Origin: Candidatus Poribacteria bacterium
Lineage (GTDB): Bacteria > Poribacteria > WGA-4E > WGA-3G
Length of the DNA: 64,000 bases
Assembly (NCBI GenBank): GCA_021295715.1
Contig: JAGWBV010000040.1
Location: 1 to 64,000, forward strand
Direction of reading: 5' to 3'
Position 1 is the first letter of the stretch; each line of letters opens with the position of its first letter. A program made the translations under genes and the position numbers. The notes under the pieces were generated by a model. That model worked only from the letters and a program-made list of their open reading frames with translations. It did not search any database and was not told the DNA's origin. Shown here piece by piece: positions 1 through 64,000 of the stretch.

Positions 1-278
1 CACTGCGAGGCAATACGCGCATCAGCGTTGATTCCCTACGATGCCATGAGCAGTGTTTTCTTAAATTGACGGCTATGGTGCGGAATGTAATACAAGGAAC
101 GGATTTAGTCTATTCGTAGACGAAATCCCCTAACCGCATCGATTCTCAAGGGCACACTTAATTGTGGATTTTACTATATAATTCCCTATAGTTGAGGGAG
201 ACGTGACCGAAATACCACTACGCGCAAACAACATCAGACCAAAAAATAAAAAATATATAAACAATGAAGGAGTTCGCT

Positions 279-1499
279 ATGGCAAAAAAGATAGGTGTTC
301 TAACAGGTGGAGGCGATACAAGTGCTCTTAACGCCACCCTTAAAGGCATTGCGTTGAAAGCCGAGGAACTCGGTTTTGAACTCATCGGACTCATGGAAGG
401 GTGGCGTGGCGTTTTGGAGGGTGGACGCTACTTTACGCTAACACCTGACTTGATTGATGAAAACCGGGGTGGGACGCTGTTAAAAAGCTCACGCACGAAC
501 CTGATTAAAGATGGCAAATTAGATGAAGCCGTCAGTAATCTGAAAAAACTGGACATCAGTGGTCTTATCCCGATCGGTGGCGATGATACTCTGACGGTCG
601 GGACCGCACTGTCGGATCAATTTACGACCACATTCGTCACCAAAACAATTGATAACGATGTGGGTATCAATCCACCTGAAGGGGATGCCGTCGATTACTC
701 GAAGATGGTGAACTATTTCTGTCCCGGTTTCCCTTCATCTGCAAACAGCGTTATCAACTACGTCCAAGATCTGCGGACAACCACCTACTCCCACGATCGT
801 GTGATTGTTGTTGAAGCGATGGGGAGAGATGCAGGTTGGTTGACCTTATCCGCCGCTTATGGACTCGCGGATCTTATCGTTGTTCCAGAAGTGCCGTATC
901 AACCGGAGAGATTGGCGGAAGCGATTCGTGAAAAACACGCAGCACAAGGGAACGTCATCGTTGTCGTGTCGGAAGGGATTCGGAACGATGCTGGGGAATT
1001 GATGATTACTTCACAGGCGGAACTCGATGCTTTTGGGCATACCAAACCCGGAGGGTGTTCAGAAATTATCGTTGAGACGATGAAAAAACTGCTTCCCGAA
1101 ATTTCAAGTTCCGCTTTCCGGGCATTGATACTCGGTTATCTCCAGCGGTGCGGTAGCCCGATACCCCTGGACAGAGACATCGCTATGAAGGCGGGTGCGA
1201 TGGCGGTGCAGGCACTCTCAGACGGGATGTTCAACGGTGTTGCGACGATTACACGGACAGAGGTCGGCATTGAACCGACCCTATTGCCGTTAGATCAAGT
1301 GCTGAAACGGGATGCCTCCGGACATGTTATGCGGAGGAGTCTCGATCTACGGTTCTACGACGCGGAACGGTATCAGATATCTCCAGCGGGGGTAGGATAT
1401 TTTCGGCCGATGTTCGGCGACTTACCACACCCAGAATTGTCATTAGATGATCGATTGGCACTGGGTGCTCGGTTGATTGAGATTGGGGAGATTGGATAA
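279..1499 (+). CDS. pfp: 6-phosphofructokinase, pyrophosphate-type active site
   Basis: Phosphorylates fructose 6-phosphate in glycolysis; the active-site residues suggest PPi rather than ATP as phosphoryl donor. The nucleotide loop (LTGGGDTSALNA, about residues 8-19), GGDD (100-103) and KTIDND (122-127) are all visible. In ATP-dependent PFKs these last two motifs read GGDG and GTIDND; Asp at the fourth position of the first and Lys before TIDND are the accepted marks of PPi use, and such enzymes are usually reversible. MGRDAGW and PEVPYQ motifs are also present. The 406-residue length fits the long clade. The ATG at 279 is chosen over an in-frame ATG at 264 because AAGGAG lies 6 bases before it. 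The first 278 bases hold no gene; a TATAAT at 177-182 may be its -10 box. A hairpin terminator follows. Confidence 0.93.
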   Translation: MAKKIGVLTGGGDTSALNATLKGIALKAEELGFELIGLMEGWRGVLEGGRYFTLTPDLIDENRGGTLLKSSRTNLIKDGKLDEAVSNLKKLDISGLIPIGGDDTLTVGTALSDQFTTTFVTKTIDNDVGINPPEGDAVDYSKMVNYFCPGFPSSANSVINYVQDLRTTTYSHDRVIVVEAMGRDAGWLTLSAAYGLADLIVVPEVPYQPERLAEAIREKHAAQGNVIVVVSEGIRNDAGELMITSQAELDAFGHTKPGGCSEIIVETMKKLLPEISSSAFRALILGYLQRCGSPIPLDRDIAMKAGAMAVQALSDGMFNGVATITRTEVGIEPTLLPLDQVLKRDASGHVMRRSLDLRFYDAERYQISPAGVGYFRPMFGDLPHPELSLDDRLALGARLIEIGEIG

Positions 1500-1525
1500 T
1501 AACTGGGAAACGTAAATAAAACGTA

Positions 1526-1554
1526 GGCGCGATTTTAAACCGCGCCTTTAATTT
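1526..1554 (+). terminator. Hairpin terminator after the phosphofructokinase gene
   Basis: A GGCGCG / CGCGCC stem (1526-1531 with 1541-1546) closes an AT-rich loop and is followed by a T-rich tract. It lies 26 bases after the stop. The same sequence type recurs at 37655, so it may also be a dispersed repeat used as a terminator. Confidence 0.7.
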
Positions 1555-2362
1555 TGCGTGTAAATGCTTTTTCCTTCGCCGTAGTAAGAATCGTAGATGT
1601 GCTGATAAACCGCTTCAGACTTCCGACTAAATAGTTCTGGTGTGTAAGGTAGCGGTAGTTCATCATCAAGTATGTTGCTAACAGTCTCTTTGACTTCAGC
1701 TTTCGACTGTGTCCGTTTCCGCCAATCCGAGCCCAACTTCTCTTGCTTGAGTGTCTCAAGCAATCTTCTCACAGCCGTTTTCACTTCCTCTTTCTCAGGG
1801 ACAGTCAGATGCGGTTCGCGTCGTGTCAGAATATCTAACACTGCCAATTCCTCTTCGGAGAGATCTTCGGTAGTAGTGCGCTAATCTTCTTGATGGAGTT
1901 CATCAGCGAAGTCAAAAAGCTGCTCGAAGTAATCTTGGACACCAAGGGTGCCTCCGTTGTATTCTGCAATCATCTGCTCAAATTTTTCCTGATAATCCAT
2001 TCGACTCCTGTTGAGGCGAATCATCGAAGCGAGTTTGGCGTTGATTGCACCTCTGAGTCTTTCTGCCTCAATGCGTTTATGTTCTGTACCGAATTGTTCC
2101 CTTAACTGCTCAAAATCAATTTGGCTTAAATCTACCTGTGCAGCTTCCAATGATTCTGCACTTTGTCGAACATCTTGACAGCGGTGGCTTTATCAATTGA
2201 GATGACCATGCCTTTCCCTTGATAGCCTCTGCCCATAAAGTGAGCGACTATATCTTTGGCGATGGTCTCTAATCGATCCTCTCGCGTGATGAGATGATAT
2301 TCTCTGGCAAATTCGTATTCTAGTGCTGTGTCACGCCTAAAATGATGGATGTGGGCAGCCAC
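1548..2362 (-). pseudogene. hsdR: Remnant of type I restriction subunit HsdR, C-terminal part
   Basis: Three conceptual fragments, read from 2362 downwards, match the C-terminal third of HsdR. The first (2362-2132) carries the segment ISIDKATAVKMFDKVQNHW after the helicase domain. The second (2150-1881) is in another frame. The third (1847-1548) is in the same frame as the second but separated by a TAG at 1881-1883. One frameshift and one stop therefore break it, and the 5' two thirds, with the nuclease and DEAD-box motors, are missing. The upstream junction falls in a short dispersed repeat (around 2340-2390) shared with the end of the neighbouring ATPase remnant. An hsdM tail lies 6 kb away at 8552. 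Family assignment is from motif recognition; non-functionality is clear. Confidence 0.75.
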
Positions 2363-3116
2363 AAGGGACTGCCCCTACAGGGAAAATCCCTTCAACCCAA
2401 CTGACAATACTATCCACGTAGCGAAAATCTTCTGATGTATTCTCATGCCAACCCCAAAGTATGTCTGGGACATTCACACCGTAAGGATTGAGTTTTAAGG
2501 ATTCCTGAATATCTTGTGTAATAGGAGAGAATCTATTAGGATTCGTTCGTATGTGGTCTGGTTGAAAGTCATAAAATTCCCATCCCTGAATAAACTTTGC
2601 TAAGGCACTCGTAGTGGGTTTATAGCCATAATCACCAGCCGACCTCAACGCGAGTTTATTGGATTTATATGTCGTTGTATTCTTGTCATCTTCATCCTTA
2701 ACTTTACCCTCTCCACTTTGAACTGAGATAACCTCGACCTTATGAACCAATAATGCCTCGTCAATAGTAAGTTTTTCATCCTTAGATTTAAATTCTAATT
2801 TATATCGAACGGGTTTCTTCTTCACTTTGACGTGTAATTCGCATTTGATGTCATTTGCCCCACCTGCCTAACCCCTATCTTGGATAAAATCAGCCGTTGT
2901 GGGAGGTGTTTCAAATCTCAACATACTGTTGAGAAGACGTAGAGATCTCAAGGTGTTGGATTTTCCACTGGCATTGGGACCAACGAGAACCGTCAAAGGC
3001 TTCAGTGGAAGCGTAACGTTCCGCAAGCTTAGGTAATTTTCGATATGAACTCTAAAAACGCTTTCTGTTCGGACATGGGCTTCGCCTTTATATCGGGATT
3101 CAACCTTCGGGGCATC
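2337..3116 (-). pseudogene. AAA family ATPase (RecF/OLD-like) interrupted by TAG
   Basis: A single minus-strand frame runs from about 3116 to 2337 and is interrupted once, by TAG at 2868-2870. Before the stop it encodes an N-terminal ATPase lobe: VHIENYLSLRNVTLPLKP followed by the Walker A motif GPNASGKSN. After it the frame continues in coding-like sequence (ALAKFIQGWEFYDFQPDHI) typical of small SMC/OLD-type ATPases. The 3' end is replaced by a dispersed repeat encoding a nonsense tail, so the Walker B half is lost. No clear start codon is visible; the frame opens after a TGA at 3117-3119. It sits behind a PIN toxin gene and a TOPRIM-like gene, a setting typical of defence ATPases. Function inferred; decay is seen. 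Confidence 0.7.
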
Positions 3117-3161
3117 TCAGTTTTCAAGGTTCAAGAGGGCCTGCGTAAACTCATCGATGCC

Positions 3162-3569
3162 TCATGAAAACTGTAGGAGAAAGTCTCTTGCTGTGACGAT
3201 CTGTATGTTCCGATAGTTTCCAAGTGGTAACAGGTGCCGGCGATCTCCAGTAACAATATGAGTGGTCGCACCGACAACAGCACATTCAATAATTTCGTCG
3301 TCGTCCGGATCAACGGTAGCACCTTTGAGCGCGTTGGTAATCTTGACGAGCCTCAGGAAACCGCGGAGATCTTCAAGCGTATCCACCGTTTCGGCAGGCG
3401 AAAAATTAAGTTTTGTTGGGAGTTTATCTTCCAATTCTCCCAGTATTTCTGTGCAGGTTAATCCTTCAACGTTTCCTTGGCGTGCTAATTCAAGGCATCG
3501 TCCCGGGGTTCCTCCCCAACCAATACTGGACAACAAAATATTTGTATCGTAAACAACTACCGGGAGCAT
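3162..3569 (-). CDS. PIN-domain toxin, PIN family TA component
   Basis: Predicted Mg-dependent ribonuclease toxin of 135 residues, normal length for the family. Acidic PIN residues are visible: Asp in VVYDTNILLS near the start, the central DPDDDEIIECA and the C-terminal VTGDRRHLLPLG. The start overlaps the end of the upstream gene by 13 bases (stop TAG at 3557-3559, ATG at 3567-3569), implying translational coupling. No intact antitoxin is adjacent; the nearest candidate is a truncated DUF433 frame at 4165-4281, two genes upstream in the same direction. It could instead be a solitary PIN nuclease retained from a defence island. Confidence 0.82.
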   Translation of the reverse strand: MLPVVVYDTNILLSSIGWGGTPGRCLELARQGNVEGLTCTEILGELEDKLPTKLNFSPAETVDTLEDLRGFLRLVKITNALKGATVDPDDDEIIECAVVGATTHIVTGDRRHLLPLGNYRNIQIVTARDFLLQFS

Positions 3570-4108
3570 TCACGATCCTCGTGGATGAGATCGTCGACAA
3601 ATTCCTCGCGATCGGTTTCAAGCATTGCGTCCCAATCTAAACCTCGTGCGGCGCATAATTTCCGAAATTGGGCTTCTGCATAGTCCATACGTGCCGCCCG
3701 ATCAGGATCTTCAATTCCCAGATGCGCTCTCCACAACCGCGACTCAAGTTCCTGAACCCCCGGCGCGAAAAATACTTTGCCAGCAAAACCGGGGTCGGCA
3801 ACAATCCGTTTAATCTGATCGATGAGTCCCCCTAATTCCTGTAGGTGTTGACGCGTTAACATTGAACTATCGCTATCGAGAAAGAAAATAACGTAGTCAT
3901 CCTGCTTCAGGTAATCCCGAACTGCTTTTTGAAGTTTGCCATTCAAAGCTGCCTTACCCTTCCTATTGGGCATTAAGAATCCTTTGCTACCCACTGTTTG
4001 GACCGACAGATCATTGAATTTCAAGTTTGTCGCCAAACTATCTACCAAAGATTTGAGGGCTTCCGCATCATAATCGGATTCCACAGTCCATATTCTCACG
4101 CGTGCCAT
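3557..4108 (-). CDS. TOPRIM-like or DUF4276-like protein, putative defence partner
   Basis: 183-residue soluble protein without a firm family match. The N-terminus begins with a beta strand and an acidic turn (RIWTVESDYDAEALKSLV), and residues 74-80 read FFLDSDS. An acidic turn followed by a hydrophobic strand ending in DxD is the layout of TOPRIM folds, as in OLD nucleases and DUF4276/DUF4435 partners of AAA ATPases. A later FFAPGVQELESRLW segment is also shared by such proteins. A strong GGAGG lies 7 bases before the ATG. It overlaps the PIN gene and precedes an AAA ATPase remnant, consistent with a former ATPase-plus-TOPRIM defence unit. Fold assignment is inference. Confidence 0.5.
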   Translation of the reverse strand: MARVRIWTVESDYDAEALKSLVDSLATNLKFNDLSVQTVGSKGFLMPNRKGKAALNGKLQKAVRDYLKQDDYVIFFLDSDSSMLTRQHLQELGGLIDQIKRIVADPGFAGKVFFAPGVQELESRLWRAHLGIEDPDRAARMDYAEAQFRKLCAARGLDWDAMLETDREEFVDDLIHEDRECSR

Positions 4109-4164
4109 GCCGGTTCCTCCATTAAGTCTTATCGTATGAAAAACGGCACTATCAACTCCAAAGT

Positions 4165-4281
4165 CTATAATCCAACCGTCCCCTCACAAAATTTTTCAAT
4201 TACGATTTCAATACCGACCCGTGTGCCTTTAATCCGAATCGTTTTTGGGTTGACAAACTCAAAGACACTCGCAAGTTCCAT
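4165..4281 (-). pseudogene. Truncated DUF433-type antitoxin (38 residues)
   Basis: An ATG at 4281 preceded by AGGAGG opens a 38-codon frame reading MELASVFEFVNPKTIRIKGT, then RVGIEIVIEKF, ending in TAG at 4165-4167. The IRIKGTRVGIEIV segment resembles the conserved core of DUF433 proteins, small antitoxins usually paired with PIN-type toxins. Family members are normally 70-80 residues, so the second half is lost. The good ribosome site suggests it may still be translated. It heads the minus-strand run that includes the PIN toxin. Confidence 0.45.
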
Positions 4282-4304
4282 GATAGTCTCCCTCCTAAAT
4301 AAGT

Positions 4305-4426
4305 CAGGACTTACGCAATGCACAGTCTTTTCGTCTACAAACCGCTACTTTTTGGTAAAATGCTTGTATCTACAAGAGACCTGTGCTCGTAGTGAGGCGA
4401 TATATCGCCTCTCTGCGTAAGTCCTA
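4305..4426. mobile_element. Non-autonomous MITE with GGACTTACGCA-type inverted ends
   Basis: A 12-base terminal inverted repeat, AGGACTTACGCA at 4306-4317 and its exact complement at 4414-4425, bounds about 120 bp. The element is flanked by the direct repeat TAAGT at 4300-4304 and 4427-4431, which looks like a 5-bp target duplication. An internal palindrome GAGGCGATATATCGCCTC (4395-4412) sits near the right end. It has no coding capacity. GACTTACGCA-type ends are familiar from MITEs mobilised by IS transposases in other phyla; no parent transposase is in the window. It lies just upstream of the truncated DUF433 gene. Confidence 0.7.
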
Positions 4427-4874
4427 TAAGTTTTTCAGCTTTATTATAGTAACCCAAGTTGCTACGTACAAGATTTTAGATGTGCAGCCCCGTTTTTCGT
4501 TGAAAATGGTTCATGATTCGCAGGAGTTTCGTAGCGTATCCTGTTGGGTTAGGGACGCGCAGGCACAGACTAACAGTCTATGCTACAACAACTACAATCT
4601 AATAGATACTTATACAAAGAGGCAATTTAGGTTATTATATCATATCCTCCAGATGTTTACCAAATTTTATACAATGTCTTATCCTACACAGATACCGCTC
4701 CTATGGGGTTGAAGGGGGATTGCGGGATAAATTGGTTTCTGATGTGGACAAGCCTGTAATCCTGATTCAGACGAATCGGTTTCCATCAGCAGTCAGTAGT
4801 CGGGAATCGGAGTTCCCTCCTGCCGGCGGGTGCCACAGAGGAAAGACTTTACAACGTTGTAGAACGCTATTTTC
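4427..4874. other. Intergenic stretch of dispersed repeats, no gene seen
   Basis: No supported coding frame. It includes an AT-rich block (about 4440-4680) with a segment resembling 26425-26460 (TATGCTACAA followed by GGCAATTT and GGTTA), and a copy near 4796-4825 of the repeat GGGATTCGGAGATCCCTCC found all over the window. Confidence 0.6.
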
Positions 4875-5420
4875 TCATCCGCTCGACGCGAAGGGAAATT
4901 CTTTCGCAACCACGAACCTGTCGTCGGTTTCAGAGGAGCGGTAGATGAGACAGAGGGTGGCAATCTCACATCGGACTGGCTGCCATTCGGTTTGGAGTCG
5001 CTCCTGTTCGGTGCGAAGGGATCGATGAGAAAATTGTCCAACGGAGAGGTGTGGATGAAATCCACCCGCAAATCGCGCTGTATCGTCATAGTCGGGAAGG
5101 TGGTGCTGGAGTATGGTGTGTAACTGCACGATTTCGTCTGTAGGTTCGGGGACCAAGAACATGGTAGCCGATTTACGATGTTTGAAAGCATCGAAGCGTG
5201 TGAACGCAATGGAGAACGGGGATACCTGTCGCGCGGCTTTTGTGAGTATACGGATAGCCGACTCGAAATCGTGGCGTTCCGCGAAGGGATAGAGCAGCGT
5301 TATATGTGGCATCCATCGCACGAAGTTACGGTCATGAATTCGCCGAATGGCTTGGATGGGTGATTGCACAGATTCAGGCGGGATGAGGACAACAGCAGTG
5401 GTGTGAGTCTTGTTATGCAT
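4875..5420 (-). CDS. 2H phosphoesterase (2'-5' RNA ligase-like)
   Basis: 181-residue member of the 2H phosphoesterase/ligT-like superfamily, which acts on 2'-5' or cyclic phosphodiester bonds of RNA or nucleotides. Both signature motifs are visible: HITL (His39-Thr41) and HPHLSVG (His124-Ser126). Their spacing of about 85 residues is normal. It stands alone; the next gene on the strand, an SDR, starts about 1 kb away at 6417. Substrate cannot be predicted; a 2'-5' RNA ligase or a cyclic phosphodiesterase are equally possible. Confidence 0.8.
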   Translation of the reverse strand: MHNKTHTTAVVLIPPESVQSPIQAIRRIHDRNFVRWMPHITLLYPFAERHDFESAIRILTKAARQVSPFSIAFTRFDAFKHRKSATMFLVPEPTDEIVQLHTILQHHLPDYDDTARFAGGFHPHLSVGQFSHRSLRTEQERLQTEWQPVRCEIATLCLIYRSSETDDRFVVAKEFPFASSG

Positions 5421-5504
5421 ATTTTACTTTTGTTCATCTGAGTATCACTCCATTACATACGCTGTGGTTTTTGGATACTCTGAGCCTCTTCCTTAAGATC
5501 AAGA

Positions 5505-5616
5505 CGCAAGCCTGCAACAACGGCGCAGGGCTTTTGCTGGGGTGTTTCTTCAACTCTACGGAACGGAACATGAATATCCTAACTTGCCTGACCGAACCGC
5601 AAGGAATAATCAAAAA
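5505..5616. repeat. Dispersed repeats in the gap before the SDR genes
   Basis: It holds a GCCTGCAACAACGGCGCAGG element (about 5510-5530, also at 14366 and inverted at 57300) and a CTGACCGAACCGCAAGGAAT element (5588-5607), related to the elements that precede several start codons (see 14255, 17958, 57250). Confidence 0.6.
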
Positions 5617-6417
5617 TTAGTGACTAACGGACATCCCCCAGCGTCCGCCATCTACGTGTATCGTTTGTCCTGTGATGTAAGATGCATCGTCGCTCAGGAG
5701 GAAGGCGATAGCGGACGCGATCTCTTCCGGCGCGGCAAGCCGTTTCATGATACACGAAGAAATCGTTAATTCCGCTAATGCCTTTTTCTCAGCTGCCGGA
5801 TCCGCGGCACTACCAAAGTGCATCTCCGTCACGATCCAGCCCGGGGCGACGGCGTTAACGCGAATACCGTATTCGATAAATTCGTATGCCATTGTTTTCG
5901 TGACAGAGACCAGTGCCGCTTTAATGGCATCGTAGACCCACTGTCCGGGTCTGCCAAGAAATCCGCCCTCTGATGAGAGGTTGACGATAGCACCCCCCTC
6001 GTTCTTCAACAACGGCAGTAACAACTGCGTAGTCAATACCCATCCTCGAAGACCGGTTGCGGTTTCGAGGTCCCAATTCGGTAACCACTCCCCATTTTCA
6101 ATTTTACCCGTCCTCAAGATAGCAGCATTATTGACGAGGATGTGAAGCGTAGAAAACTTTTCGGTGACGGCGTGCACAGCAGCGCGGACACTTTCGTCAT
6201 CGGCAAGATCAATGCCTATGTAGAGTGCCTTTCCGCCCGTTTCTTGGATTTCTGCGACTGCCTGCTGCGCCATTTCGGCATTGTTATCGGCGATGATGAC
6301 GTGTGCACCTTCGGATGCGAGGCGATTCGCCGTTGCTCTACCGATACCGGAGGCACCACCTGTGATGAGAGCAACCTTATCTGTAAAACGGATTGTTCCT
6401 AACGAATTGGTTTGCAT
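5617..6417 (-). CDS. SDR family oxidoreductase, tandem copy 1
   Basis: 266-residue classical short-chain dehydrogenase/reductase, NAD(P)-dependent. Visible: the dinucleotide motif TGGASGIG (19-26), NNAA (96-99), catalytic Ser in NLSSEGG (about 148), and Tyr162 and Lys166 in VYDAIKAA, with normal spacing. The tail ITGQTIHVDGG is typical. The next gene upstream (6458-7258) is a close paralogue of identical length starting MQTN, so the pair arose by tandem duplication. Asp in IIADNN after beta-2 favours NAD over NADP by general SDR rules. Substrate unknown; an alcohol or sugar dehydrogenase role is plausible. Confidence 0.88.
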   Translation of the reverse strand: MQTNSLGTIRFTDKVALITGGASGIGRATANRLASEGAHVIIADNNAEMAQQAVAEIQETGGKALYIGIDLADDESVRAAVHAVTEKFSTLHILVNNAAILRTGKIENGEWLPNWDLETATGLRGWVLTTQLLLPLLKNEGGAIVNLSSEGGFLGRPGQWVYDAIKAALVSVTKTMAYEFIEYGIRVNAVAPGWIVTEMHFGSAADPAAEKKALAELTISSCIMKRLAAPEEIASAIAFLLSDDASYITGQTIHVDGGRWGMSVSH

Positions 6418-6457
6418 CTGTTGCTAAGCCTTTTGATGTATGGATTCGCGTTGAAGT

Positions 6458-7258
6458 TCATAGACCGACAGACATTCCCCAACGTCCGCCATCTACATGT
6501 ATGGTTTGCCCTGTGATGTAGGAGGCATCATCGCTAAGGAGAAAAGCGATTGATGATGCGATCTCTTCCGGTCCACAGCGGCGTTTCATAATGCAAGAAT
6601 TGATCGCGGTCTCCTCCAATTCCTTCTTGCGTGCGGCAGGATCCGGTGCTCTCCCGAAGTGCATCTCTGTGACAACCCAGCCAGGGGCAACGGCGTTAAC
6701 GCGAATACCGTATTCCACGAATTCGTATGCCATTGTTTTTGTGAGGGAGACCAACGCGGATTTAATCGCATCGTAGACCCATCCGCCGGGTCTGCCGAGA
6801 TAACCACCCTCTGAGGAGAGATTGACGATCGCAGCCCCTTCCTGTTTCAAAAGCGGTAACAGGTGCTGCGTGATGACGACCCAGCCTCGGAGCCCGATTG
6901 CGGTTTCGGGTTGCCAATTTGGAAGCCATCCCCCGTCTTCAATTTTACCACCTCTCGCAATAGCGGCGTTATTGACGAGGATATGAAGCGCGGAAAACTT
7001 TTCAGCGACTTCATTTGCAGCCGCTTGGACACTTTCGTCATCTGCGAGATCGACTTCTATAAAAAGTGCCTTTCCGCCTGCTTCTTGGATTTCTGCGACT
7101 GCCTGCTGCGCCATTTCGGTGTTTTTATCGGCGATGATGACATGCGCGCCTTCAGCGGAGAGACGGTTCGCCGTTGCTCTACCGATGCCGGAGGCACCGC
7201 CGGTTATCAACGCGACTTTATCTGTGAAACGGATTGTTCCCCATTGGTTTGTTTGCAT
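6458..7258 (-). CDS. SDR family oxidoreductase, tandem copy 2
   Basis: 266-residue classical SDR, nearly collinear with copy 1 including the first residues (MQTN then GTIRFTDKVALITGG). It keeps TGGASGIGR, NNAA, NLSSEGG and VYDAIKSA, so the Ser-Tyr-Lys triad is intact. The 40-base gap to copy 1 suggests cotranscription. Differences cluster in the middle, around the substrate loop (GGKIEDGGWLPNWQPE versus TGKIENGEWLPNWDLE) and near residues 215-225 after the active site. The two copies may therefore differ in substrate. Confidence 0.88.
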   Translation of the reverse strand: MQTNQWGTIRFTDKVALITGGASGIGRATANRLSAEGAHVIIADKNTEMAQQAVAEIQEAGGKALFIEVDLADDESVQAAANEVAEKFSALHILVNNAAIARGGKIEDGGWLPNWQPETAIGLRGWVVITQHLLPLLKQEGAAIVNLSSEGGYLGRPGGWVYDAIKSALVSLTKTMAYEFVEYGIRVNAVAPGWVVTEMHFGRAPDPAARKKELEETAINSCIMKRRCGPEEIASSIAFLLSDDASYITGQTIHVDGGRWGMSVGL

Positions 7259-7365
7259 GATGTTGTGAGTCCTTTTGTTGAGCCGTCAGCAATCGGTTTC
7301 CATCGGCAGTCAGCGATCAGGGGTGGTTCCGGTGCGGTTAGGCGAAAGACCCTACTGGGTTTGGG

Positions 7366-8139
7366 TTACACACCTGCAGCGAATCCACCATCAACGAGCA
7401 GAGAAGCACCCGTGACCCACTCAGCATCGTCGGAAGCGAGAAAGATTACAGCACGCCCGATGTCTCTTGGTAGACCGAAACGCGGCATAGCGGTTTTCTC
7501 TAATGCTTCGTCAATCTGCTCCGGGGTGAGGTAGTCCTGAATTGCCGTCTCGATATAGCCCGGACAGATGGCGTTGACGGTTATGCCGAACTGTCCGATT
7601 TCTAATGCTATATCTCGGACCATGTTGACGATAGCGGCTTTCGCGGGAGCATACGCGGGTCCTGCTCCGCCGCCATACGCATGGACGGAGGCGATCTGGA
7701 TAATCCTTCCAAATTTCGATTGTTTCAGGTGTGGAATGGCGAGTTTTGTAGCAACAAAGACGCCGCGGAGATTAACCCCAACGACCCTGTCCCACTCAGC
7801 GATTGAGAGTTCCTGCGCGCCGCCGGGGATATGGATACCGGCGTTATTGACGAGAACGTCGAGTCCACCAAAATGCTCAACGGTTCGCTGAATTACGCGT
7901 GCAACCTGCGATTCATCGGCGACATCGGCTTCGAGGAAGAGTCCCTCTGCTCCGAGTTTTTCGATTTCTACGACGGTCGGGGTTGTGGTATCGGTTTCGT
8001 GGTATTTGCCACGGAGAGGTGTCTCCTGTTTATCAATGACAGTAACCCGCGCCCCCTCACGCGCACATTCGAGTGCGATGCCGCGCCCGATGCCTGAACT
8101 CCCACCGGTTATGATAGCGATTCGATCCTTGAGTAGCAT
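7366..8139 (-). CDS. SDR family oxidoreductase (glucose 1-dehydrogenase-like)
   Basis: 257-residue classical SDR with TGGSSGIGRG near the N-terminus, NNAGIHIPGG, the active-site Tyr and Lys in YAPAKAA, and the end VTGASLLVDGGF. It is more distant from the two paralogues downstream and carries VTVIDKQ after beta-2, an NAD-type acidic residue. It heads a run of three SDRs on this strand, separated from the next by about 107 bases that include a GTCAGC-type dispersed repeat. Substrate not predictable from sequence. Confidence 0.87.
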   Translation of the reverse strand: MLLKDRIAIITGGSSGIGRGIALECAREGARVTVIDKQETPLRGKYHETDTTTPTVVEIEKLGAEGLFLEADVADESQVARVIQRTVEHFGGLDVLVNNAGIHIPGGAQELSIAEWDRVVGVNLRGVFVATKLAIPHLKQSKFGRIIQIASVHAYGGGAGPAYAPAKAAIVNMVRDIALEIGQFGITVNAICPGYIETAIQDYLTPEQIDEALEKTAMPRFGLPRDIGRAVIFLASDDAEWVTGASLLVDGGFAAGV

Positions 8140-8173
8140 TTGGGTCTTTCTCTTTGAAAGTAAAGGGACATCA

Positions 8174-8500
8174 TTAGGTCACAAAAACCCGCTGGTGCCT
8201 TATTGTTCCATCCGAAGGCGTAATATGAATTTCAACGTTACGATTTAGTTTCTTCAGGATCATTAGCAATCGCTCCAGAGCGAAATCTGTATCCATCTTC
8301 TTCAGGCGAGACACATCACTCCGATTGAGTCCAAAGCGTGCTTCCGCTTTCGCAGGAGTCAGTTTTAGTTCCTCAAGAAGACGGTGGATTGCAAAGGCGA
8401 GGTCTACTCTTAGCTGATGGTACTCCGCTTCTTCCTCCGAGAAACCGATGTCTAAAAACACGTTACCAGAACTTTCCTCAATTTTGACTTCTTCACTCAT
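8174..8500 (-). CDS. HTH domain protein, orphan antitoxin-like
   Basis: 108-residue DNA-binding protein. An XRE-type helix-turn-helix is visible at about residues 40-75: LTPAKAEARFGLNRSDVSRL. The C-terminal LERLLMILKKLNRNVEIHI resembles antitoxins of the HigA/HTH_37 group. The ATG at 8500 is preferred over upstream codons because GGAG sits 8 bases before it. These proteins usually follow a RelE/HigE-like toxin gene, but none is adjacent, so it is a solitary regulator or leftover antitoxin. It lies between the SDR cluster and an hsdM remnant, in accessory DNA. Confidence 0.7.
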   Translation of the reverse strand: MSEEVKIEESSGNVFLDIGFSEEEAEYHQLRVDLAFAIHRLLEELKLTPAKAEARFGLNRSDVSRLKKMDTDFALERLLMILKKLNRNVEIHITPSDGTIRHQRVFVT

Positions 8501-8551
8501 TTTTTTTCTCCATCGTTTCGTCGCTTGGTCCAAGACCCTACCCCTTTGGTA

Positions 8552-8830
8552 TTATACCTTATCTTCCAAAATCTTTACAACGTTTTCGGCAATGCGTTCC
8601 TCTAATTGATGTGCCTCGGCATTTAGGATTTCCAATTTCTCGTTGAGTTCACCAAATCGCTCTGCGAAGTCAAAATCATCAGAGGTTTGTTCGGCGACCC
8701 CAACATACCGCACAAGGTTGAGACTCCATCCTTGTGCTTCGATTTCCGCAAGAGTCGCCACCTTTAACGATCTTCCGTCAAATCCCCATGCTTTAGCTTG
8801 TAGGATGTAGACGGCGTATGGGTTTATCAT
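8552..8830 (-). pseudogene. hsdM: 3' remnant of type I methyltransferase HsdM
   Basis: The minus frame from about 8827 to 8552 encodes a typical HsdM tail: [20 protein letters not shown], then [19 protein letters not shown] and a coiled coil to the end. In complete N6-adenine methyltransferases this follows the catalytic domain by some 350 residues; here everything upstream is gone, replaced at about 8830 by the tnpB-side sequence. The remnant was probably cut by insertion or deletion linked to that element. Confidence 0.65.
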
Positions 8831-8841
8831 GGAAAAAAGGT

Positions 8842-8870
8842 TTGATATTGCCCGAAAAATGTGGTATAAT
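8842..8870 (+). promoter_or_regulatory. Sigma70-type promoter upstream of tnpB
   Basis: TTGATA (8842-8847), a 17-base spacer and TATAAT (8865-8870), pointing towards the tnpB remnant that starts 120 bases on. Confidence 0.6.
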
Positions 8871-8905
8871 GAGAGTATCAAGTTGGCAGACATGTTTAGC
8901 GTAAC

Positions 8906-8935
8906 CGCCCCCTTCCAGTAACGGGTGGGGACCCC
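8906..8935. repeat. GGGTGGGGACCCC dispersed repeat, copy A
   Basis: The 20 bases AGTAACGGGTGGGGACCCCG recur, inverted and with small changes, at 21702-21730. It lies between the promoter and the tnpB start. Confidence 0.6.
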
Positions 8936-8990
8936 GGTTGCGTGTCTGCCTCCCACTAAACAGCGGATAACTGCCTGATACCTGATTCCT

Positions 8991-10105
8991 ATGAAGACAG
9001 AAAAATACGAGTTTTATCACCAGTCGAATATTATGCAGATTGGCAATCTGATAGACGATCTGCATAGCGTGCATGTCCATCTCTTATTGTTGCAGAGACG
9101 CTATTATCGGATTTATGGTAAGTATGCCTCCCTCTCTCGTATTCTGAAACACATAACGAAGTTGAAACGAACAAGCAAACCGCATTGGAATCACCTCCCG
9201 TCGCAAATGATCCAAGACGTTGCGATCCGCATTGATCTGGGTTACCAAGCTTTTTTTGACAACATAGAAGATAGGAAGTTAGGCAAAACGAACCGCAAAG
9301 TCGGCAAACCGAAAATCAAGCCGAATCATAAGTATAAGTCAATCACCTTCACACAAGCAGGTTTCAAAATAGAAGGCAATCGATTGAGAATCAATTGTCT
9401 GAAAAAGTCCTTCACGTTTTGGAAACACCGTGAGTGGACTGGAAACCCGATAAAGAAAATAACACTCAAACGCGATAATGTAGGCGACTACTATTTGTAT
9501 CTTATCTGTGAGGATTGCGAACCTTCGGAGAAACTCCCATTGACCGGTAGTGAGGCAGGGGCAGACTTCGGAAGTAAAACATTCCTGACACTTTCAGACG
9601 GCATAAAGATAGCGTCGCCAGAGTTCTATAAGCAAAGTCTCAACGCAATCCGTTCGGCAAACAAGGCACTCTCTCGTAAGCAATATCTTTCGAGTGGCTG
9701 GTTTGGTGCGAAACGTCATCTCGCCCGTGTTCATAAGGATATAGCCAATCGTAGACGGGATTGGTTCTTCAAGTTGGCACTCCGACTTGTGCGTAAATAC
9801 GATAAGATTGCCATAGAAACGCTGAACCTCGAGGGTATGAAACGCCTCTGGGGACGCAAAATCTCTGACCTTGCCTTCGGTGAATTCGTCTTGATACTTC
9901 GGTGGACGTGTGCCAAATACGGCAAACATTGTTGAAATCAGGTCGCTGGACCCCTACGACAAAGCCCTGTTCGGAGTGTGGACACCTCAACGAAAATCTA
10001 ATGCTTTCAGATAGACAGTGGACATGTCCTGAATGTGGTTCATACCACGACAGAGACGTAAACGCTGCGATAAACATTTTGCAGGCTGGGGTACCCTGGA
10101 CCTAA
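8991..10105 (+). pseudogene. tnpB: TnpB-family RNA-guided nuclease, frameshifted
   Basis: IS200/IS605-group TnpB read in two frames. The first, 8991-9935, gives the N-terminal helical region (LQRRYYRIYGKY), the RuvC I Asp in AGADFGSKTFL and the RuvC II Glu in AIETLNLEGM. The second, entered near 9920, gives LLKSGRWTPTTKPC, the zinc ribbon CSECG...CPECG and the RuvC III Asp in HDRDVNAAINI. The catalytic triad is thus present, and only one indel around 9915-9930 separates the frames, where CAKYGK should run into the LLKSGRW segment. Total about 370 residues is normal for the family. No TnpA is present. A recent inactivation or an assembly error are both possible. Confidence 0.85.
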
Positions 10106-10240
10106 ACCAGATAAAGCCGCTCTGATTCGGAATAAGGGTTTCCTGCGGGTGGAGCGACAGTAAGACGGTGGACTCTCTGAGAAAACCGCAGTTGCTATGA
10201 AACCGAAGCCCCAACCTTTAGGTTGTGGGTGGTATCACAA
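9950..10240 (+). ncRNA. Candidate omega-RNA / IS605-type right end
   Basis: TnpB guide RNAs are transcribed from the 3' end of tnpB into the element's right end. Here the 135 bases after the tnpB stop contain no gene, then a hairpin CCCCAACC-TTTA-GGTTGTGGG (10209-10229) followed by TGGTATCAC, the arrangement seen at IS605-group right ends. The guide would be the bases just after about 10238. RNA limits are approximate. Confidence 0.45.
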
Positions 10241-10297
10241 ATCAAGGGTAGCTGCTGAAGGGAAACATTCTTGCCGATAGCTGACTGCCGAAAGCCA

Positions 10298-13200
10298 TTA
10301 GAAATAAGATCTGCCGAGTGAGCTTCCAGAACCGAATGCGTTGTAAGGCACGCCAGCCGGTATGGTTCGGAGTCCCCACGTTTCAGTCGTGGCATCGTAA
10401 CCGATACCCATCGAAACGGCAGGCTCCTGAATCAGATTCACCTGGAACGTGAAGTCCTGACGGACGCTGTTGTAGGGGGAGTCTTCGCGCTTAATTCCGA
10501 CACGGTTCCAAGAGATGCGCAGGTTCCAATCGTGGAGATTGCGTGTCATACTAATGCGTTGAGAATAGAATTGTCCTTCAATGGGATAATAGATAAGGCT
10601 CATGTCAAATGAGAGGTCTTGGCTAACACGGTAGCGTCCAGTAGCAGTAATAGATCGAGATGCCCGTCGGGACGTATGCCGTTTGCTGAAAGAGTTTCCG
10701 ATACTGACGTTCCAAGACGGTCGGGTGTAGCGGATATTCGTCCGGAACCCTACCATCTTAAACTGTTTCCCATCGTCGGGATGTGGGTTGGGGTCGTGTG
10801 TGAATCGGACGGTCATATTTAGGTTTCGACTCGGAAGCGGGACGAATGTGAAATCACTCTCAATGGGTTCATATTTCCGCCTATACAACGGCTCGAAGTC
10901 AGTGAAATCGGCGGTGAGTCGGGTATCAAAATAAAAGATACGGTGTGCCGACTGGCTCCGTCGGGTCTTGATTTCAAAGTTTGTATTGAAGTTATAGGTG
11001 AGCCTCTTCCGTTCATAGAAGTAGGTGCTCGGACCGAAAGGATAGAGGCTATCATCTTCGTCAACAGCGGGCTGATAATTGAATCGGAGTGAGGATTGGA
11101 TTTCGTGTCTCAACTTTCGGAGTCCAGGGATATAACCGACGTTAAAAACCCGGAAAAGTGTGTTTGTAGCGGATCCATTGAAGCTGTAAACGCCTTTTAC
11201 GATGTTCCTATTTTTGTCTTGGTCTTGGTCGTGCCATATCATATTTGTGTTGAGATCAAGGCTCATTTGGAGTTCCCGCAAGGGTGTAATCAGGAGCGTT
11301 GACTGCTTACGAACATCGAATCCGAGGTCCAGCGTCTGTAGGTATACATCTCTCTCCTCTACTTTACCCTTATAGACTTCTCTAAAGAAATTTCCCAATT
11401 CAAGATCCAAGTCGAAACTTGTGCTTTCAAGGGTTGGAACGGTGAAAAGTGAGAGAAAAGGTTGCTCAGTTTTGAAATTTTCAGCAACCTCTTCCAGACG
11501 ATCGTTGAGGCTGCCAAGCAGCGGGAGTGCACTTACTCGCATCCGTGAGAAATTTAAGGTGAATTGTGGCAGTTTCTGAAGCGAGGTAGTGCCTTCATCC
11601 GTGAAATCGTGAACGTGTCGGACTTCGAGCCTACCGGTAATATCTCCGATTGTTTCCCGCGAAAACGTGAGATTGTCATTCTCGTCGCGATCGGAGTCAG
11701 AGACGGTAGACAAACCGGATCCATAGGTGAGTATTGCGAAAGTGTTCAGCCTGGATTCTCCGGGGAGTTGCAGTTCTTCCTTGAAATTACGGGCTTGCAA
11801 CTCTGTTCTACCGGTAAAATTGATGGGGCGTCTACCTTCTTCACGGCTATCCCACGGCGTATAGAAAGATTGTGTATGTCCCCATCGCATAATCCACCGT
11901 CTACCGATACGTGTTGCGTTCTGCCGCTCGTAGGAATATCGGTCCGCACCGTAGAAGTAAATATCGCCGCGATAGGTTCTCTTTTTATCGACTTTGATGA
12001 GTCGAATGGACTTTTTGGTTTGAATGGGACGACTGCTAAATTCACCGGCATATAGCCTTTGTGCATCTGAGGCGACGGCACTCGGATCCTCCCAACGTCC
12101 TCGAAAACCGTTTTTCCGATACACTTTCAGTTCATCCTCTTCTTCCGCATCTTCTTCAGTGTTGGGGTCATCGGAAACTGCGTCGTCATCGGACGGCTCG
12201 GAAGTCGTCTCGCCTTCCACTTCACCCTCTGACGCGTCCTGTTCTACGCTCTGATTTTCATCAGTATCGTCCACCTCGTCCTGTTCTACGATTTGATTTT
12301 CATCAGTATCAGGAGGAGAGTCGTCAGGCTTCAGGCTTTGGCTTTCAGTTCCGTTTTCTGTGTCTGTCCTGTTTTCTATTCTTGTTCCAGCGGTGTCAGA
12401 TTCGTCGCTGACTGCTTCTTCACTCGCGTCTTCCGATTCACCAGCTTCCTCTATATCTTCCGATTCACCATCTCCCGCGGGTTCTTCAGGTTTAGGGTTC
12501 ATCACCTCTTCGTAGAAAGTATCCCATTCCGCTTCAAACTGTTCAGCAAGTTCCTCGAAAGTCGGGGTCTCCTCTTTTTCAATCAATTGGAAAATGTAAA
12601 GACCTTCGGGCATGGTGATAGGTCTCCGTTCAATAACATCTCCGGGATTCTCTAATCGCCTAACCGCGGAACGCCACGAGGATTCCATCTCATTTAAGAG
12701 CAAGCCGTTACCTTCATTCGGTTCGGATAAGGTCGGTTCGGCGATGTCTGCGAATTGCTCAGGGACGTGTATAAGTTGTTCAAATGGCTCACCTTCGTGG
12801 GCACGTTTGAGCATGTCATCTGCCAATTCGCGCAGGACGAATTCCGTGTCTTCACTGGCGGTAATAGCGATGTCAATGCGGCGGAGTTTAATTTCGCGTT
12901 CGCCATAGACATCAAGCACCCGTTCTGCTTTCAGAATATGGAAGGCAGATTCAGTTTGGACAATGGGACTAATTTCGCCCTCTTGTAGTGCGAACAGGGC
13001 TTCCTCTAAAACCGGATCGAGTTTCGGTTTGCCCTCCTCATCAACTTCACCGGGGACGAGAAATCCCATGTCGCCGCCATCGTAACGGGTGTCAAAATGG
13101 TCAGAATTGCTTTGTGCGATCTGTGCGAAATCCGCACCTTCTTCTTGGAGCTGCCCGAGGACATCTTCTGCCTTATCTTTCGCACGTTGGACATCATCTT

Positions 13201-14314
13201 CGGTGATTTTATATTCAATGAAAATCTGGCGTAGCCAATAGCGGTCGTATTCACCATCAAGCCTGTCCTGCAATTCATCCGCTTTATCTTTTAATTTCGT
13301 GCGTTGGTTCGGTGTTACATCGGGCGGAATCGGGATATAGATTTCTTGAAACTGGGTATCATTGAATCGGTATTTACCTTCAAACCCGAATCCCTGCCCT
13401 CGCTTTGAACTTCTGTCATAGAGCAGTGCCCCATCGTAACGGCGGTTGCGTGCTACAGGTAAGATGATACTGATGTTGGGACCTTGATAACTATCCGTCC
13501 CAATTTTAACGATAATCTTCGCAATCTTACCTTTCCGTATGTCCCGCCGAATGACAGGAAAATAGAAGAGCGGAAACCCACCGATACGTAAGACGATATT
13601 TTTGGCGATCATCTCCTGATTCATTCGGACAATGACTTCGGACACACTAAAATAGTAGTGTGGATATTTCAGTGAGCAGGTCGTCAGGGATGCACCGCGA
13701 ATATAGGAGCGATCTTCCTGTATTTTAAAGATTTCACTGCCGCCGAAGTACCATGGGTCGCTGAAGGTAAACCCGTTCCGAGCAATCCCTTTTTTGGTTT
13801 CGAGGTTGAACACGAGTTCATCGGAGTAAGTCTCTTCGTCCCCCATTATGAGGTGGACGTTCCCGGAGGCGCGCATGAGGTTTTCGTCGAAATCTGCCCA
13901 GATATGGTCTGCCCGGAGAATGACATCCTCGAATTTGATAAGTGCATTCCCATGAATTTGGACGAAATTATCAACCATAGCCATATCGTCGCCATCGCCG
14001 ATGACCATGCCCTCTTCAGGGACATCAGTTTCCGGGTTCAATCGCTCCGAGGCGGCATCCTCCTCCTGCGTCTGATCCGTAGTAGATTCAGGGGCCTCCG
14101 TTTCAGACGCAGGGGGTTCAACGGGTTGTGCCTCTTGCGCAAGAATGGACTGGAGGGGGTAAAGGAGACAGGCAATGACGAGTAAGGTCAGTGCTATACG
14201 CTCAATTCTGGGTATTGAGATGCGGAAGGCGTGATGTTGGTTTTTAATTTTACCTTGCGGTTCGGTGAGTTGGGTTTCAGGTTTGAAGTGCCTTTTCGTT
14301 GAACCGTCCTCCAT
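10298..14314 (-). CDS. lptD: LptD-like outer membrane protein with internal parvulin domain
   Basis: Predicted LPS-transport beta-barrel. In numbering from an upstream GTG at 14407: signal anchor about 68-90 (IALTLLVIACLLYPL), acidic Pro/Glu linker, OstA-like periplasmic domain about 145-285 (VQIHGNALIKFEDVILRADH), first barrel strands about 290-350 (GGFPLFYFPV), a PpiC/parvulin domain about 390-500 (RQIFIEYKI, FAQIAQSNSDH, YDGGDMGFL, LQEGEISPIV, AFHILKAERV), a second parvulin-like or degenerate region to about 640, a very acidic Ser/Glu/Asp linker to about 750, then aromatic-rich alternating strands of the main barrel to a C-terminal Phe. Typical LptD is 750-1000 residues, so the extra length is the insert and linker. 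Start uncertain: the ATG at 14314 lies in a dispersed repeat and has no strong SD. It lies directly after surA. Confidence 0.8.
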   Translation of the reverse strand: MEDGSTKRHFKPETQLTEPQGKIKNQHHAFRISIPRIERIALTLLVIACLLYPLQSILAQEAQPVEPPASETEAPESTTDQTQEEDAASERLNPETDVPEEGMVIGDGDDMAMVDNFVQIHGNALIKFEDVILRADHIWADFDENLMRASGNVHLIMGDEETYSDELVFNLETKKGIARNGFTFSDPWYFGGSEIFKIQEDRSYIRGASLTTCSLKYPHYYFSVSEVIVRMNQEMIAKNIVLRIGGFPLFYFPVIRRDIRKGKIAKIIVKIGTDSYQGPNISIILPVARNRRYDGALLYDRSSKRGQGFGFEGKYRFNDTQFQEIYIPIPPDVTPNQRTKLKDKADELQDRLDGEYDRYWLRQIFIEYKITEDDVQRAKDKAEDVLGQLQEEGADFAQIAQSNSDHFDTRYDGGDMGFLVPGEVDEEGKPKLDPVLEEALFALQEGEISPIVQTESAFHILKAERVLDVYGEREIKLRRIDIAITASEDTEFVLRELADDMLKRAHEGEPFEQLIHVPEQFADIAEPTLSEPNEGNGLLLNEMESSWRSAVRRLENPGDVIERRPITMPEGLYIFQLIEKEETPTFEELAEQFEAEWDTFYEEVMNPKPEEPAGDGESEDIEEAGESEDASEEAVSDESDTAGTRIENRTDTENGTESQSLKPDDSPPDTDENQIVEQDEVDDTDENQSVEQDASEGEVEGETTSEPSDDDAVSDDPNTEEDAEEEDELKVYRKNGFRGRWEDPSAVASDAQRLYAGEFSSRPIQTKKSIRLIKVDKKRTYRGDIYFYGADRYSYERQNATRIGRRWIMRWGHTQSFYTPWDSREEGRRPINFTGRTELQARNFKEELQLPGESRLNTFAILTYGSGLSTVSDSDRDENDNLTFSRETIGDITGRLEVRHVHDFTDEGTTSLQKLPQFTLNFSRMRVSALPLLGSLNDRLEEVAENFKTEQPFLSLFTVPTLESTSFDLDLELGNFFREVYKGKVEERDVYLQTLDLGFDVRKQSTLLITPLRELQMSLDLNTNMIWHDQDQDKNRNIVKGVYSFNGSATNTLFRVFNVGYIPGLRKLRHEIQSSLRFNYQPAVDEDDSLYPFGPSTYFYERKRLTYNFNTNFEIKTRRSQSAHRIFYFDTRLTADFTDFEPLYRRKYEPIESDFTFVPLPSRNLNMTVRFTHDPNPHPDDGKQFKMVGFRTNIRYTRPSWNVSIGNSFSKRHTSRRASRSITATGRYRVSQDLSFDMSLIYYPIEGQFYSQRISMTRNLHDWNLRISWNRVGIKREDSPYNSVRQDFTFQVNLIQEPAVSMGIGYDATTETWGLRTIPAGVPYNAFGSGSSLGRSYF

Positions 14315-14445
14315 TCCATTACAGACTACAAGTTTGGTATTATCTTTAATTTTACCACTGAACGGCGTAGCCTGCAACAACGGCGCAGGCGGATTTAAGG
14401 AATACACTTAAAACCGGATGTTCAGTGTTTCTCCGCAAGGTATAA

Positions 14446-15744
14446 TTAAAAATCAATTTTAATGTAAGCGTTTTCAAGGAGTTTGTTGGTGTATGCGTCC
14501 CATTCCTCTTGGAACCGCTGCTGGCGGAGTATTGAAGTAATCTGTTGTTTCTCTGTTTCGCTGAGGTTTGGACTATTCCGTTCATCGACTTTAAATATGT
14601 GAAGACCGGATTCAGTTTCGTGCGGTTGGCTGTGAGTGCCGGATTCAAGGGCTTCAATGATTGCACGAGTTTTAGGATTCAGTTCGGTCAAGGAGCGGAC
14701 CCCGAGATCACCGCCGTTCTCTCGCGTCTCAGTATCGTCGGAATGTGCCGATGCGAGTGCATTAAAATCTTCGCCGTTCTCCAGTTTTTTGAAAATTTCA
14801 ACAATACGCTCGCGTGCTTCTTGTATAGCTTTTTCACTCGGTGTAAGGGGAACGATGAGATACCGAAATGCGATCATCTTATCGGTTTTCATTTCGACAG
14901 TGAAAACGTAGAGTCCCTCGTTTCCTTCAACCGGCTCGCTAAATTTGCCAGCCTCCAAGTTTGTGAGCACATCTTGGAATACCTGTGGGAACCTTTTGAG
15001 CTCCTCTGTAGTAGCCTCTATGAGAATTCCTGCCTGTGAACTTGGATTTTCCTTAGAGGTATATCGTTGTGCCTCCTCCTCAAACTTCGCACCACCCGTT
15101 GTGATTTCATCGATCGATTTTTTTATGGTTTCAAGTGCGGTGTCCCGATCGGCTTGATTCGGTTTAAAGGCAACAAAAATGTGCCGCAAATGCACCTTAT
15201 CTGTTTTAGTGGGGAGTTGGTCCCGATTTTCCTCAAAAAATTGTTGGATCTCGCTCTCGCGTACTTGCAATCGAGGGACAATTCTTCCCATCACAAGCTT
15301 CTCTGCTTTGAGATTTCGCTCCGACTGTTCTCGAAACGCTACGAGTGTCATACCCTCTCTGTTTAATTGATTTTTAAATTCTTCGTCTGTCTCAATTTTA
15401 TATCGCTTCTTAAAGTCTTGAATGTACTGCTCAATTTCCACATCGCTGACGGTAACCTTCAGCGTTAATGCGGCTTCCAAAAGGAGCATTTGCCTGATAA
15501 GTCGGTCAAGTAATTCCGATCGTTGTCGTTCAGCCTCATTGAGTGCTTCCCGTTCGCTGAAGCGATAAACCTGTTGGAGTTCCATAGCACGCTGATTCAC
15601 CAAGACATCGAGTTCCCGCTTAGTCACAACATCGTCATTAACGTAAGCGACGATTTTGTCAAAGGTGCGGGCGACACCACTCCCTACACCACTGCTAATG
15701 AGTAGTAAGATGAACATGAGATACGCAGATACTTTATAAACCAT
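14446..15744 (-). CDS. surA: SurA-like periplasmic peptidyl-prolyl isomerase
   Basis: Outer-membrane-protein chaperone/PPIase of 432 residues. A signal peptide (MVYKVSAYLMFILLLISSGV) precedes the N-terminal SurA helical domain beginning DKIVAYVNDDVVTKRELDVL, then a first parvulin domain (VHLRHIFVAF, with SSQAGIL in place of GGDLG) and a second with ENGGDLGVRSL and GLHIFKVDE. Two parvulin domains after the chaperone domain is the E. coli SurA plan. The ATG at 15744 is chosen because the longer frame runs into a GGAAGG-rich repeat. LptD is a classic SurA client, and here lptD follows about 130 bases downstream, which supports the assignment. Confidence 0.88.
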   Translation of the reverse strand: MVYKVSAYLMFILLLISSGVGSGVARTFDKIVAYVNDDVVTKRELDVLVNQRAMELQQVYRFSEREALNEAERQRSELLDRLIRQMLLLEAALTLKVTVSDVEIEQYIQDFKKRYKIETDEEFKNQLNREGMTLVAFREQSERNLKAEKLVMGRIVPRLQVRESEIQQFFEENRDQLPTKTDKVHLRHIFVAFKPNQADRDTALETIKKSIDEITTGGAKFEEEAQRYTSKENPSSQAGILIEATTEELKRFPQVFQDVLTNLEAGKFSEPVEGNEGLYVFTVEMKTDKMIAFRYLIVPLTPSEKAIQEARERIVEIFKKLENGEDFNALASAHSDDTETRENGGDLGVRSLTELNPKTRAIIEALESGTHSQPHETESGLHIFKVDERNSPNLSETEKQQITSILRQQRFQEEWDAYTNKLLENAYIKIDF

Positions 15745-15851
15745 TATGGATGCCTCTATTATCGGTCTTCGATTGGAGGAGTGAATGTGGCTGGAAGGTT
15801 GGAAGGTTGGGGGCACCCATCCTTCCATTCTTCCTATCTTCCAGCTGAGCG

Positions 15852-16877
15852 TTATTCTTCAGGTTCCGCCTCTACGGGAGGTGTTTCGGATTGCGCTTCC
15901 TCCGATACCTCTTCGGCTTCTTCAGATTCCGCCTCTGGGATGCGATCTATATACGTTTTGACCTCGGCGCGTTCTCGAAGTTCGATGACCCAGTTGTCCA
16001 TGAGTTCCTGTCGTTTCTCGCGTTCCGCTTTCCGGATAACACTCTTACGAACGTCTTCCTCCTCAAACGGTTTTTGGTATTCATCGCGAGCTTCATCTTT
16101 TCGGAATATCATGTAGTATTTCTGTCCCTGAACGTCGACTTCAATAACACCATCGTGCATCTGACCGATCTCCGCAGCAAACGCCGCATCTAAGAAAGGT
16201 TCAGTTCCCGCAGGAAAGGAACTCCGACTAATATAGTCCGTGTCACCCGGAGATGTTGGATTCGCACCGGGACCGACGAGTTCTCCGCGGTCGGAGAGTT
16301 CCTGAGCGACTTCAAGGATGTCTTTGCCTTCCTTGATTTGCGCGTATACTTCATCACTCCGCTCTTTATTCAGGAGCGTGATGCACGAGAGCCTGACCTG
16401 TTCAGGACGAACGTACTCGGCTTTGTTCGCTTCGTAGTGCTGAGCGTAGTCGTCTTCGGTCAAAGTGAGCTTGCCGTCTACCTCTTGTGCGGTAATTTTC
16501 TTGACCATCAACTCGTGAAGATAATCCTGAACCTTCTTGAGAATTTCTGGGTCTTCATTGAGTTTTTCGTCTCGAGCGAGATTGAGAATGAGTCGACTCT
16601 CCGCCATGAGGAGCATATAAGTTTCCAGCCCCTCTTTATCCTGATATTGACGCTGCTTGTATTCGGGGAGTTCACTAATCTCCTGCATCATCTCTTCGAG
16701 GGTGATGCGTTGTTTACCGTTCCATTCAAATTCAGCGATGACCGTTCCATCCGCACCGATCGCCTTGTCGCCGCAGCTATAGAAGACAGGATGCGTGACA
16801 AGGATCCCGATGAGAAGTAAGGGGGTAATTCGCGACGAAAAAATTCTGCCCATGGAGCGGGCAACTATTCTGAGCAT
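15852..16877 (-). CDS. PpiC-type peptidyl-prolyl isomerase, probable lipoprotein
   Basis: Periplasmic or membrane-tethered parvulin of 341 residues. The N-terminus has a hydrophobic segment ending in FYSCGD, a possible lipobox Cys. A SurA/PrsA-like helical region follows (YKQRQYQDKEGLETYMLLMA), then a parvulin-like domain (RPEQVRLSCITL to YYMIFRKDEA) and an acidic, Glu/Pro-rich tail. AAGGAG lies 8 bases before the ATG at 16877, so upstream codons are rejected. It shares layout and wording with the next gene upstream (16975-17955), a tandem paralogue. The normal GGDLG glycines are weak here (GPGANPTSPGDTDY), so isomerase activity is uncertain and a chaperone role is possible. Confidence 0.78.
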   Translation of the reverse strand: MLRIVARSMGRIFSSRITPLLLIGILVTHPVFYSCGDKAIGADGTVIAEFEWNGKQRITLEEMMQEISELPEYKQRQYQDKEGLETYMLLMAESRLILNLARDEKLNEDPEILKKVQDYLHELMVKKITAQEVDGKLTLTEDDYAQHYEANKAEYVRPEQVRLSCITLLNKERSDEVYAQIKEGKDILEVAQELSDRGELVGPGANPTSPGDTDYISRSSFPAGTEPFLDAAFAAEIGQMHDGVIEVDVQGQKYYMIFRKDEARDEYQKPFEEEDVRKSVIRKAEREKRQELMDNWVIELRERAEVKTYIDRIPEAESEEAEEVSEEAQSETPPVEAEPEE

Positions 16878-16974
16878 TTCTCTAACTCCTTTTTTCATAG
16901 CCGTCGGCGATTGGCTATCAGCCATCAGTAAGAAACAAACGCTTTTCTGATTGCTGATGGTTGACGGCTGACGG

Positions 16975-17955
16975 CTATTCTTCTGACGACTCATCTGATT
17001 CCTCGGTTTCCGCTTCTTCTACTTTCGGCGGTTCCGGAATATTTTCAGGATAGGTTTTTAACTTGCCTTTTTCAGTAATTTCGGAGACCCATTCATTGAT
17101 ACGCGCGCGTTTCTTTTCGCGCTCAACCGTTCTACGGACATCGTCCTTGACCTCGTCGAATTCCTGCTGGCGGTCTGGATGATGCTCTTCTTTACGGAAG
17201 ATGAGATAGAAGGTATCTTCATTGACATCTACCTCAAAAAGGGTATCCGTCGTTTCGCCGATTTCTTGCGCAAAAACAGCGTCGATGAACTCCGCCCAAC
17301 GCGGTGATGCGGATTTGGTAAACATGTTGGTGTTCCCTGGGTCGTCTTGATTGGTGCCAGGTCCGTTGGCGAGTTTACCGGCTTCGGTGAGTTCCTTTGC
17401 CATCTCAGCGATGTCTTTGCCTGCTTTGATAGCATCAAGGGTCTCGTTGCCAAGATCTTCATCGTCAACCGTAATACAGGTTGCGCGAACCTTGGCTTCC
17501 TCAATGTACTCACTCAAATTCGCTTGATAATGTGCCATGAGATCTTCATCGGTAATGACGATCTTAGCATCCACTTCAGCTTCGGTCAATTTTTCAACCA
17601 TCAACTGATGCGTATAGTCTTCAAGCTTTTTGACGTGTTCGGCAAGCGAATCAAATCCGTCGTCGGCAGCGCGAAGAATCTGGAGTCGTTCATCTATCAA
17701 TTCCTCAAGATACTCGGCTTTGTCTTCCCGAGTATCATAGTTCTGTTGACGATAAACGGGCAATTCTGCGATGGCAGCGTTCAAATCAGCCAATGAGATT
17801 TGATAAGGTTTGCCATTCCATTTGTACTCTGCCAAAATTACCTTGCTTTCGTCCATAGCAGACATGGGTTGTTCATGACTATCGGATTGAACAAATCTCC
17901 ATGTCAGTAGACAGGTCAGGGTAACAATTACAAAGATAGCAATCGTTTTTTTCAT
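16975..17955 (-). CDS. PpiC-type peptidyl-prolyl isomerase, membrane-anchored paralogue
   Basis: 326-residue paralogue of the downstream PpiC protein. An N-terminal hydrophobic stretch (MKKTIAIFVIVTLTCLLTW) is a signal anchor or signal peptide. The motif YKWNGKPYQISLADLNAAI parallels FEWNGKQRITLEEMMQEI in the neighbour. A parvulin-like domain (KVRATCITVD to TFYLIFRKEE) and an acidic tail follow. The ATG at 17955 is preferred; a CCGCAAGGAA element that supplies an SD lies just before it. About 100 bases of GTCAGC-type repeats separate the two paralogues. Together with surA and the LptD insert, four consecutive genes here encode parvulin domains. Confidence 0.78.
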   Translation of the reverse strand: MKKTIAIFVIVTLTCLLTWRFVQSDSHEQPMSAMDESKVILAEYKWNGKPYQISLADLNAAIAELPVYRQQNYDTREDKAEYLEELIDERLQILRAADDGFDSLAEHVKKLEDYTHQLMVEKLTEAEVDAKIVITDEDLMAHYQANLSEYIEEAKVRATCITVDDEDLGNETLDAIKAGKDIAEMAKELTEAGKLANGPGTNQDDPGNTNMFTKSASPRWAEFIDAVFAQEIGETTDTLFEVDVNEDTFYLIFRKEEHHPDRQQEFDEVKDDVRRTVEREKKRARINEWVSEITEKGKLKTYPENIPEPPKVEEAETEESDESSEE

Positions 17956-18090
17956 ATTTTTAATGTTCCTTGCGGTATAGTGGCTATCAGCAGAATAGCC
18001 GTCAGCGATCAGCACTCAGGCACCAAAGGAACCTTTGTTAACGAAAATCCCTTAACTGATAGCCGATGGCTGATAATTGATAGCCGTTGG

Positions 18091-21000
18091 TTACATATCA
18101 ACAAACAACCTGAGCGTTTGTTGCAATTCGGTCAACATATTCACGCCAGTCACTCCCGGCATGCGAATCTGAAGTTGTGCCGGCGGTTGTAACTGGAGAT
18201 TTTTATTTTGGTGGACTATTTCAATGAATTTCTTCACATTAATTCGTGGTTTTCTTTCATCAAAGGCAACCTTCACCTGCTCCTTTCCAGCAACAATGGC
18301 TGTGATACCGAGATGTTGGCTGAGCTGTTTGATGTCAGCGACCTCCAGCAACATCTCAGCAGGTTCGGGTATTGCCCCGTATCGATCCTTCAACTCCTCG
18401 CGAAGTTCATTAAGTGCTCCTCGATCTTTCAAGCCAGCAATTTTCTTATAGATAGAGACCTTTTGACGGCTATCGGGGACGTAGTCATCCGGCAGATACG
18501 CTTCAATGGGCAGGTTGATACGCGTTTCCACGGTTTCCTCAACCTTTTCACCCCTAAGCGCCATCACCGCTTCCTCAAGAAGTCGACAATACAGTTCATA
18601 ACCGACAGTGACGATGTGTCCATGCTGTTCCGCACCGAGGATATTTCCAGCACCGCGAATCTCTAAATCTCGGAGGGCTATTTTGAAACCTGAACCGAGA
18701 TCTGTGAATTCTTCGATAACGCGAAGTCTCTTTTGTGCGCCCTCTGTGATTGCTTGATCCTGTGGATAGAAGAGATACCCGTAAGCTTGCGCCGCCGCAC
18801 GTCCGACGCGCCCTCGTAACTGATAGAGTTGTGCCAAACCGAGTGCATCCGCTCGATTAATGAGGATCGTGTTAACGTTGGGAATATCCAGTCCCGATTC
18901 AATAATCATTGTGCAGACCAGAACATCATGTTTGTGCCGCACGAACTCCAGCATAATGGTTTCCAATTCACGCTCAGGCATCTGTCCATGTGCGACTGCG
19001 ATGCGCGCATCCGGAACCAGTTGTTGAATTGCTAAAGCGATGCTTTGTATGTCTTGAACGCGATTGTGGACAAAAAACACTTGTCCATCGCGTCCTAATT
19101 CAGTCGTGATGGCTTCCCGAATCACATCACTGTCATAAGGCATGACGTATGTTTGGATCGGCAACCGATCGGCTGGTGGCGTGTTAATGACACTAAAGTC
19201 TCGGATACCCACAAGCGACATGTGGAGTGTACGTGGAATTGGTGTAGCGGTCAATGTAAGGACATCAACGGTTTCTTTGAATTGTTTTATTTTCTCTTTA
19301 TGCTTAACGCCGAAACGATGTTCTTCGTCAACTATTAGGAGTCCGAGGTTGTCGAACGCAACCGTTTTTGAAAGTAGGCTGTGTGTTCCAATCACAACAT
19401 CAACTGTGCCTTTCGCCAACCCCTCTTTAATCTGTTTTATCTCTTTCGGTGTGCGGAACCGATTTAACATTTCGATTTTGACGGGAAAGGGTTGGAAACG
19501 TTTTTCAAAAGTGTCGTAGTGTTGGAGGGCGAGAATGGTCGTAGGGACAAGAACTGCCACCTGTTTCTCGGACATGACGGCTTTGAAAGCGGCACGCAAC
19601 GCTATCTCGGTTTTTCCGTATCCGACATCTCCGCAGACGAGCCGATCCATCGGACGTTCATCTTCCATATCTGCTTTGACATCTTCAATCGCTTGGAGCT
19701 GATCGTTAGTCTCCTGATACGGGAAAAGTGCCTCAAACTCGGTTTGCCAAGGCACCTCAGTCGGGAAACTGAAGCCTTTGCGAGCTTGGCGAAGGGCGTA
19801 CAATTTGATGAGTTCGCCCGCCATCTGTTCAATGGATTTCTTCGCCTTGCCCTTTCGTCGATTCCAAGCAGCCCCCCCAAGACGATCGATACGGGGTTTA
19901 TAAGAATTGTCCTTGCTACCGACATATTTCTGAACGAGGTCAACTTGATAGGTCGGTACATAAAGGATGTCATCCGCGCTGTATCTGAGTATCAGAAAAT
20001 CTTGTGACTTTCCGTCAATTGCCAATCGTCGTATCCCATCATAAATAGCGATGCCGTGCGAGACGTGTACGACATAATCCCCAACCTTTAGATCGATGAG
20101 GCTGAGAATTGGCGTTCCGTCTGTAGAAGGGCGGTGTCGGATAGGACGGCGGTGCTGGCGACTGCCAAAGAGTTCATCTTCGGAAATAACAACAAAATTC
20201 AGTGATTCGTTGAGAAAACCTTCACTAATTATCCCGACACTGGTTTGAATATCTGGAGGCGATAATTCGCGTTCTGCTAATATTTCAGATACGCGCTTCG
20301 ACTGTTGCGGCGTTTCACAGAAAACATGAATTCGGATTCCTTCCTCTGTCCAAGTTTTCATCTGATTGATGACCGTTTGATAGTTACCAGAGGGGAGTGC
20401 CAACGGTTGCATCTCAAAATGCAAAGATGATGTCTGATTGTCCATTACCTCACGGGGTGGTGCTAAGGACGATGAAATAACCGACTGCTTCTCGAATTCA
20501 GCAGTGAGTGTTTCAAAGGAGGCGAGAAGTTTATCGGGTGGGACCATGAGGCTGGATTCCACTAACTTCTTCTCGTACAACTCCTGCATCTGCTCGTGCA
20601 TGTGTGAGGCTTCGCGCTGCTGCCATTGGGGTTCAATGAAACAGACAATTGTGTCATTGGGCAGGTAATCGGGCAGCAACTCGGTTTCTGGAACCAGCAT
20701 CGGCAAAAAGCCTTCTATGCCGTCATGCAGTGGACATTCTTGAAGCCGATATTGAGAAGATGCTGCTTCTGTTAAAGATTGTGTTATTTCCCGAACCGTG
20801 TTTATCAATTGTGGCGTTGCGTGTTCTTTGATGAGAGCATCCGCTTCGGTTTGCCAATGGTCGACCGATACATCAGCAGAAAGGACTTCCCGTAAGGGCG
20901 TAAGTGTAACCGATTCCATTGCTTCCGTTGAACGTTGCGATATCGGATCGAAAGCGCGGATCGTATCAATTTCATCGCCAAAAAACTCTACCCGAATAGG

Positions 21001-21618
21001 CATATCGGCAGTAAGTGGATAGACATCTAAGATGTCGCCTCTACGCGCAAATTCACCCTTGACTTCCACCAGTTCAACATTTTGGTAGCCCCCTTGAATC
21101 AGCATCGCTGCGACATCATCTGGATCTATCTCATCTCCGAGATTGAGGACGCGACATGCCTCGGCAAATCGATGGCGCGGCGGGAGTCTGTAAAGTATCG
21201 CTTGGCTTGATGTTACAATGATGCTTCGTTCTTTATGGAGCAAGTGTTCCAGACATCGCATTCGCTCCGCGACGGTTTCCTTGGGAGGCGCGATGCCATC
21301 AAAAATTTTTCGGTGCCAGCCTGGAAACAGATTTATCTTCGACTGCACATCGAGCATAGGTGTCGCTTCTGAAGCGGGATATGCCGTGTAGGCACAAATT
21401 TCTTCTAAGACTTGCTCGGCTTCACGTTGTGAAGGAAGGATAATCAGGAAGGATTTTTCAGGAAAATCGCAGCTGAGGGTTGCCAAAAGATACGCCGTTG
21501 ATGCGTTTGCTAATCCTCTGAGCCATGGAAGATTCTGGTTTCCATCTTTGAGACGTGCCACCAGCGTTCGATAATTTTCCGTTTTGCGTAGAAGCTCTAT
21601 CACTACTATTTCCTTCAT
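18091..21618 (-). CDS. mfd: Transcription-repair coupling factor Mfd
   Basis: 1175-residue SF2 translocase that releases stalled RNA polymerase and recruits UvrA. In order: UvrB-like N-terminal region (LPWLRGLANASTAYLLATL), RNA polymerase interaction domain (KVGDYVVHVSHGIAIYDGI), Walker A GDVGYGKTEIALRAAFKA, DEEHRFGV box, TATPIPRTLHMS, HNRVQDI, QLRGRVGRAAAQAYGY, and a C-terminal TRCF domain. Length is normal. A GTG at 21603 with AAGGA 7 bases upstream may be the true start rather than the ATG at 21618. mfd followed by parvulin genes is a neighbourhood also seen in deltaproteobacterial genomes, to my recollection. Confidence 0.96.
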   Translation of the reverse strand: MKEIVVIELLRKTENYRTLVARLKDGNQNLPWLRGLANASTAYLLATLSCDFPEKSFLIILPSQREAEQVLEEICAYTAYPASEATPMLDVQSKINLFPGWHRKIFDGIAPPKETVAERMRCLEHLLHKERSIIVTSSQAILYRLPPRHRFAEACRVLNLGDEIDPDDVAAMLIQGGYQNVELVEVKGEFARRGDILDVYPLTADMPIRVEFFGDEIDTIRAFDPISQRSTEAMESVTLTPLREVLSADVSVDHWQTEADALIKEHATPQLINTVREITQSLTEAASSQYRLQECPLHDGIEGFLPMLVPETELLPDYLPNDTIVCFIEPQWQQREASHMHEQMQELYEKKLVESSLMVPPDKLLASFETLTAEFEKQSVISSSLAPPREVMDNQTSSLHFEMQPLALPSGNYQTVINQMKTWTEEGIRIHVFCETPQQSKRVSEILAERELSPPDIQTSVGIISEGFLNESLNFVVISEDELFGSRQHRRPIRHRPSTDGTPILSLIDLKVGDYVVHVSHGIAIYDGIRRLAIDGKSQDFLILRYSADDILYVPTYQVDLVQKYVGSKDNSYKPRIDRLGGAAWNRRKGKAKKSIEQMAGELIKLYALRQARKGFSFPTEVPWQTEFEALFPYQETNDQLQAIEDVKADMEDERPMDRLVCGDVGYGKTEIALRAAFKAVMSEKQVAVLVPTTILALQHYDTFEKRFQPFPVKIEMLNRFRTPKEIKQIKEGLAKGTVDVVIGTHSLLSKTVAFDNLGLLIVDEEHRFGVKHKEKIKQFKETVDVLTLTATPIPRTLHMSLVGIRDFSVINTPPADRLPIQTYVMPYDSDVIREAITTELGRDGQVFFVHNRVQDIQSIALAIQQLVPDARIAVAHGQMPERELETIMLEFVRHKHDVLVCTMIIESGLDIPNVNTILINRADALGLAQLYQLRGRVGRAAAQAYGYLFYPQDQAITEGAQKRLRVIEEFTDLGSGFKIALRDLEIRGAGNILGAEQHGHIVTVGYELYCRLLEEAVMALRGEKVEETVETRINLPIEAYLPDDYVPDSRQKVSIYKKIAGLKDRGALNELREELKDRYGAIPEPAEMLLEVADIKQLSQHLGITAIVAGKEQVKVAFDERKPRINVKKFIEIVHQNKNLQLQPPAQLQIRMPGVTGVNMLTELQQTLRLFVDM

Positions 21619-21701
21619 TGGCTGTCAGGGGATTAACCATCGGCTATCAGGTCGCTTCGCTTTCGGCGGTCAGGAAAGCGGTGTTTTGCTGACCGCCGAG
21701 A

Positions 21702-21730
21702 GGGGTCCCCACCCGTTACTCGGAAAGGGA
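21702..21730. repeat. GGGTGGGGACCCC dispersed repeat, copy B
   Basis: GGGGTCCCCACCCGTTACTC, the inverse of the element at 8906-8935. It lies in the 147-base gap between mfd and the DUF3108-like gene, beside GTCAGC-type repeats. Confidence 0.6.
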
Positions 21731-21765
21731 AACGCAGCGAACCCCCTGACTGCTGATCGCCATGC

Positions 21766-22533
21766 TTAATCTGTAAATTCGATGTCAGCTAAAGCGATTT
21801 TTACTGTCAATTGTCCTATCTTGCTCTCCGCTTTGACAGGTAAGCGACGTTCATCATCTGTGAGCCAGAAGCGGTCGCCTGCTGAAGTTCGCAGGACGAG
21901 CGTTTTGACCATGCCCAATGCCTTACTTTTTACCATCTCGCTACGCTCAACAGCGAGCGTAACCTTCTGGACTTTTCCCTTGGCGATAATCGGAAAAAAA
22001 TAGGTTTTACCGAGTTCAAATTCTTTAGAACGCAAAAAGTAGAGCGTTGACAGTTCATCTTGTGTGCCAATGGGTGTTTCTATGACTTTTGTTTCGCGTC
22101 TTTCAGGCGATTTCGGCTTCGGACGTGAGGTCTTTTCATATGCTGCCGTTTCTTCTCGAAAATCAACGGTGACGGTGGCACGATATTTTTGATCTTGCAG
22201 GCGATTCTGAAAGCGAACCGGTGAGAGGGTAATCGGATTTAAGTACGTCTCCTCTTGTCTTTGGAAACTATATACTCTAAAAAGTGAACGGGTTTTCATT
22301 TGAGACTGGATGTGATAAACGTCCTCCCCATTCATTGAGGTCTCTTTGACAATCCAGTCCGTTCGCTGGGCGGCAGGTATTTTTTTCCAACTAATGTTAT
22401 AGGTTAATTTTTCTCCGACCCTTAGTGGATTCGGAGCGAGGTCTGGGCTTTCAACAAGTGAACGGGAAACACCATTTACGGCAAGCGTCCCGATCAGCAA
22501 AAAGATGGAAATTAAGTGCTTTGCATACTGCAA
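21766..22533 (-). CDS. DUF3108-like secreted protein
   Basis: 255 residues with a signal peptide (LISIFLLIGTLAVNGVS). The motif LRVGEKLTYNISWKKIPA at about 37-54 and the later RFQNRLQDQKY and LRTSAGDRFWLTDDERRLPV match the DUF3108 family of periplasmic beta-rich proteins of unknown function. It ends VKIALADIEF, as in family members. An SD (AAGGAC) lies upstream within a CAAGG/AATTAAAAA element. Gene order with a DUF5683-like protein, an fnIII lipoprotein and mfd suggests an envelope role, but none is demonstrated. Confidence 0.72.
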   Translation of the reverse strand: MQYAKHLISIFLLIGTLAVNGVSRSLVESPDLAPNPLRVGEKLTYNISWKKIPAAQRTDWIVKETSMNGEDVYHIQSQMKTRSLFRVYSFQRQEETYLNPITLSPVRFQNRLQDQKYRATVTVDFREETAAYEKTSRPKPKSPERRETKVIETPIGTQDELSTLYFLRSKEFELGKTYFFPIIAKGKVQKVTLAVERSEMVKSKALGMVKTLVLRTSAGDRFWLTDDERRLPVKAESKIGQLTVKIALADIEFTD

Positions 22534-22682
22534 ACTTTTTGTCCTTTTTTAATTACACCTTGCAAGTAAGTTTCGCGATCTGTTATTGGCAGGCTTATGT
22601 TTCGAGTCGCATGTCATTTCATTCCGTGCTCGGTTTTTGACTGGAGCATTTTCTCTTACCAGCCACTGACCACTAATCGCTA

Positions 22683-23327
22683 TTAGAACCGATGTGTAAA
22701 GATTAGAGAACGGATACCATTGTCTCTTTGTTGCACCTGCACAGAAAATCTTCGATTATTATACGCTTCGGTTGTCTTCGGGGCATCAATGATGTTCCAA
22801 ATGTGGATTCCGATACCCGCGGCGAGAAAAACGCCGCTCAAAAAGGCGTGGTTATTTCTCCGGGTGCGTCCCTGTTCATACGTTAAGAATTCACCCGTTC
22901 GGATGTCTTGAAATCCTGTCTCGAAAACACCTTGATCGTTGTAATGCAGGGCGCGTGCAATATTATAGCCAGCAAGTGCAAAGGTCCCTAACTCAGCAGT
23001 CAGAAAAAGCGTCGCTTTTGTATAATTACGAGCGTAAGCTTGCCCCAGTCCAGGCATAAAAGTTGACAACCGCGATGCTTTTTTGAGATCAAGTGCTGGA
23101 TAGTAGCGTTCTGCGTGTTCCCGAAAGAGTGGATACTCCGATTCAGGCTCAGGAGTGCCCAAATAGTTTCGGAAAAGCGATTGCGTTTTGTTGTTTTCAG
23201 TGTCAGAATTTTCATCAGGGGACGCGGTTTCAGCGTTTACCGATACAGAACCGGAGATGAAAATTAACAGAAACACAAGTAGCATGCATAGAGGCGGCAC
23301 CCACACCGCCTTAACTTTTTTTAGCAT
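22683..23327 (-). CDS. DUF5683-like membrane/secreted protein
   Basis: 214 residues. An N-terminal hydrophobic segment (WVPPLCMLLVFLLIFIS) is followed by a spacer, then KASRLSTFMPGLGQAYARNY, the PGLGQxY signature of DUF5683 proteins common in Bacteroidetes and related envelopes. Two further hydrophobic helices follow (LTAELGTFALAGYNIA and FLSGVFLAAGIGIHIWNII). AGGAG is 9 bases before the ATG. The gap to the upstream lipoprotein gene is 12 bases, so they are cotranscribed. Function unknown. Confidence 0.7.
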   Translation of the reverse strand: MLKKVKAVWVPPLCMLLVFLLIFISGSVSVNAETASPDENSDTENNKTQSLFRNYLGTPEPESEYPLFREHAERYYPALDLKKASRLSTFMPGLGQAYARNYTKATLFLTAELGTFALAGYNIARALHYNDQGVFETGFQDIRTGEFLTYEQGRTRRNNHAFLSGVFLAAGIGIHIWNIIDAPKTTEAYNNRRFSVQVQQRDNGIRSLIFTHRF

Positions 23328-23339
23328 GAAGTGTACTCC

Positions 23340-24137
23340 TTATTGAAGTATCTTAAGAGATGGTGCCAATTGGACATTTTCTGGTTCCGTTTGGTATGCC
23401 CAATCGAAGATGACGGCATCATCAGAAAGTTTGCGCACCTGGATTTTGGCGAAGTTTCCATCGGGTGTATAGATGGCATAGATATGCCCCTCAATGAGTT
23501 CAACAAATAGCGTCGTATACCCAAATTCCGGAACAATATCAATGCCGTCAAAGTATTCATGATACCCCAAATCTTGCATGGACGTATCATTGTCCGAATA
23601 GAGATAAGGAACGTTTACCTCAGTATCAAAACCGAAATAGACATCGGTCGCGGGTGTGTCCCAGGGGATGCTCCCTTTTTCTGGTCGAGAGAAATCAAAC
23701 CCACTTCTTCCAGGCGAAAGGTTGTAGTCATCAAGGACGACGTTCTGTCCTTCGGGTCGGGGCGTATCCCAAGCATCTTCGGGACTCAGTTTGCTCTCGT
23801 TTCCGTCAATGTCATAAGCGGAAACAGCGTAGTGGTAAGTCTCCCCGTTTCGCACTGTTGTATCTTCATAACGCGTGGTATTTTCCGATACCTCTACTAA
23901 TGCATTAAAATCTGTGTCGTTGCGTCCACGCCACACTGTATAACCCGCCAAGTCATATTCGCCATTCGGGTACCACTCAATGGTGACCTGCTCATCGCCT
24001 GTAATAGTTCTGACTCCGCGAGGCGTCGCAGGCGGCTCGTCGTCCGTATCGCTCGTATCAACGTAACATCCACCGATATTACCAAGCAACATAACAAAGA
24101 GTAGTGTTATGAGAATCCCGTTAATTTTGACTAACAT
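23340..24137 (-). CDS. Fibronectin type III lipoprotein
   Basis: 265-residue outer-envelope lipoprotein. Signal sequence with a lipobox ending LLGNIGGC (Cys about 25), a short acidic linker, then one fnIII domain at about 36-120 (TPRGVRTITGDEQVTIEWYP to YHYAVSAYDIDGNES). The C-terminal half (FGFDTEVNVPYLYSDNDT) is not recognised but is beta-rich. GGAGG lies 9 bases before the ATG. It heads the short operon with the DUF5683-like gene. It lacks the C-terminal W-x-x-x-K tag of other secreted proteins in the window. Confidence 0.75.
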   Translation of the reverse strand: MLVKINGILITLLFVMLLGNIGGCYVDTSDTDDEPPATPRGVRTITGDEQVTIEWYPNGEYDLAGYTVWRGRNDTDFNALVEVSENTTRYEDTTVRNGETYHYAVSAYDIDGNESKLSPEDAWDTPRPEGQNVVLDDYNLSPGRSGFDFSRPEKGSIPWDTPATDVYFGFDTEVNVPYLYSDNDTSMQDLGYHEYFDGIDIVPEFGYTTLFVELIEGHIYAIYTPDGNFAKIQVRKLSDDAVIFDWAYQTEPENVQLAPSLKILQ

Positions 24138-24519
24138 GTTTTATTTCCTCCAGAGTTTGAATTGTGTTGAACTCTGTAACGGATATTCTCCTAAATGTGT
24201 TGACAGGCTCTTATAAAATAATATCACAAAAGGCTTCGGAATGCAAGTCAAAATTTCTGGTAATTGGCTATCAGTTATCAGCAATTGACATCGTCTGAAT
24301 CGGGGATCCCGTAGATTTCGCGGATTACGGATACTTCTGTCTTAATCAGGTTTCTCAGGATTATGGGTTTTCCAAGATTAGAGACGCTCCTTGTCGGGAA
24401 TCGGAATTCCCTCCTACAGAAGAATTGAATGCTTCTACACCGTAAATCTCCAATTGACATTCCATCCCAATTGTGATATGATACGAGGAAAGATTTATGA
24501 TCAACATAAGGGATAGAAA
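24138..24519. other. Divergent intergenic region with repeats and one promoter
   Basis: Divergent gap of 382 bases between the lipoprotein gene and sixA. It holds a GTCAGC/ATCAGC-type repeat near 24265-24290, sequence of the GTCTGAATC...GATTTCGCGGATT type, and a GGGAATCGGAATTCCCTCCT copy at about 24396-24415. No gene seen. Confidence 0.55.
24454..24482 (+). promoter_or_regulatory. Sigma70-type promoter of the sixA-like gene
   Basis: TTGACA (24454-24459), 17-base spacer, TATGAT (24477-24482), 38 bases before the start codon at 24520. Confidence 0.75.
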
Positions 24520-25017
24520 ATGAAAACGCTCCTGATTCTGAGACACGCCAAATCCAGTTGGAATTATCCGGAACTCTCTGATTATGACCGCCCTCTTAAT
24601 GTGCGCGGCAAACGGGACGCACCGCGCATGGGAAAATTTCTGCGAGAACAGAAGTTAATTCCCGATAGGGTCCTCACTTCATCAGCAAAGCGGGCAAGAA
24701 AAACCGCGAATAAAGTCGCAAAAGCGTGCGGTTATACGGGCAAAGTCAAAAAGTTAGATGCGTTTTATGATGCCGTTGTTGGGGTTTATTTTGAAACATT
24801 ACAAGCATTACCAGACAAATATGAATGCGTTATGGTCGTAGGACACAACCCAACGATGGAACAACTCGTAGGCTACTTGACTGGACAGATTAGGCGGATG
24901 CCAACCGCGGCACTGGCACATATTGAACTCCCCATCCAACAATGGGAAACACTGAACTTGGATACAGCAGGAACTTTAGTCAACTTATGGACACCCAAAA
25001 CGCTTTTCACAGATTGA
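24520..25017 (+). CDS. SixA-like histidine phosphatase
   Basis: 165-residue histidine phosphatase of the SixA group, which dephosphorylates phosphohistidine or small phosphate esters. The catalytic LRHAKSSW motif is at residues 6-13, YDRPLNVRGKRDAPRMG follows, and the second catalytic His is in VVGHNPTMEQL. Length matches SixA. AAGGGA precedes the ATG and a near-consensus promoter sits 38 bases upstream. Its last 31 bases overlap the start of the next gene in another frame, so the two are probably translated together. Target protein unknown. Confidence 0.88.
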   Translation: MKTLLILRHAKSSWNYPELSDYDRPLNVRGKRDAPRMGKFLREQKLIPDRVLTSSAKRARKTANKVAKACGYTGKVKKLDAFYDAVVGVYFETLQALPDKYECVMVVGHNPTMEQLVGYLTGQIRRMPTAALAHIELPIQQWETLNLDTAGTLVNLWTPKTLFTD

Positions 25018-26381
25018 GCCAATTGCTATCAGGGGTGCTGTTTCTCCTGTTTGCAGGGTTTTGCACGTTCTGTAGACCTTCCGTAGCTGAAATCCCGGTT
25101 ACGACAGCCAAAGATGGACAATTCCTCCCATGGGTCGTCGACGATGGTGAGGGTGGCGTTATTGTTATGTGGGAGGATTACCGCACCGGTAAGGATTGGG
25201 ATGTCTACGCGCAGCGTGTTGATGGTAGTGACACAACGCGTTGGAAAGAAAATGGGATCGCAATCTGTAAGGTAGGTAGGAATCAACGCCGTCTACGAAT
25301 GATTCGACATGAACAGCACGCGATCGTTGTTTGGAACGACAGACGCGACAGGAGTAATTGGGATATTTATGCCCAAGCGGTGAATCTTGAAGGTGAGGTG
25401 CTTTGGCAAACAGATGGAATACCTGTCTGCGTAAACAGTGCGGATCAATCGACGCAAGCGATTTTGAGTGACGGTGAAGGCGGTGCCATCTGTGTTTGGG
25501 AAGATGAACGCCGAAGTTCTGAATTCCAAGATTTGTACATCCAACGGATCAATGCGAAAGGCGAAATGATGTGGGAACCTAACGGAATGCCCGTTTTTCC
25601 ATCGGAATCCCTCCAGAGCGATCCGATTCTGCTTGCTGATGGGACTGGGGGTTTCTATATTGTTTGGTGGGATGTTATCGGATATGACGCTTGGCACATC
25701 ATGGCATACCGATTGAGTTTAGACGGGAAACCGTTGTGGGACGCGCCGCGTCTCATTTCGCCAGCAGAAGGGATGCAAGGCGAACCGCGGGTGATTGCCG
25801 ATGGTGAAGGCGGATTTATCGTCGTGTGGCAGCTTTATGAAAACTTTATCAACGATCAACTTTACGCCCAACGGGTTGCACCCGACGGTAGCAAATTGTG
25901 GGAGGACACAGGGGTTCCTGTTTGCACTGCACCGGGTATCCAGAAACATGCCTCGATTGTGAGCGACGGAGCAGGCGGTTTCATCGCTGTCTGGCACGAT
26001 GAACGGGATGTTTACTCCGATTTATATATGCAGCGCATCCGTGCCGATGGAACGCTCGTCTGGGAGACGGATGGTATCCCGCTTTGCACAGCCGGTGGAC
26101 ATCAGGATAAACCTTTCATCGTGCGAACTACGGAAAACCGTTTCTCTGTAGTGTGGTTAGATTATCGAGAGGACTTTGGTGAAGAGAGTAGCGATGCTAT
26201 TTATCGCCAGCAAATTGATTTAGAAGGCAAACCATTATGGGAAAGAAACGGGGTCGCTATTTCTACAAGTGAGGGAAAACATTATCCGCCGTTTGTGGTA
26301 ACCGTTGGAGCGGGAAAATGGGTTGTTGTCTGGAGTAACACCCAGCAAGACAATGGCGATATCTATCTTGAGCGGTTTTAG
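24987..26381 (+). CDS. Secreted repeat protein, probable beta-propeller
   Basis: 464 residues. The chosen ATG at 24987 begins a signal peptide (LLSGVLFLLFAGFCTFC). The mature part is about seven copies of a 50-60-residue unit built around DGEGGxIVxWEDxR, then DxYAQRV, then LWExxGxPVC, for example DGEGGVIVMWEDYRTGKDWD and DGAGGFIAVWHDERDVYSDL. Regular WxD...YxQR blades suggest a beta-propeller. It overlaps sixA by 31 bases. No catalytic motif seen and no C-terminal tag of the W-x-x-x-K kind. Similar unit repeats are common in secreted proteins of Poribacteria-like genomes (impression, unverified). Confidence 0.75.
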   Translation: MDTQNAFHRLSQLLSGVLFLLFAGFCTFCRPSVAEIPVTTAKDGQFLPWVVDDGEGGVIVMWEDYRTGKDWDVYAQRVDGSDTTRWKENGIAICKVGRNQRRLRMIRHEQHAIVVWNDRRDRSNWDIYAQAVNLEGEVLWQTDGIPVCVNSADQSTQAILSDGEGGAICVWEDERRSSEFQDLYIQRINAKGEMMWEPNGMPVFPSESLQSDPILLADGTGGFYIVWWDVIGYDAWHIMAYRLSLDGKPLWDAPRLISPAEGMQGEPRVIADGEGGFIVVWQLYENFINDQLYAQRVAPDGSKLWEDTGVPVCTAPGIQKHASIVSDGAGGFIAVWHDERDVYSDLYMQRIRADGTLVWETDGIPLCTAGGHQDKPFIVRTTENRFSVVWLDYREDFGEESSDAIYRQQIDLEGKPLWERNGVAISTSEGKHYPPFVVTVGAGKWVVVWSNTQQDNGDIYLERF

Positions 26382-26467
26382 ACGGATTCTCTGGTCATCT
26401 CAATAATTATCACAATCTAAAAGATTATGCTACAAAGGGGGCAATTTGGGTTAGTAATAGATTGTAT

Positions 26468-28049
26468 CTATATTTGAGCAGCAGGATCTGAAGGACGTTC
26501 TTGCACGACAGGAATGACATAACTCCGAATCGTCAAATCCTGTAATGTTTGCGTTTCTACCCGAGATTCGGGGTTTTTGCGATGATCGAAGACGACGTAG
26601 TAGCCTTCGTTCGCATTTTCTATGCTGAGATACTTCGCGAGTTGCTGTTTGCCCGCTTCATAGAGCAGATCACCTTCCCAAATTTTTGTTTCAACAACAT
26701 ACTTGCGCGCTTTATGGAGAATGAGCAGATCTATCCTGCCTCGTCCTGTTTGGACCTCAAGATACATGTTACCACCGACGAGGCGGACAAATTGGTCAAG
26801 ATAAGCGAAGAGGAGATATTGTCCGACATATTCGTGCGGTGTATCTGGGATTTGCAATATTCTGAAACCTGCGCGGGCGATAAAATCTTTGAAGTTATCC
26901 AAGAGAGATGGCATGTGAATGTGTCCATCAGGGGCAAGATAATCTCGAAAGCCGGCGCGGGTGTCTTCCGGAAGGTATTCCCGCTCTAAGCCGTTAATGG
27001 GTTGCTTGAATGCCTGCATAATACGGAACTGATAGATTGGGTTAACAATCTTACATACCCCCCCGGTATCTTCCGCAATCACGCCATACGTAACGAGTTC
27101 GCTGATAACTTCATTGTCCAAGTTGAAGGCCACGCCTTCATCGTAAGAGGCGATCTGCATCAGGATTCTCTCGAAGCGCGGGTCTCTGCGGATATTCGTC
27201 AGCAGGTGCTGAATATTGCGATTCTGTTCACGAAGGAGCCGCGTATGTGCCTTTGAGAAGTGCCCCATCGTGATCGGCTCGGTCTTTGGGATATCCAGTT
27301 CTGTTGTGAGAATTTGGGCGCATCGGTTGACGAGAAAGGGTTGTCCAGCAGTCTGTCTGTGGAGATTTTCGATAACTTCAGGGGCGAAGGCTTGTCCAAC
27401 TTCGTCTGTATATTGCCCAAGAAGTTCACGCACCTGTTCGAGGGTGAAATTGGACACTGCAAACTCGTCATGAATATTGAAGGGAGACACTGAACGGTCA
27501 TAATCAAGTTGAGCGATGCTCTTGATTCCAACGATACCGACGCTGTGTGGACATTGCGGAGCACTGCGGGTGAGGTAGATGCGACGTAGCGAATGAAGGA
27601 AACCTCTCACAGCAGTTTTGGGAATGCCATCAAACTCGTCAATGACAATTCGATACATGCTGGAAAAATCTTATCATCGACAGATGGTCGGTTATCTCTG
27701 CAGTGTCTAAGAACTCTACAAACGCTTCAGTAGGTATGCTTCCACGTTTTCGGAAATTGTGCGCTATCCGCTCGCGAAGATCTTCGGCGAGGTTTGTGTA
27801 AAAATCGACCGAATCTACATCTTCGTATGCTTCAAAGTTGAGTTCAATAGGAAAATAGGTTGGATCCTCCGCGACAAGCATGTCAAGAGCGAATTGAAAA
27901 AACGTGGTTTTGCCGGTTTGGCGCGGTGCGAAAATAACAAGGTATTTTCCATATTTGACGCGATCAATAAAGTCGCTGAGTTCGGCGGTCCGGCTGACAA
28001 TGTAATTTTTCTCTGGGGATACGGGGCCTTCAGTTCCAAATGTTTTCAT
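26468..28049 (-). pseudogene. AAA ATPase / PD-(D/E)XK nuclease, frameshifted copy
   Basis: Two adjoining frames (28049-27639 and 27658-26468) together match the intact paralogue at 45295-46935 end to end. The first has Walker A FAPRQTGKTTFF; the second starts at RIVIDEFDGIPKTAV (Walker B) and runs to the nuclease motif GRGRIDLLILHKARKYVVET followed by KIW. Compared with the paralogue a short segment equal to about QRILQNQ is missing at the junction (27640-27665), so a small deletion shifts the frame. This copy lacks the 27-residue insert of its paralogue. Either decayed or an assembly error; the C-terminal half could still be made from the internal ATG. Confidence 0.75.
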
Positions 28050-28123
28050 TTTTCTTTCTCATCGGCGGGAATGATATAGCAACAAGTGTATCCTATTGAA
28101 AAAATAAATTCAATCTCCCACCT

Positions 28124-29977
28124 CTATGCTTCTCTGGTCATCTCAATGAGATGCGCGCCTTCAAGCCCTAAACGAACATCTGCATCATAACTCGTCACAA
28201 CGACCTGATGTTCTTCAGCGAGTTGACGAATGAAATCGACCATCAACGCCTTTCGTTCTTCATCTAAGTGGAGCGTTGGATCGTCGAAGACAAAGAAGCC
28301 GGGGTTGCCTAATACCTTGGCAAGGGCAACTTTGAAGCAGAGATAGAGGAACATCTTTTCACTGCCACTGAGCAACATCAAACTCCGATCGACACCATCT
28401 ATCGTGAGCGAAGGGAGTAAGTGTTGGCGTTGTAAGTCAATACGCGTTTGTCCGAAAAGTGCCATTTTTTCGAGCCAATGATGCAACTCCTCTTCAGCGG
28501 GTTTGAGGATCTGACGTTGGAGAGTTTCGATGGTTTTGTCCACGCCAGCGCAGGCGAGTTCTAAACTCAGGAGCGTCTTTTCAATTTTAGCTGCGTCTCT
28601 GTTAGTTCGCTGGAGCGCGCCAAGCCTATCCAAACGAACAGCCTCTTGCTGCTTGAGTTGGTCCAGACGTTTCCGCTCCTGATCGATTTGGGCTTTCAAC
28701 TTCGGTTTGTCTAAGCCTGCCGCGGTTTCAGAAGGCAACGCTTCCCCTTCCTGGATTCCCCTTTCTGCGAATCGAGAAGACAACATGCTGAGTTCACTCT
28801 GAATTTCTTCAATTTCGCCGGAGTGTTGTTCAAATCGGGCTAAACGTCCCTGCAAAGTTTGGAGCCGTTGTTCAAGTGCACGACGATGCTTTAAATTCTC
28901 GGTTTCCGTTTCCAATGATTGTTTATAGGTATCCAATTCAGTGCAGCGTTGCGATTTTTCAGCTTCCTTTTCGTCAATAATCTGTTGCACGACTTCGCGC
29001 TCTACCTCCTGATAACAGGTCGGGCAGTGCTGTTCATCGCTTTCAATCAGGGTTCGGAGGGTATTACAGACAGTCGTCAACGCCGCAATCTGCGACTCAA
29101 GACTACCAATCTGTTGTATAAGTGCTTCCCGCTTTTTCTCTAATTCGGTGGCTCCCTGAATACTGGTCTCGATTTTAGTTGTCATTTCTCGCAACGGCTC
29201 AATGCCTTTGAATCCGCGCAACGCTTCGTGCTGCTCGCGTGTGAGCGTGTCCAGTCGCTTTTGCAAGCGGTTCTGGTGCTGTCGCCATTCTGCGATTAAC
29301 GCGGCATCCCCCGCTTCGGCACCGTAAGCGGTTTCCAAACCTTTCAATTTATCTTCAATGCGTTCGATTTCGGCTTGATCCACGTTCTGTGCAGTGAATC
29401 GCAAACTATTCTGATGTGCCCGAATTCTCCCCTGTTCACGTTTCGCTATACGCCGTGTGTCAATGAATCGCTCTCGGACTTCAATGAGCCTGTCAATACC
29501 GAGGAGTGTATGGAGAATATCGCGTCGAGTTGTGGATTGGCGGGCAAGGAATTCAAAAATCTCGCCTTCACGGAGAAAAGTGGTGAGGGCAAGCTGCTCG
29601 TGCATAATGCCGAATTGCTTTTGCAACATCGCTTCTGTCACCTTGACACGTTTTTCGTCGAAAAGCACCTGCCACGCGCCGTTTTTTTCTGAACGGAGTT
29701 GGATACGTTTCCCTGTCGCTCGGTAGAGTTGATAGCGTTCACCATCTACGATGAATTGGAGACCCGCTGTGCCACTATAGGCTTTGGCATTTTTTATGGC
29801 GGAGGTATCCACGCGTGGGACAATCGGTTTTCCGGTTAATGCAAAAAAGATCGCATTGACAAGCGTGCTTTTCCCACTGAAGTTGGGACCGAAAATGAGA
29901 TTGATGCCGTTGTGAAGATCAAAATCGCGCTGTTGGAAACAGCCGAAAGCCTTAAGGCGGATCCGCTCTAACTGCAT
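28124..29977 (-). CDS. Short SbcC/Rad50-like SMC ATPase
   Basis: 617-residue SMC-type ATPase, shorter than SbcC or Rad50 (about 1000). Walker A FGPNFSGKSTLVNAIFFALT is at residues 27-46, a coiled coil follows, and the zinc-hook CPTC lies in EQHCPTCYQEVER, then a second coiled coil, signature LLSGSEKMFLYLCFKVALAK and Walker B FFVFDDPTLHLDEE with switch-like VVVTSYD. So the Rad50 plan is complete but with short arms. The start at 29977 (MQLERIRLKAFG) gives the usual N-terminus; the longer frame overlaps the upstream gene. No SbcD-like nuclease is adjacent; instead a 68-residue protein precedes it by one base. Confidence 0.82.
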   Translation of the reverse strand: MQLERIRLKAFGCFQQRDFDLHNGINLIFGPNFSGKSTLVNAIFFALTGKPIVPRVDTSAIKNAKAYSGTAGLQFIVDGERYQLYRATGKRIQLRSEKNGAWQVLFDEKRVKVTEAMLQKQFGIMHEQLALTTFLREGEIFEFLARQSTTRRDILHTLLGIDRLIEVRERFIDTRRIAKREQGRIRAHQNSLRFTAQNVDQAEIERIEDKLKGLETAYGAEAGDAALIAEWRQHQNRLQKRLDTLTREQHEALRGFKGIEPLREMTTKIETSIQGATELEKKREALIQQIGSLESQIAALTTVCNTLRTLIESDEQHCPTCYQEVEREVVQQIIDEKEAEKSQRCTELDTYKQSLETETENLKHRRALEQRLQTLQGRLARFEQHSGEIEEIQSELSMLSSRFAERGIQEGEALPSETAAGLDKPKLKAQIDQERKRLDQLKQQEAVRLDRLGALQRTNRDAAKIEKTLLSLELACAGVDKTIETLQRQILKPAEEELHHWLEKMALFGQTRIDLQRQHLLPSLTIDGVDRSLMLLSGSEKMFLYLCFKVALAKVLGNPGFFVFDDPTLHLDEERKALMVDFIRQLAEEHQVVVTSYDADVRLGLEGAHLIEMTREA

Positions 29978-29978
29978 A

Positions 29979-30185
29979 TCAGTCGTCTCGCTTTTGGTGA
30001 ATGAGGTCGTAAAGCATTTGGGCTCGAACCTTCTCTCGCCCATTCGTTAAAGTCAGTTCAAATGCACGCACAATCGCTTCAAGTTCAGCCGGACCGAGGG
30101 CTCTATATTTCTCGTCACGCTGAATCAATGCCTCAATTTCTTTTCTGTAAATATACTGCGTTTCGTTTTCAAGGGAGATGTCCAT
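29979..30185 (-). CDS. Small hypothetical partner of the SbcC-like ATPase
   Basis: 68 residues, charged and helical (YRKEIEALIQRDEKYRALGP), no recognised domain. Its stop (TGA at 29979-29981) is one base before the ATG of the SMC ATPase, so the two are almost certainly cotranscribed and coupled. Its size and composition fit a small regulatory or adaptor subunit, which is inference. No strong SD is visible before its ATG. Confidence 0.6.
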   Translation of the reverse strand: MDISLENETQYIYRKEIEALIQRDEKYRALGPAELEAIVRAFELTLTNGREKVRAQMLYDLIHQKRDD

Positions 30186-30320
30186 TTTTGGTATCCATTG
30201 TCTGAATCAGGATTTTCAGGCTTCTTCGATCTTCTCAAGATTATCGTTAGCAGTCGGGATTCGGAGATCCCTCCTACAGGAGAAGTGAACGGAGAACCCA
30301 CAGAGTGTGCCTACTACTTT

Positions 30321-31523
30321 TCAGATTTTCGCTTTGATCTGCATCAAGCGTTCGACGGCTTCGGCGAGGATGGCGTCCGCCATACTAAACATGAACCGAA
30401 ATTTCGTTCTGCCGAGGTGTGGGCGGCTGTAGAAACTCGAACCCGGCACACCACCGACGCCGATCTCTTTCACCAACCAATTCGCAAAGGCTGTGTCATC
30501 AGGGAACCCAAAATCGGTAATGTCGGTCATGATGTAATACGCACCCTCCGGTTCATGACAACGGAATCCGGCTTTCGTGAGGTGCTCAACGAGATATTTA
30601 CGATTCTTGTCGTATTTCGCGACCAAGGTTGCGTGGTAACTCGGCGGCAAATTGAGGGCTACAACGCCCGCACGCTGCAGCGGATGCGGTGCCCCGACGG
30701 TCAAGAAGTCGTGCATTTTACGGATAGCATCTGTCAAAACCGCTGGGGCGATGACGTATCCCAATCGCCATCCCGTCATAGAATATGCCTTACTCAATCC
30801 CGATACGGTAATCGTCCGATCCCGCATTTCTGGTAGTGAACCGATACTGAGATGCGACGTATCATCATAAATCATGTGCTCGTATATTTCATCGGTGATC
30901 GCGAGGCAGTCGTATTCACAGCAAAGGGCGGCAATCTCTTGAAGTTCGTCTTGGGTGAAAACCTTACCGAGTGGGTTATTCGGCGTATTTATGACAATCG
31001 CCTTTGTGTTGGCAGAGAAAGCGTCTCGGAGTTCAGTCGCGTCGTAGGTAAAACGAATTGTGCCATCAGGTGCGGGTGTCTCTTGTAATGCCACATAGAC
31101 GGGTGTTGCACCAGAGATAATAGTATCGGGTCCGTAGTTTTCATAAAAGGGTTCAAAGATGATAATTTCGTCGCTCGGATTGATGATTGCGAGAAGCGAG
31201 GAGAGCATGCCTTCCGTTGAACCGCACGTGACGGTCACATTTCTGTCCGGATCGGTCGGAATACAGTTGAACGTCGTCATCTTATGCGCGATTGCTTCAC
31301 GAAACGCCGGTGCCCCCCACGTGATGCTGTACTGATTATAGCCTTCTTGGATCGCTTCAATCGCGGCGGCTTTGACTTCAGGAGGCGGTTGATATGCTGG
31401 CGTGCCTTGGGAGAGGTTGATTGCATCATAGCGCAGACAGAGTTGTGTCATACCGCGGATGACGGATTCGGTGAAACGGGTGGATTTGTCTGAAAGTTGA
31501 GATTGAACGGTGATTTTGAACAC
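30321..31523 (-). CDS. Pyridoxal-phosphate aminotransferase, class I/II
   Basis: 400-residue fold-type I aminotransferase of the aspartate/kynurenine group. Visible: SQGTPAYQPPPEVKAAA near the N-terminus, substrate-loop YNQYSITWG, NTPNNPLGKVF, ITDEIYEHMIYD (PLP-binding Asp and Tyr) and the PLP lysine in SGLSKAYSMTGWRLGY. The predicted start is GTG at 31523 with GAAGGG close before it. It stands alone between the SMC pair and a repeat element. Substrate undecided: Asp, kynurenine or a keto-acid partner are all possible. Confidence 0.9.
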   Translation of the reverse strand: MFKITVQSQLSDKSTRFTESVIRGMTQLCLRYDAINLSQGTPAYQPPPEVKAAAIEAIQEGYNQYSITWGAPAFREAIAHKMTTFNCIPTDPDRNVTVTCGSTEGMLSSLLAIINPSDEIIIFEPFYENYGPDTIISGATPVYVALQETPAPDGTIRFTYDATELRDAFSANTKAIVINTPNNPLGKVFTQDELQEIAALCCEYDCLAITDEIYEHMIYDDTSHLSIGSLPEMRDRTITVSGLSKAYSMTGWRLGYVIAPAVLTDAIRKMHDFLTVGAPHPLQRAGVVALNLPPSYHATLVAKYDKNRKYLVEHLTKAGFRCHEPEGAYYIMTDITDFGFPDDTAFANWLVKEIGVGGVPGSSFYSRPHLGRTKFRFMFSMADAILAEAVERLMQIKAKI

Positions 31524-31544
31524 CCCTTCATCAAGGTGAATGTA

Positions 31545-31642
31545 TTAAGCAATATTATGAAAGCAATATCAGGTTTTGAGGAAGGGTGGAAGCACAGGAA
31601 GACTGGAAGAAACGCCGTGTTCCCTATCTTCCAACTTTCCAT
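31545..31642. repeat. Dispersed element related, inverted, to 48690-48795
   Basis: GCAATATCAGGTTTTGAGGA followed by GGGTGGAAGCACAGGAAGAC and a pyrimidine-rich inverse. The complement of this stretch recurs at 48690-48795, and part of it at 15790-15845. Internal GGAAG/CTTCC inverse repeats could form a long imperfect hairpin. Confidence 0.6.
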
Positions 31643-31696
31643 CCCAATTGTGAATGCAAAACTTCAATGTTAATTCTTAAACTTGCTTATCAGCCC

Positions 31697-32260
31697 CTAT
31701 GCCTCGGTTTTGTAACTCAAAATGATACCGTCGTCTAAAGGGATGTCAACTGAGTGTAGTAGCGGTGTGCTAAAGACGAATTCGACGTAGTCGGGCATTT
31801 CATCGCGCATTGTTACGGTGTCATCAGCGACAATCAGACCCCCAGGACGAATGTGGGGGAATGCCAATTCGAGGTAGCGTCGATACTCATGTTTCTCAGC
31901 ATCAAGGAATACAAGATCAAAGGTGGCATCGCATTTCGGTATTTCGTCGAGTGCGTTTCCGACACGGACTTCGACGATACGCTCTAACCCGACTTCCTGA
32001 AGATGCGCCTGCGCTTCTTCAGCCCGTTTCTGATCGAACTCAAGGGTGATGAGTCTACCCCCTGTCTCCTTCAACGCGGCAGCGAGCCAGATTGTGGAGT
32101 AGCCGTTGCTTGTCCCGACTTCGAGCACGTTTTGTGCTTGAATGGTGCGGATAAGAATAGAGAGGAATTGTCCATTCTCCGGCGCGATATTGGTATACTG
32201 TTTTGCTGTCTTTTCGAGGCGTTTTAGGATGGATTCGTAATTTTCCATAGTGTCCGGCAT
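31697..32260 (-). CDS. O-methyltransferase, class I SAM-dependent
   Basis: 187-residue catechol-O-methyltransferase-like enzyme. SAM motif I reads VLEVGTSNGYSTIWLAAAL, followed by LITLEFDQKRAEEAQ, the metal/catalytic DLVFLDAEKHEYRRYLELAF and GGLIVADDTV. Length matches the short bacterial family. ATG at 32260. It is followed by a REP-like palindrome and the convergent-side terminator of the LamG gene. Substrate unknown. Confidence 0.86.
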   Translation of the reverse strand: MPDTMENYESILKRLEKTAKQYTNIAPENGQFLSILIRTIQAQNVLEVGTSNGYSTIWLAAALKETGGRLITLEFDQKRAEEAQAHLQEVGLERIVEVRVGNALDEIPKCDATFDLVFLDAEKHEYRRYLELAFPHIRPGGLIVADDTVTMRDEMPDYVEFVFSTPLLHSVDIPLDDGIILSYKTEA

Positions 32261-32317
32261 CTCGCTGGCTTTCTTATATGAAGATGAGAAATTTATTTCG
32301 ACAATTCCCTAACAATG

Positions 32318-32345
32318 TCCAGTGCGGTTACAAACCGCACCTACC
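32318..32345. repeat. REP-like palindrome GTGCGGTT..AACCGCAC
   Basis: GTGCGGTTACAAACCGCACC followed by TACCGGTATGG. Near-identical copies lie at 40903-40940 and 54739-54765, all intergenic and in the same orientation. Confidence 0.7.
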
Positions 32346-32365
32346 GGTATGGAAAAATAAAGAGA

Positions 32366-32395
32366 GAGGCGACAAAAATTGCCGCCTCATTTTTG
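32366..32395 (-). terminator. Hairpin terminator after the LamG gene
   Basis: GAGGCG (32366-32371) pairs with CGCCTC (32383-32388), with T-rich flanks on both sides, immediately after the LamG stop at 32396. It could work in both directions. Confidence 0.7.
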
Positions 32396-33178
32396 TTAGC
32401 GAAGTCTCTTAATTTTGCCCCAAGATGTGGCGAGTTTATCTTTTGGATTCACAGCCAAAAATTCATCAGCCCCCATCTCCATACTCTGTTCCATCTCGTC
32501 ATCAGAGAGGGCGCGATTCCAGAGCCGAACTTCATCAACTATACCGGGCCACGCTTCACCAGACCAGGTCCCGATCTGAACTCGGCTCGTAGCACCTGCG
32601 GGTGCGACAGGGTTGTTAGAGTCCTGCTCGTGCGTGACTTTGCCGTCTACATAAATCTTAACTTTGCCTTTGTTGTCACTTGTATGGGTATAGGACAGGT
32701 AATACCATTTGCCGGTATCAAGTCCCGTCTTGTTATCGTTGATATCCAAGAACCCGCCGCCAGCACCGTTTGTCCAGACCTTGATGCCGTTTCCGGGGTT
32801 CATCCCATAGCCGAATCCGATGTGTCTTCCACCGCCACCCATGCGAGTGCCAAAAACGATTGCGTGGGCACTCGGCAGCCGGTCAAGATTAATCCATGCG
32901 GCTTGCGTGATTTCGTCTTCAATGTGGAAAACCGCGTCGTCCTCAACAGCGACAAAATCGCTGGACGCGCTGAATTCAAGAGCCTTTCCGAATTTACCAT
33001 CAACCCACTTGGGTCCGCCGTTCAGTTCACCTATAAAGCCGTTTTCGGAAAAGTCATCAACCTTATCACCCGCACCTTCATCAAGCGGCATATAGAGAAC
33101 GAGCCCTTCCAGCAAATCGGCAGCAGCATAAGTGCTGCAAACCAGGGCAAGCATTAAGACAATAAACAGTTGTTTCAC
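32396..33178 (-). CDS. Secreted LamG-domain protein with C-terminal KLATSWGKIK tag
   Basis: 260 residues. Signal peptide (MKQLFIVLMLALVCSTYAAA), then one LamG/concanavalin-like domain at about 22-235: LVLYMPLDEGAGDKVDDFSE, FVAVEDDAVFHIEDEITQAA, KVKIYVDGKVTHEQD and IVDEVRLWNRALSDDEM are the usual LamG strand motifs. The protein ends NPKDKLATSWGKIKRLR. The same tail ends three other unrelated secreted proteins in the window (57405, 60452, 61213). Start codon is GTG with GGAGG 6 bases upstream. Promoter at 33212-33240. Probably a surface carbohydrate- or protein-binding module; ligand unknown. Confidence 0.85.
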   Translation of the reverse strand: MKQLFIVLMLALVCSTYAAADLLEGLVLYMPLDEGAGDKVDDFSENGFIGELNGGPKWVDGKFGKALEFSASSDFVAVEDDAVFHIEDEITQAAWINLDRLPSAHAIVFGTRMGGGGRHIGFGYGMNPGNGIKVWTNGAGGGFLDINDNKTGLDTGKWYYLSYTHTSDNKGKVKIYVDGKVTHEQDSNNPVAPAGATSRVQIGTWSGEAWPGIVDEVRLWNRALSDDEMEQSMEMGADEFLAVNPKDKLATSWGKIKRLR

Positions 33179-33211
33179 TTGTTACCTCCATAGTAGATAA
33201 TTATACGTATA

Positions 33212-33240
33212 ATAATACCACAAAATGTAGCACCTGTCAA
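33212..33240 (-). promoter_or_regulatory. Sigma70 promoter of the LamG gene
   Basis: On the minus strand TTGACA (33235-33240), 17-base spacer, TATTAT (33212-33217), about 33 bases before the GTG start. Consensus quality is high. Confidence 0.8.
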
Positions 33241-33266
33241 GGATGTTTCATCGTGGTGAAATAGGT

Positions 33267-34103
33267 TTACTGGAACAGCTGCCAACTTCTGCCGGGTAGG
33301 TCGACGCGAAACACCTCTACATTTCCTCGGTCTGCCATCGTGACGTAACACGTGCATCCATCTGAACCGCCGAAAGCGATATTGGAGCAAAGCTTACCCG
33401 TTAACTGGACTTCCAGCAGCACCTCACCTGCCGGTGAGAGTTTCGCGACTGTCCCTTTGCCGTGTCGAGTGACGTAAAGATTGCCTTCAATATCGCACCG
33501 CATGCCGTCCATGTTGAAATCCGGGAACTGGATCAGAAGGCGTTTGTTGCGAATCTCGCCTTCAGCTGATAGGTCATAAGCCCAGATGTTCCGTTGCGCG
33601 GATTCGTTGACATACAGCACCTTTTCATCAGGACTCACTTCGATACCGTTTGTAGTGCCCATACCTGCTTCCAGTAAAGTCACCGCTCCATCCGTATCGA
33701 CCCGCCAGATTTGTCCAGTTGACGCACCCCAATTCGGGTCGCTGGCATAGAGGATATCGTTCGCACCTATGGCGATATCGTTCGGTTGATTCATGGTCGG
33801 CTCATGCGCATGGATAGTAATGTGCCGTGTGTCCATATCCACTTTCAGGACGTTGTGATTCGTGTAATCAGCGATGAACATGAACCCTTCGCTGTTGAAA
33901 CGGATACCGTTGCCGATGCTACCGGTGGGAAGTTCGACAAAAACACTCGCTGCGCCGTCAGGTGTCACCTTGCCGATGGTGTGCTGCCGTTCGTAGTTAA
34001 CAGCATATAGATTTCCCTCTGCATCACAGGCGGGTCCCTCGATTCCTGATGTAAATCCGTTAACGGATGTAAATTCTTGACTGACAAAAAGTTCTTCGTT
34101 CAT
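33267..34103 (-). CDS. SMP-30/gluconolactonase family protein
   Basis: 278-residue six-blade beta-propeller of the SMP-30/LRE group, metal-dependent lactonases. Visible blade motifs: EGPACDAEGNLYAVNYE (metal-binding Glu near the start), GIRFNSEGFMFIADYTNHNV, PNDIAIGANDILYASDPNWG (Asn-Asp metal ligands), GIEVSPDEKVLYVNESAQRN and GMRCDIEGNLYVTRHG. No signal peptide, so cytoplasmic. Its substrate may be a sugar lactone. It precedes no recognisable sugar operon; next downstream is the LamG gene. Confidence 0.87.
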   Translation of the reverse strand: MNEELFVSQEFTSVNGFTSGIEGPACDAEGNLYAVNYERQHTIGKVTPDGAASVFVELPTGSIGNGIRFNSEGFMFIADYTNHNVLKVDMDTRHITIHAHEPTMNQPNDIAIGANDILYASDPNWGASTGQIWRVDTDGAVTLLEAGMGTTNGIEVSPDEKVLYVNESAQRNIWAYDLSAEGEIRNKRLLIQFPDFNMDGMRCDIEGNLYVTRHGKGTVAKLSPAGEVLLEVQLTGKLCSNIAFGGSDGCTCYVTMADRGNVEVFRVDLPGRSWQLFQ

Positions 34104-34124
34104 TGACTTTGTGATTCCTCGAAT

Positions 34125-35297
34125 TCAGTTTGCGGTGCAAAGCACGAACACACCGGTATAGGCATGTGCGAAGTTACGTCCACCGATCGGTGCGAACTCC
34201 GAATTCCCGAAAAACCCGATAACGGGGAGTCCTGGAAACTTCTCTTGAATCACACCGATGTCGTGATTTGCTACACCATATAATCCCTTACCACGACCTA
34301 AGCAGTTGAAATAGAGCCCGAAGGCAGGTGTGTGTTGACGTGTTCTTTCAGCTAATTGTGTAATAATATCCTGGATTTCTTCTGCGGCGGCGTTAGGATT
34401 TCGTAAATGGAACTGCACCAATTGTCCTTCCGTTACCTCCTCAGATACAGCCAGGGCATCATGCTCCTCATTAATACCGACAAGATTACGAATTAGAAAA
34501 TCTCCCCGGATCGGATTTTTGTTTTCAGGATCCATCGCGATACCGACGAAAACTGTGCCACCTGAGCGACGAATATCGTCCTGTGTTAGCAATTGTAGGC
34601 TTCCCTTAAATTGTTCCAATGCAGGTTCACCGTCCAACTCGAAAATAACGCGTCCCTCTGCTCTTGTGACTTCACGGGGTCTACCGATGGGTTGACATCC
34701 TTGTGCAACGCCGATCTCCGTGTTGAAGTCACCCGTCAAGAGGATACCCGTCAGTCCACCTTCTGTTGCCTCTTCTCCCTTCCAATGATACATCTGTGCC
34801 CCTGTCGCATCGCCAGAAACAGCGGCACCCACGACAGGTAATTCTGTTCCGTCATCACCAATATGCTTCACGAGTTCTGCTGGATTCACGGCTCGAACAT
34901 CTGGGAAAATGACGAGAAGGGAGTCATCACCGAGTCCAGACTGAATATCTTTTTCTATCTGTTTGCCCACTTCCGCTGCTGTCCCGTGTGCACTGAAGGA
35001 TACTGCCGAAAGTTGCTCACTACGGATAACCATGACTGCGAGGGCTGGTTCTTCTTCAAACTCCCCTGCTGAGGTCAGAACGCTCAGCCCGCTACATCCA
35101 ATGAGTTCATCACAATTGGAGTTAGAGTGAACCACTTGGTACAGGTCCTCATATTCCGTTTGATAGTTAATGGTTGCAAATACGATGGCGAGATCGGCTT
35201 TGGCGATACCTGCGTTTCCCATTGCCATTAGTGTTGCGCGCGCTGCGGCTTCCACAGTTGAGAGACTTTGCGAATGCCCCACACCTACATGAATCAT
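34125..35297 (-). CDS. FIST domain signal-transduction protein
   Basis: 390 residues with a FIST N domain (VGVGHSQSLSTVEAAARATL to VMVIRSEQLSAVSFSAHGTA) followed by FIST C (LVGINEEHDALAVSEEVTEG and PAFGLYFNCLGRGKGLYG, ending PVIGFFGNSEFAPIGGRNFA). These proteins are thought to sense small ligands such as amino acids. The ATG at 35297 is chosen because GGAGGT is 7 bases upstream. No transmembrane segment. It shares its upstream region with a divergent gene. Confidence 0.88.
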   Translation of the reverse strand: MIHVGVGHSQSLSTVEAAARATLMAMGNAGIAKADLAIVFATINYQTEYEDLYQVVHSNSNCDELIGCSGLSVLTSAGEFEEEPALAVMVIRSEQLSAVSFSAHGTAAEVGKQIEKDIQSGLGDDSLLVIFPDVRAVNPAELVKHIGDDGTELPVVGAAVSGDATGAQMYHWKGEEATEGGLTGILLTGDFNTEIGVAQGCQPIGRPREVTRAEGRVIFELDGEPALEQFKGSLQLLTQDDIRRSGGTVFVGIAMDPENKNPIRGDFLIRNLVGINEEHDALAVSEEVTEGQLVQFHLRNPNAAAEEIQDIITQLAERTRQHTPAFGLYFNCLGRGKGLYGVANHDIGVIQEKFPGLPVIGFFGNSEFAPIGGRNFAHAYTGVFVLCTAN

Positions 35298-35323
35298 CTG
35301 TCCCACCTCCCCTTTTGCCGTAA

Positions 35324-35352
35324 ATAATACAGTATCCACAAGAAAAGGTCAA
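35324..35352 (-). promoter_or_regulatory. Promoter of the FIST gene
   Basis: Minus strand TTGACC (35347-35352), 17-base spacer, TATTAT (35324-35329), 27 bases before the start at 35297. Confidence 0.75.
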
Positions 35353-35383
35353 CAATTAGCTTAAAAAGGCAACAGGTTTTTCG

Positions 35384-35412
35384 TTGACAATCCGTGCAGG
35401 TCGTGTTATTAT
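35384..35412 (+). promoter_or_regulatory. Sigma70 promoter of the 145-residue membrane protein
   Basis: TTGACA (35384-35389), 17-base spacer, TATTAT (35407-35412). It rules out the far upstream TTG as start codon of the next gene, because that codon is the -35 box. Confidence 0.8.
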
Positions 35413-35437
35413 ATTTTTAAATTCGACGCAGGACATT

Positions 35438-35875
35438 TTGAAAAAATTGGGCGCGTTCTGGCGAGCCGTAAGAGACTTTTGGAGAACAGGGAAAGCGGGG
35501 GTTGCCCTGTTTCTGGTTTCTCTCTTTGTTACCATCTATGGTTATATTGCTTTAGACTATGAACTAACGAGGGGTTGGCAGGGACACGAATCTGTTCAAA
35601 ATGTGCTGAAAGATATTTCGGACTTTATTCCCGTTGGTGCAGCATTCGTTGGAATGATCGTGGGAGGCATAGATTTACTCATGTTATTGTCAGATTGGTA
35701 TTTAGCGAGACAAGAAAAGCGAATTCAGGCTGCCAAAGCTGAGGGCAAAGCCGAGGGCAAAGCTGAGGTTTACCAAGAGATCGCGGCATGGCATGCGCGT
35801 CGAACGGCAGCGGAAGCGCGAGGCGAGACATTCACGGAACCGCCTCCCAGTGTGCCACAAAACGGCACTGAATAG
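35438..35875 (+). CDS. Small two-helix membrane protein, unknown
   Basis: 145 residues from a TTG start with AGGA just upstream. Two hydrophobic helices (GVALFLVSLFVTIYGYIALD, about 22-41, and FIPVGAAFVGMIVGGIDLLM, about 67-86) are followed by a charged helical tail with an AKAEGKAEGKAE repeat and a Pro-rich end. An N-terminal cytoplasmic FWRAVRDFW motif precedes the first helix. No recognised family. It has its own promoter and a strong terminator, so it is a monocistronic gene. Confidence 0.7.
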   Translation: MKKLGAFWRAVRDFWRTGKAGVALFLVSLFVTIYGYIALDYELTRGWQGHESVQNVLKDISDFIPVGAAFVGMIVGGIDLLMLLSDWYLARQEKRIQAAKAEGKAEGKAEVYQEIAAWHARRTAAEARGETFTEPPPSVPQNGTE

Positions 35876-35888
35876 GGTGTCTAACGTC

Positions 35889-35926
35889 AGAGAGTCACCA
35901 ACTTCTACAGGTGGAGACTCTCTTTT
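35889..35926 (+). terminator. Rho-independent terminator
   Basis: AGAGAGTCACC at 35889-35899 pairs imperfectly with GGTGGAGACTCTCT at 35910-35923, followed by TTTTGCTTT. It lies 13 bases after the small membrane protein stop. Confidence 0.75.
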
Positions 35927-36029
35927 GCTTTAGAAGTGTCGGGATTCAGAAATCCCTCCTACAAGAGAACGAAATAATTCCGCGATACCACATTGCGTCA
36001 AGAGATGTGTAAATTGGAGGAAAAAGGAT

Positions 36030-36863
36030 TTGTCAGCAGAACTCCTTAAGGGTAGTCAACTTGCGAAGCGCGTCCGGAGCCAGATCCGGCGAAAAATTAA
36101 AAAACTCACGTTTACTCCAGGTCTTGCTGTTGTCCAAGTAGGTGACGATCCTGCCTCAACGCTCTATATCAAACACAAACAACGTGATTGTGAAAAGGTG
36201 CATTTCCACTCCGAAGTCCATCGCTTACCCGTAGACATTAACCAAGACACCCTAATTGCACACGTTGAAGCCCTAAATGCGCGTGCGGATATCCATGGAA
36301 TACTGGTGCAAATGCCACTACCAGAGGGTATAGAGAGAGAGGCAGTCATTGATAAGATTCATCCACATAAAGATGCAGACGGGCTGAATCCCGTCAATTT
36401 AGGGAATCTTCTCATCAACCGCGAGGGTGTGACACCTTGCACCCCGACAGGAATTATTCGCCTGATTGAACTGACAGGTGAACCGATTGAAGGCAAACAT
36501 GCCGTCTGTATCGGTAGGAGTCCACTGGTCGGGAAATCTGTTGGATTGATGCTGCTGAATCGGAATGCTACCGTTACGTATTGTCATTCCCGAACGGTAG
36601 ACTTGACGGCGAAGGTTCAGAAAGCAGATATTCTCGTCGCTGCAGTTGGTAGACCGGAATTTGTAACTGCGGACATGGTGAAACCTGGGGCTATCGTCAT
36701 TGATGTCGGGATTAACCATGTCAATGGACGGGCTGTTGGGGATGTTAAATTTGAAGAAGTTAAAGAGATGGCTGGATTTATTACCCCTGTCCCCGGCGGG
36801 GTTGGTCCTATGACACGCGCAATGTTATTAGAAAATACTTTGAAATTAGCGATTGGAGGCTAA
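36030..36863 (+). CDS. folD: Bifunctional methylenetetrahydrofolate dehydrogenase/cyclohydrolase
   Basis: 277-residue FolD, which interconverts methylene-, methenyl- and formyl-tetrahydrofolate. Landmarks: VGDDPASTLYIKHKQRDCEK (catalytic Tyr and Lys), ILVQMPLPEGI, HPHKDADGLNPVNLGNL, PCTPTGIIRLI, CIGRSPLVGKSVGLML and ITPVPGGVGPMTRAML. Length is standard. The start codon is TTG with GGAGG 9 bases upstream. It overlaps no gene but its stop is 3 bases from the start of a downstream SDR, indicating an operon. Confidence 0.97.
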   Translation: MSAELLKGSQLAKRVRSQIRRKIKKLTFTPGLAVVQVGDDPASTLYIKHKQRDCEKVHFHSEVHRLPVDINQDTLIAHVEALNARADIHGILVQMPLPEGIEREAVIDKIHPHKDADGLNPVNLGNLLINREGVTPCTPTGIIRLIELTGEPIEGKHAVCIGRSPLVGKSVGLMLLNRNATVTYCHSRTVDLTAKVQKADILVAAVGRPEFVTADMVKPGAIVIDVGINHVNGRAVGDVKFEEVKEMAGFITPVPGGVGPMTRAMLLENTLKLAIGG

Positions 36864-36866
36864 AAT

Positions 36867-37631
36867 ATGGCGTTTCCAGGATTTGAATTGAAAGATAAGG
36901 TCATGTTAATCACGGGTTCCGGTAAAGGCATCGGCAGGGGGATTGCGCTCGCCGCTGCACAGATGGGTGCAAAAATCATCTTAAACAGCCGGACTCCCTC
37001 TGATCTTGAGGAGGTAGCGAGCGAAATCCGTGAGAACGGAGGTGAAGCGGAGTCGGTTGTGTTTGATGTGAGCGATATGGCACAGGTTGCGACAGGCGCA
37101 CAAGCCGCACTCGATGTATGGGGTAGAGTCGATGTCCTCGTCAATAACGCTGGCACTAACCGTCCGAAACCTGCGCTCGAGTTAACAGAAGAAGATTGGG
37201 ATGCGATCTATGATCTGAATCTTAAAGGACTGTTCTTCCTAACGCAGATGCTCGTGAAACCGATGATAGAGCGGGAAAACGGGAAGATTATCAATATCTC
37301 TTCGACGATGGGGTTGGTAGGGGGTCCGTTACGGACTGCCTATTCAGGGAGTAAAGGCGGTGTTGTGCTGTTAACGAAGGGGCTTGCCGTTGAGTGGGCA
37401 CCCCATAACGTCACCGTGAACGCTGTAGCACCGGCGTTTACGCGGACACCGCTCGCCGATGTGCTTTTACAACGTAAGGAATTCTATGAAGACGTTGTTC
37501 GCCGTATTCCAATGGGACGTGTCGGTGAGGTGGATGAGGTAGTCGGCGCGGTACTTTTCTTAGCATCGGATGCAGCGAACTGGGTGACTGGACAAACGAT
37601 CGCCGTTGATGGTGGATGGGTTGCTTGGTAG
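36867..37631 (+). CDS. SDR family oxidoreductase, folD operon
   Basis: 254-residue classical SDR: ITGSGKGIGRGIALA, LVNNAGTNRPKPAL, catalytic Ser in NISSTMGL, YSGSKGGVVLLTKGLAVEW, and VTGQTIAVDGGW. Resembles gluconate 5-dehydrogenase or 3-oxoacyl-ACP reductase. It starts 3 bases after folD and ends before a strong terminator, so the two form an operon. A functional link to folate chemistry is not implied by the sequence. Confidence 0.9.
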   Translation: MAFPGFELKDKVMLITGSGKGIGRGIALAAAQMGAKIILNSRTPSDLEEVASEIRENGGEAESVVFDVSDMAQVATGAQAALDVWGRVDVLVNNAGTNRPKPALELTEEDWDAIYDLNLKGLFFLTQMLVKPMIERENGKIINISSTMGLVGGPLRTAYSGSKGGVVLLTKGLAVEWAPHNVTVNAVAPAFTRTPLADVLLQRKEFYEDVVRRIPMGRVGEVDEVVGAVLFLASDAANWVTGQTIAVDGGWVAW

Positions 37632-37654
37632 TTTTCACTGTTCTCAGAACTACA

Positions 37655-37686
37655 GGCGCGGTTTTTTAACCGCGCCTATTTTTTCT
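37655..37686 (+). terminator. Strong hairpin terminator of the folD-SDR operon
   Basis: GGCGCGGTT (37655-37663), loop TTTT, AACCGCGCC (37668-37676), then ATTTTTTCTC. Perfect 9-bp stem. A related hairpin lies at 1526-1546. Confidence 0.9.
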
Positions 37687-37837
37687 CTACTGTCTCCGAA
37701 GACGTTTCAGTGTACTCGGTGGACTTGAAGGGATAAGGATCGCTCCAGAATTTGAGACCGAGGCTCATATTACCCTTAAAGTCAAGTGTAAGTAGGCAAC
37801 CTTGACTCCTATCACTTAGAGGATTTCCAGGGTATTT
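37676..37837 (-). pseudogene. Coding-like 53-codon orphan frame, gene remnant
   Basis: Open minus frame without a proper start, after a TAA at 37838-37840 and ending in TAG at 37676-37678 inside the terminator. It reads LLTLDFKGNMSLGLKFWSDP and on to STEYTETSSETVEKK, which looks like a real protein tail. It may be the last part of a lost gene. An inverted repeat AGCACGTAG / CTACGTGCT (37847-37855, 37881-37889) stands beside it. Low certainty. Confidence 0.3.
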
Positions 37838-37897
37838 TTAGGTTTTAGCACGTAGGTCCCTTACAACCAATGCGGAAATGCTACGTGCTGGTGCTCA

Positions 37898-39022
37898 TCA
37901 ACTTTGACACACAACCGGTTTTTGCTCCACATAGCACCGCACAATGTTAATAATGAGTGCAATGTCGTTCCGCGCAGATTCCAGCGAGGTATAACACGGC
38001 TCGCCTTCTATGATGCACGCATGGAAATGACGTAACTCCCGCACGAACGCGCTTTCCCACTCAACAGCCGGTGTCTTGCTATAGGTTGTGCCATCGGCAT
38101 CTATTCCGTGTATCGTTACCTCTGACAGGATACCCCGTGAAAAACCGGTCGGATAGGAGACAATGACGCGTTTGGTATCGCCATAGATTTCCAGCGTCTC
38201 TTTAAAGTCCCAGAGATCCGGTAGGTCCACCCATGTGGCGACACAGCGTGCGCCATTCGGATAGCCTAACACAATTGTCACACCGCGTCCTTCCGACCAG
38301 ACTTCCGCGCTAACCACCTCACTCGGTGAACCGAGCATTACCCGTAGACTGTAGATATCGTGGATCATGCTACCAGCAAGCAAGTAGAACACTCGTGCTG
38401 CCTTGCTTTGGATGGCACTTTCGAGTCCGGTTTCGGACAGAACTTCACCGATGGCTTCGGCTTGTGCTTTTTCACGCGCCGCGCCCGCAGGTTTAAATGC
38501 GTCCGCAGGAACATCGTCGAATCGTTCGACATCGAATTGGCTCAAATGTAGGTTATTATTCGGGTGGAGATGGTTGATTTGCACGAATCGGTAACTCTCC
38601 ATTGCATCCACTTCGCGCTTGGCGAGTTGAAAGGCTGGATCATGCACCTTCATGTATCCTGCTTGCGCGACAGTGTCCGCTTCACGTTGAGCAGCGAGCA
38701 TCGCATCCATTTCTTGAAGTGAAAAGCAGACGGGTTTTTCTATAAAAACATGCTTTCCCGCTTTAAACGCAGCGAGTGCGACTTCCGTCTTTGGATCCCC
38801 GTGGCAAAGCAGAACAGCATCCACATCTGTGCTGAGCAACTCATTGTAATCTGTCACGAATTTCGGAACATGAAACCGCTTTGAGACGGCTTGTGCAGCA
38901 CTACGCGAAAGATCACAAACGATAGACACTTCAAATTCTCGATGAAGTGCGGTAAGATTCGGGAGATGATGTACCTGTGCGATTGCACCACATCCGATAA
39001 CACCTATCCGTATACGACTCAT
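37898..39022 (-). CDS. Gfo/Idh/MocA family oxidoreductase
   Basis: 374 residues. NAD(P)-binding motif GVIGCGAIAQVHHLPNLTAL at the start, the EKPVCFS motif (catalytic Lys of EKP) and a C-terminal mixed-sheet domain with KVHDPAFQLAKREVDAM. The ATG at 39022 with GGAGG 9 bases upstream is preferred to a more distal codon. Usual substrates are sugars, inositol or related polyols. It is divergent from the membrane-protein gene and has its own promoter. Confidence 0.9.
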   Translation of the reverse strand: MSRIRIGVIGCGAIAQVHHLPNLTALHREFEVSIVCDLSRSAAQAVSKRFHVPKFVTDYNELLSTDVDAVLLCHGDPKTEVALAAFKAGKHVFIEKPVCFSLQEMDAMLAAQREADTVAQAGYMKVHDPAFQLAKREVDAMESYRFVQINHLHPNNNLHLSQFDVERFDDVPADAFKPAGAAREKAQAEAIGEVLSETGLESAIQSKAARVFYLLAGSMIHDIYSLRVMLGSPSEVVSAEVWSEGRGVTIVLGYPNGARCVATWVDLPDLWDFKETLEIYGDTKRVIVSYPTGFSRGILSEVTIHGIDADGTTYSKTPAVEWESAFVRELRHFHACIIEGEPCYTSLESARNDIALIINIVRCYVEQKPVVCQS

Positions 39023-39062
39023 ATCTTTTAGCCTCCAGTAGATAACGCTTTCTATATGCTTT

Positions 39063-39091
39063 ATCGTATCACATACACGAAATAGGTGCAA
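39063..39091 (-). promoter_or_regulatory. Promoter of the Gfo/Idh/MocA gene
   Basis: Minus strand TTGCAC (39086-39091), 17-base spacer, TACGAT (39063-39068), 41 bases before the start at 39022. Confidence 0.65.
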
Positions 39092-39174
39092 TGTTTGGTT
39101 GTCAGTTGTCAGTAATCAGCGGTCAGCAGTTGGGATTCAGAAATTTCCTACGGAAAGATTCAGATAGAGGGCGG

Positions 39175-39203
39175 TTGACAATAAAAGCGAAAACTCTCAT
39201 AAT
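39175..39203 (+). promoter_or_regulatory. Sigma70 promoter of the large membrane protein gene
   Basis: TTGACA (39175-39180), 17-base spacer, CATAAT (39198-39203), 39 bases before the ATG at 39242. Confidence 0.75.
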
Positions 39204-39241
39204 ACATGCAACAGATTCTGTGAAAAGCGGAGGTTATAGAT

Positions 39242-40858
39242 ATGGACATAGCAATAATTCCGTGGCAAATGGTACTTCTGTGTGGATTATCTGTATGTGT
39301 TGGCTGGGGAATACGCGGCAACTTCGGACATGAATATGGTGCAGCACTCGCTGGCGCACTTGGAGCAATTGCAATTGCACTGCTCTCTGGACGAGAGGAT
39401 TGGTGGCGGCATGTTCACTACTTCGCCTTGTTTGGGGCAATCGGTTGGTCCTTCGGTGGCAGCATGTCATATATGATGGTCGTTGGATATAGCCACTCTT
39501 CACAGCCATTGACTGTGTTTTACGGCTTTGCGAATCTGTTCGTTATCGGTTTCCTATGGGCAGCCCTCGGCGGTGCCGGAACCGCACTGCCTGCGTTTCT
39601 GACGCATAGCCAATTGTCTCTGCTCTTTACACCGATCGCTGCGGTCTTCATCGGGTGGTCGCTTCAGGCGGTGATTATTGATCGGGTGCTCGCACCGAAA
39701 CGGATGCAACGACACGAGAGTCCGCTCTATTGGTACGACACGGATTGGGTGTCCGCATTGGTGGCGATCGTTGCGGCACTGATTGTCGCACTCATCCGTG
39801 GCGGTTTGGACATGGGCACGAACCTCGTCCTGTATCTGGGCATCTGTTGGTTCGTTGGGTTCTTGTTGCTGGTGAACGTGTGTCGTCTCCGTATGACACC
39901 CCCGCGTGGGGACAACTGGGCAGGCTGTGTCGGTATGGTGATCGGGATCTTGGGATACTGTTCGCGTTATGAACTCAGCGGTGTGGCTTTCACTACGCTG
40001 ATGGCGGGGTTCGGAGGTGGTATTGCGTTCTCATTTGGACAATTGCTGAAACTCATCTATATCTGGATCGGGAACCGAACGAATTGTCACACGAACTGGC
40101 ACAGTGTCATGGAGCAGACACAAGGCTTCCTATTCGGACTTGGTATCGCAATACCGTTCGGTCTCCTTCTTAACCGAGCACCACTTTTAGAAACCAACTC
40201 GAATCTCCCACAATGGATGGAAATATTCGCTGTGTTCACTGTGCTGATTCTACTGACATACGTCAACTATCGGAAAGCGGCAGGGACATGGGTGGATTTG
40301 GTCGAAGGCTTACCGGAGCGGTTTTTTGGTCTGCCCGTCGTCGGTTGGTTTCGGCATTCGAGAGGCTGGATAGGCTGGTTTGAACTTTTTTATATCGGTC
40401 TCGGTATCGCCTGCGTATGGCTTTTGTCGGTGCACTTCCGAGAACCGCTTGCTTTTATCCCTACGAGCTGGTTGGGGAAGGGGCAGCTGCTCTATTTTGT
40501 ATTCCTGTGGTGGGTGGTCATCTTCAACTTTGAACGCGCTTTGGTCGGTTTCAGTCCACATCGACTCGTAACGGAAGGTGTGATTACACTCAACGCCATT
40601 ATCTGTACCGTGCTGATGGGACTCGGTCCACTGTCGGTTCCGAAACAGACAGGGAGTCTCTTTTCGTTCACCGAATGGGTGTGGCAGACATTGATTTGGG
40701 GCATGGTCGTGCTGGTGGGATCAACCGTTGTGTTTTGGGGGGTGAAGCATCTACTTTTCGGAAAGGAACATGCTCCGGGTGCCTCTCTGCATATCCGCTT
40801 TGGACCGGATTCCAATGCCCCGAAGGCGAAACCGAAAGAAGGGGAACAGCATCCGTGA
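39242..40858 (+). CDS. Large polytopic membrane protein of unknown function
   Basis: 538 residues with about 12 hydrophobic helices. The N-terminus has an unusual GWGIRGNFGHEYGAALAGAL motif, then a Gly/Ser-rich segment (GWSFGGSMSYMMVVGYSHSS). Charged residues Arg, His, Glu inside the first helices (IRGNFGHEYG) recall transporters or channels, but no family is recognised. GGAGG lies 8 bases before the ATG and a near-consensus promoter is upstream. Monocistronic; it faces a convergent amidohydrolase across a REP-like repeat. Confidence 0.75.
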   Translation: MDIAIIPWQMVLLCGLSVCVGWGIRGNFGHEYGAALAGALGAIAIALLSGREDWWRHVHYFALFGAIGWSFGGSMSYMMVVGYSHSSQPLTVFYGFANLFVIGFLWAALGGAGTALPAFLTHSQLSLLFTPIAAVFIGWSLQAVIIDRVLAPKRMQRHESPLYWYDTDWVSALVAIVAALIVALIRGGLDMGTNLVLYLGICWFVGFLLLVNVCRLRMTPPRGDNWAGCVGMVIGILGYCSRYELSGVAFTTLMAGFGGGIAFSFGQLLKLIYIWIGNRTNCHTNWHSVMEQTQGFLFGLGIAIPFGLLLNRAPLLETNSNLPQWMEIFAVFTVLILLTYVNYRKAAGTWVDLVEGLPERFFGLPVVGWFRHSRGWIGWFELFYIGLGIACVWLLSVHFREPLAFIPTSWLGKGQLLYFVFLWWVVIFNFERALVGFSPHRLVTEGVITLNAIICTVLMGLGPLSVPKQTGSLFSFTEWVWQTLIWGMVVLVGSTVVFWGVKHLLFGKEHAPGASLHIRFGPDSNAPKAKPKEGEQHP

Positions 40859-40902
40859 TGCGGAAGATCCGGGTTACAAACCTCTCCCACAAGTATTGCA
40901 GC

Positions 40903-40940
40903 CGATCGGTGCGGTTAGAAACCGCACCTACCGTGATTAG
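40903..40940. repeat. REP-like palindrome between convergent genes
   Basis: GGTGCGGTTAGAAACCGCACCTACC (core GTGCGGTT, complement AACCGCAC) in the gap between two convergent stops; it could serve as a bidirectional terminator. Confidence 0.65.
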
Positions 40941-40945
40941 GGAAT

Positions 40946-42097
40946 TTAGATGTGGGTATGCCGTTGGCGATACACTTGTCCGCCTTTGACAACGACGACA
41001 GGTTCCAATATTTGTTTGCCGACTCTAACTTGATCATGGGCATCTACGAGTTGGAATTCACCCTCGCGCAACTCAAAAATCACCGCGTCTCCCCACGCAT
41101 CAACAGCCAATGTTCCGACCTGTCCCGGCATCAGGATGGTCTCTGCCGGAATGCTCGTGACCTTCGCCAAAGCATCGTCAAGCGACATACCGAGATACAG
41201 GAATTTGTTGACGACATTGACGAGATCGTAAACGGGGCCGTGGACGTTATAAATGTGCAGGTCGGACGAAATTGTCGTGGGTTCAACGCCTTGCGCCATC
41301 GCTTTCTGAACGACATCCCAACTGAAAGAACCTGCGCCATGTCCAACATCGAAGATAACACCACGTTCAATCGCCGCATGGACAGCGTCCCGAATCCTGT
41401 CGTTCTCATCCAAGATGCCGCACGCCATATCGTGGAAACAGTGCGTTAGAATATCACGTTCACCCATCAGTGCCAATATATCGTCTATAGACTCACACCA
41501 CGCGTCCTGTGGATGAACCATCAGGGGTAATCCAGCCGCATCAGCGGCTTCACGCGCCCTGTGTAACGGTAGCATTTTCGCTCTCTCACCGACGATCGTC
41601 TCCCGCGTCAACCGCACTTTGACCCCCAAAATGATGTCGCGATGCTGCTCTATCATTTGGCACGCTTTTCCGACATCCGCATAGTCAGGGTTTTCCAACT
41701 CGCCAATCTCCTGCGTGAGCATACCTTGTGAAGAGATATTCAACTGTGCGAGGATACGTGTGTCGCTTACGTCAATGACGTATTTACGGAAACCGGGAAA
41801 CGTGTCCGCCCCTGCTGAACCCGCATCGACGACTGTCGTTGCCCCGCGTGCCAAGCACGTCGGATCGGGTTCAATCCCGAAATGGCTTACGCCGTAGAAG
41901 ACATGCACGTGTAAGTCGATTAAGCCGGGCGTGACGAAACACCCTTCCGCATCTAATACTTCGCGTGCTTCGGAGGTCGGTATATCGTCGCTGATTGCCG
42001 AGACGCGACCATTCGCAAACGCAACGTCTTTGCGCGCATGGATGCCCTGCGCAGGATCAACAACGGTTCCATTTTTAATGATGAGATCATAGTTCAT
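40946..42097 (-). CDS. Amidohydrolase/deacetylase family metal-dependent hydrolase
   Basis: 383 residues of the dihydroorotase/D-aminoacylase-like group. Starts MNYDLIIKNGTVVDPAQGIH, then PGLIDLHVHVFYG (metal HxH), a long TIM barrel with metal-like His in LMVHPQDAW, LTHCFHDMA and DVGHGAGSF, and a C-terminal composite beta domain (PGQVGTLAVDAWGDAVIFEL). Start ATG at 42097, 4 bases after the upstream stop, so it is coupled to the PhyH-HEAT gene. Substrate not predictable; a deacetylase or dihydroorotase-like activity is typical. Confidence 0.85.
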   Translation of the reverse strand: MNYDLIIKNGTVVDPAQGIHARKDVAFANGRVSAISDDIPTSEAREVLDAEGCFVTPGLIDLHVHVFYGVSHFGIEPDPTCLARGATTVVDAGSAGADTFPGFRKYVIDVSDTRILAQLNISSQGMLTQEIGELENPDYADVGKACQMIEQHRDIILGVKVRLTRETIVGERAKMLPLHRAREAADAAGLPLMVHPQDAWCESIDDILALMGERDILTHCFHDMACGILDENDRIRDAVHAAIERGVIFDVGHGAGSFSWDVVQKAMAQGVEPTTISSDLHIYNVHGPVYDLVNVVNKFLYLGMSLDDALAKVTSIPAETILMPGQVGTLAVDAWGDAVIFELREGEFQLVDAHDQVRVGKQILEPVVVVKGGQVYRQRHTHI

Positions 42098-42101
42098 AAG
42101 A

Positions 42102-43613
42102 TTAGAATGTGCTTTCACGATTTGTAATCGGACACCACCGCGCCATCAACAAATAATCAAATAACGCCGATTCCGCTTCTGGCGTGTCGATGCGTTTCAG
42201 TGCCAAGACAGCATTGTCTCGGACATACCGGTTTTCATCACTGAATGCTTTTGCTAATACTGGAATAGCGTCGCTTGATGCGGGCCCAATCTGTGCCAAT
42301 GCTAATGCGGCTTCAAACCGCGCTTGATCGTCCTCATCACTTGCGACCATATCTGTCAGGACAGGCACAGCTGGAGCGGCAATGGGGCCCAGTCCACCGA
42401 AGGCTTCGGCGAGATAGCGACGGACCTCAACGCATTCGTCTTTTGTGCGTTCCATCAATGCCGGGACAGCAGATTCCGCTGGATTTCCTATTTGTGCCAA
42501 AGCATAAGCGGCTTCGACGCGAACGGCATCTTCAGGATGTTGCAGTGCTTCACTCAACGCAGGAACAGCCGGTTCACCGACCGCCGCTAATGCATACGCC
42601 CCCATCCGTCGCATAATTGGGTCTTCCACACCGAGCGTTTCAATCAGTTCGGGAACAGCTGGTGCCCCAATGGATCCGAGCGCATACGCGGCGTTCAGTC
42701 GGACAGGTTCATAAACATCACACAATGCTTGGATGAGGCGCGAAATCGCCGCTGCTGCGGATTCACCTAACCTCCCTAAGTCGTCAGCGGCACGGGATCG
42801 GACAGCCACATCATCATCACCCAATTCGGCAATGTGCATCGCCAAGTTTCCATTGGAAACCGACTGCGTCGAATGCCCGTTGGACTCACCCGCCATCCAA
42901 TTCCAGACATGTCGCCATGTCCCTTGATGCGTGGGCGTTGCTGAATCAACATCTTTTAGTTTCCAGTGCGGATCCGTTACATTCCACTCCGGTTTCTGCG
43001 GCGCGTCCATCCGAACGAACTGAAACTTCATCATGTAGCGTGTTTTGTCCGTCAGGTTTGCCATGGCGCGATGCCACAAGTCAAAATGGATAATCGTTAG
43101 GGTACCTGCTGCCCCACTGAGTGCCAATTCACCATCATTATCCTTAGTGATACGCGTATCATAGTACTGCGTTCCCGGTAAGACTGCCGAGGGTCCGATT
43201 TCGAGCGGTGAGTCCTGTGGATAGTAGAACGCCATCGCCCAGCGTGGACAGTGGTGCCGGACTTTATGATAGCCCCAGTAACTATCCTTGTGGAATCCCT
43301 GTCCATCGCTGTGCGGACGGTTTTGATGGGGGTGCCGATGGGAATGCATGGCGTAATTCTCGCCCAGAATACTCGTAAATGCACCACGGACAGCAGGTTC
43401 CTCAAAAACGGCTTGCAATTCGGGAACGCGTGGCAAAATGTTGTTTCCCAAATTTCCCTCTTTCGCCGTGAGTTCCTGCGTTTTTCGGTAGATAGTTTCA
43501 TGGAAACTGCGCGGCAGATCGGCTTTTATGGTGAGATGTCCATTGACAATAAATTCCCGCATCTGTGCGTCGGTCAGTTTATGGCTTTCCTTTAGTTGTG
43601 AACTCGCTTGCAT
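42102..43613 (-). CDS. Phytanoyl-CoA dioxygenase fused to HEAT repeats
   Basis: 503 residues. N-terminal Fe(II)/2-oxoglutarate dioxygenase of the PhyH group: DAQMREFIVNGHLTIKADLP, metal HxD in GFHKDSYWGY, distal His in IHFDLWHRAMANLT, Arg in KTRYMM. After about residue 250 come six or seven HEAT/PBS-lyase repeats of about 35 residues (VRLNAAYALGSIGAPAVPEL, VRVEAAYALAQIGNPAESAV) ending near the C-terminus. Start ATG at 43613, GGGAG 7 bases upstream. The fusion of a dioxygenase with repeats could scaffold the enzyme or bind a target. It heads a pair with the amidohydrolase. Confidence 0.86.
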   Translation of the reverse strand: MQASSQLKESHKLTDAQMREFIVNGHLTIKADLPRSFHETIYRKTQELTAKEGNLGNNILPRVPELQAVFEEPAVRGAFTSILGENYAMHSHRHPHQNRPHSDGQGFHKDSYWGYHKVRHHCPRWAMAFYYPQDSPLEIGPSAVLPGTQYYDTRITKDNDGELALSGAAGTLTIIHFDLWHRAMANLTDKTRYMMKFQFVRMDAPQKPEWNVTDPHWKLKDVDSATPTHQGTWRHVWNWMAGESNGHSTQSVSNGNLAMHIAELGDDDVAVRSRAADDLGRLGESAAAAISRLIQALCDVYEPVRLNAAYALGSIGAPAVPELIETLGVEDPIMRRMGAYALAAVGEPAVPALSEALQHPEDAVRVEAAYALAQIGNPAESAVPALMERTKDECVEVRRYLAEAFGGLGPIAAPAVPVLTDMVASDEDDQARFEAALALAQIGPASSDAIPVLAKAFSDENRYVRDNAVLALKRIDTPEAESALFDYLLMARWCPITNRESTF

Positions 43614-43950
43614 GGTCAAACTCCCTTTTAAGGGTTATCAGTTGTCGGTCGTGAGTTATCGGTGATTCCTATTTTTCGCGGTGCTTTTTCCTGTCAGAAT
43701 CAGGATTTACAGGATTTTAAGATTTGCAGGATAATCGTTGATAGTCAGTTGTCTGGATTCGGATATCCCTCCTACCAGAGATCTAAACATTCCTAACCTA
43801 TTTTACTTGACCCGCATTTATTTGTCATCTGTTTTAATTCGGCGTGTGGGTATTTTGGTAGTTGTCTGAATCGCGGATTCTCACGGATTTCACAGATTTC
43901 GCGGATTTTGGGGGGCTTCTGTCAAATGGACGGGGCAACTGAGGTTAATT
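43614..43950. other. Intergenic repeats, no gene
   Basis: Contains GTCGGTCGTGAGTTATCGG-type, AGAATCAGGATTTACAGGAT-type and GGATTCGGATATCCCTCCTA-type repeats; nothing coding. Confidence 0.55.
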
Positions 43951-44262
43951 TCAATTCCTTTCAAGTTGTATCGTATATGCCATCAAGGGTCCGATTATTT
44001 TTTCTGAGACATCTTCACTTGAAAACATGGATTCCACCTCTTGCAGCACTACGCTTTTTTCTTCGTCGTCGATGATCTCTTCCCACGGATTGAATTTAAG
44101 ATGTTTTTCCAACTTCGCGATTGGAAAGATCATCTTGCGACGCAAACTTACTTGTATGCACATAACCTCAAGTGCTCTCTCTTTGCCGATAAAAGGTACA
44201 TCGTTCTTATTAACGATGAGTATCCAATTAGGTAATTTCGCTATCGGATGCAGTATGTTCAT
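43951..44262 (-). CDS. Small hypothetical protein
   Basis: 103 residues: begins MNILHPIAKLPNWILIVN, middle RRKMIFPIAKLEKHLKFNPW, ends MAYTIQLERN. Not recognised. Coding credibility rests on the ATG with AGGGAT upstream and mixed, non-repetitive composition. It stands isolated between repeat-rich gaps; it may be the relic of an accessory gene. Confidence 0.45.
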   Translation of the reverse strand: MNILHPIAKLPNWILIVNKNDVPFIGKERALEVMCIQVSLRRKMIFPIAKLEKHLKFNPWEEIIDDEEKSVVLQEVESMFSSEDVSEKIIGPLMAYTIQLERN

Positions 44263-44778
44263 AAGGATCCCTTAACTATGGGATATCAATTGTCTGAATC
44301 AGGATTTTCAGGATTCAAGGATTTTCAGGATTACATATCCTTGTTGCGGGAAAGCCTATCCAAAATAGTATTCAGCCCGCAGTGGTCAGCAATCAGAAAT
44401 AAACAACTGAAGATACACCTTTTTATAGTAGATCCTACAATTACTAAAGTTTGGACAATCTTGATCAGGTTCCTGTCTGATTTTCAAAGCCTCTGTGATT
44501 TTTCTCAGGATTCTTGACGCAAACGCAACTGAAAAAAAATAAGTCCCAAAGCGGCAGCCCCAGCGGGGCGACAGGTGGAAATTCTAAAAATTGTCCAAAG
44601 CTTAGTACAATTAACATTACATTATTGAATTGTAGGAGGGGGGAAACACCCAAGCAAAAACACCCCGATTCCCGACTGCCAGCGGGTTGGGTCGCGATTC
44701 GGAGGGTACGCCCCCTACAGAAGAGATGTGAACTTAATTATGGGCTTTACTATAACTGATAGCCGACAGCTGACCGCC
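44263..44778. other. Repeat-rich gap upstream of the CRISPR-like array
   Basis: GTCTGAATCAGGATTTTCAG repeats (about 44289-44330), the AGCCCCAGCGGGGCGAC motif (44563-44579, inverted related copy at 47041-47060), a GATTCGGAGGGTACGCCCCC element, and a GATAGCCGACAGCTGACC repeat. No gene seen. Confidence 0.55.
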
Positions 44779-45211
44779 ATTCCCCAATTCGCCACGAGCA
44801 GGAAGGTATCTTCAGACGAACTGTGGGAAACACTTGAAGGAAATTGCCTCGCGTTTCAATTCCCTACGAGCGGGGGGCATCCTTCTTGAAGTCATAGGCA
44901 GCATGGGCAGCCAGTTTCAATTCCCTACGAGCGGGAAGGGGCATTCAGACCCGATGATGGGATCGTTACATTCGCCGAACCGATACGATAGTTTCAATTC
45001 CCTACGAGCGGGAAGGGGCATTCAAAACAGTAATCAGCTATCAGCCGTTAGCAACCAGAAACTCTCTTACTGATAGCCGACGGCTGACTGCCGACTGCCA
45101 TTCCTCATTCCCTTCAAACGGGAAGGCATCTCCAAAGGGCAACAACTAATCCTAAGACGAGGACTATTGTCATATTCCTCATTCCCTACGAACGGGAAGG
45201 CATCTCCAAAG
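44779..45211. CRISPR. Degenerate CRISPR-like array, no cas genes nearby
   Basis: Six related units: about 44786-44815 (poor), 44853-44889, 44914-44947, 44991-45024, 45101-45137 and 45175-45211. The left three start GTTTCAATTCCCTACGAGCG and run to GGAAGGGGCATTC; the right two read TTCCTCATTCCC...CGGGAAGGCATCTCC with 37-base repeats and a 37-base spacer (45138-45174). Core spacings are 72, 61, 77, 110 and 74. The wide 110 gap holds a GTCAGC-type dispersed repeat. GTTTCAATTCC openings are typical of type I/III CRISPR repeats. No cas gene is in the window, and repeat drift suggests an inactive relic. Confidence 0.6.
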
Positions 45212-45294
45212 AGACCCCATTTTGCACCCAGTTCAGCCGTAGCACCGTACACCCCAAAACCAAACGCGAAAAAATTGTCCTTCATTTGCACCCG

Positions 45295-46935
45295 TTATTC
45301 ATACATTTGAAGGACATAGCAATGAATCGTCACACCCTCGACGATCGAGGTTTCAATACGAGGTTCCGGTCCCTGCCTATGATCGAACACGATGTAGAAC
45401 CCCTCGGTCACACCCTCTAACTTAAGATACCTCGCGAGCTGCCGCTTCCCTGACTGATAATAGTGCGTGCCTCGCCAAATCTTTGTCTCAACGATGTATT
45501 TTCGCTGATTATGCGTCACAATGATATCCATCCGCCCGCGCCCGGTTTGAACTTCAATGTGCATCATACCACCGATCCGTCTGACAAACGCGTCAAGATA
45601 TGCCATCAAAAGATACTGTCCGACCGATTCCTGCGGTGTATCCGGCATTTGTAGTATTCTGAAACCCGCACGGACAATGAAGTCTCGGAAGTTATTCAGT
45701 AGCGATCCCATATCAATCCGCCCTGTAGACATGAGATAGTCATCAAAGCCATTGTCTGTGTCGTCTGGTAGGTATCTATCTTCTAAGCCGTTCACCGTCG
45801 GCTTGAACGTGCGGAGGATACGATACAGATAGATCGGGTTGAGAATTTCACACATACCATCGATCCCCTCTTGAATGACTCCGTAAGTTGCTAATTCACT
45901 GATGATGTCGTCGTCCAAATTAAAGTCTACACCTTCATCGCGCGTCATGATGTGCATCAGGACGCTTTCAAAACGGGGATCCCTACGGATATTGGTCGTG
46001 AGATGATCAATATTCGTGTTCCGCTCGCGTAGGAGTCGTGTGTGTGCGGTTGTAAAGTGTGCTATCGTAATCGGTTCGTTCTTTGGAATGTCCAACGTCT
46101 CCGTGAGGATCTGCGCTAACCGATTCACCAGCACGGGTTGCCCTGCCGTCTGCTTATGAATGGATTCTATGACCTCTGGCATGAAGATTTGCCCAACTTC
46201 TTCTGTGTATTGTCTGAGGAGTTCACGTACCTGTTCAAGGGTAAAGTTGGGTAAGCGGAATTCGTCTTGGATATTGAAAGGTGAAACCGATCGGTCATAG
46301 TCGAGTTGGGTAATACTCTTGACACCTACGATGCCAACACTGTGCGGACACCGAGGTTCGTCGGAGAGATAGATAAGGCGGAGCGCATACAAGAAATCGC
46401 TTAAGGCACTTTGAGGTATACCATCAAACTCGTCTATCATCAGAACAATCCGCTGATTTTGCAGGATCCTCTGAAGCTCTCTGAAAAAGTCAATCATCGA
46501 AATATGGGTCGTGAGCGGGGTGGCATCTAAAAACTGAGACAGAGCAGGCATATGCCGCTGTTTCTGAAAAACGCTTTCGATTTGGGACCGGATCCCTTTT
46601 GATAGGTACGTGTAAAACTCAGGGATTGATAAATTGCGACACACCTGAAAATCAAGGCGGATTGGGAAGTAGGCAGCCTCAGATGTGGGAGAAGCAGCGT
46701 TCTGTCGGGCGGTTTCGTGGCGTGCAGGTTCAACTTGTGATCCCGTTCCTGGTCCTTCGCTGAGTACGTCAATGACGCACCGGAAGAACGTTGTTTTGCC
46801 CGTTTGTCGCGGTGCGAAAAGCACAATATACTTACCCGCTCTGACACGGTTGATGAAGTCGGCAATCTCGTTTGTGCGGGGGACAAAATAGTGTTGTGCG
46901 GGGTCGACGCGCCCTTCAGTACCAAATCTTCTCAT
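45295..46935 (-). CDS. AAA ATPase fused to PD-(D/E)XK nuclease domain
   Basis: 546 residues. Starts MRRFGTEGRVDPAQHYFVPR, Walker A FAPRQTGKTTFF (about 39-50), Walker B VLMIDEFDG, sensor-like IVGVKSITQLDYDRSVSPFN, and a C-terminal nuclease with GRGRMDIIVTHNQRKYIVET followed by KIWRGTHY (Asp, then Glu-Thr-Lys). This is the widespread AAA plus PD-(D/E)XK protein group found in mobile-rich genomes; function unproved. A paralogue, frameshifted, lies at 26468-28049. Relative to it, this copy has an in-frame 27-residue insert (about 63-90, including GTGSQVEPARHETARQNA) just after the P-loop helix. It borders the CRISPR-like array. Confidence 0.82.
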   Translation of the reverse strand: MRRFGTEGRVDPAQHYFVPRTNEIADFINRVRAGKYIVLFAPRQTGKTTFFRCVIDVLSEGPGTGSQVEPARHETARQNAASPTSEAAYFPIRLDFQVCRNLSIPEFYTYLSKGIRSQIESVFQKQRHMPALSQFLDATPLTTHISMIDFFRELQRILQNQRIVLMIDEFDGIPQSALSDFLYALRLIYLSDEPRCPHSVGIVGVKSITQLDYDRSVSPFNIQDEFRLPNFTLEQVRELLRQYTEEVGQIFMPEVIESIHKQTAGQPVLVNRLAQILTETLDIPKNEPITIAHFTTAHTRLLRERNTNIDHLTTNIRRDPRFESVLMHIMTRDEGVDFNLDDDIISELATYGVIQEGIDGMCEILNPIYLYRILRTFKPTVNGLEDRYLPDDTDNGFDDYLMSTGRIDMGSLLNNFRDFIVRAGFRILQMPDTPQESVGQYLLMAYLDAFVRRIGGMMHIEVQTGRGRMDIIVTHNQRKYIVETKIWRGTHYYQSGKRQLARYLKLEGVTEGFYIVFDHRQGPEPRIETSIVEGVTIHCYVLQMYE

Positions 46936-47291
46936 TTGCTGCAGAATTCCTTATCTTTCCACCGAACTCATGTTATTGTTAAGTATATCCACATTTGCAC
47001 AAATGTCAATCTTTAAATAATAGCAGTTTCTACACATTTTTCGCCCCGCTGGGGCTTAAGGGGCTGATAGGCGTGAGGCTTTTATCCTGCCAATCTTCAA
47101 ATCCCGAAAATCCCGATTCAGACAGACAATCAACAAAAACTTTACACCTCCCAATACTGTTATTTTCCTTGACACGAATTTATTTCTCGGCTATTTTATT
47201 GCTTAGTTTTCAGTCATCAGTTTCCAGGAGTCAGTAACAGAACGGATAAATAAACGAGATCGCAAAACTGGACGACGGAGGCAATACATAG
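46936..47291. other. Intergenic gap, no gene
   Basis: Includes CGCCCCGCTGGGGCTTAAGG (47042-47061), related inverted to 44563, and a TTTCAGTCATCAG repeat near 47210-47235. Nothing coding. Confidence 0.5.
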
Positions 47292-48095
47292 ATGGGAATT
47301 TTATCGAAGGATCAACGTAAACAGTGGAAGACAGACGGATACCTCGTTTTGAAGGGGGTGCTCTCTCCTGAAGAGCTCCAAGCATTGAGAGCGACGGTAG
47401 ATGAAATGGATGCGGAATTTCGGAAAGGTGAAAATGTCACTGCCGATTCTGTTTTCGACAAGCGGAATGTGATGGAAGACAACGACATTTTTGTGGATAT
47501 GATGGATCATCCAGTAACGTTTCCGATTGTGCGTGAACTGATAGGCGATTACATCCAACTGAGTATGTCTGAGGTCATCGTTCGACCACCGAACCCGAAG
47601 GATCAAGGGTATCTGCATACGGACGGCGGACAGGCGATGCGAACGATTCGGGTCAGCAGATCGAGTTCACCCCTACAAGTCAAAATCCATTATTTCTTAA
47701 CGGATCTTGATAAGACAGACAGTGGAAACTTTACCGTTGTGCCGGGGAGCCATAATCGGACGTTTCCAGAAACCGGGGTCAAAGATGGCCCCTATATCCC
47801 TGAAGCCGTGCAGTTGCGTGTAAAAGCAGGTGATGCCGCCGTCTTTCCGCACGCGTTGTGGCACGGTGTTGTCGCAAACCGCTCGGAACACGCCCGGAAA
47901 ACGCTTATCTACTGTTACAGCCATCACTGTTTCCGTCCATTTGATTACGAAAAGGCAACACCTGAACTGATGGCGCGATGCACGCCACGTCAGCGCAGGT
48001 TAATCGGAGACATCGGGGATTGGAGACCGGGATCGTATTTCTATTCGCCGGGTGATCAGGAAAAATTAATCGACGGGTTAGAAGAGAATAGTTAG
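47292..48095 (+). CDS. Phytanoyl-CoA dioxygenase family protein
   Basis: 267-residue Fe(II)/2OG dioxygenase. DGYLVLKGVLSPEELQALRA near the start, metal HxD in GYLHTDGGQAMR, GNFTVVPGSHNRTFPE, distal His in FPHALWHGVVANRS with Arg for 2-oxoglutarate in HARKTLIY. All the ligand positions are present. GGAGG lies 10 bases before the ATG. Its stop overlaps the stop of the convergent Rieske gene by 4 bases. A hydroxylase acting on a small molecule is likely; substrate unknown. Confidence 0.9.
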   Translation: MGILSKDQRKQWKTDGYLVLKGVLSPEELQALRATVDEMDAEFRKGENVTADSVFDKRNVMEDNDIFVDMMDHPVTFPIVRELIGDYIQLSMSEVIVRPPNPKDQGYLHTDGGQAMRTIRVSRSSSPLQVKIHYFLTDLDKTDSGNFTVVPGSHNRTFPETGVKDGPYIPEAVQLRVKAGDAAVFPHALWHGVVANRSEHARKTLIYCYSHHCFRPFDYEKATPELMARCTPRQRRLIGDIGDWRPGSYFYSPGDQEKLIDGLEENS

Positions 48096-48529
48096 TCGAT
48101 TTCAATCACAACATATTGTTGTTCCACGGTGACAGGAAAGGTGTCGGCGACATAAGGACCCTTTTCGGCTCCAGAATTGGATGCCTCGATGTTCTCACCG
48201 CTCTCGACGTGGACTTCGTATTTTCTGACGCGTCGTTGTGCGGGACTCCACCAAGATTGTCCTGTTTTGATGTCGAATTCCCAACTGTGCCATGGGCATC
48301 GGAGAATTTCACCGTGGCGGGTGTAGTTATAGGTGCCAGGCACAGGGGATTCTAAAAATCCAGTGACCAGCCCACTGCACAGGGGGCCGCCTTGATGTGG
48401 GCAGCTATTACGGATAGCGAAGTACTCGCCATCAATATTAAAAACACCGATGGAGCGTCCGCCGATTTCGACGATTTTACGTTCACCGGGAGGAATTTCG
48501 TCTGGGGTTGCGACTACGTATTTAGGCAT
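48092..48529 (-). CDS. Rieske [2Fe-2S] domain protein
   Basis: 145-residue stand-alone Rieske protein. Cluster ligands are clear: CPHQGGPLC (Cys-x-His) and CPWHSWEFD (Cys-x-x-His), with 30 to 40 residues between. Such small proteins serve as ferredoxin components of oxygenases. Convergent to the dioxygenase gene with a 4-base stop overlap; PhyH enzymes do not need Rieske donors, so a pathway link is only spatial. No signal peptide. Confidence 0.9.
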   Translation of the reverse strand: MPKYVVATPDEIPPGERKIVEIGGRSIGVFNIDGEYFAIRNSCPHQGGPLCSGLVTGFLESPVPGTYNYTRHGEILRCPWHSWEFDIKTGQSWWSPAQRRVRKYEVHVESGENIEASNSGAEKGPYVADTFPVTVEQQYVVIEID

Positions 48530-48828
48530 GTGGTTGTTAGGGAGCCGTCAGCAATCAGCCATCAGCGGTCAGTAAGAGTCGAGAGCATAGGAAAAACACT
48601 CGTTCCTACAATTGGTTATTGGTTTTCGGTTATCAGTAAGAGTCGGGATTCGGAGATCCCTCCTACAAGCGTTTACGAGTTGAAAACTTGGAAGGATGGA
48701 AGGGCGGAAGATAGTGGACACAGTGTTTCTTCCAGCCTTCCTGCTTTCCATCCTTTCTCAAAACCTGATATTGGTTTTCTGATATTGCTTCATCAAAGTG
48801 CCTACCTACTTTAAGAGGGAAGCTGCCA
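48530..48828. repeat. Repeat cluster between the Rieske and amidohydrolase genes
   Basis: A GCCGTCAGCAATCAGCCATC repeat (48545-48575), GGGATTCGGAGATCCCTCCT (48652-48671), and the element (48690-48795) that is the inverse of 31545-31642. Confidence 0.65.
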
Positions 48829-49935
48829 CTACAGTTTATCAAATGCGTAAAGTTCGCGGGCGTTCTCTGACAGGATCTTGCGACGCAGTTCCGGTTTCAG
48901 GAAACTGGGCAAAGCGCGGTCGGGAGAATCAAAATCCCAATGCGGGTAATCCGTGGCGAACATGAGCTTATCGTCCATATTCATCTGCTCCAGCATTTGC
49001 TCGAAATACTCGCGTTTCGGCGGTTCTTCCATGGGTTGTGTGCTCAGCCAGAAATGATCTCGGATGTATTCCGAAGGTTTCCGTTTAAGGTCTGGCACTT
49101 CCGCGCGTAACTTCTCCCATGTGGCATCGAGTCGCCAGATAAGCGGTGGGAGCCATGCGAATCCGCCTTCAATAAGGACGATCTTGAGGGTCGGGAAACG
49201 GTCAAATACGCCTTCAATGACGTAACTGATGACTTGGGTATGGAAGGCTTGCGGCATACCGCCATGGTCTTCGATGTAATAAGAGGGCCACCCGGCGCCT
49301 GATATGGGACCCTGATTGCCGCCAAAGTGGATACCGATCGGTAGATCGTACGCAGCGGCTGCCTCGTACATTTTCCAGTATTTTCGGTTTCCAAGCGGGT
49401 CTCTCGTCCGCGCGAGCAGCAATATCTGAACAAACGCTGGATTTGGACCGCAGCGATGGATCTCCGCAGCAGCGAGGTCCGCGTTCTCATAAGGAACGAC
49501 GATAGATGCCCGGAGACGCGGATCCGGTTCAACCCAGTCGGCGACCTGCCAATCGTTGACTGCGCGTGCGAGTGCATCACCAAATTCAATATTTAACTGC
49601 TCACCCACGGGCATGAGTGGGTTCAGCACGCCGTACTCAATGTTGAATGCGTCGAGGAGTTGTTCCTGCATGAACGCTAAATCTGCACCGGGAGAGACAC
49701 CTGACGGGGGCCAAGCATCCCGTCGTGCGGCATTCAGGAGCGCGCGCGGATAATAGCCGCCGATGCGGCCCTTGAGACCGAAAGTCTTGTAGTGCTCCTG
49801 CCACCGCTCGGATAGATAGGGGGACAGACCTCCGGGTGGGATAGAGTTATGGATGTCGCAATCAATAACAGACTTTGCAATATGGGCTTGCGAGCTGCGC
49901 CCTAAATTAGAACGTTTCGGCGTTGTGTTTTGCAT
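48829..49935 (-). CDS. Amidohydrolase_2 family protein, tandem copy 1
   Basis: 368 residues. Begins with VIDCDIHNSIPPGGLSPYLS (metal-like Asp-His), has IGIHFGGNQGP and LIEGGFAWLPPLIWRLDATW, and ends with MFATDYPHWDFDSPDRALP (metal Asp region). These place it in the aminocarboxymuconate-semialdehyde-decarboxylase-like amidohydrolase family. Start ATG at 49935 has GGAG 9 bases upstream. A paralogue of similar length follows upstream (49978-51048). The substrate is unknown; the family holds aromatic acid decarboxylases and hydrolases. Confidence 0.86.
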   Translation of the reverse strand: MQNTTPKRSNLGRSSQAHIAKSVIDCDIHNSIPPGGLSPYLSERWQEHYKTFGLKGRIGGYYPRALLNAARRDAWPPSGVSPGADLAFMQEQLLDAFNIEYGVLNPLMPVGEQLNIEFGDALARAVNDWQVADWVEPDPRLRASIVVPYENADLAAAEIHRCGPNPAFVQILLLARTRDPLGNRKYWKMYEAAAAYDLPIGIHFGGNQGPISGAGWPSYYIEDHGGMPQAFHTQVISYVIEGVFDRFPTLKIVLIEGGFAWLPPLIWRLDATWEKLRAEVPDLKRKPSEYIRDHFWLSTQPMEEPPKREYFEQMLEQMNMDDKLMFATDYPHWDFDSPDRALPSFLKPELRRKILSENARELYAFDKL

Positions 49936-49977
49936 TGCGTTTTTCTCCAAAAGACTTAAAAAGTGAAAACGGATTGA

Positions 49978-51048
49978 CTAAAGTTGATAGAAGACACGTG
50001 CGTTCTCGTGTAGAATTTTACGAGCAAGTGCACCGGGTAGATCTGCTGGGAAAGCCTCGTTGGGCGTATTGAACTGCCAATGCGGATAATCTGTTGAAAA
50101 CATTAACATCTCATCGGATTCCAATTGCCCGATAATCTGAAGAAGTTGCTTCGGTGTCGGTGGCGCATCGATAGGTTGTAAGGTAAACCGAATGTGCTTG
50201 CGCATGTATTCAGACGGTGGACGTTTCACCCACGGTGTATTGTGTCGGAGACCTCGCCACTCTTTATCGATCCGCCACATCACAGCCGGAAGCCATGTAA
50301 AACCACTTTCAATCAGAACGACACGCAGGTCGGGAAACTGGTCGAAAACGCCTTCCGCAACGAGGCTAATCACCTGTGCTTGGAAGACCTGTGTCATCCC
50401 ACTATATTCCTCTAACAGTGTCGAGGGCCAGCCAGTTGCAGAGGGCTGATTACCGGGGGCACCGCCGTAATGGATGCCGATCGCGAGATTCTTGCGGACT
50501 GCGGCTTCGTAGATCGGATGGAAAATGCGGTTACCGTAAGGGGTACGTGAACGAACAGGGAGAATCACTTGAACAAACCCTGGATGATCGCCAACTCTCT
50601 CAATTTCCTTCACAGCGAAGTCTGGAATTTCGCTCGGAATCACAAGTGAAGCACGGAGTCGAGGTTCAGGATCAAGCCAATGTTCTATTTGCCAGTCGTT
50701 TACCGCCTGTGCGATAGCTGCAGCGAGGTCGGGTTGGTGAATGCTTTGCACACGATAGGCACAGTTGAGAATACCGTATTCCAGATTCCAAGCATCAAGC
50801 AGGTGTTCACGGACATGTTCGAGATCCAAGTCCCACGGAGACGGCGCATCCGGATGTGTTGTTAACGGGGCCTGACGCGGATAATCATTGGCATCGGGAC
50901 CTCTAAAGCCGGAAGTGCTACAATAGTCGACCCAGAAATCAGACATGTAAGGAAAAAGCGTCTGTAAGGTTGGGACTTCGTTATGGATGTCGCAGTCAAT
51001 TGCCTTGACCCCTGCTTGGACGAAATTCGGGGTATCCTTACTTTCCAT
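49978..51048 (-). CDS. Amidohydrolase_2 family protein, tandem copy 2
   Basis: 356 residues, paralogue of copy 1: KAIDCDIHNEVPTLQTLFPY, AIGIHYGGAPGNQPSATGWP, VVLIESGFTWLPAVMWRIDK, MFSTDYPHWQFNTPNEAFP. The same metal motifs are retained. AGGAG precedes the ATG. The 42-base gap to copy 1 suggests a two-gene operon made by duplication. The gene begins 27 bases from the tRNA-Val 3' end, on the same strand. Confidence 0.86.
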   Translation of the reverse strand: MESKDTPNFVQAGVKAIDCDIHNEVPTLQTLFPYMSDFWVDYCSTSGFRGPDANDYPRQAPLTTHPDAPSPWDLDLEHVREHLLDAWNLEYGILNCAYRVQSIHQPDLAAAIAQAVNDWQIEHWLDPEPRLRASLVIPSEIPDFAVKEIERVGDHPGFVQVILPVRSRTPYGNRIFHPIYEAAVRKNLAIGIHYGGAPGNQPSATGWPSTLLEEYSGMTQVFQAQVISLVAEGVFDQFPDLRVVLIESGFTWLPAVMWRIDKEWRGLRHNTPWVKRPPSEYMRKHIRFTLQPIDAPPTPKQLLQIIGQLESDEMLMFSTDYPHWQFNTPNEAFPADLPGALARKILHENARVFYQL

Positions 51049-51074
51049 CTACCTCTCCTCGGTTTGACAAACAA

Positions 51075-51147
51075 TGGGGCGTACTGGATTTGAACCAGTG
51101 ACTTCTACCGTGTGAAGGTAGCGCTCGTACCCCTGAGCTAACGCCCC
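51075..51147 (-). tRNA. tRNA-Val (CAC anticodon)
   Basis: 73 bases on the minus strand. Acceptor GGGGCGT pairs with ACGCCCC, followed by a discriminator A. The anticodon arm CTACC-TTCACAC-GGTAG gives anticodon CAC. T-loop GGTTCAAATCC is normal. CCA is not encoded. It is directly preceded, 7 bases upstream, by a truncated tRNA-Met. Confidence 0.92.
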
Positions 51148-51154
51148 ACGTAAA

Positions 51155-51207
51155 CCTAGGACCAGCCGGTTATGAGCCGGCGGCTCTGACCACTGAGCTA
51201 TGGGCCC
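51155..51207 (-). pseudogene. Truncated tRNA-Met/Ile (CAT) lacking its 3' end
   Basis: The minus strand reads GGGCCCATAGCTCAGTGGTC, a D-arm, anticodon arm CCGGC-TCATAAC-... giving CAT, then GGTCCTAGG, the start of the T-arm. The rest of the T-arm and the TGGGCCC acceptor strand are absent; TTTACGT and the tRNA-Val gene follow instead. So about 20 bases are missing. It cannot fold normally. Decay or an assembly collapse between the two tRNAs are both possible. Confidence 0.75.
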
Positions 51208-51231
51208 TTTTCAGTCAATTTTCGTGTAGAA

Positions 51232-51260
51232 ATTATATCATATTTCACATTAAAAATCAA
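51232..51260 (-). promoter_or_regulatory. Promoter upstream of the tRNA-Met fragment and tRNA-Val
   Basis: Minus strand TTGATT (51255-51260), 17-base spacer, TATAAT (51232-51237), about 25 bases upstream of the tRNA region. Confidence 0.65.
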
Positions 51261-51310
51261 ATATTTTAAGAGTCATCAGTTATCAGTTATCGACCGGTTA
51301 CTATTTACCC

Positions 51311-52852
51311 TTAATGAACAAAATCTCGGAGTTTTCGGCTGCGTCGGGGGTGTCTTAACTTCCGAAGTGCTTTCGCCTCAATTTGCCGAATGCGTTCCCG
51401 TGTTACTTCAAAGATATTGCCGACCTCTTCAAGCGTCCTCGGATAACCATCTTCAATCCCAAAACGGAGAGAAATTACCCTTCTTTCGCGTTCATTGAGT
51501 TCGGAAAGGACTTCCTGAATCTGCTCTTTGAGGATATTCAACTCGGCTTCTTGGACAGGGGACGGAGAATCAATATCCATAATGAAAGCACCGAGTGGGT
51601 TCTCATCCTCTTCACCGATCGGGGTATCTAAAGAGGCTGTTTCTGGGGCGACTGCCAAAGCTTCATTGACCTTATTGGTGGAAATCCTGAGATCGGCGGC
51701 GATCTGTTCAGCTGAGGGTTCAGTGCCTAACTCCTGTAAGAGTGAACGTTGCACACGCTTAATTTTGTTAATGCGTTCGTGCATGTGGACAGGGATACGG
51801 ATCGTGCGTCCTTGGTCAGCGATAGCACGTGTGATACCTTGCCGAATCCACCATGTGGCGTAGGTGCTAAATTTATATCCGCGCTGATAATCAAATTTGT
51901 CCACTGCCCGCATCAAGCCGATATTTCCCTCTTGGATTAAGTCGAGAAATTCGAGTCCCGATGCGCGGTGTCTATGTTTTTTGGCAATACTGACAACCAG
52001 TCGGAGATTCGCTTCAACAATCGCCATTTTTGCGTCTTGTGCCTCGGATTCACCCTTGTCAATCTGCTGTGTGAGGGTCCTGAGTCGTTCTCGCGGAACG
52101 CCTATTTCGGTCATGTGCTGTCGGATATTGCGTTGTAACCGAACAATGTGTATGTATGCGACTTTTGTTGCATCGCTTTTAAACTGGCGATCCGTTCCGT
52201 TACTGCCGTTGAGCCATTCATCGGGGATATTATAGGTCTGCTGAAGGTGCTGGATTTCACTTTCCCAAGTGCTAATCTGATACTCGGCTTGTTTGACCAG
52301 GTCAGAAATCTTGCTAATTTCCTCTCGGTCAATTTTAAGTTGATCGAGCGTCTTAATGAGATTGGTCCGGGTTTTCGATTTCGCAGAGGTTTTCCCACCG
52401 TTTTTAGCAGCGGAAGGCGGGGTAGTGGTGAGACGTTCCATCTCCAAGTTTTCGAGTACACCCAACGCCTTCTTGACCTGTTCGCGTAATTTGCGTTCCT
52501 TATTCTGTGTCGAGGTGCTCGAAACAGGCATATCAATAATATCAGAGGCGCGCTTTTTAGCCGTGACGATTTTATAGAGAAGTTTCCGAACTTCAGTGAT
52601 GGCAAGTGCTGTACCGAAGGTCGCTTCATGAGCCGTGCGATGTCCCGCCTCAATCTGCTTCGCGAGTTCCACCTCTTGTTTCTTATCAAGGAGATGAAAT
52701 TTCCCCATCTCGCGCATGTACACCTTCACGGAATCGTCCGTGTAACTTGTACCCGCTGCAGCGATTTCTGCCATTTCGTCTTCGTATCCGAGTTCATCGT
52801 TGCTCTCGGTATCCAGGTAATCAAGGGTAGGATGATCTTTAAAATCCACCAT
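51311..52852 (-). CDS. rpoD: RNA polymerase primary sigma factor
   Basis: 513-residue sigma-70. Region 1.2 ([20 protein letters not shown]), a long non-conserved insert (about 90-260), region 2 ([20 protein letters not shown] with [16 protein letters not shown]), region 3 and region 4 ([19 protein letters not shown] to [18 protein letters not shown]). ATG at 52852 overlaps the dnaG stop in TGATG and has AAGGAGG upstream, so dnaG-rpoD are coupled as in the classic macromolecular synthesis operon. Region 1.1 is short. The 17-base-spaced promoters in this window fit its activity. Confidence 0.97.
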
Positions 52853-54690
52853 CAACTTCCTCCTTCATTTGAGTTTTCCCCGTGAGTGTCCACAATATCG
52901 TTATTACGTAAGGCGCGTCTTTGGTTCGAGAGTTTCACCAATTCCTCAAGAGTTTCTCTTTCATCTGCCCCCTCAGCGAGTGCGTGCGATCGAACACGCT
53001 GTTCAAGATCTCGCAAAAGGAAATGCCGTAGTTTTTTAAGGCATCCGTCCACCCGTGCCTGTAGTAGGTTCGGTGGCGGTGTTCTCTGTAGAATTATACT
53101 TGAAATAAACGCACTGAGTTTTTCATCAGGGCATTCATTGATGAGGGCTTGGATATCTACAGTCTCGTCGTCTGTACAACCTTCCCACAGCAATTGTGCG
53201 ATGCTAACAAAATGAGGTTCCGTGAAACTCTGATAGTCAAATTGAGATTTGACATTAGAGATTAACGCTGGGCTTTGGATTAATGCTTCAATCAATTGAC
53301 GTTCAATTTGTGCGCGGGGTGTCAATCGTTGGTTATTTGTTTTCGTTCGCCGCTGCTGATCGGAAGTAGAGGTCTCCTTAAACCCCATGTCTCGCAATTC
53401 CTGCCAAAGTACCGATTCCTCCACATGGAGTTCCCTTGCGGTGTATTTGATGTATTCGCTCCGCTCTACCCGATTCTTGAGATTTAGGAGCGTCTCAACA
53501 ACCTCTTTGACGACCTGTGTTTTCACATCAATCCGATGAATGTCCTGCCGTTGGATGGCGGCTTGAATCTGAAATTCGATGAGATTTATCGCTTTGTCCG
53601 TGAATTCTGTGAACGCTGGTGCTCCATGTTTTCGCGTAAACGAATCTGGATCTTCGCCTGTAGGTAGCAGCGCAATACGCACCCGCAACCCTTCTGCAAG
53701 GAGTCGGTGCAATCCGCGTTGTGCCGCTTGGAAACCGGAGGCATCTCCGTCGTAGACAATGATAACTTCGGGAGCAAACCGCTTCAGTAGGTTCGCATGA
53801 TTTTCGCTCAACGAGGTCCCAGAGGACGCTACGACATTCTCAATTCCGGACTGAAAAAGCATCAAAACGTCCATATACCCCTCTACAAGAAGGACATGTT
53901 GCTTTTTGTAGATAGATTGGCGTGCCTTGTCGAGATTGTAAAGAATATTACTCTTATCGTAGAGAACTGTCGCCGGAGAATTCAGATACTTCGGTTGATG
54001 TTCTTCAGAGAGCGATCGTCCACCAAAACCGACGGGTATGCCGCGTTCATTGTTAATCGGAAAAAGCACCCTGTTCCAAAAACGATCCTGTGGACCCCGA
54101 TCTTCGTCACGAATCAGTCCGGCATCGATGAGTTGCTGTATCGTAAAACCTTTATCTGTAGCGACTTTAATAAGATCACGTCGTCCAGACTTGGCATAGC
54201 CCAACTCGAAGGAACGGAGCGTTTTCAATTGGACACCCCGGTGCTTGAGATACTGCCTCGCCGACGCACCCGCCCCATCAACCAGAAGTTGCTTGTGGTA
54301 GTGTTCCACAGCAAACCGGTTGAGATCTTCCAAAGTTGTGAACCTTTTTCGGTTCGCACTCCCCCGACTATCTTGGCTCGGTAGGTCAATATTCAGCCGA
54401 CCCGCTAACCACTCTACCGTCTCAATGAAGTTCTTACCTTCATGTTTTTGCACAAAAGAGATGACATTGCCACCCGTTTGACATCCAAAACAGTAGAACA
54501 TCTGCTTTTGCGGTGAGACCGTGAAGGAAGGGGTCTTTTCATCGTGAAACGGGCAGAGTCCCTTGTAATCTCGACCGGCAGGTCGCAGCGCGACACCGCA
54601 CTCGGAGATGACTTCAACAATGTCGCTTCGACTCCGAATCTCATCAATTGTTTCGCGTGGCACAGGGGCTCTTGTCTGCGGACTTTTCAC
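52852..54690 (-). CDS. dnaG: DNA primase
   Basis: 612 residues. CHC2 zinc motif: [20 protein letters not shown] followed by YCFGC. TOPRIM with [12 protein letters not shown] and [10 protein letters not shown], and a C-terminal helicase-binding region. The start is GTG at 54690 with an AGAGG-like SD. It shares TGATG with rpoD. Length is normal. A REP-like palindrome (54739-54765) and a 130-base gap separate it from mutS2 upstream. Confidence 0.96.
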
Positions 54691-54738
54691 GGTGAATCTG
54701 CCTCTAATGTATTAAGGTAAACCTATTCTTTCAAACCC

Positions 54739-54765
54739 AGTGCGGTTGGAAACCGCACCTACCAG
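54739..54765. repeat. REP-like palindrome upstream of dnaG
   Basis: GTGCGGTTGGAAACCGCACC followed by TACC, copy of the 32318 and 40903 elements, in the mutS2-dnaG gap. Confidence 0.7.
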
Positions 54766-54819
54766 TATGGTAACCATCAACGGTTAGGAACCACATCTAA
54801 TGGCAACTTGCTTAATATA

Positions 54820-57237
54820 CTACTCCTTGAATGTAACGATGGTTACGCCCTCACCGCCTTGGCTGAGTGGCGCGAACTGGTACTTGGTTACATGCGGATT
54901 CCCACGCAACTCGTCATGAACGGCTTTTCGCAATGCGCCGGTGCCTTTGCCGTGAAGAATCCGAACTGTCGGGAGACCCGCAAGATACGCATCATCAAGA
55001 TACTTATCGGTCAAGTCTAACGCCTCTTTTACAAGCAACCCTCGGATATTGAACTCACTACTGATTGTATTGGACTTACTATATTGAATATCGAGTACAG
55101 ACGTTGATAGGTTTGATGTTTCTTTTTTCGGGTGGACAGAATCGATTTCGTGGTAGGCAGCTTGCGTTTGCATATTCCCTACCAGAATCTGAAGTGGCGT
55201 TTTACCGCGCGGTTTAATAGCCGTGACTTCTCCAAATCGGTTAAGCTTCTTGACTCTGACCTTATCACCGACGTTAACTTTGAGTTTCGGTTGGTTAGAT
55301 TGTTTTTTCGGGGGTTCTTTTTTCAGTGATTTTTTCGCAGCCTCTATCTCTGAAAAAGCGTTTCGGATACTATTTTTAGAGGCTTGTTGTTTCCGAATAT
55401 CACCGACGAGTTTCTCTACGGTTTTGCGTGCGTTGGCGACGATGTCGCGAGCCTCGCTCTCAGCCTGCTGTTTTAAGGTGTTCCGTTGTGTTTCAAGGGT
55501 TTGAAGGAGGTGTGTATGTTTCTCGGATGCGACCTCAGCTTCTCGAATCTTATCGTGCAGGAGTGCGCGTTCTGTTTCCAATTCATCTTGTGTTTGCTGC
55601 AAACGCACGAGAAGGTCTTCAACCGCCACGTTATTATTGCCTAAATGCGTTTGTGCTTCATCAAGAATGTCAGAAGGGATTCCGAGTTGCGAGGCGATTT
55701 TTATGGCATTGCTACTTCCGGGTATACCTATCTGGAGTCGGTAGGTCGGACGTAGGGTCGTCCAATCGAACTCCATTGAAGCGTTTTCCATAGTTTGTTG
55801 TGTATGGGCATACGCCTTGAGCGCGCCATAGTGCGTCGTGACGATGGTATTTACTTCTCTATCACCGAGCCAATCAAGGAGTGCCATACCGAGAGCCGTC
55901 CCTTCGCTCGGATCCGTTCCAGCACCGATCTCGTCCAGCAACACAAGTGAGTATTCAGCATGCTCGATTTTCCGAAGCATCTCCGCAATCTTCGTGATAT
56001 GTGAGGAGAAGGTACTCAAACTCTGTTCTATGCCTTGGTCATCGCCGATGTCAGCAAAGATCTGGTCGAAGATAGCGACCTGACTCCCGTGTTCCGCTGG
56101 AATATGTAAGCCGGATTGTGCCATGAGCGTCAGTAGCCCGACTGTTTTGAGAACAACAGTTTTACCACCGGTATTCGGACCCGTGATAACCAGCGTATTG
56201 AACGTTTTGCCGAGATGAACGTTTGTCGGCACAACATCTGTCGGTAGATCCGCGCTTCTCTCCGAATCGGAATCTGACGGACGCTCGTTCTGAAGATGGA
56301 ACTCCAACAAGGGGTGCCGTGCTTCAATTAATTTTACGACACCGCGGGTATTCAATTTCGGTTCGACAGCGTCTAACGCCAAGCTAAAACGTGCCTTTGC
56401 GTTCAAAAAATCGAATTCCGCTAACAGATCGAGCGACAGTTCCAATTCGTGTAGGTTATTTCGCACGCGGTCGGTGAGGTCGAGGAGGATGCGTCGAATT
56501 TCACGGTGTTCGGCTTCAGCGGCTTCATGGAGCGCGTTGTTCATCTGGACGATTTCCAACGGTTCTACGAAAAATGTAGCACCGCTTGTGGATTGCCCCT
56601 GAACGACGCCTCGAAAAGATGAGCGTGCTTCCTGTTTTATTGGAATGACATACCGATTGTTTCGAGAGGTGATGATCTGTTCCTGAATTGCTTTCTGATG
56701 CTCCGGTGAACGCAGCGTCGCTTCGAGTTTTTGGTGTATATTTTCACGAAGGCGCGACAATTTCCGACGGATGGTGCGCAACTCAGGGCTTGCGCGATCC
56801 AACAACATTCCCTCAGCATCGATGCAATGACGGATCGCCTCAACTAATTCTGGAAACACCGGCAGTGCATCGACAATGGCAAAGAGATTGGGAAATTCCT
56901 CTCGATCGCGTTTCTTAAAGGTACGATGGATGTCTTCGGGAATCTGTGCGACCTTTCGGACATCAAGAAGTTCCTCAGCATCTAAAAAGGCACCTGTCTT
57001 CGCAGCATGGGTTAGCGATTTGCGGATATCCTTTAAACCGTTCAGCGGGATTCCACCGTAAACTTGATGAAAGAATTTCGTTTCACTGCACAACGTGAGT
57101 AGATAGCGGACTTTATCGACATCAGAAGAGGGCGCGAGGGTGTCAACACGCGCCGTTCCGAGTTGAGAAGCGGTGTACTTTTTCAAAAGTGCACGAATTT
57201 TGTCATATTCTAATGCTTTTTCAACACTGGCTAACAC
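54820..57237 (-). CDS. mutS2: Endonuclease MutS2
   Basis: 805 residues. Core ATPase with Walker A GPNTGGKTVVLKTVGLLTL and ABC-like LLDEIGAGTDPSEGTALGMA, a coiled-coil region, a basic linker (KKEPPKKQSNQPKLKVNVGD), and a C-terminal Smr domain with LDLTDKYLDDAYLAG and HGKGTGALRKAV. Complete plan. Start is GTG at 57237, preceded by a CCGCAAGGAACAATTAAAAA element that carries an SD-like CAAGGA. It suppresses recombination or, in other species, rescues collided ribosomes. Confidence 0.95.
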   Translation of the reverse strand: MLASVEKALEYDKIRALLKKYTASQLGTARVDTLAPSSDVDKVRYLLTLCSETKFFHQVYGGIPLNGLKDIRKSLTHAAKTGAFLDAEELLDVRKVAQIPEDIHRTFKKRDREEFPNLFAIVDALPVFPELVEAIRHCIDAEGMLLDRASPELRTIRRKLSRLRENIHQKLEATLRSPEHQKAIQEQIITSRNNRYVIPIKQEARSSFRGVVQGQSTSGATFFVEPLEIVQMNNALHEAAEAEHREIRRILLDLTDRVRNNLHELELSLDLLAEFDFLNAKARFSLALDAVEPKLNTRGVVKLIEARHPLLEFHLQNERPSDSDSERSADLPTDVVPTNVHLGKTFNTLVITGPNTGGKTVVLKTVGLLTLMAQSGLHIPAEHGSQVAIFDQIFADIGDDQGIEQSLSTFSSHITKIAEMLRKIEHAEYSLVLLDEIGAGTDPSEGTALGMALLDWLGDREVNTIVTTHYGALKAYAHTQQTMENASMEFDWTTLRPTYRLQIGIPGSSNAIKIASQLGIPSDILDEAQTHLGNNNVAVEDLLVRLQQTQDELETERALLHDKIREAEVASEKHTHLLQTLETQRNTLKQQAESEARDIVANARKTVEKLVGDIRKQQASKNSIRNAFSEIEAAKKSLKKEPPKKQSNQPKLKVNVGDKVRVKKLNRFGEVTAIKPRGKTPLQILVGNMQTQAAYHEIDSVHPKKETSNLSTSVLDIQYSKSNTISSEFNIRGLLVKEALDLTDKYLDDAYLAGLPTVRILHGKGTGALRKAVHDELRGNPHVTKYQFAPLSQGGEGVTIVTFKE

Positions 57238-57240
57238 TTT

Positions 57241-57345
57241 TTAATTGTTCCTTGCGGTTCGGTCAGGTGGGTTTGACAGATAAAGTGCCTCTCCGTAGAC
57301 CCGCCTGCGCCGTTGTTCCAGGCTACGTTTTTACTTATACCTTGC
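57241..57345. repeat. Repeat cluster upstream of mutS2
   Basis: CCTTGCGGTTCGGTCAGGTG then AAGTGCCT, and the inverse GCCTGCGCCGTTGTTCCAGG. The same two modules, with the first in the same orientation and the second inverted, lie at 14249-14395 before lptD. Confidence 0.65.
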
Positions 57346-57404
57346 GGAAACCTTTATGAGGCGAAACCCTCTTAACCGACGGCTGATGGCTGACTGCTGA
57401 CTGC

Positions 57405-58427
57405 TTAATAATTCTTGTGCTTAAGGTTACCCCATGTCGTGACTAACTTCTCTTGCGGTTCAACCGGCAATATCTGCCCATCCCGCAACCAAGCAATGAC
57501 AAAAACGCTACCATCTACCTCGACGATGACTTCGGTTTCTTGGGTAGCAAATTCATAGAGATAGATGGAACCCCATCGAGAATACGCTATATAGTCTCCT
57601 TCAGGTGCCCAATCTGCCCAATACCCGGTGGCTTTGTCCACATCAAACAGTGTCTCAATTGCTTTGGTTTCAACATCGATTGTGCAGAACGTATCGAACT
57701 CTCTGTTCCATCTCAGGAAGAGGATGCGTTGTCCATCGGGTGCCCACACAGGATAGAAATCTTTATGGAGTTCGGTCAAAATTTCTATCTCTTTGGTTTC
57801 AACGTCTAAGAGGTAGAGGTATTCCAACCAACCCGGTCTCGAAAGCGAAAAGGCGAGTCGTTTGCTATTCGGCGACCAGGACATTCCCCAAAATGAGTAG
57901 GGCCATCCTTGGTGTGGCACTGCTGTCATGGCCTCCATCTCTCCGGTCTCGATATCCATTACCCAAATCTGGTTTTCTTGCGGAAGCTGGTTTATCGTCC
58001 AACCGTTGAAAGCGAGTTTTTTGCCATTGGGAGAAACCGAAAGAAACCGATACGTGCCAGCTGATGGCGTAATGAGTTTCTTGTTCTTGGGATTTTCGGG
58101 ATTCACGGAATAAACATTAGAGTGCCCAGCGTCCCGTTGGATGAAATAAAGGAGATCTCCGTTCGGACCCCACGAAGGATACATACCTTTGAGGTTCAGG
58201 GCGGTCGCTCTAAAATCCTTAGTGCCTGTGATTGATGTCGTATAGAGATTCCAATCGAAGCGTCCGAGATTTTCATCGAATCCGTTGACTGCATACGCCA
58301 AGTTTCCTGATAGTGCAGCTTCACCCAACGATGCAAAAGGGATGAGGGTTAAAAAAAGTGCTCCCAAAAGAATAAATCCAACGGTTTTGGAAGCAAAAAA
58401 GGGCGGACGACAATATTTATAAAACAT
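57405..58427 (-). CDS. TolB-like secreted beta-propeller with C-terminal tag
   Basis: 340 residues. Signal segment (FFASKTVGFILLGALFLTLI), then WD40-like PD40 blades: YPSWGPNGDLLYFIQRDAGH, FLSVSPNGKKLAFNGWTINQ, YPVWAPDGQRILFLRW, WADWAPEGDYIAYSRWGSIY. This is the TolB/PD40 propeller type. The protein ends EPQEKLVTTWGNLKHKNY, a variant of the KL(A/V)T-W tag of the LamG and concanavalin-like proteins here. The stop is close to GTCAGC-type repeats. Likely an envelope protein; ligand unknown. Confidence 0.8.
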   Translation of the reverse strand: MFYKYCRPPFFASKTVGFILLGALFLTLIPFASLGEAALSGNLAYAVNGFDENLGRFDWNLYTTSITGTKDFRATALNLKGMYPSWGPNGDLLYFIQRDAGHSNVYSVNPENPKNKKLITPSAGTYRFLSVSPNGKKLAFNGWTINQLPQENQIWVMDIETGEMEAMTAVPHQGWPYSFWGMSWSPNSKRLAFSLSRPGWLEYLYLLDVETKEIEILTELHKDFYPVWAPDGQRILFLRWNREFDTFCTIDVETKAIETLFDVDKATGYWADWAPEGDYIAYSRWGSIYLYEFATQETEVIVEVDGSVFVIAWLRDGQILPVEPQEKLVTTWGNLKHKNY

Positions 58428-58477
58428 TATTGCTGCTCCTTAATTAAGGATAGAAAAATTGTTGGTAAAACTACAAA

Positions 58478-59581
58478 TTATTGGGCAGTCCCAAGGCGTT
58501 TGTAATGGAGCAGCGCGTTCTCATAGAGGCGGCGACTTAACCCCAGTTTTTCAAGTTCAACAACCGAAGCGTAACTGTAGAGTGCTGAGCTTTCTCTCCC
58601 TTCGTCGTCGGCACGGCGGGCGTTTTGAACGTTATTGATGAGTGCGATTGCTTCTTTTTCAAAACTTCCAATCTGCTTTCGGAGTTCCGTGGACAATCCA
58701 CCTTGAATGTCTTTGTTGACTTTGTAGGTGCGAATCGCGTCGGTGTAGGCGACATAAGCGTCATAGTAACGCTTTTCGTTCTCCAGTTTTTCCGCATTTG
58801 AGAGATCCAACGTTTCACCCATGGCAGCGATAACAACTTTTGCGTCTTCAATGACTTCAAGGCTTTTTTGAGCAAGTCCTGCTTCAAGTGTCGTCCGGAA
58901 TTCATCCAAGATCTCTTTATATGCGGCACGCGCGCTCTCGGTGTCCCCCAACTTTTCATAAACAATTGCCTGATTAAATTTGGCTTCGGCAAGCACAAAT
59001 TTCCGGATCTCTGGTGAGAGTGCTGGTGTCGGGGGGAATGCTTTTGCCTGATAGGCATCAACGGCTTTTGCGTAGTCGCCTTCCTGTTCGTAGGTGTTGC
59101 CTATTGCCTTCTGTGCGTACAGGCTGTACATCTGATTTTCGGGTTGATGGTTCGCAATAATCTGTTGGAATTGTGAACGTGCTTCTGCGTAGTTACCCTG
59201 ATAATAGAGTGAACTTGCGTATTGATACCGTGCTTTGTCAGCGAAAGCGGTATTCGGATATTTCTCAAAGACCTGTTGAAGTTGCGTCTGTGCGGTTGGG
59301 AGAGATTCCTCACTTTCCGCTAATTTGTCGGCATCAAAAAGGCTTTCCTCGGTGGTTCGATAGGTTTCCGTGGCTTCACGCAGTGCCATCGTTGCTTCGG
59401 CGCGACTGTTTTTCTGATTCTGATAATATGCCGCATAGCCGGCGACAGCAATAATGACTACCCCCACCGCAATAACGATGGTTCGCAGATTCTCTTTCAG
59501 GAACTGGTAGATTTTCAGAAGCCCTTCAATAAATTTATCTTCTTGGATTTCTTCTTTCGTCAATCGTTGATCTCGTGCCAT
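58478..59581 (-). CDS. TPR-containing membrane-anchored protein
   Basis: 367 residues. A charged N-terminus precedes one transmembrane helix (TIVIAVGVVIIAVAGYAAYY, about 35-54). Then about six TPR-like helices: FADKARYQYASSLYYQGNYA, YAQKAIGNTYEQEGDYAKAV, AEAKFNQAIVYEKLGDTESA. This plan matches YfgM or YbgF-like assembly factors. The ATG at 59581 has GAGGA upstream. It is the first protein gene downstream of tRNA-Gly, same strand. Confidence 0.82.
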   Translation of the reverse strand: MARDQRLTKEEIQEDKFIEGLLKIYQFLKENLRTIVIAVGVVIIAVAGYAAYYQNQKNSRAEATMALREATETYRTTEESLFDADKLAESEESLPTAQTQLQQVFEKYPNTAFADKARYQYASSLYYQGNYAEARSQFQQIIANHQPENQMYSLYAQKAIGNTYEQEGDYAKAVDAYQAKAFPPTPALSPEIRKFVLAEAKFNQAIVYEKLGDTESARAAYKEILDEFRTTLEAGLAQKSLEVIEDAKVVIAAMGETLDLSNAEKLENEKRYYDAYVAYTDAIRTYKVNKDIQGGLSTELRKQIGSFEKEAIALINNVQNARRADDEGRESSALYSYASVVELEKLGLSRRLYENALLHYKRLGTAQ

Positions 59582-59624
59582 GGATTTCCTCAATTTTTGG
59601 CGATTTTTTCAGTCAAACTATTTA

Positions 59625-59696
59625 AGCGGGTGACGGGAATTGAACCCGCGACCCTCAGCTTGGGAAGCTGACGCTCTACCGCTGAGCTACACCCGC
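59625..59696 (-). tRNA. tRNA-Gly (CCC anticodon)
   Basis: 72 bases, minus strand. Acceptor GCGGGTG pairs with CACCCGC; anticodon arm CAGCT-TCCCA-AGCTG gives CCC; T-loop GGTTCAATTCC is regular. CCA is not encoded. A strong promoter lies 10 bases upstream. Confidence 0.93.
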
Positions 59697-59705
59697 ATTA
59701 ATGGT

Positions 59706-59734
59706 ATTATACCATATCCTTTCGGCGTTGTCAA
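59706..59734 (-). promoter_or_regulatory. Sigma70 promoter of tRNA-Gly
   Basis: Minus strand TTGACA (59729-59734), 17-base spacer, TATAAT (59706-59711), 10 bases before the mature tRNA. Full consensus at both boxes. Confidence 0.9.
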
Positions 59735-59863
59735 TGTTGTGAAAATAAAATGAAAAGCGGGCGTTGGCAGGGTAGAGAATCGGGGTTTGAAAGTGTCGCC
59801 AGATGCCCGCTTTTCCGTAGGTTGAGGCGCGCGGGGCGTGCAGTCCCGGTTCCTCTGGAATGT

Positions 59864-60331
59864 CTATTGCAATTTGTCCAGTTCGCCGAGAACTTGCGCA
59901 GCTGACAACGTATTGTCGGGAGGTGCCGCTTCGACGTGTTTGAAGGCGATATTTCCAGACGTATCAATAATAATGACACCGCGTGTGGTAATACCGACAT
60001 CTTCGATTGCCATACCGAACGCCTTAGAAACCGCAAGGTTCATATCTGCGAGGAGCGGGAAATCGACACCACCCAGCACTTCACTCCATGCCTTATGGGC
60101 AAACGTTGAATCACGATTGATTGCGATGACTTCAGCGCCTTTGGCTTGAATCGCCGACAAACTTTCGTTGAAATCTGGCACCTGTTCAGCACAGACCGGG
60201 GAAAAAGCGAGTGGATAGAAAAGCACGACTAAATTTTTGCCTGAATAGTCGCTCAATGAAACTTCAACATCTTCTTGGTTGACTGCACCTGTAAGCGTGA
60301 AATCCGGTGCAGCACTTCCTACATCTGCCAT
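59864..60331 (-). CDS. Peroxiredoxin (AhpC/TSA family)
   Basis: 155-residue thiol peroxidase. VLFYPLAFSPVCAEQVPDF carries the peroxidatic Cys in the P-x-x-x-(T/S)-x-x-C setting; RDSTFAHKAWSE and GGVDFPLLADMNLAVSKAFG are standard; Arg in TTRGVIIID. No second conserved Cys is visible, so it appears to be a 1-Cys type. AGGAGG lies 6 bases before the ATG. Monocistronic. Confidence 0.92.
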   Translation of the reverse strand: MADVGSAAPDFTLTGAVNQEDVEVSLSDYSGKNLVVLFYPLAFSPVCAEQVPDFNESLSAIQAKGAEVIAINRDSTFAHKAWSEVLGGVDFPLLADMNLAVSKAFGMAIEDVGITTRGVIIIDTSGNIAFKHVEAAPPDNTLSAAQVLGELDKLQ

Positions 60332-60451
60332 GAAATTCCTCCTATGTGCGCTTGAAAAACGCGTCTAAATCATGAGAGTTTTCTTTTATCAAACTCACGT
60401 TATGTTATATTCACGTTAGGGACGTTCATTTGGTTACTGAAACGCGTAAGT

Positions 60452-61135
60452 TTATTTTCTCTTTAAGGCTGCCCATGATGTTGCGAGTTTCCCTCTCGGT
60501 TCAATTGCCGTCAGAGAGGCAGTCGTAGAACCGTTCACAGCGACATCATCGAAACTCGCTTGTGTATCCCATGTCCAGACCCCGACTTGCCCAACGGGAT
60601 ACGCGTCATCAAAAAAGACACCCTGTTCTATATCGTTAATAGCAACCGCGATGCGACTGCCTTCAACGACAACGCGGAGTGTGAACCACGCATTGCGCGT
60701 AATCGTCAGTCCGATAGGTTCAATGTCGTGTTCGATTTCATCGCGTGCTTCAAATCCGTCTTTAAAGGCGGTGCTGCGTTTGTGTCGCCACAACTCAGAC
60801 TTGTTCTCTTTCGGACAGATGAGGTACACATAATACTCAAACTCATTTTGTGCCCGGAAGACGATACCACCCCAGTGTCCGTCATCAACACGAACCTTTG
60901 CTTCCAGCGTGTGGTCTGCCCATTCTACGCCATCAACCAATGCCTTCTGGGCTTCACCCCAGCGCATTGTTTGTTTATAGATGCCTTCTTGGACTTCCCA
61001 ACTGCCGTTCGCGGGCACCCAATCGTGGGCATCGTCGTCAAATGTCCAAACGTGCTCTTCAGCAGTCGCAAGCGGAACGATATAAATACTGATGCCCATT
61101 AGAAGGAGTGCAAGTCGAACTTTCATAACGTTCAT
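60452..61135 (-). CDS. Secreted concanavalin-like (DUF1080-like) protein with C-terminal tag
   Basis: 227 residues. Signal peptide (VRLALLLMGISIYIVPLATA). The body matches the laminarinase-like/DUF1080 beta-sandwich: HVWTFDDDAHDWVPANGSWE, LEAKVRVDDGHWGGIVFRAQ, YYVYLICPKENKSELWRH, GSRIAVAINDIEQGVFFDDA, GQVGVWTWDTQASFDDVAVN. It ends AIEPRGKLATSWAALKRK, the shared tag. The next gene upstream (61213) also carries the tag. Start chosen at ATG 61135; no strong SD. Likely glycan-binding. Confidence 0.82.
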   Translation of the reverse strand: MNVMKVRLALLLMGISIYIVPLATAEEHVWTFDDDAHDWVPANGSWEVQEGIYKQTMRWGEAQKALVDGVEWADHTLEAKVRVDDGHWGGIVFRAQNEFEYYVYLICPKENKSELWRHKRSTAFKDGFEARDEIEHDIEPIGLTITRNAWFTLRVVVEGSRIAVAINDIEQGVFFDDAYPVGQVGVWTWDTQASFDDVAVNGSTTASLTAIEPRGKLATSWAALKRK

Positions 61136-61212
61136 CACGGTCAGAAACTACCGCTAACCTAATCTGAAATAGGGCGAATCCACTTCGGTTTCGCCCTACA
61201 ATTAATAAGAAC

Positions 61213-61980
61213 CTATTTCCGTTTAAGTTTTGCCCACTGCGTAGCGAGTTTCCCTTGAGGGTCAACATCGAGCGTCCCGATTTCCATCTCATTCACTTCA
61301 TCCGCAGTCAACGCGACGGAGTAAATTCGGGATTCTTCAATGTGTGCGTTCAGGTCTCCGGGACCGCCGAGTCCGTTTGTATGCCGTTTTCCCCAAATGA
61401 TTTCAGCATCACCTGTGGGCCAGGTTTTGATCTCGCCTTTCTCATAACTCCCAAGGCTCTCACCGTTACGGTATCCCGTAATCTTGTAAGTTCCACCCTT
61501 ATCTTCGTAAGTGAAGGCTAAATAGACCATTTCGCCTTCTTTCTTTTCATTGTGTGCTTTCGGGAAGTCCTCAGTGCGATGGAACCAACTGCTTCCAGAC
61601 ATCCATTGATTCGGTTGGCGTTCCGCATAGACAATCGCGTTAAATTGGTCCTCTGTGGCTTTATCTAACGTGAGTGCTGAGCCTTTCGTTGCGGCGAGGT
61701 TGTCAAGAGCAACCCATGTCATCAGGGTTTTCTCTTCAATGTCGGGTCCGCTGTATTCGAGTGCGTGTGCCCATTTTCCGGTCTCAACAATCAGCTGACC
61801 GTCTTTGAGCTCGGCACCGTGGAGTGCTATATCGTCCCAGTTCCCGATCTCGTCTTTTTCGCTATCAAATAGCCACCATCCAAGTAGGTTGTCTGCTTGA
61901 GCGTCCTGTGCGAAGACTGCCGGTGTAGATAGACCTAACACCAACAGAATAGCACAGATGTAATAGACTTTTACTCTCAT
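61213..61980 (-). CDS. Secreted LamG-like protein with C-terminal tag
   Basis: 255 residues. Signal peptide (MRVKVYYICAILLVLGLSTP). LamG-like body: NLLGWWLFDSEKDEIGNWDD, TGKWAHALEYSGPDIEEKTL, SALTLDKATEDQFNAIVYAE and IEESRIYSVALTADEVNEME. The end is DVDPQGKLATQWAKLKRK, the shared tag. ATG at 61980 has GAGGAG 9 bases upstream; the longer frame is rejected. Promoter at 62086-62114. Pairs with the downstream concanavalin-like gene. Confidence 0.83.
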   Translation of the reverse strand: MRVKVYYICAILLVLGLSTPAVFAQDAQADNLLGWWLFDSEKDEIGNWDDIALHGAELKDGQLIVETGKWAHALEYSGPDIEEKTLMTWVALDNLAATKGSALTLDKATEDQFNAIVYAERQPNQWMSGSSWFHRTEDFPKAHNEKKEGEMVYLAFTYEDKGGTYKITGYRNGESLGSYEKGEIKTWPTGDAEIIWGKRHTNGLGGPGDLNAHIEESRIYSVALTADEVNEMEIGTLDVDPQGKLATQWAKLKRK

Positions 61981-62085
61981 TGTGAATTGCTCCTCTTTGG
62001 GTTCGGGTTGAGGTTCAACGCGAGTAGATTTCCTCAAGGACAGAAAACAGATTATGCTTCCACCCGCATAGGTAAATTATATACA

Positions 62086-62114
62086 ATTATAACACATCAT
62101 TGAAACAAAAGCAA
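62086..62114 (-). promoter_or_regulatory. Promoter of the LamG-like gene
   Basis: Minus strand TTGCTT (62109-62114), 17-base spacer, TATAAT (62086-62091), about 105 bases upstream of the start codon. Confidence 0.6.
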
Positions 62115-62752
62115 ATGCTTTTTGGTTGTAGAATAGCTGTCAGGAGTTGGAAACCGTCAGCAATCAGCGGTCAGCAAAAGAACCGAGAGTCAATCGCTGT
62201 TAGCCACTTCGGTTTGTAGTAGGGAAACCATTCATTATCTGTTGTTAGGAAGTATTCGCCACTTGCAAATTATATCGGCATGTGTTACCATATAGTAATC
62301 TGAGTGCCACGTCTGAATCGGGATAAGTGCGATTGGGGAACAGACGGATCGCTATTCCTACAGCAAGGTGCTCTGTAATTTAAACCATAATTTGAAATAG
62401 CATTGTAATAACGTGAGTTTGATAAAAGAGACAAATTCTTGTAGGTTGGGTTGAACGGGAACGAACTCAAGAACGGCATGGGGTAGAAGATGACAACCGA
62501 CAAATAGAAACCTGAGATGACCAAAACCCGAGTGAAACCCAACGCATTCTTAGACCCATGGTGCTTGGCGTGTTGGGTTTCGCTGAACCTGTCTCTAAGA
62601 ACAGGCGATTGAAAATTGGCATTCTCAGTATAAACGACAAGAGTTTTGGTCTTTTACCGCTCAACCTAACCTATGTTTACACTTCAATATTTTATTTTCA
62701 AACTCACGTTTGTAATAGGAACAGAAAAGAAACGGGCATACAGGAATATAAA
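62115..62752. other. Repeat-rich intergenic gap
   Basis: A GTCAGCAATCAGCGGTCAGC repeat (62157-62176), AACGTGAGTTTGATAAAAGA (62410-62429, inverse related copy at 60376), and a GTTGGGTTGAACGGGA...GAAACCCAACG inverse pair (about 62446-62580). No gene seen on either strand. Confidence 0.55.
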
Positions 62753-64000
62753 ATGAAACGATTAATACCGTTACTACTTGTCATTAGCATTGGGTTCATC
62801 GGTGCGGTTTTCTGCCAGCAGCCTTCTGCCCAAGAAAACGCCGCTACCCGAAGGATGACAGCCACCCTATCAGGCAGCGTGCTCTGGGAGGGACACGACC
62901 TCTCCCACACGAGCGTTTCGGTCTACCGAGACGAGGCACTCAAAGAGTTGTATACCAGCGGGATCCCACAACTCGGCGATGGACGATTCACGATTCGCGT
63001 GGAGCCGGGTCGCTACTATATCGTTGCCTACGTTGATGTGGATAAATCGGGACAATTCGATGCGGGGGACGGGTTGGGTATCCTCGGTATCACCGATTGG
63101 AACGACCAAGGGCAAGGGTATCGGTTAATTGAAGTAGATAACGGACAGAAGGTTCGAGGTTTAGATATTCCGATAACAGCACGTGCGGCACGTATGAAAG
63201 GTGAACTGAAGATTGTTCCTACCTCTCAATATGAACCGAGTCAACTTCAGCAATTCCAAACGGCTTTGCGGACTGCGACATCTGGGTGTCGCGGGACACT
63301 CAGGCTCGGTCAAGGTCCTGTGAACCCGCAACAAGCACGCCTCGGAAACCGAAAAGCATTGATTCTCGCGTATACGGATCTATCTTGGAAATATCGCGCC
63401 GGTATCGCCCGCGTGACGGATACAGGCGCGTGGGAGTTGAATCTGCTACCGGGGAAGTACTACCTGATGGCAATTGTGGACAACAATGGTACGAACAAAT
63501 TGGACACAGGCGACGACTTCGGGTTCTTCGGTGTCGAAGATATGCGGAAGCGCGGCGAATTCCCTGAACCCGTGCTCATCTCGCCGAATAAATTCACCGA
63601 AGACATTGAGATAGCGATTACGGCGACCTATCAGACCCGCAGAAAGACCTCGACCAAAAATACGAGTATACTGACGGGGCATGTATCGCTACCTGAAGAC
63701 GCAACCGCACGCGTTGAGGTATATGCCGAATCTACCCTCGTCACACCGATTGCGAGCGGAGAGACTGCGGCTGGTGGCATTTTCCGTATCGCGCTGCCAT
63801 CAGGGGAGTACTACGTTATCGTTAACTTCGATGCTGATAAAGACGGTAGATACAGCAATGGCGACGGATTGGGCGGTTATGGGACACTGGACATCACGAC
63901 ACAGCCGCCGGCTCCGATCGTCCTGATGGAGGGTGAGAACCGCGACATCGAACTGGTCATAAGTGCGCGTTACGACACGAACGGACACCTGCACGCAGCA
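62753..64000 (+). CDS. Secreted repeat protein with EF-hand-like loops, partial
   Basis: 416 codons, open at the window end. Signal peptide (MKRLIPLLLVISIGFIGAVF). Three or more repeats of about 125 residues, each with a carboxypeptidase-regulatory-like beta domain and an acidic loop: DVDKSGQFDAGDGLGILG, DNNGTNKLDTGDDFGFFG, DADKDGRYSNGDGLGGYG. These DxDxDG-type loops look like Ca-binding. Each loop follows a PGxYYxxA(Y/I/V)VD strand. ATG at 62753 with AGGA 7 bases upstream. It extends beyond the window. Surface adhesin or scaffold is plausible, unproven. Confidence 0.85.
   Translation, partial: MKRLIPLLLVISIGFIGAVFCQQPSAQENAATRRMTATLSGSVLWEGHDLSHTSVSVYRDEALKELYTSGIPQLGDGRFTIRVEPGRYYIVAYVDVDKSGQFDAGDGLGILGITDWNDQGQGYRLIEVDNGQKVRGLDIPITARAARMKGELKIVPTSQYEPSQLQQFQTALRTATSGCRGTLRLGQGPVNPQQARLGNRKALILAYTDLSWKYRAGIARVTDTGAWELNLLPGKYYLMAIVDNNGTNKLDTGDDFGFFGVEDMRKRGEFPEPVLISPNKFTEDIEIAITATYQTRRKTSTKNTSILTGHVSLPEDATARVEVYAESTLVTPIASGETAAGGIFRIALPSGEYYVIVNFDADKDGRYSNGDGLGGYGTLDITTQPPAPIVLMEGENRDIELVISARYDTNGHLHAA

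Follow-up and report, generated by a model that had tools for sequence, protein, structure and literature searches.

An LptD with a three-parvulin module inserted in its barrel in Candidatus Poribacteria

In E. coli, LptD is reported to belong to a pair of outer-membrane proteins that are strictly essential, and its assembly takes about 20 min (PMC13067283). During folding in E. coli, strands 4-6 of LptD sit in the lumen of BamA, which holds the C-terminal strand (PMC6887485). Cells without SurA are depleted of LptD, and the SurA core alone is reported to complement in E. coli (PMC11366764). The first parvulin domain of E. coli SurA, PPIase-1, is described as lacking isomerase function while still binding clients (PMC13067283), and so provides a precedent for a non-catalytic binding role.

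Here we compare with these systems the lptD locus of G000, a genome of Candidatus Poribacteria, in a 64,000-nucleotide stretch of its contig C40 (the window). The Poribacteria are a sponge-associated phylum. The window carries an intact lptD ORF at 10298-14407 on the minus strand, as are all features below, encoding 1369 aa from a GTG; the start given earlier, 14314, is an in-frame ATG, and both codons are candidate starts. Reading by eye, we placed a putative signal peptide region at 14135-14209 (aa ~67-91, ...LLVIACLLYPLQSILA, followed by QE), with the hydrophobic stretch ending near aa 91. It is followed by an OstA/LptA-like N-terminal domain (13562-14005, aa 135-282; profile matches to the LptD structure 7omm and to LptA), barrel strands 1-4 (13361-13561, aa 283-349; colinear with the E. 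coli protein and with foreign LptDs), an insert about 460 aa long, and the remaining barrel from strand 5 to the C-terminus (10301-11974, aa 812-1369; LptD_2 match at 11042-11431, hhalign).

We conclude that this ORF is the LptD of Candidatus Poribacteria, as the sequence-only reading had proposed. One LptD family, PF04453, has no match in the phylum, and we used PF19838 (LptD_2) and profile alignment as the test for LptD in its place. LptD_2 matches the window ORF just above threshold in the genome search (23.2 bits against a cut-off of 22.5) and also the barrels of four orthologues (best E 1.6e-9); in the representative genomes it exceeds its cut-off in no other protein, leaving one LptD candidate. 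A single 1265-aa ORF of one orthologue (L067) contains LptD_2 together with four Rotamase stretches. The profile from the OstA domain to strand 4 matches 7omm with E 5.8e-5, and LptA weakly; OstA_2 is found in 12 of 17 orthologues, always weakly (best E 6e-4), and LptD_N gives weak matches in orthologues. With hhalign, 632 columns of an insert-free poribacterial profile aligned with nine LptDs from outside the phylum (probability 100, E 9e-54), whereas the same alignment with the insert retained ended where the insert begins. Like LptD (OstA/Imp) elsewhere, the protein has an OstA domain and a large barrel that can be aligned end to end once the insert is removed. An LPS pathway is also present, with LpxC and two LptF/G proteins in 10/10 representative genomes and the LptE family over cut-off in five of the ten (G000 not among them), and lptD adjoins surA, as in E. 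coli. Searched alone, the window protein exceeds Pfam cut-offs only for parvulin families, and its NCBIfam matches are to PPIase models only. A full-length AlphaFold model of it, built from an alignment of 26 close relatives, had a mean pLDDT of 39.6.

Poribacterial LptD differs from the known type in carrying the insert, with its three parvulins, in the turn between strands 4 and 5. A further difference is that E. coli LptD has disulfides, whereas the mature window protein, by cysteine count, has a single cysteine (C244, in the OstA domain) and therefore no internal disulfide of the E. coli type. In our view, disulfides between N- and C-terminal parts characterize the E. coli type and do not define the LptD family.

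Foreign LptDs have a tight turn at the insertion point in the hhalign alignment, and through them the insertion maps to about residues 277-284 of the E. coli protein, after strand 4 and before strand 5; there W272, N274 and F276 belong to strand 4 and L289-Y291 to strand 5 (PMC6887485). With the N-terminus periplasmic, strand parity places even-to-odd turns, and so the strand 4-5 turn, on the periplasmic side. The module should therefore lie in the periplasm, a placement that the sequence-only reading had left to be checked and that topology supports. We also considered an extracellular module, with EIYIPIPP read as strand 5, and rejected it: EIYIPIPP is the first strand of a parvulin domain (P0), and in the alignment with foreign LptDs strand 5 falls after the C-terminal half of that domain (P0b).

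As judged by profiles and predicted structure, the insert is three parvulin domains, with a tandem pair, P1-P2, nested in a third, split domain, P0. P1 (12908-13243, aa 389-500) is complete, with PF00639 Rotamase at aa 395-495 (E 1.9e-20), PF13616 (E 6e-17), an AlphaFold model and matches to SurA-type PDB entries. P2 (12572-12907, aa 501-612) is more degenerate and was recognized by its profile against SurA, a parvulin HMM and AlphaFold; a joint P1-P2 profile strongly matches both parvulins of SurA in the PDB. P0 begins before P1 with a first strand and helix (P0a, 13244-13360, aa 350-388; spliced-half Pfam, HMM positions 1-35, AlphaFold), resumes after P2 with a second helix (12515-12571, aa 613-631, TPTFEELAEQF...; HMM positions 34-50, a helix in the model), passes through an acidic low-complexity linker (12140-12514, aa 632-756; pLDDT ~28) and ends with its C-terminal half (P0b, 11975-12139, aa 757-811; profile, Pfam in orthologues, AlphaFold). 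A parvulin at this place had been claimed from the sequence and is genuine, but the peptides quoted for it all lie in P1, and the acidic linker, which had been put between parvulin and barrel, is a loop inside P0.

Pfam recognizes P0 as a parvulin only when its halves are joined. In three orthologues the joined halves match PF00639 with E 4e-13, 4e-20 (L069, 3.9e-20) and 4e-14; without their partners, the C-terminal halves match from profile position 33-35 on and lose 10-16 bits. The spliced-half test identifies aa 350-388, before P1, as the missing N-terminal half, and the first ~55 positions of the C-terminal profile match the C-terminal halves of PrsA, Pin1-type and SurA parvulins. In the window lineage P0 is degenerate, and its joined halves reach 20.6 bits (E 0.0009), just under the cut-off. 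In G004, G005 and G012, whole-genome Pfam searches found three Rotamase places in each LptD ORF, the third of them starting at position 33-35. Along the window protein, a parvulin HMM matched in order with its positions 1-35, twice in full, and with positions 34-50 and 47-100, a result that is partly circular as the HMM was built from these domains. We had considered an insert with a single parvulin and rejected it, as the sequence that follows P2 and the linker matches a parvulin C-terminal half and the stretch before P1 supplies an N-terminal half.

AlphaFold predicts that P1 and P2 fold well and the two halves of P0 fairly well: for aa 343-835, pLDDT was 82-88 in P0a, 85-94 in P1, mostly ~80-90 but locally lower in P2, and 66-82 in P0b. 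The best PDB match to the P1-P2 model is the two-parvulin PPIase 8HM3/8HM4 (E 1e-8), and the top matches are SurA-like PPIases; 8HM3/8HM4 is a separate protein, whereas the poribacterial parvulins sit within a barrel protein. Their tandem order and strong profile matches are those of SurA, and P1 groups with poribacterial SurA P1. Unlike in SurA, they are covalently joined to an outer-membrane client and enclosed by a third parvulin, which is split, and the SurA_N family, the N-terminal core of SurA, has no Pfam match in the window LptD ORF. In its working the module is at most the parvulin part of SurA, and it is not a SurA. Single-domain fold and motifs are shared with PrsA, PpiD and Pin1-type parvulins (PF00639), from which the insert differs in the discontinuity of P0, whose halves lie ~225 residues apart in deep families and ~370 in the window protein, and in an incomplete catalytic set. 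In the window LptD the first catalytic histidine is replaced in every domain (Q in P1, R in P2, E in P0). P1 retains the D, GG and second His; P2 and P0 retain almost no catalytic residues, with GG and the second histidine gone. Deep families keep several motif residues (SDD, GG). Given these losses we speak of parvulin domains and not of active PPIases.

The sequence-only reading missed two of the three parvulins, the nesting of a tandem pair in a split domain, and how widely the architecture is spread through the phylum. The same domain order, which that reading had suggested seeking in related genomes, matched in 84 of 85 Poribacteria genomes, single-contig genomes included. All representatives examined, including those of the sister class, had the full plan, as did every intact copy; a few fragmented drafts gave partial matches only, and the sole genome without a match (G015) is a 730-contig draft. 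We are almost certain of the architecture, an LptD with a three-parvulin module. Outside the phylum, LptD and insert together were found in none of the matches listed, two samples and ~380 genomes. The foreign LptD matches listed stop near the insertion point, the best with ~153 bits against ~1440-1770 for full-length poribacterial proteins. A set of unusually long foreign LptD ORFs, checked with the parvulin HMM, contained no parvulins; a multi-parvulin protein among the long foreign ORFs (L118) is not an LptD. In the part of the literature covered, no paper joined LptD and Poribacteria, and titles and abstract openings on LptD with parvulins or on its domain architecture described no such plan. 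No LptD with three parvulins in a periplasmic turn is described in the sources searched.

All the parvulin domains are under purifying selection. Against one relative, dN/dS was 0.02-0.09 in every structured domain, rough figures given near-saturated synonymous distances, and P0a is among the most conserved parts.

Next to lptD, as had been claimed, lies surA, which is directly upstream (14446-15828, an N-domain and two parvulins). It is preceded by two PpiD/PrsA-like parvulin proteins, both conserved neighbours (15852-16994 and 16975-18015), and by mfd (18091-21618), the first gene of the block. The order mfd-ppi-ppi-surA-lptD is kept across most loci, and surA adjoins lptD in nearly all loci where both could be read. 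In a tree of the domains, P0 forms one clade (support 100/99), and most P1 and most P2 sequences fall in groups of their own. LptD P1 falls together with the P1 of sister-class SurA (95/83), which is consistent with an origin from the neighbouring surA; the deeper forks are mostly weak. Most of the phylum has a SurA with both parvulins and further PPIases. In family f7 the two ppi genes are fused and SurA, as read in the four genera with a readable SurA, consists of its N- and C-terminal parts only, having lost both parvulins, and the LptD module is kept; other parvulin proteins are still present in these genomes. We counted this pairing of a SurA without parvulins and an LptD with them as a supporting oddity.

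As a whole, the explanation we prefer, at about an even chance, is a poribacterial LptD whose SurA-like three-parvulin module acts as a chaperone in cis. That the module serves LptD's own assembly on BAM we hold tentatively, a little short of that. At the stage at which the strands occupy the BamA lumen, a module attached between strands 4 and 5 would be suspended right beneath it on the periplasmic side. Its task would be to keep the OstA domain and the N-terminal strands foldable until the barrel closes. It would be a tethered holdase for the part of LptD that folds last, and would do in cis, for one slow client, what the SurA parvulins do in trans. The loss of catalytic residues suggests that peptides are held rather than rapidly isomerized at proline, and in the window lineage, where most such residues are gone, makes chaperoning likelier than isomerase catalysis. 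The earlier proposal of self-assisting assembly is plausible and is our leading mechanism. Against a role in cis, the reported complementation by the SurA core implies that general clients do not strictly depend on the SurA parvulins. Since a SurA with both parvulins persists in most of the phylum, the cis module would be no plain replacement. It is possible, and we put it more tentatively still, that the phylum transferred a SurA-derived portion of its outer-membrane chaperone to a client, LptD, which would guide or catalyse its own closure in cis, and that in f7 this went along with the stripping of parvulins from SurA.

The module might instead serve the completed translocon as a structural element or docking site, binding LptE, the LptA bridge, peptidoglycan or BAM, with no chaperone role. 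Parvulin folds maintained by selection after most catalytic residues were lost would suit such a part, as would the strong conservation of P0a and the nearness of the module to the OstA domain, which is the docking place of the LptA bridge. However, the order and similarity of P1-P2 are those of the chaperone SurA, with whose poribacterial P1 the LptD P1 groups, and the motif residues (SDD, GG) kept in deep families also argue against a purely structural part; we consider this reading unlikely. Rather less probable is an outer-membrane-anchored chaperone that works in trans on other outer-membrane proteins near BAM, making LptD partly a general assembly factor. The state of f7 looks as if work had been transferred from SurA to LptD, but cells normally hold few copies of LptD, most of the phylum keeps its two-parvulin SurA and further PPIases, and even f7 genomes retain other parvulin proteins.

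An insertion that is merely tolerated, its function being only not to disturb the barrel, would explain why P2 and P0 are degenerate in the window lineage and why the acidic linker expands freely. Retention throughout the phylum and dN/dS below 0.1 in every parvulin domain make this very improbable; lptD is essential in most LPS makers. We give practically no weight to an artefact of assembly or annotation. The only blemish is one orthologue (L051) in which a frameshift splits the LptD ORF, as can happen in draft MAGs, and we found nothing in favour of this explanation. Two genes fused in assembly, named by the sequence-only reading as a way to be wrong, does not fit a plan conserved phylum-wide as a continuous ORF in many independent assemblies, single-contig ones included, nor does an unstructured chance match fit a Pfam E of 1.9e-20 and domains that are structured and under purifying selection.

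The module may let a slow-folding and normally essential barrel aid its own assembly. An LptD that in nature carries putative chaperone domains between strands 4 and 5 offers a direct handle on how the N-terminal strands are dealt with in the last step on BAM, and also bears on the question of what SurA needs its parvulin domains for. The PPIase-only NCBIfam matches of the window protein show, too, that LPS-transport proteins in uncultured phyla hide under the label 'peptidylprolyl isomerase'.

The acidic linker itself, about 43% D/E in the window protein, varies greatly in length, from 11-12 aa in deep families to 48-88 in f2-f4 and 78-189 in f1. Orthologues that lack the long linker include the LptDs of G004 (1120 aa) and G005 (1175 aa). 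The window LptD belongs to a family in which the linker reaches ~190 aa.

In poribacterial family f7, SurA is reduced to its N-domain and C-terminal tail, with both parvulins missing in the four genera read. SurA_N_3 matches were found in these proteins (L071:4181-4861, L072:3346-4428, L073, L074:4865-5542, and L076:5970-6677), and no Rotamase match in the f7 SurA proteins of the four genera. At the same loci where SurA lacks parvulins, LptD retains its parvulin module. Upstream, mfd and surA are separated in the window by two adjoining PpiD/PrsA-like parvulin genes (15852-18015); in family f7 (L071-L076) the pair appears fused into a single ORF, 648-739 aa long.

In the poribacterial sister class, a later barrel loop of LptD holds a fourth parvulin (L067:1-3795 in genome G002 and L102:1-2334 in genome G001). 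The order of this domain is circularly permuted, running from the second helix to the last strand, followed by the first strand and helix, and at L067 a single ORF carries four Rotamase stretches together with LptD_2. A 1061-aa protein from a non-poribacterial phylum (L118:2480-5662, genome G340) combines a SurA-like N-domain with five consecutive parvulins and is not an LptD.

E. coli LptD matures via disulfides, whereas C244 is the sole cysteine of the mature window LptD (10298-14407), making maturation of the E. coli disulfide type inapplicable to it. Shortly downstream of lptD lies an IS605-type OrfB transposase gene (window 8991-9935; PF01385, E 7e-21). In one draft genome, lptD is broken into two frames of 257 and 1113 aa (L051:3316-7270), probably by a frameshift error.
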